Assembly: GCA_016931115.1 (NCBI GenBank)
Contig: JAFGFM010000074.1
Coordinates: 1 to 39,270 of the forward strand
Direction: 5' to 3'
DNA: 39,270 nt
Origin: Deltaproteobacteria bacterium
Lineage (GTDB): Bacteria > Desulfobacterota > DSM-4660 > Desulfatiglandales > HGW-15
Part shown: piece after piece, positions 1-39,270 of the stretch
Layout of the letters: each line of letters starts with the position of its first letter
Numbering within the stretch: the stretch's first letter is position 1
Notes under the pieces: generated by a model
Database searches by the model: none
Seen by the model: the letters and a program-made list of their open reading frames with translations, nothing else
What the model was told of the DNA's origin: nothing
Position numbers and translations under genes: made by a program

Positions 1-786
1 AGCCTTTTCAAGGGAAGGGGCATGGAGTTCCAGGAGGTGCGCGAATACCAGGTGGGCGATGACATACGCACCATTGACTGGAACGTAACAGCCCGTGCTG
101 GTCACCCCTATGTGAAGCTCTTCAAGGAGGAAAGGGAGCTCACTGTCATGTTCCTTGTGGACCTCTCCGCATCAGGGGCATTTGGCAGCACCAGGCAGAT
201 AAAGAATGAGGCAACAGCAGAGATATGCGCCCTGCTTGCCTTTTCCGCCATAAAAAACAATGACAAGGTGGGGCTTATTGTATTTACCGATCAGATAGAG
301 ATGTTCATCCCCCCTCAAAAGGGCACCACACATGTGCTGCGGCTCATAAGGGATCTACTGAATTTCAAGCCCAGTAAGGGTAAGACCGATCTTGTGGCAG
401 GAATGGACTATCTTGGCAGGGTACTCCATAAAAAGAGTGTTGTATTTCTTGTCTCGGACTTTCAGGGTGAAGGGTATGAAAAGCAGTTGCGGATATTGGG
501 TAAAAGGCATGACCTGATAGCAGTCTCCATTACCGACCCCAGGGAGATCACTATGCCTGATGTGGGGCTTATCGAGCTTGAGGACGCTGAGACAGGCGAA
601 ATGGTAATTATCGATACAGGGAGCGCATCATTCAGAAAGGGATATGAACAGCTTGGCCAATCAAGGCTTGAATCGCTTAAAAAACTCTTCAGATCAACGG
701 ATATTGACCACATAGATATCAGGACAGGTCAGGACTATGTCTTTGACCTTGTTAAATTCTTCAGGAACAGGGAGCAAAGGAGGTAA
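1..786 (+). CDS. DUF58 domain protein of the Bat operon (5' end outside window)
   Basis: The reading frame is open from base 1 (S-L-F-K-G-R-G before the Met at 22), and that run is part of the conserved DUF58 signature (FKGRGMEF..VREY..GDD), so the true start lies upstream and the Met at 22 is internal. The conserved IDWNVTAR block follows, then a vWA-like fold (FLVDLSASGAFGS; VVFLVSDFQG). DUF58 proteins are cytoplasmic or membrane-associated partners of MoxR AAA+ ATPases; the vWA-like half probably binds a metal through the D-x-S-x-S type site (DLSAS). It is the first visible gene of a plus-strand run of eight, with a 6-base gap to the next gene, whose ribosome-binding site overlaps this gene's end. 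A MoxR gene directly upstream is expected but not visible. Confidence 0.93.
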   Translation, partial: SLFKGRGMEFQEVREYQVGDDIRTIDWNVTARAGHPYVKLFKEERELTVMFLVDLSASGAFGSTRQIKNEATAEICALLAFSAIKNNDKVGLIVFTDQIEMFIPPQKGTTHVLRLIRDLLNFKPSKGKTDLVAGMDYLGRVLHKKSVVFLVSDFQGEGYEKQLRILGKRHDLIAVSITDPREITMPDVGLIELEDAETGEMVIIDTGSASFRKGYEQLGQSRLESLKKLFRSTDIDHIDIRTGQDYVFDLVKFFRNREQRR

Positions 787-792
787 TAGATA

Positions 793-1887
793 ATGGCAGA
801 GGGTCTGGACTTCAGCATACCTTCTACAGGTAAAAACAGGGGAAAATCACCATTAAGGTGGATATACATCATTCTGGCCCTGCTTGTAATTTTATCCATA
901 TTGAATGCAATGCTCTTTTTTATCAGGCCAAATAGACCGGACGCAGGCAGTGATGGCATTACCCCCTCTGCAAACACCTTAAAATCGCTTGCCCTTAAAC
1001 TTGAAAAGCAGGAGATAAACAAAGAGGCCATCAGCGCCTGGAATGAGTATCTTAAGGTTGCAGGGCTGGATGCAAATGAAACCGCCAGGATATGGTACAG
1101 GATCGGCAGGATAGCAGAGGCAATGGGTGACTATGATAATGCCCTTCAGGCCTATTACAGGTCTGAGGCATTTTCCTCCCCTGATGATATCCGGGATGAG
1201 ATAAACCAGCGTATACAGAGGTGCCTTGAAAAGGCAGGCAGGTTTGCAGCACTCCGCTATGAGCTTAATGACAGAGTAGGAGCAAACCCTGATTCAGTAA
1301 AAAATAACACCCAGCAAAATGGTGGTGACAGGATAGTTGCAGAGATAGGCACATTAAAAATTACCCGTGAAGAGCTGGATAAAAAAATAGAGAAGGTCAT
1401 AGCATCACGCATCAGCGGATTATCAAGGTATCTTCCGCCTGACCGGATCAACATGGAAAAGGAAAACCTTCTTAAGCAGTATTCCTCTGACACAGGAAGA
1501 AGGATGTTCCTTGAACAGTACATAATCGAGGAAATGCTCTACAGAAAGGCAAGGGAGGAGAGGCTCGCTGATACAGATGAGGTAAGGGATGCAATAACAG
1601 AGATGGAGCGCAGCCTCCTTGCATCAAAGGTAATGGAAAATGCCTATAAGGACGAGATAAAGGTGACTGAAACCGATGTTCGCAATTTTTATGAGGCGAA
1701 CAAGGCAAAATACAGTGAAAAGGATAAAGATGGCAAGGAGAATGTGCCTGAGTTTGATAAGGTAAAGGAGCGGGTTATGCTTGATCTCATGAACGAAAAG
1801 GAAAGGGATGTACAGAAGGCCCTGATAGGAAGGCTCAGGGAAAAATACAATGTGGTTGTGCATAACTCTGCCCTTTCAGGTGATTAA
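793..1887 (+). CDS. Membrane-anchored protein with TPR-like and SurA_N-like regions, no PPIase domain
   Basis: A 364-residue protein with one N-terminal membrane segment (about residues 22-45), then a helical TPR-like region (about 64-150: A-W-N-E-Y-L, W-Y-R-I-G-R-I-A, Y-D-N-A-L-Q-A-Y-Y) and a C-terminal half (about 180-345) resembling the chaperone part of SurA/PrsA foldases (IAEIGTLKITREELDKKI, EEMLYRKAREE, VTETDVRNFYEANKAKY, KVKERVMLDLMNEK). In SurA-type proteins a parvulin domain sits between the last two of those motifs; here only a short charged linker (about 308-320) is present. I infer an extracytoplasmic chaperone-like or scaffold protein without isomerase activity. The start is supported by AAAGGAGGT at 777-785. 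It sits in the Bat operon between DUF58 and a BatD-like lipoprotein. The domain call rests on motif resemblance. Confidence 0.75.
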   Translation: MAEGLDFSIPSTGKNRGKSPLRWIYIILALLVILSILNAMLFFIRPNRPDAGSDGITPSANTLKSLALKLEKQEINKEAISAWNEYLKVAGLDANETARIWYRIGRIAEAMGDYDNALQAYYRSEAFSSPDDIRDEINQRIQRCLEKAGRFAALRYELNDRVGANPDSVKNNTQQNGGDRIVAEIGTLKITREELDKKIEKVIASRISGLSRYLPPDRINMEKENLLKQYSSDTGRRMFLEQYIIEEMLYRKAREERLADTDEVRDAITEMERSLLASKVMENAYKDEIKVTETDVRNFYEANKAKYSEKDKDGKENVPEFDKVKERVMLDLMNEKERDVQKALIGRLREKYNVVVHNSALSGD

Positions 1888-1902
1888 TAATAAGGTTTAC
1901 TG

Positions 1903-2928
1903 ATGCAATTTATAGATATAAACAAAAATTTTTCAGCCAGAAGCAGGAAGATATTATTAATCCTGGCCATGGTCCTTTGTGCTATCCTTTTTACCTCCTG
2001 TAAAAAGGATAGCACAGGGGAAAAACCGCCAGAAAAAAAACCTGAAAAGATCCATGAAACTATCGAAAGGGGGCCTGCGAAGGTCACCCTTGAGGCAGAT
2101 AAGAAAGAGATAACCATAGCGGAACAGGTTAATCTTGTAATATGCATTGATATTGATGAGGAATATGAGGTGGAGCTCCCATCTTTCGGGGATAAACTTG
2201 AACAATTCGGCATAGTCGATTATCACACTGCACAGCCTGAACTCAAAGAGGACAAAAGAAAACTTATAAGGCGCACCTACATACTTGAGCCCTTTCTCTC
2301 CGGCGACTATCCCATTAAACCCATGAAGATCATGTTCTTTAAAAAAGAGGATAAGGAGAAACACTCCATAGAAACCCCTGAGGTCACAATAAAGGTTAAT
2401 TCCCTGCTGCCTTCCGATGTAAATGATCTCAGGCTCAATGATATAATACCTCCCCTCCCCTATCCCTGGTCATACATGGTTTGGATATGGACAGGCGCAG
2501 GGGCTGGCATACTGATCCTTTTGGCTATTGGCGTCTACTTTTACAGAAAGAGATTCATGAGAGTGGATGCTATTGAGATAAGGCTTAAGGCACATGAGAT
2601 CGCTTATAATGAGCTTAAGACCCTTGTGGATGAAGAGCTTATTGATAAGGGCGAGATCAAGGAGTTTTATCTGAGGCTCAGCTCAATAATAAGGAGATAT
2701 ATTGAAAACAGGTTTGGCCTGAGGGCACCTGAACAGACCACAGAGGAATTTTTAAAAGGGCTTGAATCGGCACAGGGGTTTCCTGACCAGTTTAAACCCC
2801 TTCTGAATAATTTTCTAAGACACAGCGACCTTGTCAAATTTGCAAGGTTCACGCCTGAGACAAAGGATATACAGGCTAGCTTTGACAGCTGTAAGGCATT
2901 TATACAGGGAACAGAGGAACAGGACTAG
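1903..2928 (+). CDS. BatD-like lipoprotein with transmembrane helix and cytoplasmic tail
   Basis: A 341-residue protein. The N-terminus has a basic stretch (S-A-R-S-R-K), a hydrophobic core and a lipobox-like L-F-T-S-C (Cys33), so it is probably a lipoprotein, although Phe at -3 is not ideal. Residues 55-165 form a beta-rich region resembling BatD segments (AKVTLEADKKEITIAEQVNLVI, RRTYILEPFLSGDYPIKPM). A transmembrane helix at about 190-214 is followed by a basic stop (YRKRFMR) and a helical cytoplasmic tail of about 125 residues (EFYLRLSSIIRRYIENRFG, TTEEFL), which resembles tails of DUF4381/BatD-type proteins. It lies immediately before batA (5-base gap) in the position where many Bat operons carry a DUF4381 gene. 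The exact family is uncertain; a role in presenting substrates to, or anchoring, the BatA/BatB complex is inference. Confidence 0.75.
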   Translation: MQFIDINKNFSARSRKILLILAMVLCAILFTSCKKDSTGEKPPEKKPEKIHETIERGPAKVTLEADKKEITIAEQVNLVICIDIDEEYEVELPSFGDKLEQFGIVDYHTAQPELKEDKRKLIRRTYILEPFLSGDYPIKPMKIMFFKKEDKEKHSIETPEVTIKVNSLLPSDVNDLRLNDIIPPLPYPWSYMVWIWTGAGAGILILLAIGVYFYRKRFMRVDAIEIRLKAHEIAYNELKTLVDEELIDKGEIKEFYLRLSSIIRRYIENRFGLRAPEQTTEEFLKGLESAQGFPDQFKPLLNNFLRHSDLVKFARFTPETKDIQASFDSCKAFIQGTEEQD

Positions 2929-2933
2929 ATACC

Positions 2934-3989
2934 ATGCACTTTGAATCACCACTCGCATTTCTATTATTGATTTTGATACCTCTCCTGATCTACATGCAGT
3001 TTTTTAGAAACAGGGGAGGCACTGTAAGGTTTTCATCTGTTGGAAATGCGGTAAAGGCATCAAGATCAATAAAGGTAAGGTTTATAAGGCTGCCTGATAT
3101 CATCCGCATTATCTCACTCATCCTTATTATCATAGCCCTTGCGAGGCCCCAGACAGGCAGGGAGAGGATAAGCGAGATCAGTAAGGGTATAGCAATAGAG
3201 ATGGTTGTTGACCGCTCAAGCAGCATGACCGCTGAGCTAGAATACAGGGGTGAAAAGGTGAATCGCCTTGAGGCTGTAAAAGGTGTGTTCAAGGAATTTG
3301 TGCTTGGCGGAACGAGCGGCCTCAAGGGAAGGCCCAATGACCTTATAGGTATGATTGTCTTTGCAAGATACCCTGATACTGTTTGCCCCCTTACACTGGC
3401 GCACGGCGCACTCCCTGCATTCTTAAAGAGCGTAAACATTGTACAGACACGTGAAGAAGATGGCACTGCCATAGGCGATGCCATAGCCCTTGCAGCCGCC
3501 CGCCTTAAAAGGGCAGAGGATACCCTTAAGGAAGATAAGGAGGGGTCAGCCAGATATGAGATTAAAAGCAAGGTGATAGTGCTGCTCTCAGATGGTGAAA
3601 ACAACTTTGGTAAACGTTCGCCCATCCAGGCCGCTGAGCTTGCGAGGGAATGGGGAGTAAAGATATATGCCATAGCCATAGGGGGCGAAGAGGCTGTTAC
3701 ATCCATACAGACACCCTTTGGCACCTACAAGATACCCTCAAGGCAGAGGGTTGATACAACAGCGCTCAGGGTTGCTGCTGAAAAGACAGGAGGTCTGTTT
3801 CGTGAGGCCAATAACGCAGACGCCCTTATTGATATATATAAAGAGATAGATGCAATGGAAAAAAGCGAGATAGAGTCTGTACGCTACGTAGATTACCAGG
3901 AGTCATTCATATGGCCTGCCATTGCAGGATTCCTTCTGATATTACTTGAGATCCTTTTGAGAAATACCATTTTCAGGAGGATACCATGA
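2934..3989 (+). CDS. batA: BatA-type vWA membrane protein
   Basis: A 351-residue vWA protein with two N-terminal membrane segments (about 8-24 and 55-71), the typical ALARPQ motif, a vWA domain from about residue 87 and a C-terminal membrane helix (about 328-345), the usual BatA architecture. The MIDAS motif is intact: D93-R-S-S-S97, with a later T (EDGTAIGDA) and the LLSDGENN strand. The start overlaps nothing and lies 5 bases after the preceding stop. The stop overlaps the batB start by four bases (ATGA), indicating translational coupling. Bat proteins were named from Bacteroides aerotolerance, but their molecular function is not settled; MoxR-driven assembly or stress protection is the usual proposal. 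Confidence 0.93.
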   Translation: MHFESPLAFLLLILIPLLIYMQFFRNRGGTVRFSSVGNAVKASRSIKVRFIRLPDIIRIISLILIIIALARPQTGRERISEISKGIAIEMVVDRSSSMTAELEYRGEKVNRLEAVKGVFKEFVLGGTSGLKGRPNDLIGMIVFARYPDTVCPLTLAHGALPAFLKSVNIVQTREEDGTAIGDAIALAAARLKRAEDTLKEDKEGSARYEIKSKVIVLLSDGENNFGKRSPIQAAELAREWGVKIYAIAIGGEEAVTSIQTPFGTYKIPSRQRVDTTALRVAAEKTGGLFREANNADALIDIYKEIDAMEKSEIESVRYVDYQESFIWPAIAGFLLILLEILLRNTIFRRIP

Positions 3990-5014
3990 ACGGGATTGTG
4001 CTGCACAACATAAACATGCTTCACCTGCTGTGGGTGCTCCCTTTTATCTTCCTGATATATCTCTATGGCTGGTCAAAAAAGAAAAAGGCCCTTGAGCTTT
4101 TTATTGAGGCAGGGCTTATTAACAGGATAAATATCTCATCAGACAGATCAAAGAGGTATTTCAAATCTCTGCTTATTATTGTTTCTACTGCATTTGTCAT
4201 CCTCTCCCTGACCAGGCCATCATGGAACCCTGTGCCTGAAAAGATAGAACGCAGGGGAAGGGATATTGTGTTTCTCCTTGATGTGTCAAAAAGCATGCTC
4301 GCAGAAGACCTTGTGCCAAACCGCATAGAGCGTGCAAAGCTTGCTATCAATGACTGTATAGATGGGCTTATGGGTGACAGGGTGGCCCTTGTTGCCTTTG
4401 CAGGAACTGCTGCTGTTAAATGCCCTTTAACCCAGGACTATGGTTTTTTCAGGACCATGCTCAAATCAGTAAATACAGAAAGTATTGCCAGGGGCGGCAC
4501 CATGATAGGAGATGCCATAAGGCTTCTTTTAACCGATGTATTTGATGACCAGGCAAAGGAATACAAGGACATAATCCTGATAACTGATGGCGAGGATCAT
4601 GACAGCTTTCCAATTGAAGCTGCGAAAAAGGCAGGAGAAAAGGGGATAAGGATTATTGCCATAGGTATTGGGGATGAGAATGAGGGCAAGAGGATACCTG
4701 TTACAAACGAAAATGGTGAAAGGATCTTTCTAAAATATAATGGTCAGGAGGTCTGGTCAAAACTTGATGCAGATACATTAAGAAAGATGGTAAATATGAC
4801 CCCTGGCGGTAAGTATTTTAATGTTGCGACAGGCACCATTGACCTTGGCACAGTCTACAGGCAGCTCATTGCAGGGGCAGAAAATAAGGAGCTGGAATCA
4901 GAGACCATCAACCGCTACGAGGAAAAATTCCAGATATTCTTAAGCGTTGCCTTTTTCCTTTTATGCATCGAGTTTTTTTTATCTGAGAGAAAAAGAGGTG
5001 GACGCAATGTTTAG
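3986..5014 (+). CDS. batB: BatB-type vWA membrane protein
   Basis: A 342-residue paralogue of the previous gene with the same layout: N-terminal membrane segments (about 13-28 and 61-75), the conserved TRP motif at the end of the second, a vWA domain with MIDAS D99-V-S-K-S103 followed by the family signature MLAEDLVPNRIERAK, the G-G-T-M-I-G-D-A-I motif and a LITDGEDHD strand, and a C-terminal membrane helix (about 311-330). The start overlaps batA by 4 bases (ATGA), and the batC start at 5007 lies inside the last codons, so batA, batB and batC are probably translated as a coupled unit. BatA and BatB presumably pair in the inner membrane with their vWA domains outside. Confidence 0.93.
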   Translation: MNGIVLHNINMLHLLWVLPFIFLIYLYGWSKKKKALELFIEAGLINRINISSDRSKRYFKSLLIIVSTAFVILSLTRPSWNPVPEKIERRGRDIVFLLDVSKSMLAEDLVPNRIERAKLAINDCIDGLMGDRVALVAFAGTAAVKCPLTQDYGFFRTMLKSVNTESIARGGTMIGDAIRLLLTDVFDDQAKEYKDIILITDGEDHDSFPIEAAKKAGEKGIRIIAIGIGDENEGKRIPVTNENGERIFLKYNGQEVWSKLDADTLRKMVNMTPGGKYFNVATGTIDLGTVYRQLIAGAENKELESETINRYEEKFQIFLSVAFFLLCIEFFLSERKRGGRNV

Positions 5015-6326
5015 CAGGCTCTTCAAGGATAATTCAGGGTCGTCATTCCCGCGCAGGCGGGAATCCATTGTTCCTCATAGTTTCTGGATTCCCGCCTTCG
5101 CGGGAATGACAGAAAAGAAAAATAAATTAGTTCTCGTATGGCCTCTCAAGAGAAACATTATATTTCTATTCATTATTATTCTCTTATTGACAGGTGATAC
5201 CGCCTTTGCAGACTCAACCGCAAAATTTATCGACAAAGGTAACAGGGCATGGCTCTCAGGCAACTATGATGATGCAATAAAGAGTTATGATGAGGCAGGG
5301 GTCAATGACCCTGAATCTCCATTTATTTATTTCAACAAAGGTACAGCCCTCTATAAAAAGGGGGATTTTCAGGGGGCTATAGAGGCCTTTGAAAAAGCTG
5401 CCCTTAAAAGTAAAGAGCCTTTAATGGAGGCAAAAAGCAGGTTTAACCTGGGTAACTGCACATTCATGGAGGCAGAGCGCCAGATGGATAGTGACCCAGA
5501 AAAAGCCTTTGAACTATACGAAAAAAGTGTGAAACACTATCGAGATGCCTTGAAACTTGATCCAAACATGATAAAAGCTGCTCAAAATATAGAAAAAGTT
5601 CGTCCGGTGATGAAAAAAGCTTTAGATGAGATCAAGAAGAGAGCCGAAGCAGCAAGAGAACAGGGACAGCAGGCAAAGGAGAATGCGGAAGAGCTTCAGA
5701 AGCTCATCAAAAGACAGGAAGAGGCCCTTGAAAAAAACAGAGAGCAATCCAAAAAGAATATCCAATCTTCTGAAAAGAAAAAAGATATGGATCAACTGGC
5801 TGACGAACAGAAGGCCATATCTGATGGTACGCAGAGGTTTAGTGATAAAATAAAGGTTCAGGCACAACAGCAGAACCAGGCAGAGGCAAATCCGGCATTG
5901 ACCCATCTGAATAATGCTGTTAAAGAGCAGCTTGCAGCAGAGGGAAACTTAAGAAACCTGAACCCCTCAGTGGCTGAAAAAAACCAGGAGAATGCGGTAA
6001 AGGAATTAAAGGAGGCGCTCACTCCACCGGAACAGGATCAGAAAAATCAGGGAAACGATCAGCAGAAAAAGGATGAACAGCAGGGAAACCAGGGCCAGCA
6101 GGGGCAAGAGGAGCAGAAGGATCAGGATAAAAAAGAAAATGGCGGGGAGCAGCCCGAACAAAAGGATGGGCAAGATAAAGAGGATCAAAAGAGTGAAGAA
6201 GAGCAGCCATCCATGCAGAAGCAGGGGGTAGACCCACAGGATATACTGGATGAAGAGGCGGATAACAAGAAAGACCGCAAGCTCAGGGCATCAGGCGGTT
6301 ACAGCGATGTTGATAAGGACTGGTAA
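5007..6326 (+). CDS. batC: BatC-type TPR protein with a repeat-encoded N-terminal extension
   Basis: The start at 5007 is chosen because AGAGGTGG (4994-5001) is well placed and the ATG overlaps the batB stop; an in-frame ATG at 4947 would overlap batB by 68 bases. From 5007 the protein has 439 residues. Residues 12-35 are encoded by an inserted palindromic repeat (5042-5110) and read S-F-P-R-R-R-E-S-I ... W-I-P-A-F-A-G-M-T. Only after this comes a signal-peptide core (about 50-63, ending T-A-F-A at 68). TPR units cover about 70-210 (F-I-D-K-G-N-R-A-W, P-F-I-Y-F-N-K-G-T-A-L-Y-K-K-G-D-F). The remainder is a Gln/Glu/Lys-rich, probably coiled or disordered tail ending in D-V-D-K-D-W, typical of BatC. 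An ATG at 5106, inside the repeat, could also give a conventional signal peptide, but its upstream sequence is a poor ribosome-binding site. Confidence 0.88.
   Translation: MFSRLFKDNSGSSFPRRRESIVPHSFWIPAFAGMTEKKNKLVLVWPLKRNIIFLFIIILLLTGDTAFADSTAKFIDKGNRAWLSGNYDDAIKSYDEAGVNDPESPFIYFNKGTALYKKGDFQGAIEAFEKAALKSKEPLMEAKSRFNLGNCTFMEAERQMDSDPEKAFELYEKSVKHYRDALKLDPNMIKAAQNIEKVRPVMKKALDEIKKRAEAAREQGQQAKENAEELQKLIKRQEEALEKNREQSKKNIQSSEKKKDMDQLADEQKAISDGTQRFSDKIKVQAQQQNQAEANPALTHLNNAVKEQLAAEGNLRNLNPSVAEKNQENAVKELKEALTPPEQDQKNQGNDQQKKDEQQGNQGQQGQEEQKDQDKKENGGEQPEQKDGQDKEDQKSEEEQPSMQKQGVDPQDILDEEADNKKDRKLRASGGYSDVDKDW
5042..5110. repeat. Palindromic repeat of the GTCATTCCCGC...GCGGGAATGAC type inside batC
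   Basis: Two 26-base arms (5042-5067 and 5085-5110) are inverted copies of each other with one mismatch (GCGCAGG versus GCGAAGG), separated by a 17-base spacer. The outer ends are GTCATTCCCGCG and CGCGGGAATGAC. This sequence type is common as an interspersed palindromic repeat in many proteobacterial genomes and is usually intergenic. Here it is translated, without stop codon or frameshift, as part of BatC. Confidence 0.93.
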
Positions 6327-8179
6327 TGTATAAAAAGATTTTCATATATCTGTTTGCCATACTGATCATATGCGTAAATGCATATGCATCAGAGTTAAGT
6401 GTGCAGACCGCGCTTGAGCGAAGAGAGGTGTACACTGGTGAGACATTTATATTCCAGCTCCAGGTATCAGGCAGTGAAGAGCCTGAAGAGCCTGACCTCT
6501 CACACCTTGATGGGTTCAGGGTACAGTTTGCTGGCGGTTCACAGAACAGTAGCTCATCTATATCTATAATTAACGGCCAGATGACCCGTGAAGAAAAAAA
6601 GGGGTATATATTCAGTTACAGGCTTACCCCATTAAAGACAGGCACCATTGCAATACCCTCCATAGAGGTAAAGGCCGGGAACATGACCGCCCGCACCGAG
6701 CCTGTTGTTATTGTCGCAAGAAAACCGACTGAGACAGAGGACTTTAAGCTAAGGCTCACACTATCAAAGGAGAGGTGCTATACAGGCGAACCTGTTATAC
6801 TCACTGTAACCTGGTATATAGGCAAAAATGTAAATGACTTCAACTTCAGCCTTCCTTTAATGGGTGACAAACGCTTAACCTTTGCCAACCCTGAGGTTGA
6901 TACACAGTCAGGCAAAAAATTATACCGCATTAAGCTTGGTGACAGCGAGGCCATAGGTGAAGAGGGACAAGGCACCCTTGATGGCAAGAGGTATACAACC
7001 ATATCGTTTAAAAAGGTGCTTATCCCGGTAAAGGCGGGCACCATACCCATTGAACAGGCAACAGTAACATGTTCCGCCCTGACCGGTTATTCAAGAAGAT
7101 CAAATGACCCCTTTTCCAGCTTTTTTGATGATGATTTTTTCGGCTCTTCACGCAGGGGAGTCTACAGCACTGTGGTTGTGCCATCCAATACCCTTTCACT
7201 CAGGGTGCTTGATCTACCTGCTCAGGGGAGACCGGCCAATTTTAATGGTCATACAGGCCGGTATCATATAGAAGCCGCTGCCTCACCCCTGAATGTAAAT
7301 ATCGGTGATCCTGTAACCTTTTCCATCAAAATCAGCGGGCCACCCTACCTTGATCACATTGATTTGCCGCCCCTTAAAGATCAGCCTGCATTCACAAAAG
7401 ATTTCAGGATACCTGATGAAAGGGCAGGCGCAGAGATAAAGGGCGAAGAAAAGATATTTACCCAGACCATAAGGCCACTGAATTCCGGCGTTAAGGAGAT
7501 ACCTTCCTATGAACTCCCCTATTTTGATACTGAAAAGGGAGAATACCTTGTTACAAGCTCTGTACCCATACCTCTTACAGTAAATGAGACAAAGGTTGTA
7601 ACACTCCTTGATGCTGAGGGCACCTCCGAGACCCCGGTTACAGGGACAGACATAGAGACGTCCGGCAAGGGGATCGCATTCAGCTACGAAGATATGTCAG
7701 TTATTGAAAAAGAGTACCTTTCACCCATTGCCTGTTTTTTAAACGGGCCGTGGCCCTATATGGTTTTTACACCACCTATACTGTACCTTATTCTCTTTTC
7801 CGGTGTTTACATCTCAAGAAAGAGGAATAATGACCCTTTAAAGATATTGTCCAGAAAGGCTTTAAACGTCCTTGAAAAAAAATTGCATGAGGCAGAAAAG
7901 GCAACGCCTCAAAAGGCATGCGTTATAGTGCTTGATTCATTCAGGGAATATCTGGGTATAAAATTGAGGCTTCCATCAACAGGCTCTGTCACCTTTGCAG
8001 ACGCAAAACAACACCTTGAAGCCATGGGCATAGAACAGGAGATAATAGAGAAGGTAAAGGATCTCTTTTATTCCTGTGAGGCAGGCGCATATGCAGGGGA
8101 CATAAGATTCAGTGATAATTTTTCACTCACTAAAAATGCCCTTGATGCTGCAATGGAACTTGAAAAGAGGCTTAAATAA
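6326..8179 (+). CDS. batD: BatD-type oxygen-tolerance membrane protein
   Basis: A 617-residue protein with an N-terminal signal peptide (hydrophobic core about 5-18, ending A-Y-A-S), several extracytoplasmic beta-sandwich repeats recognisable by the recurring layout G-E-(T/P)-(F/V)...L-(K/N)-x-G...I-P (for example RREVYTGETFIFQLQVSG, RCYTGEPVILTVTWYIG, LNVNIGDPVTFSIKISG), one transmembrane helix at about 482-500 and a cytoplasmic helical tail of about 110 residues (E-K-K-L-H-E-A-E-K-A, FREYLGIKLRLPSTGSVT). This is the usual BatD organisation and length. The start overlaps the batC stop in TAATG. A shorter BatD-like protein is encoded at 1903, so the operon carries two related components. The substrate or ligand is unknown. 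Confidence 0.92.
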   Translation: MYKKIFIYLFAILIICVNAYASELSVQTALERREVYTGETFIFQLQVSGSEEPEEPDLSHLDGFRVQFAGGSQNSSSSISIINGQMTREEKKGYIFSYRLTPLKTGTIAIPSIEVKAGNMTARTEPVVIVARKPTETEDFKLRLTLSKERCYTGEPVILTVTWYIGKNVNDFNFSLPLMGDKRLTFANPEVDTQSGKKLYRIKLGDSEAIGEEGQGTLDGKRYTTISFKKVLIPVKAGTIPIEQATVTCSALTGYSRRSNDPFSSFFDDDFFGSSRRGVYSTVVVPSNTLSLRVLDLPAQGRPANFNGHTGRYHIEAAASPLNVNIGDPVTFSIKISGPPYLDHIDLPPLKDQPAFTKDFRIPDERAGAEIKGEEKIFTQTIRPLNSGVKEIPSYELPYFDTEKGEYLVTSSVPIPLTVNETKVVTLLDAEGTSETPVTGTDIETSGKGIAFSYEDMSVIEKEYLSPIACFLNGPWPYMVFTPPILYLILFSGVYISRKRNNDPLKILSRKALNVLEKKLHEAEKATPQKACVIVLDSFREYLGIKLRLPSTGSVTFADAKQHLEAMGIEQEIIEKVKDLFYSCEAGAYAGDIRFSDNFSLTKNALDAAMELEKRLK

Positions 8180-8180
8180 A

Positions 8181-9053
8181 ATGGCAGATAATGGTTTCAA
8201 AAAACAGGTAACATTGTTCTTTAAGAGAAGATTTATATCTGTAATTTTGGTATCTTTGATCTGCCTCTCTTTATGGGCGGTTACCTCCCCTTTACTGGCC
8301 GATGAACTGGACAGCACCGCTGTATCTGACCTCTACAAAGAGGCGCGTGATCTTTTCAGGCAGGCAGATAAGGCCGCCAGCATATCACCTGACAATGCCA
8401 TGCCCCTTTATAAGAAGGCTGCCATGCGCTATGAACGCATTATAAAGGAGGGGGGTATAGAAAATGGAAAGATATATTACAACCTGGGGAACATATATTT
8501 CAGGATGAACGATATAGGCAGGGCCATACTGAATTACCGGAAGGCGCAGCAGTATATGCCTGATGATAATAACCTCAAACAGAACCTCGCCTATGCAAGA
8601 GAGAAGAGGATAGACAGGATAGAGGAAAAGCAGGAGACAAAGGTGATGAAGACCCTCTTCTTCTGGCACTATGACCTCTCTGTAAAGACTCGATTATTTA
8701 TTTTTACTCTCTTCTTTGCCATATTCTTTATATCTGCCTGTGTAAGAATATTTTTTAAAAGGCCCTTTCTCTTCTGGCTGTTAATATCATCAGCCTTTGT
8801 CTCGATTCTATTTTGCGGGTCTCTTGCGGCTGAGGAGTATTTTCTTAAAAAACAAAGGCCAGGCGTAATCCTGAGCACAGAGACAACTGCACGCAAGGGA
8901 AACAGTGAGACCTATGAGCCAAGCTTTATGGAGCCGCTCCATGCAGGAACAGAGTTTACCCTCATTGAAGCAAGGGGTGAGTGGTTTCAGATTGAGCTAT
9001 TAGACGCCCGCACCTGCTGGGTTCAGGCCAAAGATGCTGAGTTGATTCGGTAG
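8181..9053 (+). CDS. batE: BatE-type protein: TPR, two membrane helices, SH3-like domain
   Basis: The start at 8181 (2 bases after the batD stop, AGAGG at 8166-8170) gives 290 residues; an upstream in-frame ATG at 8112 overlaps batD and is less likely. Residues 16-40 form a signal peptide (S-P-L-L-A before D-E). TPR units cover about 48-135 (G-K-I-Y-Y-N-L-G-N-I-Y-F-R-M-N-D-I-G-R-A-I-L-N-Y-R split over two helices). Two membrane helices lie at about 160-178 and 184-205, and a C-terminal bacterial SH3-like domain at about 222-290 (AGTEFTLIEARGEWFQIELL). This is the classical BatE layout. The stop codon TAG forms the first three bases of a hairpin repeat, so the gene ends exactly at the element and probably terminates the Bat transcript there. 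Confidence 0.9.
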   Translation: MADNGFKKQVTLFFKRRFISVILVSLICLSLWAVTSPLLADELDSTAVSDLYKEARDLFRQADKAASISPDNAMPLYKKAAMRYERIIKEGGIENGKIYYNLGNIYFRMNDIGRAILNYRKAQQYMPDDNNLKQNLAYAREKRIDRIEEKQETKVMKTLFFWHYDLSVKTRLFIFTLFFAIFFISACVRIFFKRPFLFWLLISSAFVSILFCGSLAAEEYFLKKQRPGVILSTETTARKGNSETYEPSFMEPLHAGTEFTLIEARGEWFQIELLDARTCWVQAKDAELIR

Positions 9054-9134
9054 AGACAGGTTTGAAATCTGTCTCTACAAATAAAACCAAGAATTGGTAT
9101 TAACATGTAGAGACAAGGCATGCCTTGTCTCTAC
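9051..9134. repeat. Tandem pair of TAGAGACA palindromes after batE
   Basis: First palindrome 9051-9077: arms TAGAGACAGGTTT and AAATCTGTCTCTA pair with one G-T mismatch. Second palindrome 9107-9134: GTAGAGACAAGGCA followed immediately by its exact reverse complement (28 bases, perfect). Both share the TAGAGACA ends, so they are two members of one repeat family with different inner sequences. They can fold as strong hairpins and may act as transcript ends for the Bat operon and for the minus-strand LysM remnant, whose stop codon (9131-9133) lies inside the second copy. Confidence 0.85.
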
Positions 9135-9310
9135 TTGAATCTCAATGCCGGTGGTACCTTAAGCAGTATGCCCGGCTCAGGATTTACCCTTGGCATTAAC
9201 CCATTATATTCCGCAAGTTTTGCCTTGTCTTCATTAGTGCCATAATACTTGGTTATAATGCCCTCCCATGTTTCCCCTGCCTCTGTAAGTACCTTATATA
9301 ACGATATATA
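9131..9310 (-). pseudogene. C-terminal remnant of a LysM-domain gene
   Basis: Read on the minus strand, about 59 codons encode a recognisable LysM domain: ...L-Y-K-V-L-T-E-A-G-E-T-W-E-G-I-I, then K-Y-Y-G-T-N, L-A-E-Y-N-G-L, and N-P-E-P-G-I-L-L-K-V-P before a TAG stop inside the repeat at 9107-9134. The GETW, YYGT, L-A-x-x-N and P-G-x-x-L-x-V-P signatures are those of LysM peptidoglycan-binding modules, often found at the C-terminus of envelope proteins. Upstream in frame there is a TGA (complement of 9311-9313) and no start codon with a ribosome-binding site, so the rest of the gene has been lost. Confidence 0.65.
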
Positions 9311-9509
9311 TCAGATTTATTTTCTAAAGACTTATAAAATCTGGCAGGCATGCAGTCGGTGGCTTACCGGGGTTGATTTTGATTTTACCATCCTTCATAT
9401 TTTTATAACAATCAATTATCAGGTACAGATCATAGTTTGCACATGCAGATATTGACTTTTAACCTGGAAAAATAATAAAATGCCTCACGAATATTAAGGG
9501 AGAAATAAA
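9311..9509. other. AT-rich intergenic stretch before hicBA
   Basis: No credible coding sequence was seen on either strand. A weak candidate promoter is present: TTGACT at 9452-9457 with AT-rich -10 possibilities around 9473-9480 (TAATAA at a short 15-base spacing, or ATAAAA at 17). AAGGGAG at about 9496-9502 is a good ribosome-binding site for the gene at 9510. Confidence 0.4.
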
Positions 9510-9848
9510 ATGAAAGTAAAGATTGAGTTTATCGCTACATTACCAATTAAAATAGTTAAAAAAAATAAATGTTATGTTGCTTCATGCCCTATTTTGGATG
9601 TTTTTTCACAAGGTGATACAGAAGACATTGCCAGAAAGAACCTTTCAGAAGCTTTATCTTTATTTTTCAGGTCTTGTTTTGAAAGGGGCACCCTTGATGC
9701 AGTTTTAAAACAATGTGGCTTTAGTGCTGTTGAGCCCGGAAAAACCGAAATAAAAACGAAAAACAGCATTGCAGATAGAGATGATTATATTAGTATACCT
9801 ATTCCCTTTCTTGTTAGCCAAAACTCACAAACAGAATGCCACGCTTAA
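9510..9848 (+). CDS. hicB: HicB-family antitoxin-like protein
   Basis: A 112-residue protein with the HicB partial RNase H-like core: IVKKNKCYVASCPILDVFSQGDTEDIARKNLSEAL (split here as the strand K-C-Y-V-A-S-C-P-I-L-D-V, the Q-G-D-T turn and the helix A-R-K-N-L-S-E-A-L), matching the usual W/Y-V-A-x-C-P-x-L-x-V-x-x-Q-G-x-T pattern. HicB binds and neutralises HicA and usually represses its own operon. No clear ribbon-helix-helix or HTH is seen in the C-terminal 40 residues, so autoregulation is uncertain. It precedes and overlaps hicA by 13 bases; antitoxin-first order is one of the two known arrangements. AT content is higher than in the neighbouring operons, consistent with horizontal gain. 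Confidence 0.8.
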   Translation: MKVKIEFIATLPIKIVKKNKCYVASCPILDVFSQGDTEDIARKNLSEALSLFFRSCFERGTLDAVLKQCGFSAVEPGKTEIKTKNSIADRDDYISIPIPFLVSQNSQTECHA

Positions 9849-10069
9849 CAACAATCAAATGGAAGACTCTTGAATGTATCTTTTTAAAAGATGGCTTTCA
9901 TTTTGAAAGACAAGTGGGTGATCATCGGTCCTATTCAAAGAAGGGTATATTAAGACCGGTTGTCATTCCTACATACAATACAATTGATATTGATATAATA
10001 AAAAGTAATATGAGGACAGCCGGGTTGACAAGAGAACGCTATTTTGAATTACTCAAAAAGTGTAGATAA
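9836..10069 (+). CDS. hicA: HicA-family toxin-like protein
   Basis: A 77-residue small basic protein with the HicA (YcfA-like, double-stranded RNA-binding) pattern: L-K-D-G-F-H-F-E-R-Q-V-G-D-H-R-S-Y, followed by a beta strand with V-V-I-P-T-Y, then I-D-I-D-I-I-K-S-N-M-R-T-A-G-L-T. The His in G-D-H-R is at the position of the catalytic His of HicA mRNA interferases (usually G-S-H). It overlaps the HicB-like gene by 13 bases, so the pair is translationally coupled. The loop after the histidine is slightly unusual, lacking the common H-x-x-Y/F-x-H spacing. Activity is not proven by the sequence. Confidence 0.82.
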   Translation: MPRLTTIKWKTLECIFLKDGFHFERQVGDHRSYSKKGILRPVVIPTYNTIDIDIIKSNMRTAGLTRERYFELLKKCR

Positions 10070-10260
10070 CTCTTGCACCTTTCTATAACATCCTAAAACC
10101 TGCCTGTATCCTGTTTTAACTTCCATGAATCAAAGTATCAATACTATATCAGTCAGGGTGGATGATTGGGCATATTACTGTTTAACCATTTTGGATATAG
10201 TATCTTGTATGATAGCACTTGTTTATTATTGCTTGCGACTTATTGATTTTATTAAAAAGC

Positions 10261-10346
10261 TGGCGGAGGAAGTAGGATTCGAACCCACGGAACTTTCGTT
10301 CAACGGTTTTCAAGACCGCCGCCTTAAACCACTCGGCCATTCCTCC
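10261..10346 (-). tRNA. tRNA-Ser (anticodon UGA)
   Basis: On the minus strand the sequence starts GGAGGAATGGCCGAGTGG and ends in TTCCTCC-G-CCA, giving a 7-bp acceptor stem with an encoded CCA (10261-10263). The anticodon arm CGGTC-TTGAAAA-CCG carries UGA, a long class II variable arm follows, and the T-loop is GGTTCGAATCC. Length is 86 bases with CCA, typical of tRNA-Ser. Confidence 0.96.
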
Positions 10347-10366
10347 TGAGCGAATTGGTGCTTCAT

Positions 10367-10396
10367 ATATTACTAAAAAACAAAAAGATCAAGCAA
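10367..10396 (-). promoter_or_regulatory. Candidate sigma-70 promoter for tRNA-Ser
   Basis: On the minus strand TTGCTT (10391-10396), an 18-base spacer and TAATAT (10367-10372) lie about 20 bases before the tRNA 5' end at 10346. The location suits a stable-RNA promoter. The -35 is a moderate match. Confidence 0.45.
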
Positions 10397-10410
10397 TAAA
10401 AAACACAAAC

Positions 10411-10440
10411 AAAAAAAATGATTCTAATAAGCCAAATCAT
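10411..10440 (-). terminator. Weak candidate terminator after the gene at 10449
   Basis: On the minus strand ATGATT and AATCAT (10435-10440 and 10418-10423) form a 6-bp AT-rich stem with an 11-base loop followed by a run of eight T. The T-run is strong but the stem is weak. Confidence 0.4.
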
Positions 10441-10448
10441 CCTTTCAA

Positions 10449-11207
10449 TTATTCAAGCCCCGGGAAATTGATATACATATGGCACCCGCGCCACAGGGGT
10501 ATTACCGGTTCATCAGGGGCATCAAACTTCTGTTCGTCGTTTGCCATTGCAACAGAGGCAAAAAAACCTGTACCGCTTATAGCTGAGCAGCGTTTTTCTA
10601 TATCTTTAAGGTTTTCAGGTATCTTTGCATGGTCATCAGGGTATCTGGCTGCCCTCACAATAACATATTCCGGCTCCTTTGTTTCACCTATGAACCAGAT
10701 AGAGGGATCAATCTCAGGGTTACCCTGAAATGACATAAGTTCATACCCTTTTTTTTCAATATACTCCTTTACAACCTGCACAGCCATATCATGGAGTTCA
10801 AAGGCGGTCATCTCAATCTTTTCATCAGTTACATATGAAACAGGGTTAAACGGATTTTTTGTTGATGCGTCAATCAGACCCCAACCTGGCATATCAGGTA
10901 TCCATTCATCTGGATTATCTGTCTTTCTCATGGGCATAATACAGGCATGGCCTTTGCTCTCCTCTGCAACAGCGAGCAGGCTTTCATAAGTTCCTGGGCC
11001 AAACACATTATTGTCTACATCCTCAACACGTACAAAAAAGATCTGGTTTCCAAGCCTGAAAGAGAGGTGCTCCATAAATGGGGGATAAGGATGCGCCTTT
11101 AGCCAGGACACTGTACCCTGCGGCCCCTGATTATCTATATGTAATGCCGCACACTTCCAGCATTCAAAAAATTCCGGTGACATCATCTCCATTGCAATAT
11201 CAAACAT
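10449..11207 (-). CDS. Conserved-looking protein of unknown function
   Basis: The start at 11207 (ATG with AGGAG 8-12 bases upstream) gives 252 residues; an in-frame TTG at 11231 is less likely. I do not recognise the family. The protein has no signal peptide, membrane segment or nucleotide-binding motif. It is rich in aromatic and acidic residues, with a C-W-K-C-A-A pair near residue 13-16, and has an N-terminal half (H-L-S-F-R-L-G-N-Q-I-F-F-V-R-V-E-D) and a C-terminal half (P-S-I-W-F-I-G-E, E-Y-V-I-V-R-A-A-R-Y-P) that both look alpha/beta. It is transcribed in the same direction as the ABC-F gene, with a gap of about 47 bases, so they may share a transcript. Conservation in related genomes is assumed from its good codon structure only. 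Confidence 0.8.
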   Translation of the reverse strand: MFDIAMEMMSPEFFECWKCAALHIDNQGPQGTVSWLKAHPYPPFMEHLSFRLGNQIFFVRVEDVDNNVFGPGTYESLLAVAEESKGHACIMPMRKTDNPDEWIPDMPGWGLIDASTKNPFNPVSYVTDEKIEMTAFELHDMAVQVVKEYIEKKGYELMSFQGNPEIDPSIWFIGETKEPEYVIVRAARYPDDHAKIPENLKDIEKRCSAISGTGFFASVAMANDEQKFDAPDEPVIPLWRGCHMYINFPGLE

Positions 11208-11254
11208 TTTATTCTCCTGATTTAAGGGCAATCGTTTACCCTGATAATCAATAA

Positions 11255-12922
11255 TTATAAGGCCCTGTGATCCCTGCCTGTTTTTGAAAGATAATACTCA
11301 TATCCCCCTTTATAATGGGTCATTTCGCCTTGGTCAATCTCAAAAACATGATCTACCAGGGAGCGCAAAAAAAACCTGTCATGGCTTACAAGTGCGATTG
11401 TGCCGGCGTATTCCTTTAAAATTCCAAGAAGGATCTCACGCGACTGGATATCCAGATGGTTTGTGGGTTCATCCAGGACAAGAAAATTTACAGGGCGTGA
11501 CAGGATGGTTGCAAGAACCACACGGCTTTTTTCACCGCCTGACAGGCTCTTTATCTGCTTATCCACTGTATTTCCTGAAAAAAGAAATGCTGCAAGCAGG
11601 TTTCTTACAACACCCAGGTTTTCATGGGGCATGGCTGCCTGAAGTGTCTCAAGCACTGTTTTATCAGGGATAAGTATATCCATTGCGTGCTGGCTGAAAT
11701 AACCGATGTTCACATTGGCGCCGATATTGAGTGTGCCTCCTGAAGGCGCTATCTGACCCGAAACCAGTTTCAGAAAGGTGGATTTTCCTGCCCCATTAAC
11801 ACCCACAACAGCAACCTTGTCCTGACGTCTTATAAGTCCTGAACAATTACTGAACACGGTTTTTGGCTCCTTGCCGGGCGTTTCCCATATCTTACTGAGA
11901 TTACTGAAACCTACCACATCTTCGCCTGATCTAGGTGTCTCTCTGAACTCAAACCTTATAACACGCTGGTATTCCGGTATCTCTATTCTCTCTATCTTTT
12001 CAATCTTTTTAATGCGTGACTGCACCTGTGCAGCATGGGAGGCGCGTGCCTTGAACCTCGCTATAAACTCCTCCTCCTTGGCGAGCATCTCCTGCTGTCG
12101 CCTGTGGCTTGCGAGGAGCTGTTCCATCCTGATATCCCGCTCACGCACATAAAAATCATAGTTCCCGCTGTATGTGGTAATGGTCTTATTGGCAACCTCA
12201 ATTATACGCGACACCACCCTGTTCATAAAATCATGATCATGGCAGGTCATGAGAATGGCCCCTTTATATTCATTAATAAGCCACTCTTCAAGCCAGACTA
12301 TAGACTCCATGTCAAGGTGGTTTGTGGGCTCATCAAGAAGCAGTACACCGGGGTTCATGGTAAGTATCTTTGCAAGGGATATCCTCATTCTCCATCCCCC
12401 GCTGAATGACTCAACCGGCAGGTTATGTTCATCAGGGCTGATCCCAAGCCCTGTAAGAACTGTCTGAGCGCGATTCTCAAGGTCATATCCACCGCGGTGT
12501 TCAAACTCTTCGCATGCCTCCCCATATTTTATAAGCAGGGCGGCCATTGCATCATCATCCATAGGGCGAGACATTGCAGCCTCCATATCTTTCATTGATC
12601 TGCCAAGCGCCACCACATCGTATGCAGCAGACATAACCTCAGAAAGGGCTGACCCGCCTTTCATCTCAACAGCATCCTGTGAAAAATATCCTATGGTTAT
12701 TTTCTTGGCAAAGGTGATATCACCGGTATCAGCCTCTTCTTCACCAGTGATAAGCCTGAATATTGTGGTTTTACCTGCCCCGTTCGGGCCAACCAGGCCG
12801 CTTCTGGTGCCCGGCAGTATCTGCATGCTGGCATTTTTGAACAGGACCTGTGTCCCGTGCTGTTTTGAAATATTTGTAAGATGAATCATAGTTCTACCAT
12901 AAAAAAATGGCAGAACTATCAT
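11255..12922 (-). CDS. ABC-F family ATPase (ribosome-associated type)
   Basis: A duplicated ABC ATPase without membrane domain. Domain 1 has Walker A G-P-N-G-A-G-K-T-T, signature F-S-G-G-W-R-M-R and Walker B L-L-L-D-E-P-T-N-H-L-D; domain 2 has G-V-N-G-A-G-K-S-T, L-S-G-G-E-K-S-R and L-V-L-D-E-P-T-N-H-L-D. A basic helical linker lies between them (E-E-F-I-A-R-F-K-A-R-A-S-H-A-A-Q-V-Q-S-R), as in translation factors such as EttA, Uup and YheS, which act at the ribosomal E site. The start at 12922 is chosen for AGGAG 8 bases upstream and gives 555 residues; a Met at 12889 (M-I-H-L-T-N-I) is where most homologues begin and is an alternative. The subfamily cannot be fixed by eye. Confidence 0.93.
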   Translation of the reverse strand: MIVLPFFYGRTMIHLTNISKQHGTQVLFKNASMQILPGTRSGLVGPNGAGKTTIFRLITGEEEADTGDITFAKKITIGYFSQDAVEMKGGSALSEVMSAAYDVVALGRSMKDMEAAMSRPMDDDAMAALLIKYGEACEEFEHRGGYDLENRAQTVLTGLGISPDEHNLPVESFSGGWRMRISLAKILTMNPGVLLLDEPTNHLDMESIVWLEEWLINEYKGAILMTCHDHDFMNRVVSRIIEVANKTITTYSGNYDFYVRERDIRMEQLLASHRRQQEMLAKEEEFIARFKARASHAAQVQSRIKKIEKIERIEIPEYQRVIRFEFRETPRSGEDVVGFSNLSKIWETPGKEPKTVFSNCSGLIRRQDKVAVVGVNGAGKSTFLKLVSGQIAPSGGTLNIGANVNIGYFSQHAMDILIPDKTVLETLQAAMPHENLGVVRNLLAAFLFSGNTVDKQIKSLSGGEKSRVVLATILSRPVNFLVLDEPTNHLDIQSREILLGILKEYAGTIALVSHDRFFLRSLVDHVFEIDQGEMTHYKGGYEYYLSKTGRDHRAL

Positions 12923-12997
12923 AATGGCCTCTCCTGGTGCAAGTAAAAACAAAGATTGGTGTGAAAATAGTAAGCTTAAATAATGAAAAGATCACTC

Positions 12998-13203
12998 ACC
13001 ACGGAGTTCACGGATATTTTATCTTTTACTCCGTGCTCTCAGGGTCCTTGTATGGTTGAAAAGACAGACTAAAATTGAACCGCAAAGACGCAAAGGGCGC
13101 AAAGAAAAACAAAAATTATTTATGGTTATATAATAAAAAACTTTTCTCCGTGCTCTCCGCCTGTCCCGCCATAGCTTCAGCGAAGGCGGATGTCCTCCGT
13201 GGT
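12998..13203. repeat. Nested repeat element bounded by ACCACGGAG / CTCCGTGGT
   Basis: The segment begins with ACCACGGAG (12998-13006) and ends with its exact reverse complement CTCCGTGGT (13195-13203). Inside are A-C-C-G-C-A-A-A-G-A-C-G-C-A-A-A-G-G (from 13079) and TCTCCGTGCTCTCCG, both hallmarks of a widespread interspersed repeat. A second hairpin (13156-13190, arms TCCGCCT and AGGCGGA) interrupts the right side, so one element has been inserted in another. It fills most of the gap between the ABC-F and moaC genes. An open frame through it (from 13075) is a by-product of the repeat. Confidence 0.8.
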
Positions 13204-13211
13204 AAAAACCA

Positions 13212-13643
13212 TTATTCTTTCTTTTTATATACTACCTTTATATCTGTAATCCTTGTGCCGGGGTACTGGCCATCCTTATCCTTCTCTATATATTTAACTG
13301 TATCCCATATGGTGTTCAGCGCAACAGAGACACCTATGAGCGCCTCCATCTCCACTCCTGTTCTAGCCTTGGCGATCACAGTACAGCTGGCATCAATACA
13401 GTCATCATTAACTATATATTCTACATCGACCATATCAAGGGCTATCTGATGGCAGTGGGGAATAAGCAGATGGGTCTGCTTGGCTGCATTCATGCCGGCC
13501 ACCTCTGCAATAAGAAGAGGGTCTCCCTTTTTCACCTTGCCTGCCTTTATTGTTTCAATTGTTTTATTAGAAAGATACAACCTGCCTGAGGCCTGAGCCG
13601 TTCTTTTTATAACCGGTTTTTCAGCAACATCAACCATTCCCAT
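13212..13643 (-). CDS. moaC: MoaC, cyclic pyranopterin monophosphate synthase
   Basis: A 143-residue protein beginning M-V-D-V-A-E-K-P-V-I-K-R, the MoaC signature, followed by A-G-M-N-A-A-K-Q-T-H-L-L-I-P-H-C-H-Q-I and T-G-V-E-M-E-A-L-I-G-V-S-V-A-L. The Lys in A-A-K and the Lys region near Y-I-E-K-D correspond to the catalytic lysines of MoaC, which rearranges 3',8-cyclo-GTP to cPMP in molybdenum cofactor synthesis. The C-terminal part is shorter and diverges from the common L-L-x-K-x-G-G-K-S-G ending. AAAGGGG precedes the start at a normal distance. It is the last gene of a minus-strand run with the MoaE-like gene 21 bases upstream. No moaA or moaD is in the window. Confidence 0.93.
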   Translation of the reverse strand: MGMVDVAEKPVIKRTAQASGRLYLSNKTIETIKAGKVKKGDPLLIAEVAGMNAAKQTHLLIPHCHQIALDMVDVEYIVNDDCIDASCTVIAKARTGVEMEALIGVSVALNTIWDTVKYIEKDKDGQYPGTRITDIKVVYKKKE

Positions 13644-13664
13644 AATAATAACCCCTTTCAGATG

Positions 13665-14024
13665 CTATGAAATAAATATCTCTTCCTTACTTACAGCCTG
13701 TTTTTTAATCCTGTTAACTGCCTCAATAAGAGCGGCAAATACGTTTTCCCTGATATCCCCGCCAATTGCCACAAACATCAGTTCATCACCCACCTTGAGG
13801 TGACCTTCATTTACCTCAACCAGGACCTCAATTATCCCTGGCATGCTCTTGATATGTGCGATTACCTTATTGAGGGCATCCATGTCATATTTGACATTTA
13901 CCGCACTGATATCCCCGCCCTTTCTTGAAAAACCGCGTACAATACCAAGGTGGCTGGCTATCATGCCTATGCCATCAGCCTTTTCATGATTTTTGATCCT
14001 GTTTATTATCTTTTCTATTTCCAT
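13665..14024 (-). CDS. MoaE-like protein (molybdopterin synthase large subunit family)
   Basis: A 119-residue protein resembling MoaE in order: G-I-V-R-G-F-S (family G-x-V-R), the central G-I-I-E-V-L-V-E-V-N-E-G-H-L-K-V-G-D-E (family I-x-H-R-x-G-x-L-x-V-G-D), then the helix F-A-A-L-I-E-A-V-N-R-I-K and an A-V-S-K-E-E end with two lysines at positions similar to the catalytic pair. The conserved H-R before L-x-V-G-D and the H-R after the V-A strand are replaced (E-G; D-I-R-E), so it is a divergent member and its sulphur-transfer activity is uncertain. Lying between hemA and moaC, it is likely to work in or beside molybdopterin synthesis. Confidence 0.75.
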   Translation of the reverse strand: MEIEKIINRIKNHEKADGIGMIASHLGIVRGFSRKGGDISAVNVKYDMDALNKVIAHIKSMPGIIEVLVEVNEGHLKVGDELMFVAIGGDIRENVFAALIEAVNRIKKQAVSKEEIFIS

Positions 14025-14033
14025 ATTGTTCCC

Positions 14034-15314
14034 CTATGTTTTTTCCTTATCCAGATTAAAAAGCCTTTTTGTAATATCAATAAATGAATCCTTTGATGCC
14101 CTTGATGAAATATTCTTTAATGCCAGAATCGGGTCATTAACCATCTTTTCCGCCATGGAGAGGGTCAATGTCTCTATTGCCTCAATCTGCTCCCCTGTAA
14201 GCCCCTGAAGCTGAGACATGCTTCGCCTCAACTCAGCCCTTCGTATCTCCTCGACCTTTTCCTTCAATAACACAATAGTAGGGACAACATCAAGGGTAGA
14301 AAGCCAGTTTCCAAATTTGATCACCTCTTCCTCGATAATCCTTTCTGCCCTTAATGCCTCCTGCATCCGCTGGGTACTATTCTCATTAACCACCTCTTTC
14401 AGATCATCAATATCATATAAAAAGCAATTTTCAAGGCTGTTCACCTTTGGCTCTATATCCCTTGGAACAGCAATATCGATTAAGAAAAGAGTGCGGTTTT
14501 TCCTTTTTCGAAGGATATTTTTAATCATATCAGCGGTTATAATATAGTTTGTGGCCGCGGTTGAGGATATTACAATGTCTGCTTTAACAAGCTGTTCCTC
14601 CATTTCATCAAAAAGCGCTGCCTTTCCTCCGATGCTACCCGCAAGTTCCACAGCCCTTTCAAAACTCCTGTTCACAATATTAAGCTCGGTTATCCCGTTA
14701 CAGACAAGGTGTTTTGCGGCAAGTTCTGCCATTTCACCTGCGCCGATAAGCAAAGCGACCCTGCCTTCAAGCCCATAAAAGATCTTTTTTGCAAGCTCAA
14801 CCGCGGCATAACTGATTGATACAGCGGTTTCAGAGATGCCGGTCTCTGTGCGCACCCTCTTTGCAACCTGGAATGTCTTGTGCATGAGCCTGTTCAGTAT
14901 AACCCCTGTTGACCTCTCTTTTACAGCCGCAAGCCTGAATGCCTCCTTAACCTGACCCAGTATCTGTGGTTCGCCAACAACCATTGAATCAAGGCTTGCT
15001 GCGACCCTGAAGATATGCCTTACCGCATCCATATCTTTATGCAGATACATATGAGACCTGAGCCTTTCAACAGGCATGGTGCCTGCCTGCGCCATCAGGT
15101 CAATTATAACCTTTTCTGCCTGATCAGGGTCAGTGGCAGTGCAGATGGTCTCAACACGGTTGCAGGTTGAAATAAATATGCATTCACTTATGAATTCTGA
15201 TTTCCTCATCAGCTCAAGGATTTCAGCAGGGCCGACTTTATCACCTGACAGACATTCCCTGAGTTCTACAGGGGCAGACTGGTGGTTCATACCTATATTT
15301 ATGATACTTATCAT
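14034..15314 (-). CDS. hemA: Glutamyl-tRNA reductase
   Basis: A 426-residue HemA of normal length. The N-terminal catalytic domain has the S-T-C-N-R-V-E motif with nucleophilic Cys51 and the H-I-F-R-V-A-A-S-L-D-S-M-V-V-G-E-P-Q-I-L-G-Q-V-K region. An NADPH-binding domain follows (A-L-L-I-G-A-G-E-M-A-E-L-A-A-K-H-L), then the C-terminal dimerisation helices. It reduces glutamyl-tRNA to glutamate-1-semialdehyde, the first committed step of the C5 tetrapyrrole pathway. Its start overlaps the end of the ccsA/hemX-type gene by four bases, and the precorrin-2 dehydrogenase gene lies upstream, so the operon points to siroheme/heme formation. Confidence 0.97.
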   Translation of the reverse strand: MISIINIGMNHQSAPVELRECLSGDKVGPAEILELMRKSEFISECIFISTCNRVETICTATDPDQAEKVIIDLMAQAGTMPVERLRSHMYLHKDMDAVRHIFRVAASLDSMVVGEPQILGQVKEAFRLAAVKERSTGVILNRLMHKTFQVAKRVRTETGISETAVSISYAAVELAKKIFYGLEGRVALLIGAGEMAELAAKHLVCNGITELNIVNRSFERAVELAGSIGGKAALFDEMEEQLVKADIVISSTAATNYIITADMIKNILRKRKNRTLFLIDIAVPRDIEPKVNSLENCFLYDIDDLKEVVNENSTQRMQEALRAERIIEEEVIKFGNWLSTLDVVPTIVLLKEKVEEIRRAELRRSMSQLQGLTGEQIEAIETLTLSMAEKMVNDPILALKNISSRASKDSFIDITKRLFNLDKEKT

Positions 15315-16153
15315 GGCAGTTTTGTGCCCCCGCCAAAATCGCCAAAACTGTGGTAACTATCAAGCAGGATGCCTCCTCCCAGAAAGGTGAAGATCAGCAT
15401 CATAAAACAAAAAATAGACATGATGGCTGAACGCCTACCCTGCCATCCGACAGCAAGCCTCTCATGCAGCAGGATCGCATAGCATATCCAGGTGACAAGA
15501 GACCAGACCTCTTTCGGGTCCCATCTCCAGTAGCTTCCGAGTACAGCCTGCGCATATGCAGCGCCTGTGATCATGCCTATGGTAATAAGAGGAAAACCAT
15601 ATACAAGTGAATAGTGGTTTATGGAATCAAGTGTTTCAAGCGAAGGGAGTCTTTTGAACAGCGTCCCCCTTGTCTTTCTTTTTATCTGCCGCTCCTGCAC
15701 CAGGTACATGACTGATGATACAAAGGCTATGGCAAATATGCCGTCACCAAGGAACATGGGAATGACGTGCAGCAATAGCCATATACCCTTTAAAACCGGA
15801 GGCACTGTATCAGGGAGATGGGGCAATGCTGAAGAGAGTATCATGAAAAATGCGGCAACAGGGGCCACAAATGACCCCAGCACCATTAACCTGAATTTCA
15901 CCTGGAATAAAAGATATGCACCTATAATACTCCATGCAAAAAAGGCCAGGGACATCTTTAGATTTATAACAGGGACTGTCCCGAGTGCAATATACCTGTA
16001 AACCAGAAACAGGGTCTGGAATAAAAACCCTGTAAACAGAACCCAGTATGCATATCTGAACACAGAGTTGTTCTGCCTGATTATATAAACGATAAAACCG
16101 CCTGTTGAGAGGATGATAAGAAAAAGGGCAATACCGGATAAAATATGTTCCAT
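15311..16153 (-). CDS. CcsA/HemX-family cytochrome c assembly membrane protein
   Basis: The start at 16153 has GAGGTG just upstream and gives 280 residues; an upstream ATG at 16285 would run through the preceding gene and is rejected. The protein is highly hydrophobic with about eight membrane helices, and carries the tryptophan-rich W-R-W-D-P-K-E-V-W-S-L-V-T-W motif plus conserved histidines (L-L-H-V-I-P-M; I-N-H-Y-S), which mark the CcmC/CcsA heme-handling family. Close relatives are annotated either HemX (a membrane protein encoded beside hemA) or CcsA (system II cytochrome c synthesis). No ResB/CcsB is seen nearby, so which role applies is open. It overlaps hemA by 4 bases and lies 7 bases after the precorrin-2 dehydrogenase gene. 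Confidence 0.9.
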   Translation of the reverse strand: MEHILSGIALFLIILSTGGFIVYIIRQNNSVFRYAYWVLFTGFLFQTLFLVYRYIALGTVPVINLKMSLAFFAWSIIGAYLLFQVKFRLMVLGSFVAPVAAFFMILSSALPHLPDTVPPVLKGIWLLLHVIPMFLGDGIFAIAFVSSVMYLVQERQIKRKTRGTLFKRLPSLETLDSINHYSLVYGFPLITIGMITGAAYAQAVLGSYWRWDPKEVWSLVTWICYAILLHERLAVGWQGRRSAIMSIFCFMMLIFTFLGGGILLDSYHSFGDFGGGTKLP

Positions 16154-16160
16154 TAGCACC

Positions 16161-16829
16161 TCATGCCTTAAGGTATTCCTTGATATCTTCTGTTGAAATA
16201 TCCTGTTCCATAATATCTGACAGTATTTTTGCCGCATTTTTATGATTATCTGACCTGATCGCATCCAGTAACCCGGAATCCACAATAGAATGAAACACCC
16301 TGCTGTTATCCTTTTGGTCGAATGACCTGGAAAGCACTGATTCCCTGACCTTCCCCATCATACGCAGAAAGAGTTCATACTCAGGGCCAAACTGGGATGA
16401 AAGCTGTTCCCTGATCTTCTTTGCAAGAGCCGGGCTCTTTCCTGAGGTTGATACAGATACAACAAGGTCACCCCTTCTGATGATTGATGGTACAATAAAG
16501 GTACAGTCAGTCGGCTGGTCAACAGCATTTATAAGCATCCCCTTTGCCTGTGCCGCCATAGATATCCTGTGGTTTAGTTCAGGGTCATCGGTCGCTGCGA
16601 TTGCAAGAAACTTATCCTTTAGAAATACCAGGCTGAATTCCCCGCCCAAGTATTTTACCCTGCCGCTTTCAACCAGGTTTTTGAGTTCAGGAGACAATTC
16701 ACGTGCAACAACACTGACTGATGCACCATACTCAATAAGTGTTAAAATCTTTCTACCTGCAACAGAACCGCCCCCAACAACCAGAACCTCTCTGCCTGTC
16801 AGATCAACCATAATAGGATAATATGCCAT
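16161..16829 (-). CDS. Precorrin-2 dehydrogenase / sirohydrochlorin ferrochelatase (Met8p/CysG-B type)
   Basis: A 222-residue stand-alone equivalent of the N-terminal part of CysG. It begins M-A-Y-Y-P-I-M-V-D-L and has the dinucleotide-binding loop V-V-G-G-G-S-V-A-G-R-K, then A-A-T-D-D-P-E-L-N, N-A-V-D-Q-P-T-D-C-T-F-I-V-P and S-V-S-T-S-G-K-S-P-A-L-A, all family motifs. It oxidises precorrin-2 to sirohydrochlorin with NAD+ and in some members inserts iron. Coupling with hemA and a CcsA/HemX gene is common in sulphate reducers, where siroheme serves dissimilatory sulphite reductase and the alternative heme pathway. AGGAG lies about 12 bases before the start. No uroporphyrinogen methylase domain is fused. 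Confidence 0.94.
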   Translation of the reverse strand: MAYYPIMVDLTGREVLVVGGGSVAGRKILTLIEYGASVSVVARELSPELKNLVESGRVKYLGGEFSLVFLKDKFLAIAATDDPELNHRISMAAQAKGMLINAVDQPTDCTFIVPSIIRRGDLVVSVSTSGKSPALAKKIREQLSSQFGPEYELFLRMMGKVRESVLSRSFDQKDNSRVFHSIVDSGLLDAIRSDNHKNAAKILSDIMEQDISTEDIKEYLKA

Positions 16830-16877
16830 AAAGAGTTTTTCTCCTCACCTTATACCTTAAATCTTATTTAGCCTAAA

Positions 16878-16926
16878 GACTATAGACTATAGACTATAGG
16901 CTGTAGGCTGTAGGCTGTAGGCTTTA
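16878..16926. repeat. Seven-base tandem repeat (GACTATA x3, GGCTGTA x3, GGCTTTA)
   Basis: Three copies of GACTATA (16878-16898) are followed by three of GGCTGTA (16899-16919) and one GGCTTTA (16920-16926). All share the frame G-x-C-T-x-T-A. It lies between the radical SAM gene's end and the start of the precorrin-2 dehydrogenase gene. It is followed by a C/G-rich stretch with two CCCTGCGCCTT copies. The two block types suggest expansion after divergence of a single unit. Confidence 0.85.
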
Positions 16927-16963
16927 GCCCTGCGCCTTACACCCTGCGCCTTGCGCCCCTCTT

Positions 16964-18121
16964 TTATATATACTGATCTACCATATCACTGATCGTCTGT
17001 TCAAGCCCGGATTCACCTTCCTGCCTGCGTATTTCAGATATCATGTTTTCTATCCTGTTTCTTGTTACAGGGTCAGTATAAACATCTGTTATCGACCTGT
17101 ATGCCCCTCCCCTTCTGCCCACACGGTAAATCATCCTCTCATGATCCGGCATATCCTGATAACCTTTTATTACATCCAGCATCTTTTGCTTACCCTGCGG
17201 AAAGGTGCCATTTACATCTTCAAGCAGGTTCATGATATGGTCGCTTGTGAGTGTGCTTGTGATATTTTCGAGGGTCGCGATAAACAGACGAATCTCTTCT
17301 GCTATCCCATCATCTGTCTGCTTAATAAATTCGCCTGATCTTACCTTTTCTATTAAAGGCACCCTCGCAGGGATTCTAAGGCTTCTTAACCTTATAAAAT
17401 GGGGGTTAATCCGGTTTAGCACCTTTGCTGTAACCTCTGCATGTTCTTTCCACATCTCCTGCCCACCAAGCCCTGGCATCACATATTCGGAGAGCTCCAT
17501 ACCTGCTGCGATCACCTTCTGCCCTGCTTCAACCTGCTGATCAGATGTAACCCCTTTTTTGATGAGTTTAAGGAGTGGGTCATAACCTGTTTCAAGGCCA
17601 ACATGTATCCTGTTAAGTCCCGCCTTCCTGATTTTAACAAGCTCTTCCACACTCTTTCTTGCGATTGTCCTTGACCTGGAGTAGGTGGTTATGCGGGTTA
17701 TCTCAGGAAAATTTGCCCTTAAATATTCAAGCACCACAACAAGCTCATCTGTCTTCATGATAAGGTTATCAGCATCCTGCAGAAAACAGGCATTGGTGCC
17801 ATAATACATCCACATGGCCATGCTTCTAAAACTTTCTGACCTGCCGGGTTCATTAAAAAGAGTGGTTATAACCTGAGAATTTATCTCTCCCCCATAACCG
17901 AGCCTGAATGAGACCTCTTTTATACTATCATAGATCTCCCTGGCGGTTTTTATGTCATCCTTTATCTCCTGAACCTCTCTTAAGGAGAATTTCCTTCCCT
18001 TATATACAGGGCAGAACATGCACTGATTCCAGGGGCAGTTTCTTGTGATCCTCAATAACAGGCTTTTTGCCTCGTTTGGCGGTCTTATTGGCCCCTGTTC
18101 AAAATTTAGCTGCTGTACCAT
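16964..18121 (-). CDS. Radical SAM protein of unknown substrate
   Basis: A 385-residue protein with the cluster-binding motif C29-P-W-N-Q-C34-M-F-C37 (C-x4-C-x2-C, the spacing of the R-x-C-x-x-N-x-C-x-F-C radical SAM group), preceded by L-L-R-I-T-R-N. Further radical SAM elements are L-G-Y-G-G-E, the strand I-T-R-I-T-T-Y-S-R, G-L-N-R-I-H-V-G-L-E-T-G and V-M-P-G-L-G-G. No B12-binding or TRAM domain is attached and the C-terminus lacks extra Cys clusters. The start overlaps hisA by 16 bases, so the pair is translated together. A link to histidine or purine chemistry is suggested only by this overlap; the reaction is unknown. Confidence 0.88.
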   Translation of the reverse strand: MVQQLNFEQGPIRPPNEAKSLLLRITRNCPWNQCMFCPVYKGRKFSLREVQEIKDDIKTAREIYDSIKEVSFRLGYGGEINSQVITTLFNEPGRSESFRSMAMWMYYGTNACFLQDADNLIMKTDELVVVLEYLRANFPEITRITTYSRSRTIARKSVEELVKIRKAGLNRIHVGLETGYDPLLKLIKKGVTSDQQVEAGQKVIAAGMELSEYVMPGLGGQEMWKEHAEVTAKVLNRINPHFIRLRSLRIPARVPLIEKVRSGEFIKQTDDGIAEEIRLFIATLENITSTLTSDHIMNLLEDVNGTFPQGKQKMLDVIKGYQDMPDHERMIYRVGRRGGAYRSITDVYTDPVTRNRIENMISEIRRQEGESGLEQTISDMVDQYI

Positions 18122-18903
18122 GCTGATGATTTCCTTTGTTTTTCCAAATAATTATTATGCCATCTAACCACCTCACAATATGGCACATCCCCGCCAAATA
18201 TATCAAGGCTGCTCCCGATTGTGGCATGTACCCTGCCCTTACCCAATTTGAGGATAAGGTCCATATCTGCTAAGGATTTTATACCCCCTGCGTAGGTTAC
18301 TGGAATCGGGCTGAATTCGCCCAGTATATTAACAAGCTCTTCCTCTATACCCTGCCTTTTCCCTTCAACATCCACACCATGAACCAGAAACTCATCACAG
18401 TATTCTGAAAGCCATGCAAGGGTGCTTTTATCAACCTTTAAACCGGTAAATTTCTGCCACCGGTCAGTTACCACATAATAATCACCATCCCTTTTGCGGC
18501 AGCTCAGATCTATAACAAGCCTCTCTTTTTTGACTGTCTCGACTATTTTTTTCAGATGCCCATCATCTATTTTTTCTTCGGTAAAGAGGTAAGACGTAAC
18601 AATTACATGGCTTGCCCCAGCATCAAGGTATTCCTTTGCGTTATCAGGGGTTATGCCGCCTCCAACCTGAAGACCGCCCGGAAACGTTTTAAGGGCTGAT
18701 ATGGCCGCATCATGGTTACCCTGGCCAAGTGATATCACATGCCCGCCCTTAAGATTATCCGCCATATACATCCTGGCAAAATATGCGGGCGAAAGATCAG
18801 TCTCAAAATTAACCTGTGTGTTTTTTTCATCACCTGTCAGGCTGCCGCCGACTATCTGTACCACCCTGCCATTACGCAGATCTATGCATGGTCTGAAACC
18901 CAT
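18106..18903 (-). CDS. hisA: HisA, eukaryotic-type ProFAR isomerase
   Basis: A 265-residue (beta/alpha)8 protein beginning F-R-P-C-I-D-L-R-N-G-R-V-V-Q-I-V-G-G, with the catalytic Asp8 and a second Asp in V-H-G-V-D-V-E-G. The phosphate loops are L-Q-V-G-G-G-I and T-Y-A-G-G-I. The F-R-P-C-I-D start, the position of insertions and the length match the HIS6-like group of plants and fungi rather than the usual bacterial HisA (about 240 residues, I-P-A-I-D-L). Family members convert ProFAR to PRFAR in histidine synthesis. No other his genes are in the window. It overlaps the radical SAM gene by 16 bases. A TATAAT lies only 6 bases before the ATG with an AAGGGGG just upstream of it; this may be chance. 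Confidence 0.9.
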   Translation of the reverse strand: MGFRPCIDLRNGRVVQIVGGSLTGDEKNTQVNFETDLSPAYFARMYMADNLKGGHVISLGQGNHDAAISALKTFPGGLQVGGGITPDNAKEYLDAGASHVIVTSYLFTEEKIDDGHLKKIVETVKKERLVIDLSCRKRDGDYYVVTDRWQKFTGLKVDKSTLAWLSEYCDEFLVHGVDVEGKRQGIEEELVNILGEFSPIPVTYAGGIKSLADMDLILKLGKGRVHATIGSSLDIFGGDVPYCEVVRWHNNYLEKQRKSSAWYSS

Positions 18904-19009
18904 CCGGAAATTATACCCCCTTCGTAACTATCTGAAACAATGTCAGAAAACACCATCAGAATGACTATCATACTATATCAATCCAGTCATCTGAAAAAAC
19001 AATCAGCCA

Positions 19010-19038
19010 TTGACATATAATTTCTCATAACTTATACT
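19010..19038 (+). promoter_or_regulatory. Sigma-70-type promoter for trpB2
   Basis: TTGACA at 19010-19015 and TATACT at 19033-19038 are separated by exactly 17 bases. The start of transcription would be near 19045, leaving an 85-base leader before trpB2 with AGAGGAG close to the ATG. No trp operator or attenuator-like hairpin was obvious in the leader. Confidence 0.75.
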
Positions 19039-19129
19039 CCGTCGGTCAAATGAGGCAAAACAAGGCATAAACACAGTTATGTATTGTAACTGGTCAATCT
19101 GACAACCAAAAAAAATAGAGGAGAAAAAC

Positions 19130-20506
19130 ATGAAAACAAACACCATCTTTCTGAGCCCGGATGAGATGCCAAGGCAGTGGTATAATATCCTGGCAGACAT
19201 AAAAATGAACCCCCCCCTGGGCCCCGATGGAAAACCTGTTACACCTGAGATGCTGGCGCCTGTCTTTCCAATGAATCTTATTGAACAGGAGGTCAGTACT
19301 GAAAGATGGATAACAATCCCTGATGAAGTAATGAATATTTACTCCATATGGCGTCCTTCACCCCTTATCCGTGCTGTAAACTTTGAAAAGGCGCTCGGTA
19401 CACCCGCTAAAATCTACTACAAGAACGAAAGCGTAAGCCCTGCTGGAAGCCATAAACCCAATACCGCTGTGCCACAGGCATATTATAACAAGGTGTTCGG
19501 CATAAAGAAGCTTACCACAGAGACTGGCGCAGGCCAGTGGGGAAGTGCCCTATCATTTGCATGCAGCCAGATCGGGCTTGAATGCAAGATATACATGGTT
19601 CGTATCAGCTTTGACCAGAAGCCCTACAGAAAGGCACAGATGCAGGCATGGGGCGGCAAATGTGTAGCAAGCCCCAGTAATGAAACAAACGCTGGAAGGG
19701 CAATACTTGCCAAAGACCCGAACACACCCGGAAGCCTTGGTATTGCCATCAGTGAGGCAGTGGAGGCCGCGGTAAGCGACACAACTGGTCAGACCCGCTA
19801 TGCACTGGGCAGCGTGCTCAACCATGTAATGCTTCACCAGACAGTGATAGGTCTTGAGGCAAAAAAACAGCTTGAAAAGACCGGTGATTATCCTGACATA
19901 GTAATCGGCTGCGCTGGCGGCGGAAGCAACTTTGCAGGCATTGCATTTCCATTCGTATCTGACAAGATGCATGGTAAAAAGGTAGAGATATACCCGGTTG
20001 AACCCATAGCATGCCCGACCTTAACAAGGGGGCCATTCGTATATGATCACGGTGACACAGCAAGGTATACACCGCTTCTTGCAATGCACAGCCTTGGCCA
20101 TGCATTTGTACCGCCTCCGGTTCATGCAGGAGGATTGAGGTATCACGGCATGTCTCCAATTGTAAGCCAGCTTGTTACAGAGAACCTGCTCACACCAAAG
20201 GCGGTTTCACAGATAGACGCATTCAAGGCAGGCGTTCTCTTTGCCAGAACAGAGGGTATGATCCCCGCACCGGAATCAAACCATGCTATTGCACAGGTGG
20301 TTATCGAGGCAAACAGGGCAAAAGAAACAGGAGAAAAGAAGGTAATACTCTTTAACCTGAGCGGACACGGGCTTCTTGACCTTGGTTCATATGAAAAGTA
20401 TTTTGCAAATGAACTGGATAATTATGCAATCTCAGATGAAGATCTTGCAAAATCCGAAGCGGTCTTCAAGGATTTCCCAAAACCGCAACTGCTGAAGAGT
20501 ATTTAA
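19130..20506 (+). CDS. trpB: TrpB2, tryptophan synthase beta-like enzyme
   Basis: A 458-residue TrpB2-type protein, longer than TrpB1 (about 400). The PLP lysine is K109 in G-S-H-K-P-N-T-A; E-T-G-A-G-Q-W-G is the substrate-binding loop with the conserved Glu, and G-C-A-G-G-G-S-N-F-A-G the cofactor phosphate site. The N-terminal extension (L-S-P-D-E-M-P, N-P-P-L-G-P-D-G-K-P-V) and P-V-E-P-I-A-C-P-T-L-T-R-G are characteristic of TrpB2. TrpB2 makes tryptophan from indole and serine, often without TrpA; it may act in indole salvage. It has its own promoter and terminator and no trpA nearby, which fits a stand-alone role. Confidence 0.95.
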   Translation: MKTNTIFLSPDEMPRQWYNILADIKMNPPLGPDGKPVTPEMLAPVFPMNLIEQEVSTERWITIPDEVMNIYSIWRPSPLIRAVNFEKALGTPAKIYYKNESVSPAGSHKPNTAVPQAYYNKVFGIKKLTTETGAGQWGSALSFACSQIGLECKIYMVRISFDQKPYRKAQMQAWGGKCVASPSNETNAGRAILAKDPNTPGSLGIAISEAVEAAVSDTTGQTRYALGSVLNHVMLHQTVIGLEAKKQLEKTGDYPDIVIGCAGGGSNFAGIAFPFVSDKMHGKKVEIYPVEPIACPTLTRGPFVYDHGDTARYTPLLAMHSLGHAFVPPPVHAGGLRYHGMSPIVSQLVTENLLTPKAVSQIDAFKAGVLFARTEGMIPAPESNHAIAQVVIEANRAKETGEKKVILFNLSGHGLLDLGSYEKYFANELDNYAISDEDLAKSEAVFKDFPKPQLLKSI

Positions 20507-20520
20507 TTTTTATGAAGATA

Positions 20521-20570
20521 TGTCACTGTCAACCAGGAGGTTATGACCTCTGGTGACAGTGACATTTTTA
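20521..20570 (+). terminator. Terminator after trpB2
   Basis: A strong inverted repeat (GTCACTGTCAACCAGGAGGT against GACCTCTGGTGACAGTGAC, with a small bulge) is followed by ATTTTTA. It lies 15 bases after the trpB2 stop. Confidence 0.8.
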
Positions 20571-20603
20571 TTACGAGATAACTTATACATGGAGGAAAAA
20601 GTT

Positions 20604-21569
20604 ATGAAACTGAGGAACATCTGTCTTTTGATTCTAGCTTTATTTTTTATTTTTGCGATTCCAATGTCATCAAGCGCCTATGACCTGCCATCAGTAAACC
20701 TTGGCTTTACAAGCTTTATGGATGGCGCTCCGCCATCAGGCCCAGGACTCTATTCACAGAATTATATGCAGTACTGGACAGCAGATGAATTCAAGGATCA
20801 GAATGGTAATGCACTTTTACCGCCCTTTGCCGGTGAGGAATTAGAGGCATGGATTACACTTATTCAGTGTACCTACCAGTCAGATATGGAGTTTATCCTC
20901 ACGGCAAAATGGGGACTTGATGTTATTATCCCATTTGCAAAGCTTGATGTGAGCTATGATACGTATATGGCAGGTTTTCCCATGGAAAATTCGGGAGTTG
21001 GAGATTTATGGGTAGGCCCTTATCTGCAATGGGACCCGATAATGGGCGCAAACGGCCCCAAACTTCTGCACAGGTTCTCACTCGGTTTTATTATTCCGAC
21101 CGGGGATTATGATGAAACGAAGGCTATAAATGCAGGCAGTAATTTTTTCTCTTTTAATCCATACTGGGCAGCAACATATTTTATAACCCCAAAATGGACC
21201 GCATCAACAAGGGTCAGTTACCTGTTGAATGAAGAAAATGATGAACCTTATGCCCCTCTTGCTGCAATGGGCGTAGAGGAGGTACAGGCCGGTGAGGCAT
21301 TTCATATAAATTTTGCCACCTCCTATGAATTGATACCCCAGAAATTACGTGCTGGTATTAATGGATATTATTTAAGACAGCTTAGTGAGACTGAGTATGA
21401 TGGGGTTGACCAGATCGGCTCAAAAGAAAAGGTCTTGGCTGTAGGCCCTGGCGTGCTCTATTCATTTAATAAGGATGCACACCTGTTCATAAACATGTAC
21501 TTTGAATCAGATGCAGAAAACAGACCTGAAGGGGAAAGAATCAACGCAAGGTTTGTATATCATTTCTAA
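20604..21569 (+). CDS. SphA/MetA-type outer-membrane barrel protein
   Basis: The start at 20604 has GGAGGA at 20591-20596 and begins a standard signal peptide (M-K-L-R-N-I-C-L-L-I-L, ending S-S-S-A-Y); an earlier ATG at 20553 lies in the terminator and is rejected. The 321-residue protein is rich in alternating beta segments and aromatic residues and ends in F-V-Y-H-F, the terminal-Phe signature of outer-membrane beta-barrels. Segments such as G-V-G-D-L-W-V-G-P, F-S-L-G-F-I-I-P-T-G-D-Y-D and N-F-F-S-F-N-P-Y-W-A-A-T-Y resemble the phenol-degradation meta-pathway transporter family. Members are placed near aromatic or hydrocarbon catabolic genes and are thought to help uptake of hydrophobic substrates; the substrate here is unknown. 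Confidence 0.85.
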   Translation: MKLRNICLLILALFFIFAIPMSSSAYDLPSVNLGFTSFMDGAPPSGPGLYSQNYMQYWTADEFKDQNGNALLPPFAGEELEAWITLIQCTYQSDMEFILTAKWGLDVIIPFAKLDVSYDTYMAGFPMENSGVGDLWVGPYLQWDPIMGANGPKLLHRFSLGFIIPTGDYDETKAINAGSNFFSFNPYWAATYFITPKWTASTRVSYLLNEENDEPYAPLAAMGVEEVQAGEAFHINFATSYELIPQKLRAGINGYYLRQLSETEYDGVDQIGSKEKVLAVGPGVLYSFNKDAHLFINMYFESDAENRPEGERINARFVYHF

Positions 21570-21577
21570 TGTTTTTC

Positions 21578-21601
21578 AGGGGCGAATAATTATTCGCCCC
21601 T
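21578..21601. repeat. Perfect 24-base palindrome after the barrel gene
   Basis: AGGGGCGAATAA is followed directly by its exact reverse complement. It starts 8 bases after the stop at 21569. The GGGGCGAATAATTATTCGCCCC core is a repeat type met often in intergenic DNA of Desulfobacterota and other anaerobes; here it may double as a transcript end. Confidence 0.8.
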
Positions 21602-21824
21602 ACGTTTGAAGTGCCCTGACATTGCTGCATCTCAGAAGATATTTACTTTTTTATTGACGGTGGGTATTGATAATTTTCAATTGTTGATTCATTTTTATTA
21701 ATTTTCTCTTCACTTATTACATTATTGCTTTGACAAAAAACACATATAACCAAAAATAAAATACAAACAAGACATTAGTGGGAAATATTTTTTAACAATG
21801 ATCGGTGGCAATAATAAAAGGCAA

Positions 21825-22256
21825 TCATGGTTCACCATGTAAACCTTTGATAAGTATTTCACGTATCTTTTCAGGAAGGACTTGCTTTACATGGGCCTGA
21901 AAATCCTCATTCGTGTATTTACCGAATTTAGGATTACCCACGCGGAAGATGGACATCTCATCCTTGTTTGACCCTATCATGAGCGGGATATCTGCTGATA
22001 TGGCCGGGGCATCAGGTATAAATGGTTTACGTTTCAGTGTAATACCATCTACACAGGGTATAAAACCCTTTGTTGGCACCATTGCCATAAGCATGGCCAC
22101 CTTTCTGCCGCCGCCGCTCTCACCGAATATGGTTACATTATCAGGGTCGCCACCAAAATTTTTAATATTTGCCTTTACCCACTCAAGGCTCAAGATAATA
22201 TCAAGCATGCCGGCCTGGCCTGAGGAGGCATACTCCGGCCCCCATAGGTCACTCAA
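21825..22256 (-). pseudogene. Decayed type B carboxylesterase
   Basis: Minus-strand frame of 143 residues. Residues 1-64 match the region around the nucleophile ([19 protein letters not shown], then F-G-E-S-G-G-G). The next part jumps straight from A-M-V-P-T-K-G-F to [11 protein letters not shown], dropping roughly 100 or more residues present in intact family members, and continues to [14 protein letters not shown]. It stops before the catalytic His region. There is no N-terminal domain; the frame begins after a TAA and has only a TTG as possible start (22254-22256). An in-frame internal deletion plus losses at both ends indicate a dead gene. Confidence 0.8.
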
Positions 22257-22355
22257 CTGTAAAGAGCCTTACGCCTGATACGCACTAACACTTATACCTT
22301 TTTATCCCTCTTGCTGATAAAAATCAATTACAGATCTCATGATCTATGGATTACC

Positions 22356-22385
22356 TTGACATATTAACCCTTCCCTGAGAATATT
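22356..22385 (+). promoter_or_regulatory. Candidate promoter for the bicupin gene
   Basis: TTGACA at 22356-22361 and AATATT at 22380-22385 (18-base spacer). The -35 is perfect, the -10 weak (4 of 6). The start would leave a leader of about 50 bases containing AAGGAGG at about 22425. Confidence 0.5.
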
Positions 22386-22441
22386 ACCGCCTGACATAAT
22401 GATCTCAAGGTATCAAATAAAACCAAGGAGGATCTATCCCG

Positions 22442-23368
22442 ATGGCCGATCTAAAATCAATATCAGAGTATGAAAAGTATGCGATCAGGCAGCCAGACAT
22501 GACCCTTTTTCCAAAAGTAAAGGGCCGTGAACCCATAATGACCTACCTTAATAACAGACTGTTTCCGGGTGTGCCATATCATATAGACATGAGCTTTATC
22601 ACCTCTAAACCTGAACCTCACATATTTGAACATGCAATCGATTATGACCGGATCTATATATTCTGGAGCACGGATCACAAAAACCCTCAGCTGCTTGGTG
22701 CAACAATCGAGTGCTACATTAATGGATACAGGACAGAATTCAGCAATACAACAAGCCTCTTTATTCCAAAAGGGGTGAGGTTAGGCCCTGTCAACTGGCT
22801 CAAGCTTAACCGCCCCCATATTATGATGGAATTTATCATCGGGACAGGTGACAGCTCTGTTTTAAAAGCAAGCGGCATGTTTGACCCAAAAGATGGGCTC
22901 CCGCAAAAGAGAGATGATATCAACTATGAGCAGTATATAATAAGAAGCCCGCTCAGAGAGGCCGGCAACCCCATGCAGGGGCCATACAGGATGTATCCCA
23001 CCATGACCTACATGAGTTCAAGGCAGTGCAAGGCCAACAACAACTACATAGAATTTGGTTATATCTGGGATATAGTGGAACCGCCGCTTCCAAGGATGAC
23101 CCACTATAATTTTGATGAGATCGTGCTCCATTTTGGCAACGACCCTGACAACCCTGCCTCACTTGGCGGGCACATGAGGTTTGATGTGGGCAAGGATAAA
23201 CTTGAGTTTGATACCAACTTCTGTGTATGGCTTCCCAGGGGGCTGTCACATGGTCCGCTCATATGGTATGACATTAAAAGACCATTTATCGAGATGGCCA
23301 TAATGCTTAATGCCGGCACTGTTGAAGAGTATGCAAATGACGCCAATTTTGAGCTTGATGTAAAATAA
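22442..23368 (+). CDS. Bicupin-like protein, metal sites degenerate
   Basis: A 308-residue protein made of two copies of a cupin-like domain. Copy 1 contains E-H-A-I-D-Y-D-R-I-Y-I-F-W and F-I-P-K-G-V-R-L-G-P; copy 2 contains T-H-Y-N-F-D-E-I-V-L-H-F-G and L-P-R-G-L-S-H-G-P-L. Both end with N-R-P-H-I-M-M-E-F or K-R-P-F-I-E-M-A-I type strands. The same layout occurs in the two single-domain cupins at 27912 and 28406, where the HxH-x3-E and P-x-G-x-x-H metal motifs are complete. Here the HxH is lost in both copies; the motif 2 His is kept only in copy 2. No signal peptide or membrane segment. AAGGAGG precedes the start. Possible roles are ligand-binding or a regulatory paralogue of the active cupins; function unknown. 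It converges with the kinase gene at 23378 with a 9-base gap. Confidence 0.85.
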   Translation: MADLKSISEYEKYAIRQPDMTLFPKVKGREPIMTYLNNRLFPGVPYHIDMSFITSKPEPHIFEHAIDYDRIYIFWSTDHKNPQLLGATIECYINGYRTEFSNTTSLFIPKGVRLGPVNWLKLNRPHIMMEFIIGTGDSSVLKASGMFDPKDGLPQKRDDINYEQYIIRSPLREAGNPMQGPYRMYPTMTYMSSRQCKANNNYIEFGYIWDIVEPPLPRMTHYNFDEIVLHFGNDPDNPASLGGHMRFDVGKDKLEFDTNFCVWLPRGLSHGPLIWYDIKRPFIEMAIMLNAGTVEEYANDANFELDVK

Positions 23369-23377
23369 TCATATAGT

Positions 23378-25312
23378 TTAACATGCATTAGCCACTGACC
23401 TGGTATAGTTAACCAGAAAATAACCCAGGGATTCATACTGGGTTGGCGTAAGATCCTTAAACTTTATGCCACGTCTCCGGACAGTAACATCGGTCAGGTC
23501 CCTTGAATGATTCAGGACAATATCAGAAACAGTCTTGCAGGGAATATCGTCCAGCACAAATCTCCTGTCAGAGGTCATAATAGAATACTTGCCGTTTTCC
23601 ACAACCTGGTTTTTTATGCTGTAATATTTGAATGACATGCCGGACAGGCTTATATCGATCATGCTGTGCTTCTTTTCAGGTTTTGAAGCAGAGACAACAA
23701 AGATATCCTCTTTTATGGCAAACCTGTCATCAACCCTCCTCTCCTTTTTCCTTGCATCCAGCACCTTTTTTATGGCCTTTGCAAGGGTGGTTGTCCTGAC
23801 CGGTTTTGTTAATATTTCAAATATCCCCCTGTTTTTAAGACTTTCCGGTTCAACCCTGTTATTGAATCCGGTGCAGATTATAACAGGGGTATCGGCCTTT
23901 AGTTCCTGTATCTTTGCGGCAAGTATATCGCCTGTCATCTTTGGCATGGTCATATCGGTTATCACGAGATCAAAGGCATCAGGATTTTCTTCAAATACCT
24001 CAATGGCCCTGCTGCTTTCAGTGAATGCGCTCACCCTGTAACCAAGCTGCTCCATCATGATCTTCATTGTATCTGCGATCATGAATTCATCATCAACAAG
24101 CAGTATATTCTCCTTTCCGCCCTGGATGCATTCAGTATCATCTGCAGGCTCACAATCCAGTATGGCATCAATAACCGGCATATAAATGGTGAACAGAGTG
24201 CCTTCACCCACAATGCTCTGAACCCTGATTGAGCCTCCATGATTTTTGATTATCCCGTGCACCACAGCAAGCCCCATGCCTGTGCCCTTGCCAAGCTCCT
24301 TTGTAGTGAAATAGGGATCAAACACCCTTTTTATTATCTCATCAGATATCCCATGGCCTGTATCTGAGACGGTTATCTCTACATAACGGCCCTGCGGTAG
24401 ATCGCCTAAATCTGCACATACGTCAGAATCAAAATCCTTTATTTTAATGCCTACCTCTATCACCCCGCCGGACCCATTCATTGCATGGGAGGCGTTTGTA
24501 CACAGGTTTACCATAACCTGGTTTAACTGGGTCTGATCACCCATTACAGCAACCTGTGAAACAGTAAAGTCTCTTTTTATCTCTATATTTGATGGCAGGC
24601 TCGACCTCATAAGCCTCAGCGATTCCTCTATACTTGAAATCAGGTCAACAGGTTTTTTCACGGCATCAGAAACCCTTGAAAAGCTCAACAGCCTGCTTAC
24701 CATCTCTTCGGCCCTTGCGCTTGCTGTAATAATATTATTCAGGAACTGCCTGGCCTGGCTCTCCCTGGGGGTTGTCCTCAGTGCCAGCTCGGTGTTGCCT
24801 ATTATAATACCCAGGGTATTATTGAAGTCATGGGCCATCCCGCCTGCAAGCGTGCCTATGGCCTCCATTTTCTGTGATTGCCTTAGTTGAAGCTCAAGCT
24901 GATTTTTTTCTGACTGTATCAGCCTTTTTTCATCCTTTGATCTCTTATGCCTGATTGCATTTTCAACCCTTATCATCATTTCTTCTGCATCAAAGGGTTT
25001 CCTTATATAGTCTGACGCCCCTTTCCTTATCGCCTTTATGGCTGAATCCATAGTAATATCACCGGTCATGATGATAAATATGGTATCAAGATCAAGGTCA
25101 TTTACAGATTCCATAATCTGGAAACCGTTCATGACAGGCATCATAACATCAAGTATGGCCAGATCAAATCTTCTCTGATGCAGAAATTCTACCGCCTCAA
25201 GAGCATCGTTGGTCACTGTAATGTCATATTCTCTTCTGCCCAGCACAGCCTTGACACTGGCAGCCACCACCGTGTCATCATCAACGATCAATATCTTTGC
25301 ATTCGTATCCAT
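23378..25312 (-). CDS. Hybrid signalling protein: REC - histidine kinase - REC - PilZ
   Basis: The start at 25312 has AGAGGGG 5 bases upstream and gives 644 residues; M at 25342 is an alternative. An N-terminal receiver carries phospho-acceptor D55 (L-A-I-L-D-V-M-M-P), followed by a histidine kinase core with H161 in G-G-M-A-H-D-F-N-N, an N-box (N-L-C-T-N-A-S-H-A-M) and G-boxes (D-T-G-H-G-I, G-K-G-T-G-M-G-L-A-V-V-H-G). A second receiver has D453 (L-V-I-T-D-M-T-M-P). The C-terminal 120 residues form a PilZ domain with R-R-V-D-D-R (525-530) and D-I-S-L-S-G (553-558), the RxxxR and DxSxxG motifs that bind cyclic di-GMP. No membrane segment, so it is cytoplasmic. It follows an HDOD-kinase gene by 88 bases on the same strand and may act with it. 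Confidence 0.94.
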   Translation of the reverse strand: MDTNAKILIVDDDTVVAASVKAVLGRREYDITVTNDALEAVEFLHQRRFDLAILDVMMPVMNGFQIMESVNDLDLDTIFIIMTGDITMDSAIKAIRKGASDYIRKPFDAEEMMIRVENAIRHKRSKDEKRLIQSEKNQLELQLRQSQKMEAIGTLAGGMAHDFNNTLGIIIGNTELALRTTPRESQARQFLNNIITASARAEEMVSRLLSFSRVSDAVKKPVDLISSIEESLRLMRSSLPSNIEIKRDFTVSQVAVMGDQTQLNQVMVNLCTNASHAMNGSGGVIEVGIKIKDFDSDVCADLGDLPQGRYVEITVSDTGHGISDEIIKRVFDPYFTTKELGKGTGMGLAVVHGIIKNHGGSIRVQSIVGEGTLFTIYMPVIDAILDCEPADDTECIQGGKENILLVDDEFMIADTMKIMMEQLGYRVSAFTESSRAIEVFEENPDAFDLVITDMTMPKMTGDILAAKIQELKADTPVIICTGFNNRVEPESLKNRGIFEILTKPVRTTTLAKAIKKVLDARKKERRVDDRFAIKEDIFVVSASKPEKKHSMIDISLSGMSFKYYSIKNQVVENGKYSIMTSDRRFVLDDIPCKTVSDIVLNHSRDLTDVTVRRRGIKFKDLTPTQYESLGYFLVNYTRSVANAC

Positions 25313-25400
25313 AAAAACCCCTCTGGAAACATTATGAAACAAATAAGCTGTTTTCCCTGCCGGTATATCTCTATCTATGAAAGGTATATGTATAAAACAC

Positions 25401-27644
25401 CTAGTTTACCGGCATTGTTACCTTAAAGCATGCACCCCTGTCGCTGTTATTATCAAAAGTAATTGTACCGCCCATCCTTTTTACAAGTTCATAGACTATC
25501 AGTAACCCGAGGCCGTCATGATCGGCCTTTGTAGTAGACTGCTTTTTAAATACATTTGCCTTCTGGTTTTCCGGTATGCCCGGGCCATCATCAGATATGG
25601 ATATCTCTACCCTTTCTCTTTCAGCATCTGTACTGCCTGGCCTGTAATGCGCCTTAACTGTGATGTTACCGCCCTCTGACATTGCCTCAATAGCGTTATT
25701 GACAAGGTTGATTAAAACCTGCCTGAAGGCATCCCTGTCTATCATTATGTCGGGGATATTATCTCCGGTCTCGACTGTTATGTTAACTTCAGGCCCGTTT
25801 ACCCTGCTGTTTTTTATGAGCATGATTGTGTCTGAAATGATATCCTTTATGCTTGATGTGTATTTTACTTTTGTTTCACCAGTGGAGGATGATGACTTGA
25901 ACTCCTTTAAAAGCTTCGTGATGCGATTAAGCTCATCATCAATTATCTTTATCTCACTGCTCTCAACATTTATATCATCAAGCTTCATGTTGAGCACCTT
26001 GAGAAAATTCTTTATGGCGCTGAGGGGATTATTTATTTCATGGATCAGCTTTCTCATCTGTATGGGATCTGAACCGTTTTTATTTCCGAATGCACCTGTT
26101 TCATTCTGAACATCATCTACTATAAACCTTGGGAAAAGAGATTCAACTAGCCCCCTGATCCTTTGACCTGCCTCACCCTTAAAAAGGCCTGAAATGTTTA
26201 CCCCTGCAACAACCACCCCTGAGGCCCTGCCATTTATGATTACGGGCATACAGAAAAGCCCCGCTGAGTTCATGTAGTTTGATACCTGGAGATCAAAAAG
26301 ATTGGGCTCTCTATTATCCACACAGTCAAGGGAGTTGATCTCCAGGCCCATGAGAAATGAGGCAACTATCATACTCTCTTTTTCATTAAGAGAAATAACA
26401 AGGTCATTACTTAGAGAAACGTTATCAGGATCTTTCAGGCTTATGCCGTAGAGGGATTTTCCATCTGTATTTTGTCTGAAATAGAAAATTTTATCTATAC
26501 CCGTGAGGGCATGGATTGACTGTGCAATAACCCTTAAGCGGTCATTTTTATTTGTACTTTTTCGTATTCTCTCAGCCATGACGTTAACAAAAGAATGAGA
26601 GGCTGCATCACTCAAAGATATCAGCTCTATTGATGCATTCGGCTGGTAGAGAGGTTCACCCTTACTCAACCCGGGCTCGATCCCCAGCTTCATCAGCCTG
26701 CCCTGTGCCTTCAGATCAGCGATTGAGATAAATTCATCTATCTGATTCGGTGAAAAACCGAACAATTCCTTTCCGGCTTCAAGATATCTCAGGCGCCCTT
26801 CTTCATCTTTATTTTCGATCATGCTGGAAAAATAGCAGATCTTTACCAGCCTGTTTGCCTCTCTGACCTTGTTTAGTGGATGGTGATGGTAAAAAATCGC
26901 ATCAGAAAGAAATGGAAACGAACCCCACCCTTCAACCATTCGGGCGCCTGTATAACAGTGGTTAATGCCGAGCGCGTTTTCTTCAGACTGCACATGACCG
27001 CTGGAATCAATACTGCCTGATGTAATTATCCTGTTATAAATAACCGGGAATCTTGCTGCAAGAACAACTGCACCAAGATTATGCAGAAGCCCTGCCACAT
27101 AGGCGTTGAAATGAGATGAATAATTAGTTTCATTCGCTAACAGGAGCGCCAGGTTGGCCGCCCTGATGGCTGTATAAAAATTCTCATCTGTACAGGGGTG
27201 AATGCCGGACGATTTCCTGATGATGCGACTCTGGTCAACATACTCCTTTAACAGACCCGCAACAATATCATTGCCAATTATCCTTATAACATCATTAATG
27301 CCGGCAATGTGCATGCCCTGTTTTATAAATGATGAATGTGCAACATTAATGAGGTTGTATGTGAGGGCAGGGCTTACTGCAATAAAATCCCTGATCTCGT
27401 CACGGAAAACTGCGCCTGCTATTTTTGCCCTGATAAGACCGTCCAACACCGGGGGTTCAACAGGCAGGAATGATCTCTCACCTGTAATGGACTCAACAGC
27501 GTCTTTTGTTACGCTGTTAAATGCTTTCCTACGATAATATATTGAGTTCCATTGAGTCATCCGGTGCTTCTTCATTCTATAACGAGTTAATCGATATATT
27601 TTTATGAACAAATTGTTCTTTTTCGAAAAATTGCATCCGATCAT
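25401..27644 (-). CDS. HDOD - GAF-like - histidine kinase
   Basis: About 747 residues from 27644, which suits the promoter at 27686-27714; ATGs at 27575 and 27560 are alternatives and none has a clear ribosome-binding site. Residues about 60-270 form an HDOD domain (F-I-A-V-S-P-A-L-T-Y-N-L-I-N-V-A-H-S; L-L-H-N-L-G-A-V-V-L; F-Y-H-H-H-P), about 360-510 a GAF-like region (G-L-F-C-M-P-V-I-I-N-G-R-A-S-G-V-V-V-A-G), and about 530-745 a kinase core with H535 in L-I-H-E-I-N-N-P-L, N-box N-L-V-N-N-A-I-E-A-M, and D-D-G-P-G-I-P / H-D-G-L-G-L-L-I-V-Y-E. There is no membrane segment. HDOD domains lack the catalytic HD pair and act as output or scaffolding modules. Signal and partner are unknown; the neighbour with two receivers is a good candidate. 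Confidence 0.92.
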   Translation of the reverse strand: MIGCNFSKKNNLFIKIYRLTRYRMKKHRMTQWNSIYYRRKAFNSVTKDAVESITGERSFLPVEPPVLDGLIRAKIAGAVFRDEIRDFIAVSPALTYNLINVAHSSFIKQGMHIAGINDVIRIIGNDIVAGLLKEYVDQSRIIRKSSGIHPCTDENFYTAIRAANLALLLANETNYSSHFNAYVAGLLHNLGAVVLAARFPVIYNRIITSGSIDSSGHVQSEENALGINHCYTGARMVEGWGSFPFLSDAIFYHHHPLNKVREANRLVKICYFSSMIENKDEEGRLRYLEAGKELFGFSPNQIDEFISIADLKAQGRLMKLGIEPGLSKGEPLYQPNASIELISLSDAASHSFVNVMAERIRKSTNKNDRLRVIAQSIHALTGIDKIFYFRQNTDGKSLYGISLKDPDNVSLSNDLVISLNEKESMIVASFLMGLEINSLDCVDNREPNLFDLQVSNYMNSAGLFCMPVIINGRASGVVVAGVNISGLFKGEAGQRIRGLVESLFPRFIVDDVQNETGAFGNKNGSDPIQMRKLIHEINNPLSAIKNFLKVLNMKLDDINVESSEIKIIDDELNRITKLLKEFKSSSSTGETKVKYTSSIKDIISDTIMLIKNSRVNGPEVNITVETGDNIPDIMIDRDAFRQVLINLVNNAIEAMSEGGNITVKAHYRPGSTDAERERVEISISDDGPGIPENQKANVFKKQSTTKADHDGLGLLIVYELVKRMGGTITFDNNSDRGACFKVTMPVN

Positions 27645-27685
27645 GCATGGAAACAGGGTTCATAGGACGCCTGTCGATTTTTTTG

Positions 27686-27714
27686 TCTATATATCAACGC
27701 ACCTCTCTTGTCAA
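27686..27714 (-). promoter_or_regulatory. Sigma-70-type promoter for the HDOD-kinase gene
   Basis: On the minus strand TTGACA (27709-27714), a 17-base spacer and TATAGA (27686-27691). The transcript would start near 27679, giving a short leader before the ATG at 27644. Confidence 0.65.
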
Positions 27715-27845
27715 CAAAATATAGGGTGTTTTCCTGTTTTTTATAACTATATGTGGTAGTTAGACAATGGTATTTAAAAAGGTATGCTCTTTTATTGCAC
27801 TATAACTACATTATCTTGACATTATTTTGATGTGGAAAAATAATA

Positions 27846-27882
27846 AAAAATTCCCTTAACCGGGAGGGATAAGGGAATTTTT
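27846..27882 (-). terminator. Terminator after the cupin gene at 27912
   Basis: A perfect 12-bp stem (AAAAATTCCCTT at 27846-27857 and AAGGGAATTTTT at 27871-27882) with a 13-base loop. On the minus strand the A-rich left arm gives the terminal T-run. It works equally on either strand, but only the minus-strand cupin gene ends here. Confidence 0.85.
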
Positions 27883-27911
27883 ATTAAAATAAGTAAGAAT
27901 CTGTCTGATAT

Positions 27912-28349
27912 CTATTCGTATTTTAAGGTCGGCCCGGCAGTAAAGTGCATAATAGGTCTTTTCACGTTTTTGATAATCAGGGGGCCGTGTTCAATGCCTG
28001 CGGGTATGTATGAGGCAAAGCTTTCAGTTATGTGATAGGTTTTACCATCTATTGTAAACTCTATCTCAGCGCCAAGGTCATAGATATTGTCATAATTATA
28101 TCCGTAGAACCCGATCATCTCACCCCAGGTGTGTTTGTGTGCCTCAACCTTCCTAACACCATTTTTAAATTCATCACCCGGCACAATCCACATGGCCTCA
28201 CTGTAAAAATCTGTTTCCGGAATAACATCCACATCAAGGTGTGCAACCCTTCTGAAAAGTTGTGGATCCATCTGTGGTCGGTATGACGGATATGTAATCC
28301 CAGGTTTATCTGCCATTATAAAGTATTTAGCATGTTTCTTTTCGGACAT
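27912..28349 (-). CDS. Single-domain cupin protein with intact metal motifs
   Basis: A 145-residue cytoplasmic protein. Cupin motif 1 is complete (H-K-H-T-W-G-E-M-I-G-F-Y-G, i.e. HxH-x3-E-x5-G) and motif 2 too (I-P-A-G-I-E-H-G-P-L). It belongs with the cupin at 28406 and with both halves of the bicupin at 22442, sharing the L-G-x-x-I-E-(F/C), Y-I-P-A-G and P-x-x-H-F/M-x-x-G-P spacing. AAGGAGA directly precedes the start. It follows the upstream cupin by about 56 bases and probably shares its transcript. The fold and ligands point to a metal-binding cupin such as a dioxygenase, isomerase or sensor; the substrate cannot be read from the sequence. Confidence 0.88.
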   Translation of the reverse strand: MSEKKHAKYFIMADKPGITYPSYRPQMDPQLFRRVAHLDVDVIPETDFYSEAMWIVPGDEFKNGVRKVEAHKHTWGEMIGFYGYNYDNIYDLGAEIEFTIDGKTYHITESFASYIPAGIEHGPLIIKNVKRPIMHFTAGPTLKYE

Positions 28350-28405
28350 TCTGTCTCCTTAAATATGTATTAAAGCCTGAAAACAGTAACACTGCATATT
28401 CGACA

Positions 28406-28909
28406 TTATGAATAACTCTGACCCGGGCCAACCGTATAATGAAACACAGGTGACTCAATGGCACTCAATACCTTTAATGGGCAATGGACCATGCCGGCGG
28501 GGATATAGACCATAAAACTCTTGTCCAGTATAAATTTTTCATCCTCCATCCAGAATTCTATTGTAACGCCCAGATGGGTAGGATCATCAGGATTGCAGCC
28601 AAACATTGTGAGCACCTCGGAAAATTCGTGTGCATGGGCAGCAACACCTGCGGCCTTTTCAAGCTCTTCCCTTGTAAGCGCCGGTTTTGGCCTCTGTCCC
28701 TTGAATGTAGAGGGCCATATCCATGTGCTCTCCGCATAAAAGGCGCCTTTGATCACATCACTGTCCATCCAGTTAATATGCTCAAGCTCAAGCCGGTACC
28801 CCTCTTTATCGTATCCTCTGCCTATTACCTGATCACCCTTGTAGTCGGGCATTTTTTCAATATGCTTCAGATCGGTACTGATGTAAGGGCCATATTTTGA
28901 ATTGGTCAT
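28406..28909 (-). CDS. Single-domain cupin protein with intact metal motifs
   Basis: The start at 28909 has AAGGAG about 9 bases upstream and gives 167 residues; upstream ATGs at 28918 and 28945 are badly placed relative to it. Cupin motif 1 is H-A-H-E-F-S-E-V-L-T-M-F-G, motif 2 is I-P-A-G-M-V-H-C-P-L. An N-terminal extension of about 70 residues (S-T-W-I-W-P-S-T) precedes the core. It is a paralogue of the gene at 27912 and first in the pair behind a consensus promoter. It may form a heteromer with its neighbour, which would match the two-domain protein at 22442; this is inference. Function unknown beyond metal-binding cupin. Confidence 0.88.
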   Translation of the reverse strand: MTNSKYGPYISTDLKHIEKMPDYKGDQVIGRGYDKEGYRLELEHINWMDSDVIKGAFYAESTWIWPSTFKGQRPKPALTREELEKAAGVAAHAHEFSEVLTMFGCNPDDPTHLGVTIEFWMEDEKFILDKSFMVYIPAGMVHCPLKVLSAIESPVFHYTVGPGQSYS

Positions 28910-28960
28910 CTGGATCATCTCCTTCTGGAAATACCTGAAAGGCATCCCCGGTTGAATTTA

Positions 28961-28983
28961 CCCTTCCGCTTAAAGCGAAAGGG
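28961..28983 (-). promoter_or_regulatory. 5' stem-loop of the cupin-pair transcript
   Basis: On the minus strand CCCTTTCGCTT and AAGCGGAAGGG form an 11-bp stem with one G-U pair and almost no spare loop. It begins within a few bases of the transcript start predicted from the promoter at 28988-29016, so the mRNA would begin with this hairpin. Confidence 0.6.
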
Positions 28984-28987
28984 TGCG

Positions 28988-29016
28988 ATTATATTGATCA
29001 GGGTATATCATGTCAA
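28988..29016 (-). promoter_or_regulatory. Full-consensus sigma-70 promoter for the cupin pair
   Basis: On the minus strand TTGACA (29011-29016), exactly 17 bases, TATAAT (28988-28993). Both hexamers match the consensus at every position. Start of transcription near 28981-28984, about 75 bases before the ATG at 28909. Confidence 0.85.
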
Positions 29017-29094
29017 GTAATATTATATATTTTTCCCATACTTTTCAGTACGTTATAGCGAACTAAATGAAATTGACAGGTTCAATCAGAAGAA

Positions 29095-29127
29095 CTTCCT
29101 GTCCACCATTTTGAGGCGGACAGGAAG
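29095..29127 (-). terminator. Terminator after hcp
   Basis: CTTCCTGTCC (29095-29104) and GGACAGGAAG (29118-29127) form a 10-bp stem with a 13-base loop. On the minus strand it is followed by a modest T-rich stretch (TTCTTCTG). It starts 12 bases after the hcp stop. Confidence 0.7.
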
Positions 29128-29138
29128 CAAAAAACAGG

Positions 29139-30767
29139 TTAGCCCAGGATCGCCTTTAAATCATTATCAGGCGTTGTGATAGGCATGATGTTGAAGTTTT
29201 TCACCAGGACATCAAGGACATTCGGGGTGATAAATGCAGGAAGAGAAGGTCCTAACCTGATGTTCTTTATACCCAGGTAAAGCAGCGTCAACAGGATTGC
29301 ACATGCCTTCTGTTCATACCATGAGAGGATCATGGAAAGAGGAAGGTCATTAACACCGCAGTTAAATGCCTTTGAAAGGGCGACTGCTATCTGTATGGCA
29401 GAATATGCATCATTACACTGGCCAACATCAAGTAACCTTGGTATGCCGCCTATATCACCCAGTTTTTTATCAAAGAACCTGAATTTACCGCATGCAAGTG
29501 TAAGGACAACACAGTCTGAAGGCACCTTTTCCACAAATTCAGTGTAATAATTTCTGCCAGGTTTTGCGCCGTCACAACCTGCGACCAGGAAGAAATGTTT
29601 TATTGCCCCGCCTTTTACCGCTTCAATCACCTTGCCTGCAACACCCATAACGGCATTGTGTGCAAACCCGCACATTACAGTGCCTTTCTCCTCATCCTGG
29701 GTAAAGCCCGGCATCTCAAGGGCCTTTTTAACAACTGCTGAAAAATCCGAATTATTAACATGTTTTACCCCTGGCCAGCCAACAAGCCCTGTTGTAAATA
29801 TGTTATCAGTATAGCTTTCCAGAGGTTTCTGTATGCAGTTTGTTGTCATCAGGATGGCACCCGGGAATGCGGCAAATTCCTTTGCCTGATTCTGCCATGC
29901 AGTGCCGTAATGGCCGTAAAAATGGCTGAATTTCTTGAGATTGGGGTATGCATGGACAGGAAGCATCTCACCATGTGTATAGACATAGATCCCCTTACCC
30001 TCTGTCTTCTTCAGGATAGTCTCCATGTCTATAAGGTCATGGCCTGAAACAAGGATTGCCTTGCCCTTTTTATGGCCAAGGGGAACAGTGGTTGGCACCG
30101 GATGCCCGAACCTTGTTGTATGGCCCCTGTCCAGGAGTTCCATAGCCTTGAGGTTTATCTCGCCGCATTTAAGGGCAAGGCCCACCCAGTCATTAAGTGT
30201 AAGGTTTTTATTGAGCATTGCTGCAAGACTTTCATGCACATATGCGTAGACCGTTTCATCTTCCTCTCCCAACAGATGCGCATGATCCGCATATGCGCAT
30301 AACCCCTTTAATCCATAGAGGGTGGTATGCTGAAGCGAAAGTATATCAGGGTTTATTGATGTGTCAGATTTAGGATTAACTGTCTCACCCTTTGCCACGA
30401 GCTCTGTTATGGAATCAGGAGGATTATAGGTTGCAGCGCCCTCTGTAAAGGAGCTCTTACCGCCTGCGCCTGCAATCCGCTTTTTCAACTGCTCTCTCAG
30501 CTCCGCACATCTTTTTATTAACTTTACAAATCTGGCGCTGTCAAAATCCACATTAGTCAGGGTGGAAAATACCGCTTCACAGGTAAACACATTGACATCA
30601 CGATCACTGATGCCCACCTTTCTTCCCTCTACCGCATAAAGGGACAACCCTTCAACCATGTAGATCAAAAGATCCTGCAATGCAGCTACATCTGGCTGCT
30701 TACCGCACACACCTATCTTTGTGCATCCTTCACCCTTTGCCGTCTGTTCACATTGATAACAAAACAT
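29139..30767 (-). CDS. hcp: Hcp, hybrid-cluster protein (hydroxylamine reductase)
   Basis: A 542-residue Hcp of the strict-anaerobe class: the N-terminal cluster motif is C3-x2-C6-x8-C15-x5-C21, the short spacing seen in Desulfovibrio. Later conserved segments are L-V-S-G-H-D-L, M-T-T-N-C-I-Q-K-P, V-A-G-C-D-G-A-K-P-G-R-N-Y-Y-T-E-F, L-A-C-G-K-F-R-F and D-V-G-Q-C-N-D-A-Y-S, which supply the ligands of the Fe-S-O hybrid cluster. Hcp is a cytoplasmic enzyme reducing NO or hydroxylamine and is induced by nitrosative stress. No hcr reductase gene is adjacent. AAGGAGG lies just before the start. An HcpR-like palindrome is centred 41.5 bases before the predicted transcript start. Confidence 0.97.
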   Translation of the reverse strand: MFCYQCEQTAKGEGCTKIGVCGKQPDVAALQDLLIYMVEGLSLYAVEGRKVGISDRDVNVFTCEAVFSTLTNVDFDSARFVKLIKRCAELREQLKKRIAGAGGKSSFTEGAATYNPPDSITELVAKGETVNPKSDTSINPDILSLQHTTLYGLKGLCAYADHAHLLGEEDETVYAYVHESLAAMLNKNLTLNDWVGLALKCGEINLKAMELLDRGHTTRFGHPVPTTVPLGHKKGKAILVSGHDLIDMETILKKTEGKGIYVYTHGEMLPVHAYPNLKKFSHFYGHYGTAWQNQAKEFAAFPGAILMTTNCIQKPLESYTDNIFTTGLVGWPGVKHVNNSDFSAVVKKALEMPGFTQDEEKGTVMCGFAHNAVMGVAGKVIEAVKGGAIKHFFLVAGCDGAKPGRNYYTEFVEKVPSDCVVLTLACGKFRFFDKKLGDIGGIPRLLDVGQCNDAYSAIQIAVALSKAFNCGVNDLPLSMILSWYEQKACAILLTLLYLGIKNIRLGPSLPAFITPNVLDVLVKNFNIMPITTPDNDLKAILG

Positions 30768-30818
30768 AATAAATATCCTCCTTGATAAAAGTTAATTGGT
30801 ATTTCTTATTTTTGTTCG

Positions 30819-30861
30819 ATAATAATCTTAAACAGGAAACGGGACATTGACCTATGTCAAT
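30819..30861 (-). promoter_or_regulatory. HcpR-type operator and -10 element of hcp
   Basis: The palindrome ATTGAC-CTAT-GTCAAT (30846-30861) matches the TTGAC-N4-GTCAA pattern described for HcpR, the Crp/Fnr-family regulator of hcp in anaerobic Deltaproteobacteria. On the minus strand a TATTAT -10 lies at 30819-30824. A transcript starting 7 bases after it (about 30812) puts the operator centre at -41.5, the classical class II activator position. No good -35 is present, as expected for an activated promoter. Confidence 0.75.
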
Positions 30862-30952
30862 TAATTTGATTATATATTTTTTTCTTGAAATGTTCACCAT
30901 TTTATTATCTTCTTCCATCATAATGGGCATAAAAAAGGATTAACAACACAAG

Positions 30953-31747
30953 ATGATACAAAAAACAGGTATTGGTAAAGAGAAAAGAAAAATGGCTGAA
31001 GAGCTGGTTATCCACACAAATAAGATGGATGCTCTTGCTACCCTTGCAAACGGTATAGCCCATGATTTCAACAATATCTTATCTGGCATAGTGGGATACT
31101 CTGAGGTGGCATTGAGTATGACTGAAAAGGAAAAGCCAGTAGCAAATATCCTTGAAAGGATACTGGATGCATGTGAACATGCCAAAACGCTTATAGACCC
31201 GATCCTGGCATTCAGCAGGCAAAACTGGCAGGCCGGCGATGAAGAGCCCATGCGGCTGGCACCTGTTATCATCGAGGCCATTAAACTTGTGAAGGTTTTA
31301 CTCCCTGCGAACATCAAGATCAGGAAAAATATCGTTTACGATACAGCCATTATATTTGCTTCAAAGGCCATGATCCATAAGGCTTTCATGAACCTCTGCA
31401 CAAACGCCATCCAGGCAATGAAGGATAAGGGGGGAACCCTTGCCATAGAACTGAAAGAGGCAGAGGTTGATCAGGCTTCTGCCATAACTGACAATATCGC
31501 TCCGGGCCGTTATCTTATGCTTTCAGTGAGTGACACAGGCCATGGCATCCCTGAAAATATCATAGGAAGGATATTTGACCCCTACTTCACCACTAAAGGG
31601 AATGGCGAAGGCACAGGACTGGGGCTTTCGGTCGTGTACGGCGTAATAAAAAACTATAAAGGCGCTGTAAAGGTGAAGAGTATCCCTGACATAAAAACCA
31701 CCTTTGAAATACTTTTGCCTCAGATTTTGATGACAGATATCAGTTAG
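30953..31747 (+). CDS. Soluble histidine kinase without sensor domain
   Basis: A 264-residue protein consisting almost only of a kinase core: H37 in G-I-A-H-D-F-N-N-I-L-S-G, N-box N-L-C-T-N-A-I-Q-A-M, then D-T-G-H-G-I-P and G-N-G-E-G-T-G-L-G-L-S-V-V-Y-G. The first 30 residues look like the helix that normally follows a PAS domain (K-R-K-M-A-E-E-L), but no PAS or membrane region is present and a TAA closes the frame 12 bases upstream. It may be a truncated kinase or one that senses through a partner. The kinase core resembles that of the hybrid at 23378. It diverges from hcp; its tail overlaps that of the phosphofructokinase gene by 8 bases. No cognate receiver is adjacent. Confidence 0.88.
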   Translation: MIQKTGIGKEKRKMAEELVIHTNKMDALATLANGIAHDFNNILSGIVGYSEVALSMTEKEKPVANILERILDACEHAKTLIDPILAFSRQNWQAGDEEPMRLAPVIIEAIKLVKVLLPANIKIRKNIVYDTAIIFASKAMIHKAFMNLCTNAIQAMKDKGGTLAIELKEAEVDQASAITDNIAPGRYLMLSVSDTGHGIPENIIGRIFDPYFTTKGNGEGTGLGLSVVYGVIKNYKGAVKVKSIPDIKTTFEILLPQILMTDIS

Positions 31748-32939
31748 TCATTATAAAAAGCGGCTTCATTTCAAAGCTTTTGTACTGGGGCCTGAGCCTT
31801 TTTGTGTCATAGTGCTTTTCAACATCCACAACCTTTTTAGAACTTGTTACCACCTCAATGGGCATATTGTCATACCTGCCATTTTTAAGGACAACCAGCC
31901 TTCCGTGAATCTTGTCCATTATTAGATCAAGTGCAAGATTACCATATGCCATAGGTACAATCGAGTCAATTGCATCAGGGTCACCGCCCCTCACCAGATA
32001 ACCAAGCTTCTGGTTTATTGTATCTATGGGGCGACCGTTATTATATTTGGCAGATCGTTCCCTTAACTCGGATGAGACAAGATCGCCTATGCCGCCCAGC
32101 TTTTTATGGCCGTATGCATCTGTCCGCGCCTCCTGGAAAATCATCTCACCCCCCTCAAACATGGCACCTTCAGATACAAGCACAACAGAATAACGGCTCG
32201 GATTGTGTTTACGGTCTTCAGTAAGGAGCTGGGTGAGCAGCTCCATATCAAATTTGTACTCAGGAATGACACAGCGGTTAGCTGCACCTGCCATGGCAGG
32301 GAGCATTGCAGTAAAGCCTGCATAACGGCCAAATACCTCAAGCACAAGAAACCTTTCATGTGACCCGGCTGATGTTCTAAGGCTGTTTGTAATTGAAATG
32401 GTGCGTGTTACGCAGGTGCTGAACCCAATGCAGTAGTCTGTGCCTGGCACATCATTATCCATTGTCTTTGGTATGGCGACTATCCTTACACCCTCCTGGT
32501 ACAACCTTACACCGTAACTTAATGTATCATCACCGCCAATGGGTATAAGGTAGTCAACCCCGAGAAAATCGAGATTTTTAAGGACATCAGGGGTGAGATC
32601 ATTTACATCGCCTGTATATTTAGCTTTAAGATGGTTAGGCACACGTTCTTTTCCCACATGGCTGGGTCTTGTTCTTGAGGTGTGCAGGAATGTCCCGCCT
32701 GTTCTTCCTGCCTTGTTTACAATCTCTTCTGTTAGTACCCGAAAGTGATCGGAATTATCCGCACCCTTGTCAGGGTTAATCTCTATTATGCCCTGCCACC
32801 CGTGACGGATACCAATCACCTGATACCCTTCTCTTATAGCCCTTATTGTTATAGCCCTGATTGCAGGGTTAAGCCCAGGCACATCCCCGCCGCCAGTGAG
32901 TATTGCAATAACGCCTTTTGTATTCGGGTTTTTTGCCAT
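31740..32939 (-). CDS. 6-phosphofructokinase, pyrophosphate-dependent type
   Basis: The start at 32939 has AAAGGAGGG upstream and gives 399 residues; a possible start at 33005 lies in the repeat. PFK signatures are G-G-G-D-V-P-G-L-N-P-A-I (16-27), I-G-G-D-D-T-L (134-140), P-K-T-M-D-N-D-V-P-G-T-D (157-168) and R-Y-A-G-F. The second Asp of G-G-D-D and the Lys of P-K-T-x-D-N-D are the residues associated with PPi rather than ATP use (ATP enzymes have G-G-D-G and P-G-T-x-D-N-D). It phosphorylates fructose-6-phosphate reversibly and could serve glycolysis or gluconeogenesis. A 69-base repeat lies just upstream. Confidence 0.92.
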   Translation of the reverse strand: MAKNPNTKGVIAILTGGGDVPGLNPAIRAITIRAIREGYQVIGIRHGWQGIIEINPDKGADNSDHFRVLTEEIVNKAGRTGGTFLHTSRTRPSHVGKERVPNHLKAKYTGDVNDLTPDVLKNLDFLGVDYLIPIGGDDTLSYGVRLYQEGVRIVAIPKTMDNDVPGTDYCIGFSTCVTRTISITNSLRTSAGSHERFLVLEVFGRYAGFTAMLPAMAGAANRCVIPEYKFDMELLTQLLTEDRKHNPSRYSVVLVSEGAMFEGGEMIFQEARTDAYGHKKLGGIGDLVSSELRERSAKYNNGRPIDTINQKLGYLVRGGDPDAIDSIVPMAYGNLALDLIMDKIHGRLVVLKNGRYDNMPIEVVTSSKKVVDVEKHYDTKRLRPQYKSFEMKPLFIMTN

Positions 32940-32990
32940 TATTCCCTCCTTTAAAAGCAAATATTGACAACATTGTAAAAGATAAGTTAT

Positions 32991-33059
32991 CACGCAAAGA
33001 CGCAAAGAACACCAAGAAAAATAATTTATTTTAAGTAGTTACCTTTGTGCCTTTGTGTG
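32991..33059. repeat. Short interspersed repeat of the CGCAAAGACGCAAAG family
   Basis: CACGCAAAG (32991-32999) and CTTTGTGTG (33051-33059) are inverted ends with one mismatch. The inner CGCAAAGACGCAAAG is shared with the element at 12998-13203, so two members of one repeat family occur in this window. It lies between the phosphofructokinase and diadenylate cyclase genes. Confidence 0.8.
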
Positions 33060-33100
33060 AGATTCAGCTTTTTACGAAACCATCAATATTGACGAAAATA

Positions 33101-34537
33101 CTACTGCCCCTGAATTGCAACTACCTGCCTTGAAATTATATATTCCATGGTAAACTTGCCATTTGAACCGTTTTCTACTTTTATCTTATCATCAAGGTCA
33201 AGATTAACCAGCATCATACCGCTTTCCGTGATATTTTCAAGGGGTACCTTGTCTGTATAAACCGTAGATATCTCGTTCAGTAACAGGCTCGGTCCGCTTA
33301 AAATGGCAATTGCCGGTTTGAATGAGACACTGGATATCTGGATATCCCTGGGCTTTTTCCCTTTCCAGTCTGCCTGGATCGGGACATTTTTCTTGGAGTA
33401 TTTATCTAACACAATATTAATTGATGAAGGGGTTGTATTTCTTAAAAAGACACCGGGCGGAAGTGAAATATTATCATTTGTTATATAAAACAGATTTTTA
33501 CCAATTTCACCATTAGTCAGATCAATAGTAATCTTTACATTCCCGGTGGTAAGGTTTTTTAAAAGTGTTGCTGAACCGTTCAGGTTGAGTGAAACGGTTT
33601 TAACTGATGTGTCAAGAAGTATCATATCCTGCTGGCTTCCTGTATACTCAACAGGCACCTCAAGGGTAATAATAGTATCAACACCTCTTGTAAAACTCAG
33701 CCAGATCCCTGTGATCAGCACGAGTGAAATGGCAGCGGCTGTTACAAGTTTCATCTTCTCTTTCCTGTAGCCGGTTCTCTTTTCATCTATTATACCCAGG
33801 TGTTTTTTAATACGATTGGAAAGCTCCTCCTCTGTATATACATTGAATATCTCCCCTGACTTTGCCATGACAACATTCTTTCTCTCCTCTGACGATACTA
33901 TAATAAGGGCATCTGTGTTTTCGGCAAGACCGGCTGCTGCACGGTGACGCATGCCATAATAGGAAGGGAGATCCTTTCTGTGGGATAAAGGCAAAACAGC
34001 CCCCACCTGCATTATCCTGTTGCCCTGAATAATGGCAGCGCCATCATGAACAGGGTTTTCATGCCAGAAAACGCTGAGTATCATCTCCTTTGAGATCGAT
34101 CCATCCCATTTGATACCGCTGTGTACAGAGTCAGTTATGTCCTCCTTGCCCGGGATGACCATAATTGCCCCTGTACCCTTTTTTGCCATCTCAAATATGG
34201 CCTCTGTGATTATATTAACAGGGGTTTCCACTTCATGGTGACGGGTTTCCCATAACAGTGCCCTGATATTTTTTGCCTGAAGGACAGTTCTTATTTCATT
34301 TCTGAAGATCACTATTATTATGATCGCAGCAACAGCTGTAAACCCCTGAACCGCCCAGCTCGTGACTATCAGCCCCACATAAAGGGCAATCCTCTGGAAT
34401 ATCCACAAAACTGCTATTCCCATGAGTACGCGAAGTACATTTGTACCTTTAAACAGGACATAGAGTCTGAACAGTATGTAGCTCATAATCAGGATATCTA
34501 AAATATCCCGCCATCTGTATATAAAATCATGTGTCAT
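33101..34537 (-). CDS. CdaA-type diadenylate cyclase fused to a YbbR (CdaR-like) region
   Basis: A 478-residue protein. Three N-terminal membrane helices (about 13-29, 35-58, 62-78) are followed by a DisA_N cyclase domain with D165-G-A and R197-H-R, the catalytic c-di-AMP motifs, plus the flanking H-E-N-P-V-H-D-G-A-A-I-I and G-A-V-L-P-L-S. Up to here it is a full CdaA (about 250 residues). A fourth membrane helix (about 263-282) is followed by about 195 extracytoplasmic residues of YbbR type (V-P-V-E-Y-T, L-P-P-G-V-F-L-R, N-V-P-I-Q-A-D-W-K-G). In Bacillota cdaA and cdaR (ybbR) are separate neighbouring genes whose products interact; here they form one chain. It is last in an operon with UspA and DUF2914 genes. 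The frame runs through the junction without stop. Confidence 0.93.
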   Translation of the reverse strand: MTHDFIYRWRDILDILIMSYILFRLYVLFKGTNVLRVLMGIAVLWIFQRIALYVGLIVTSWAVQGFTAVAAIIIIVIFRNEIRTVLQAKNIRALLWETRHHEVETPVNIITEAIFEMAKKGTGAIMVIPGKEDITDSVHSGIKWDGSISKEMILSVFWHENPVHDGAAIIQGNRIMQVGAVLPLSHRKDLPSYYGMRHRAAAGLAENTDALIIVSSEERKNVVMAKSGEIFNVYTEEELSNRIKKHLGIIDEKRTGYRKEKMKLVTAAAISLVLITGIWLSFTRGVDTIITLEVPVEYTGSQQDMILLDTSVKTVSLNLNGSATLLKNLTTGNVKITIDLTNGEIGKNLFYITNDNISLPPGVFLRNTTPSSINIVLDKYSKKNVPIQADWKGKKPRDIQISSVSFKPAIAILSGPSLLLNEISTVYTDKVPLENITESGMMLVNLDLDDKIKVENGSNGKFTMEYIISRQVVAIQGQ

Positions 34538-34542
34538 AATTA

Positions 34543-35028
34543 TCAGTCTGTTATGCTGAACCTGATTGTAGTGAGGATATTATCTTCAGCATCAGTAATC
34601 TCCACACGCCACGGGCCTTTATCGCTTTCTCTCAAATCTATCCTGCTGTATGTTTTAAAACTCGGAGGTTTTATGGAAAGCGGATATTTCTTTTCCAATT
34701 TATCATTGAAATAATACTTGTGAAAGATCTCTGACACACCGTAAACAGGGTCAAAATAGGTAAAACAAAAGAGTCTTTCTATGCCTGCCGAAAACACCAC
34801 GCCTTCATGAACCGGTTTACTTTTTTCAATCTTCTCACAGAGAACTGCCTGCTTTAGGACAGGTGGCGGAACTTTTTCGTCCACAGGCTTTTCTTCTGTA
34901 AAACAGGGTAAAGAAAAGATTATTGCCAGAACTGAGACAGTTATGGCAAGCCTCATTATCCAGCCATTATTAAATCGAAACCCCATCACCCCTTTTTCAG
35001 GTATCTTATTTCTCTCTCTTTTAAACAT
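34543..35028 (-). CDS. DUF2914 domain protein, exported
   Basis: A 161-residue protein. A hydrophobic export segment lies at about 25-42 (M-R-L-A-I-T-V-S-V-L-A-I-I-F-S-L). The rest matches the DUF2914 pattern: A-V-L-C-E-K-I-E, V-F-S-A-G-I-E-R-L-F-C-F-T, the central H-K-Y-Y-F-N-D, then G-P-W-R-V-E-I-T-D-A-E-D-N-I-L. DUF2914 domains are usually periplasmic and of unknown role. Two starts are possible: 35028, coupled to uspA by TAATG, or 34986, with AAGGGGTG directly upstream. It lies 5 bases before the cyclase-YbbR gene, whose extracytoplasmic half it could contact; that is inference. Confidence 0.85.
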   Translation of the reverse strand: MFKRERNKIPEKGVMGFRFNNGWIMRLAITVSVLAIIFSLPCFTEEKPVDEKVPPPVLKQAVLCEKIEKSKPVHEGVVFSAGIERLFCFTYFDPVYGVSEIFHKYYFNDKLEKKYPLSIKPPSFKTYSRIDLRESDKGPWRVEITDAEDNILTTIRFSITD

Positions 35029-35447
35029 TATTTCACCATCATCACGGGACAGGATGCAAGAATTCCGACCCTGTAACTGATAGTTGCCCAGCCGTCACTG
35101 CTCTCCATCTCTTCCAGTTTATGGGAGCTTAAGATAATCAGGTCTATCCCTTTTGAGGATGCATATTTTACTATTTCATGAACACGCCTGCCATAGATTA
35201 TATCCGTGTGGATTTTAATATTATCGGTCTCATATCTTCTTGCTATCTTTGCCATATTTTTTTCAGCACGGGCAGCAAGTTTATCATAGAATTCCCTGAA
35301 TTCATCCCCTTCATCGTCCTCTATTGTCTCAACCACATGAAGAAGGGTTATATGGCATGGTTTTCCCTTACCCATACCGGTTGCTATTTCAATGGCCTTG
35401 AGGCTCTTTTCTGTCAGATCAGTTGGTACAAGGATATTTCTGAACAT
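35028..35447 (-). CDS. Universal stress protein, probably not ATP-binding
   Basis: A 139-residue UspA-fold protein: M-F-R-N-I-L-V-P-T-D-L-T-E-K-S start, central H-I-T-L-L-H-V-V, and D-L-I-I-L-S-S-H-K-L. In ATP-binding members the last motif is G-x-x-G-x9-G-(S/T) (G-S-H-G-R-T-G...G-S); here it reads S-S-H-K-L-E-E-M-E-S-S-D-G-W-A-T, so the glycine loop is missing and nucleotide binding is doubtful. It is first in the operon with the DUF2914 and diadenylate cyclase genes (stop and next start share TAATG). Usp proteins are known c-di-AMP binders in some bacteria, making the pairing suggestive, but this is inference. Confidence 0.9.
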   Translation of the reverse strand: MFRNILVPTDLTEKSLKAIEIATGMGKGKPCHITLLHVVETIEDDEGDEFREFYDKLAARAEKNMAKIARRYETDNIKIHTDIIYGRRVHEIVKYASSKGIDLIILSSHKLEEMESSDGWATISYRVGILASCPVMMVK

Positions 35448-35639
35448 ATTTTGTTTCTCTCTAATGGTTTATTTAAAAGAGTTATATCATATAAGCCTGA
35501 CTATAAACAATAATTTTTCCTTTGAAATCCTGTTATATAAGGTTTAAAAAGAAAATTATGCCGCTATAGAAAGCAAAGGCCGGCCTTTTTAAATATCATT
35601 TTTATTATTCGGCTGTTTTTTAAAAATAATGGAGGACAA

Positions 35640-37112
35640 ATGGAATCCACTCTGAAAATACTCTTTGTTTCGTCCGAGGCAGTCCCCTATGCAAAAAGTG
35701 GCGGTCTTGCCGATGTTGCGGGCTCTCTGCCCATAGCACTCACAGAGGCCGGCATGGATATAAGGATTGTAATGCCCCTCTACCCTTCTACCAAAAAGGT
35801 CATGCTTGATAAAACAGCGGTAATTGAAAAGATAGCTGTTCCACTTGGTGATTTACAGCTTGCTGCCAGCGTATATATGACCAGATCCACTAAACGGGTC
35901 CCGGCCCTTTTTGTACACAGGGAAGACCTTTTCAGCAGGCCCGCTCTTTATGGCAGCAGGGCTGGCGACTATTATGACAACCTTGAGCGTTTCACCTTTT
36001 TCTGCCATGCCGTATTAAGGGTCGCACGCGAACTGGACTTCAGGCCTGACATAATTCACTGTCATGACTGGCAGACAGGCCTTATACCGGCCCTGCTCAG
36101 GGGGCCTTATAATGATGATTTCTTTAAAAACACACCGGTGCTTTTTACCATACACAATATGGGTTACCAGGGGGTCTTCCCGGGCCATAAACTTAACTTA
36201 ACAGGGCTTAAGGGGATAGATTTTTATCACCAGGAAGGGCTTGAATACTGGGGAAACATAAGCCTTCTGAAATCAGGCATAGTCTATGCGGATGCTGTAA
36301 ATACAGTTAGCCCGACCTATTCCCAAGAGATCTGCACCAGGGAATTCGGCCTGGGCATGGAAGGGATTCTTAACAATAGAAAGGATTCACTTTCAGGGAT
36401 ACTGAATGGTGTGGATTATGAGATATGGAACCCTGAAAAGGATAAAAATATTCCGCGAAACTATTCCATTAAAAATATCTCAGGCAAGACCATATGCAAG
36501 AGGGAGGTGATTAAAGAGATGGGGCTTGACTCATCTCTTATGGAAAAACCCATTTTTGGCATGGTATCACGCCTCGATAAACAGAAGGGGCTGGACCTGC
36601 TCCTTGAGATATTGGATAAACTAATGGCCCTTGATACAGGCTTAATACTGCTAGGGTCAGGTGATCCGGCTATTGAAACTGCCCTGGCTCAGGCAGCAAA
36701 AGGTCATCCCGGAAAGATCGGGATCGGCACGGGGTTCAATGACCCGCTTGCACACAGAATAATAGCGGGGAGCGATTTCTTTCTTATACCATCAAGATAT
36801 GAACCCTGCGGCCTGACACAGATGTATGCCCTCAAATATGGTACAGTACCGATTGTGAGGGCAACAGGGGGGCTGAATGATACAGTATCTTCATATGAAA
36901 AGGGCATGGGAAACGGCTTCAAATTCAGAGGCGCAAACCCGGAGGAACTTTTTGCATGTATCAAACTGGCAATAGAGTTCTATAAAAACAGGACTGAATG
37001 GAAAAGGATTGTGACAAACGGTATGAAGGAAGAGTTCTCATGGAAAAAATCCGCTGACAGATATATTGAACTTTACAGAAAACTGAAGAGCCAGCGGATG
37101 ATAACCGGGTAA
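35640..37112 (+). CDS. glgA: Glycogen synthase (GT5)
   Basis: A 490-residue GT5 glycosyltransferase. The N-terminal ADP-glucose site is K19-S-G-G-L-A-D-V. Other family markers are H-C-H-D-W-Q-T-G-L-I-P, F-T-I-H-N-M-G-Y-Q-G, N-T-V-S-P-T-Y, L-N-G-V-D-Y-E-I-W-N-P, S-R-L-D-K-Q-K-G and the catalytic P-S-R-Y-E-P-C-G-L-T-Q. It extends alpha-1,4-glucan from ADP-glucose (or UDP-glucose) in the cytoplasm. GGAGGA lies just before the start. No glgC or glgB is nearby. A palindrome AAAGGCCGGCCTTT sits at 35575-35588 in its leader. Its stop is only 2 bases from the stop of dinB. Confidence 0.96.
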   Translation: MESTLKILFVSSEAVPYAKSGGLADVAGSLPIALTEAGMDIRIVMPLYPSTKKVMLDKTAVIEKIAVPLGDLQLAASVYMTRSTKRVPALFVHREDLFSRPALYGSRAGDYYDNLERFTFFCHAVLRVARELDFRPDIIHCHDWQTGLIPALLRGPYNDDFFKNTPVLFTIHNMGYQGVFPGHKLNLTGLKGIDFYHQEGLEYWGNISLLKSGIVYADAVNTVSPTYSQEICTREFGLGMEGILNNRKDSLSGILNGVDYEIWNPEKDKNIPRNYSIKNISGKTICKREVIKEMGLDSSLMEKPIFGMVSRLDKQKGLDLLLEILDKLMALDTGLILLGSGDPAIETALAQAAKGHPGKIGIGTGFNDPLAHRIIAGSDFFLIPSRYEPCGLTQMYALKYGTVPIVRATGGLNDTVSSYEKGMGNGFKFRGANPEELFACIKLAIEFYKNRTEWKRIVTNGMKEEFSWKKSADRYIELYRKLKSQRMITG

Positions 37113-37114
37113 CA

Positions 37115-38299
37115 TCAGTCAGAAAGGAGCCTGCCAGGGATAATACCCTTTTCCCCAAACCTTTTATTAACCGAGTCTATTGCCCGGTTGAGGTTCCTGG
37201 CCTTTTCCTTTTTATTATCACGGGCAAACAATGACATCTGACCTGAAAGACCGTCTGTGTTTAACCCCGACACTGAAACACCTATAAGCCTGACAGGACG
37301 CACCCCTGCCTCTGTTTTACCCAGAAGATCACGGGCGGTCATATATATAACCATACCGTCATCAATATAATCATCAAGGGTGAGGGATCGTGTTACAAGG
37401 GTAAAGTCATGGTATTTCACCTTGAGGTGGATAACCTTGGCCTTAAGACCCATATGCCTCATCCTTTCTGCTGTCTTCATGGAGAGTTCCAAAAGATATC
37501 TTTCAAGCAGCTCTATTTCATTTATATCATCAACAAAGGTCTCTTCATGCCCTATGGATTTTGCCTCATGGCCTGTTACAACCTCCCTCTCATCAATGCC
37601 TGAGGCCATTAGCTGCATCCTTACCCCGTTTTTACCAAAAAGCCTTTCAAGGGTCTTAACCGGAAAGAGCCTCAGCTCTTTGAAGCTCTTTATGTTATAC
37701 CTCTCAAGCTTATCCTGTGTTACCTTTCCGGCCCCCCACATCCTTGATACAGGAAGGGGATCAAGAAATGCGGTCAACCCGTTAGCGGTAACAACAGTAA
37801 GGCCATCAGGTTTATCAATGTCCGATGCGATTTTAGCGACAAATTTTGAGGGTGCCACACCTGCGGATACTGTAAGACCTGTTTCTGCCAATACAGTCTT
37901 CTTTATAAGTTTTGCTACAGCTACTGGCTCGCCCAGAAGCCTTTCAGTACCTGTTATATCAAGGAATGCCTCATCAATGGAAAGGGGTTCTACAAGGGGT
38001 GTAAAACGGTGAAATATGGCAAATATCTGGTCAGAGAGCTCTTTATATCTGGCCATCCTTACCGGTAAAAAAATACCCTGCGGACAGAGCCTTATGGCCT
38101 GCGCTATTGGCTGTGCAGAATGCACTCCAAATTTTCTCGCCTCGTATGATGCGGAAGAGACCACCCCCCTTTTGCTGTTACCCCCGACAATAACAGGCTT
38201 GCCCCTGAGGGCAGGGTTATCCAGTATCTCCACTGAGGGATAAAATGCATCCATATCAAGATGGATTATGGTTTTTATTTTACTCTGCTCTATGTCCAT
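37115..38299 (-). CDS. dinB: DNA polymerase IV
   Basis: A 394-residue Y-family polymerase. The catalytic carboxylates are D15 (I-I-H-L-D-M-D-A-F-Y) and D109-E110 (P-L-S-I-D-E-A-F-L-D). Also present are R-G-V-V-S-S-A-S-Y-E-A-R-K-F-G-V, G-V-A-P-S-K-F-V-A-K-I-A-S-D-I-D-K-P-D-G and the little-finger region. Near the C-terminus G-Q-M-S-L-F fits a beta-clamp-binding motif. It carries out translesion synthesis. No SOS box was identified upstream. It converges with glgA with a 2-base gap and no terminator between them. Confidence 0.96.
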   Translation of the reverse strand: MDIEQSKIKTIIHLDMDAFYPSVEILDNPALRGKPVIVGGNSKRGVVSSASYEARKFGVHSAQPIAQAIRLCPQGIFLPVRMARYKELSDQIFAIFHRFTPLVEPLSIDEAFLDITGTERLLGEPVAVAKLIKKTVLAETGLTVSAGVAPSKFVAKIASDIDKPDGLTVVTANGLTAFLDPLPVSRMWGAGKVTQDKLERYNIKSFKELRLFPVKTLERLFGKNGVRMQLMASGIDEREVVTGHEAKSIGHEETFVDDINEIELLERYLLELSMKTAERMRHMGLKAKVIHLKVKYHDFTLVTRSLTLDDYIDDGMVIYMTARDLLGKTEAGVRPVRLIGVSVSGLNTDGLSGQMSLFARDNKKEKARNLNRAIDSVNKRFGEKGIIPGRLLSD

Positions 38300-38497
38300 A
38301 TTTCCTGTTAAGGAAGAATTTTTGTTCTCTCACTCTTTTTTTCCTGAAACCGTTTACATTGTACTCAAAAAATATTTCAATATCATATAACTGCATACAT
38401 ATTACCCAAATAACTTACTTTTAAAACAACCGTAAAACAAGGCCAATTTTTATTTTTAATAAATCATATCAAATGGTTAACATATCATTATTTATCA

Positions 38498-38513
38498 TGG
38501 CATACCCCTTGCT
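38498..38513 (+). promoter_or_regulatory. Sigma-54 promoter before the ZraP/Spy-like gene
   Basis: TGGCATACCCCTTGCT matches TGGCAYR-N4-TTGCW, with exactly 10 bases between the GG and GC pairs. Transcription would start near 38524, giving a leader of about 35 bases with GGAGGT before the ATG at 38558. An upstream activator site was not identified in the 190 AT-rich bases before it (38300-38497), which otherwise hold no visible feature. Confidence 0.8.
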
Positions 38514-38557
38514 TTATATAAAGTCAACTGACAACAACAATTTTATGGAGGTATAAA

Positions 38558-39004
38558 ATGAATAGCATAAAAAGAATTACAGGGATCACGTTATTGATAT
38601 TTGTGCTGGCCATACCCGCTTTTGCATGGGGGCCAGGGTTTGGCATGGGTTTTGGGCCTGGGCCATATTATGACTATGACAACAATTTCAGCCGTCTTAC
38701 AGAAGAGGAACAGGATAAGCTTGATGATCTTTACAGCGCATTTGAGGATAAAACCAAAGATGCAAGAAACGAGATCATCAAAAAGCAGATCGATCTTAAT
38801 GCTGTTATAGAAGATAAAGAACCTGACCTGAAAAAGGCAAAGGCCATCCAGAAGGAGATAAATGATCTACAGGCGATAATAAGTGATGCGCATCTTGAAT
38901 TTATCATTGAGGCTAAAAAGATAAACCCTGACATAGGCATTGGCAAAGGCGCAAGGATGGACAGGGGCACGAGGGGTGGAAGAGGAATGGGTAGAGGCAG
39001 GTAA
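38558..39004 (+). CDS. ZraP/Spy-like small periplasmic protein
   Basis: A 148-residue protein with a clear signal peptide (hydrophobic core about 10-20, ending P-A-F-A before W-G). The mature start is Gly/Pro/Tyr-rich (G-P-G-F-G-M-G-F-G-P-G-P-Y-Y-D-Y), followed by a helical hairpin of about 85 residues with L-T-E-E-E-Q-D-K-L, the counterpart of the LTxxQ motif of CpxP/Spy/ZraP, and a Gly/Arg-rich tail. These proteins are periplasmic chaperones or zinc-binding sensors that modulate envelope stress two-component systems. Control by sigma-54, as in the zra system of enterobacteria, favours the ZraP comparison. No zraSR-like genes are in the window. His and Cys ligands are almost absent, so zinc binding is doubtful. 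Confidence 0.85.
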   Translation: MNSIKRITGITLLIFVLAIPAFAWGPGFGMGFGPGPYYDYDNNFSRLTEEEQDKLDDLYSAFEDKTKDARNEIIKKQIDLNAVIEDKEPDLKKAKAIQKEINDLQAIISDAHLEFIIEAKKINPDIGIGKGARMDRGTRGGRGMGRGR

Positions 39005-39049
39005 AATCAGAAACAATTATCAGTTCTGGAAATGCTCTCCGGAACTGCC

Positions 39050-39092
39050 AGCGGCCGGTATATCGCCATCCACCAGATACCGGCCGCTTTTC
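39050..39092 (+). terminator. Terminator after the ZraP/Spy-like gene
   Basis: A 12-bp GC-rich stem (AGCGGCCGGTAT at 39050-39061, ATACCGGCCGCT at 39077-39088) with a 15-base loop followed by TTTTC. A smaller hairpin (CAGTTCTGG / CCGGAACTG, 39021-39047) precedes it. Confidence 0.85.
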
Positions 39093-39146
39093 ATTCACAA
39101 ATCCATTCAGTCAACCCAATTAATTTTTTTGAGTATGGCCCTTATT

Positions 39147-39270
39147 TCACTCTCTTTTTGTCTCTTTTCTCTTTTCTGTGCGGACCCTGTAAAGTCTTTC
39201 TGTAAAGCCTCCTTCTTTTTCAAAATCCCTCGCCAACCGGTCAACCTGACGATCAAGAAAATAGCAGCAG
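39147..39270 (-). CDS. Four-helix-bundle family protein, C-terminal part only
   Basis: The minus-strand frame is open from the window edge to TGA (39147-39149): 40 residues with Y-F-L-D-R-Q-V-D-R-L, then F-E-K-E-G-G-F-T-E-R-L-Y-R-V-R and a basic tail. The Y-L-L-D-R-Q...F-x-x-E-G-G-F-x-E-R-L-Y-R pattern is the C-terminal 'suffix' found in some four-helix-bundle (S23/IVS-type) proteins. The rest lies outside the window. Function of the family is unknown. Confidence 0.7.
   Translation of the reverse strand, partial: CCYFLDRQVDRLARDFEKEGGFTERLYRVRTEKRKETKRE

Follow-up and report, generated by a model that had tools for sequence, protein, structure and literature searches.

The batC gene in the stretch of DNA analysed here (39,270 nucleotides, hereafter the window) carries a palindrome of mobile type near its 5' end, and the question raised by this locus is whether ribosomes read through the repeat on their way to the signal peptide or begin translation inside it. 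The genes batA, batB, batC and batD were all present in the window (Pfam and NCBIfam), the best NCBIfam match of batC being TPR_BatC_Lepto (E 3.6e-17), under the family's cut-off. The batB stop codon (5012-5014) overlaps the batC ATG at 5007, and the palindrome occupies 69 bp, or 23 codons (5042-5110), in frame between this ATG and the signal peptide. Read from ATG 5007, BatC runs MFSRLFKDNSG-SSFPRRRESIVPHSFWIPAFAGMT-EKKNKLVLVWPLKRN-IIFLFIIILLLTGDTAFA-DSTAKF with no stop; a preliminary description had placed the 69-base repeat in frame between this start and the signal peptide, and both its coordinates and the stop-free frame proved right. The hydrophobic core has its maximum at BatC residues 50-62 and is followed by TAFA and then, from residue 69, by DSTAKF. 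The predicted signal peptide is likely cleaved after TAFA (residue 68), and DST/EST behind this putative site is common to two more distant homologues (G065 and G025). The preliminary description had also called batC essential-looking, a label that sits poorly with Leptospira biflexa, for which PMC3557215 describes growth as unaltered after deletion of all bat ORFs.

Table 1. Features of the batC 5' region, in positions of the window.
Feature	Position	Strand	Basis
batB (VWA domain protein)	3986..5014	+	ORF; Pfam VWA_2 E 2.6e-22
Shine-Dalgarno-like stretch for ATG 5007	4996..5004 (approximate limits)	+	Anti-SD duplex
batC (TPR protein, 439 aa), best-supported start	5007..6326	+	ORF; Pfam TPR_2 E 7e-13
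First REP unit: CGTC tag 5041-5044, 8-bp stem, 4-nt loop, CCA tail	5041..5067	+	
Dimer spacer, 17 nt	5068..5084	.	Identical to none of the other paired elements listed (21 total)
Second REP unit, inverted, TGTC tag variant, contains ATG 5106	5085..5111	-	
In-frame ATG carried by the repeat, alternative start	5106..5108	+	Within second arm
Basic linker / n-region end (EKKNKLVLVWPLKRN), fast evolving	5111..5156	+	Comparison with sister
Putative signal peptide: hydrophobic core and c-region	5157..5210	+	Hydrophobic peak

The two arms of the palindrome (5042-5067 and 5085-5110; 26 nt each, 96% complementary) are separated by 17 nt, and each is itself a small hairpin, ATTCCCGC-4 nt-GCGGGAAT, the first unit reading ATTCCCGC-GCAG-GCGGGAAT-CCA. 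REPs of the CGTC-1 type are described as having an 8-bp stem, a 4-nt loop, a CCA tail and a tag, which is a terminal unpaired CGTC, or TGTC/CCTC; dimers with the tags outside are termed HH (PMC3733652). Like CGTC-1 HH dimers, the batC element has such tags (CGTC at 5041-5044, TGTC in the inverted unit) facing outward, an 8-bp stem with AT at its first two positions, a 4-nt loop and a CCA tail, and its family is dispersed and multi-copy. The genome that holds the window contained 58 arm matches at ≤2 mismatches (29 + 29 by strand; 0 for a reversed-pattern control), and matches occurred in 64 of the 99 genomes searched, this one included. Many of the 2-mismatch arms carry paired changes, for example ATACCCGC...GCGGGTAT, so the small stems have been kept. 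The folded region (4980-5160) gave z = -5.76, and none of 200 shuffles was as stable. Judged by these features, the batC palindrome is an inverted (HH) dimer of CGTC-1-type REP units and is REPIN-like. Six Y1_Tnp matches were found in the same genome, none sharing a contig with a listed REP arm in this assembly of 240 contigs, and several of the six sit near contig starts; a cognate RAYT flanked by the same REP was not seen in the 240-contig draft. Elsewhere in the window, 13081-13112 and 32993-33024 form a pair of CGCAAAGACGCAAAG-type repeats that are 84% alike, and 9510-9848 holds a 112-aa ORF that by eye looks HicB-like.

A BatC search of 99 genomes returned one same-genus relative (G001, hereafter the sister; 77% identity), and its batC has the same repeat at the same position; the insertion is therefore older than the split of the two species, and an assembly artefact can be rejected. 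Identity to the sister reaches 25/26 nt in arm 1 and 17/17 nt in the spacer, with 28/35 nt before the repeat and 22/36 nt after it (5111-5146). We compared 21 paired elements (15 from the genome of the window, for which loci had been extracted at 30 of the 58 arm places, and 6 from the sister), and the 17-nt spacer common to both batC copies was found in none of the other 20 of these 21. Because this spacer is shared with no other listed element, the two batC copies trace to one insertion, and separate insertion events in each species, or gene conversion, are disfavoured. The second arm of the sister has four changed positions and a 36-nt insert at the tip of the small hairpin (L032 1593-1628), which is in frame and leaves the frame open. 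This insert was single copy at ≤3 mismatches in the 61 genomes searched. That it represents a second repeat family is unsupported; a gapped pattern matched once in G000 and once in G001, both times at an unrelated site.

Four more distant homologues (G065, G025, G015 and G006; 45-47% identity) have presequences of ~21-26 residues with no extension and no repeat, and their signal peptides lie right behind candidate batC starts near or overlapping the batB end. The BatC presequence in the window measures 68 residues, and 45 when the 23 repeat codons are left out, so the repeat would appear to account for the genus-specific extension only in part. The preliminary description had expected an ordinary N-terminus once the repeat was removed: the N-terminus would indeed be shorter, but its ~45 residues still exceed those of the four distant relatives. 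An extension lacking the repeat was sought in relatives, as that description had advised; the same-genus relative has both, and the four distant homologues have neither. An empty batC site was not found, one other same-genus genome having been compared, and a search for further batC orthologues in named genomes gave 2 loci from 32 candidate stretches, neither informative.

The two candidate starts differ in their initiation signals. The best anti-Shine-Dalgarno duplex was -7.6 kcal/mol at ATG 5007 vs -3.1 at ATG 5106, and the site around ATG 5106 is fully paired in the predicted fold (unpaired probabilities ~0). The preliminary description was right to regard 5007 as a well-supported start, given this match and the overlap with the batB stop, but its proposal that translation has moved to ATG 5106 finds little in the window to recommend it. 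The hairpin begins 35 nt downstream of ATG 5007, a distance at which it should not cover a ribosome initiating there; both species preserve the overlap between this ATG and the batB stop, which speaks against the suggested disturbance of batB-batC coupling. Between the two ATGs the frame is open in the sister despite 12 substitutions and the 36-nt insert. The chance of this was ~0.15 (0.67 for 12 random substitutions x 0.66 for a shuffled insert x 1/3 for length), and frame retention thus appears to support translation from 5007 only modestly.

The sister differs at the inner ATG. Its 36-nt insert puts GGAGGAGGG 8 nt upstream of the repeat's own ATG, giving an anti-Shine-Dalgarno value of -12.6 kcal/mol that equals the strongest of the starts scored in the window and was reached by none of 500 shuffles of the insert; the site is likewise paired in the fold, and the upstream start has a moderate initiation signal. 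Because the insert supplies GGAGGAGGG near the repeat ATG, the idea that the repeat has donated a start codon, also part of the preliminary description, looks weak for the window and live for the sister. The sister could represent a stepwise capture of the start codon, in which the REP dimer brought an ATG and the insert later supplied its Shine-Dalgarno sequence, leaving two nested batC starts; we consider this unlikely. On this same reading, the inner start would be locked in the hairpin and opened only by ribosomes from the outer start, and batC may be shifting its start into mobile DNA.

Initiation at ATG 5106 in the window itself would give a 35-residue signal peptide and make 5007-5105 an untranslated spacer with most of the hairpin. 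The sister conserves this in-frame ATG and has gained the strong upstream match just described, and a presequence of 35 is closer in length to those of the relatives. But the window has no Shine-Dalgarno sequence there and the site is closed; 91 nt would also separate the batB stop from a start at 5106, while the candidate starts of the four distant homologues are found near the batB end or overlapping it, and the open frame upstream would be a coincidence. Together these points make a start at 5106 distinctly improbable. Both starts might instead be used, ribosomes from 5007 melting the hairpin and the internal ATG also initiating, with two precursors and one mature BatC as the outcome. Only translation through the hairpin would free the internal site, and the sister combines strong signals at the internal ATG with a moderate one upstream, yet in the window species 5106 lacks a Shine-Dalgarno sequence, and we hold dual initiation to be very improbable.

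Conservation inside the repeat bears on what, if anything, is selected. Third codon positions agreed with the sister in 22/23 cases in the repeat, 251/366 in mature batC and 260/335 in batB. Protein-level selection would not explain this; the pattern hints that DNA or RNA, and not the peptide, is under constraint, or it may be chance. We treat the conserved repeat DNA as no more than a hint of function, given that 136 of the 4275 43-nt windows in the region reach the conservation of arm 1 plus spacer. In the linker, identity to the sister by codon position was 6, 8 and 8 of 12, and there seems to be little sign of protein-level selection on its codons. That the hairpin is an RNA control element tuning batC and downstream expression, its translation being incidental, would fit its high stability, the third-position identity and the post-transcriptional roles proposed for REPs (PMC3733652), but it sits inside an ORF and the sister's second arm is interrupted and altered (not decisively, the sister fold remaining stable via alternative pairing at -52.7 vs -47.9 kcal/mol), and we give this reading hardly any credence.

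The batC element is not alone in lying within a coding region. ORFs over arms were assessed at 59 loci, with L075, a match near a contig end, left out. In the genome of the window, 3 of the 15 paired elements lie within ORFs of at least 100 aa that match known families (batC, L018 and L029), and a fourth (L015) touches a 115-aa ORF. One of the three is an MfnE-like amino-acid kinase ORF (L018 / L103; C15:21606-22367, minus strand), in which a 69-bp REP dimer lies in frame and is read in the peptide frame that batC uses (SSFPRRRES...IPAYAEIT). The kinase orthologue of the sister (77% over 1-194) has an empty site with homology continuing on both sides, which bears out the preliminary description's view of the repeat as a mobile type. 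The other is an FG-GAP secreted protein ORF (L029 / L164; C212:4724-6376, minus strand), in which a 79-bp element lies upstream of the signal peptide and is read in a frame other than that of batC; the FG-GAP protein of the sister aligns from residue 87 onward and lacks the repeat, with a similar AAGGAAAT...ATG context upstream. Across the 21 elements, 39 of 126 frames were open and the length was divisible by three in 7, so an open in-frame insertion is not improbable in itself. At one contig edge of the same genome (C50; L004 11-36), a REP arm directly precedes a CobN-like ORF whose start resembles a signal peptide, and the contig end truncates the dimer, removing its other half.

From the element observed here, its family and frame, its ancestry common with the sister, the start-site features and the other in-frame copies, we propose with a probability of roughly 0.74 that a REP dimer inserted in an ancestor and that translation from 5007 runs through it, the repeat being more plausibly tolerated than adaptive. 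A CGTC-1-type dimer would have inserted near the batC 5' end in the ancestor of both species, after the intact start overlapping the batB stop and ahead of the signal peptide, landing in a stop-free frame of its own. Ribosomes would have kept starting at ATG 5007 and reading through the repeat, and BatC read from this start would contain repeat peptides such as ESIVPHSFWIPAFAGMTEK. An n-region of ~50 residues with a net charge of +7 would result, ahead of an otherwise normal Sec signal peptide, and signal peptidase would then remove the extended presequence. Translation, export, cleavage and neutrality are what we infer; we favour a tolerated over an adaptive insertion, and the N-terminal part of BatC probably includes a stretch encoded by the repeat that does no harm.

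Read in this way, batC is a clear natural case in which a mobile palindrome of a bacterium has entered a protein sequence. The site is the n-region that precedes the signal peptide, where nearly any sequence in frame would be tolerated and which is removed later. The genus presents old and recent insertions together, in the shared batC copy, the kinase insertion whose site is empty in the sister and the FG-GAP insertion, and if the inner start of the sister is used, it would give a stepwise view of a mobile repeat taking over the translation initiation of a host gene. REPINs, reportedly defined by Bertels and Rainey in 2011, are said to be two inverted REPs dispersed as a unit. They are tied to RAYT transposases. 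The batC repeat likewise consists of two inverted REPs but may differ in the RAYT tie, the Y1_Tnp matches of its genome sharing no contig with a listed arm in the 240-contig draft.

Among described families, the CGTC-1 HH dimers include Neisseria dRS3 and Rickettsia RPE-6 (Di Nocera et al. 2013, PMC3733652), and the link of the batC repeat to RPE-6 is taken from that description. For CGTC-1 REPs no dedicated transposase is described there; in the 240-contig draft that contains the batC repeat, none of the Y1_Tnp matches shared a contig with a listed arm. Unlike most CGTC-1 dimers, with spacers of 20-100 bp, the batC repeat has a slightly shorter one of 17 nt. Intragenic CGTC REPs, N-termini included, are already known. 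The same paper warns, however, that misannotated starts may make most REPs at ORF N-termini extragenic, which counts against our reading, and batC is not among the host genes named for CGTC REPs in the available text of PMC3733652. A literature search on the repeat peptide motifs returned nothing relevant by title. In Rickettsia, RPE insertions are translated in frame (Ogata et al., reviewed in PMC2229807 and PMC10969869); for one such insertion enzyme activity was measured (reviewed in the same two papers), and Rickettsia conorii proteins with RPE-1-decorated N-termini are expressed in vivo (PMC3733652). Rickettsia RPEs comprise several families of 105-146 bp (PMC2229807), whereas the batC repeat is a 69-bp element of CGTC-1 type in an unrelated genome. 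Like them, it is a short palindrome lying in frame within an unrelated protein, presumably translated and apparently tolerated. REPs translated inside genes, N-termini included, have been published before, and batC adds one more to their number.
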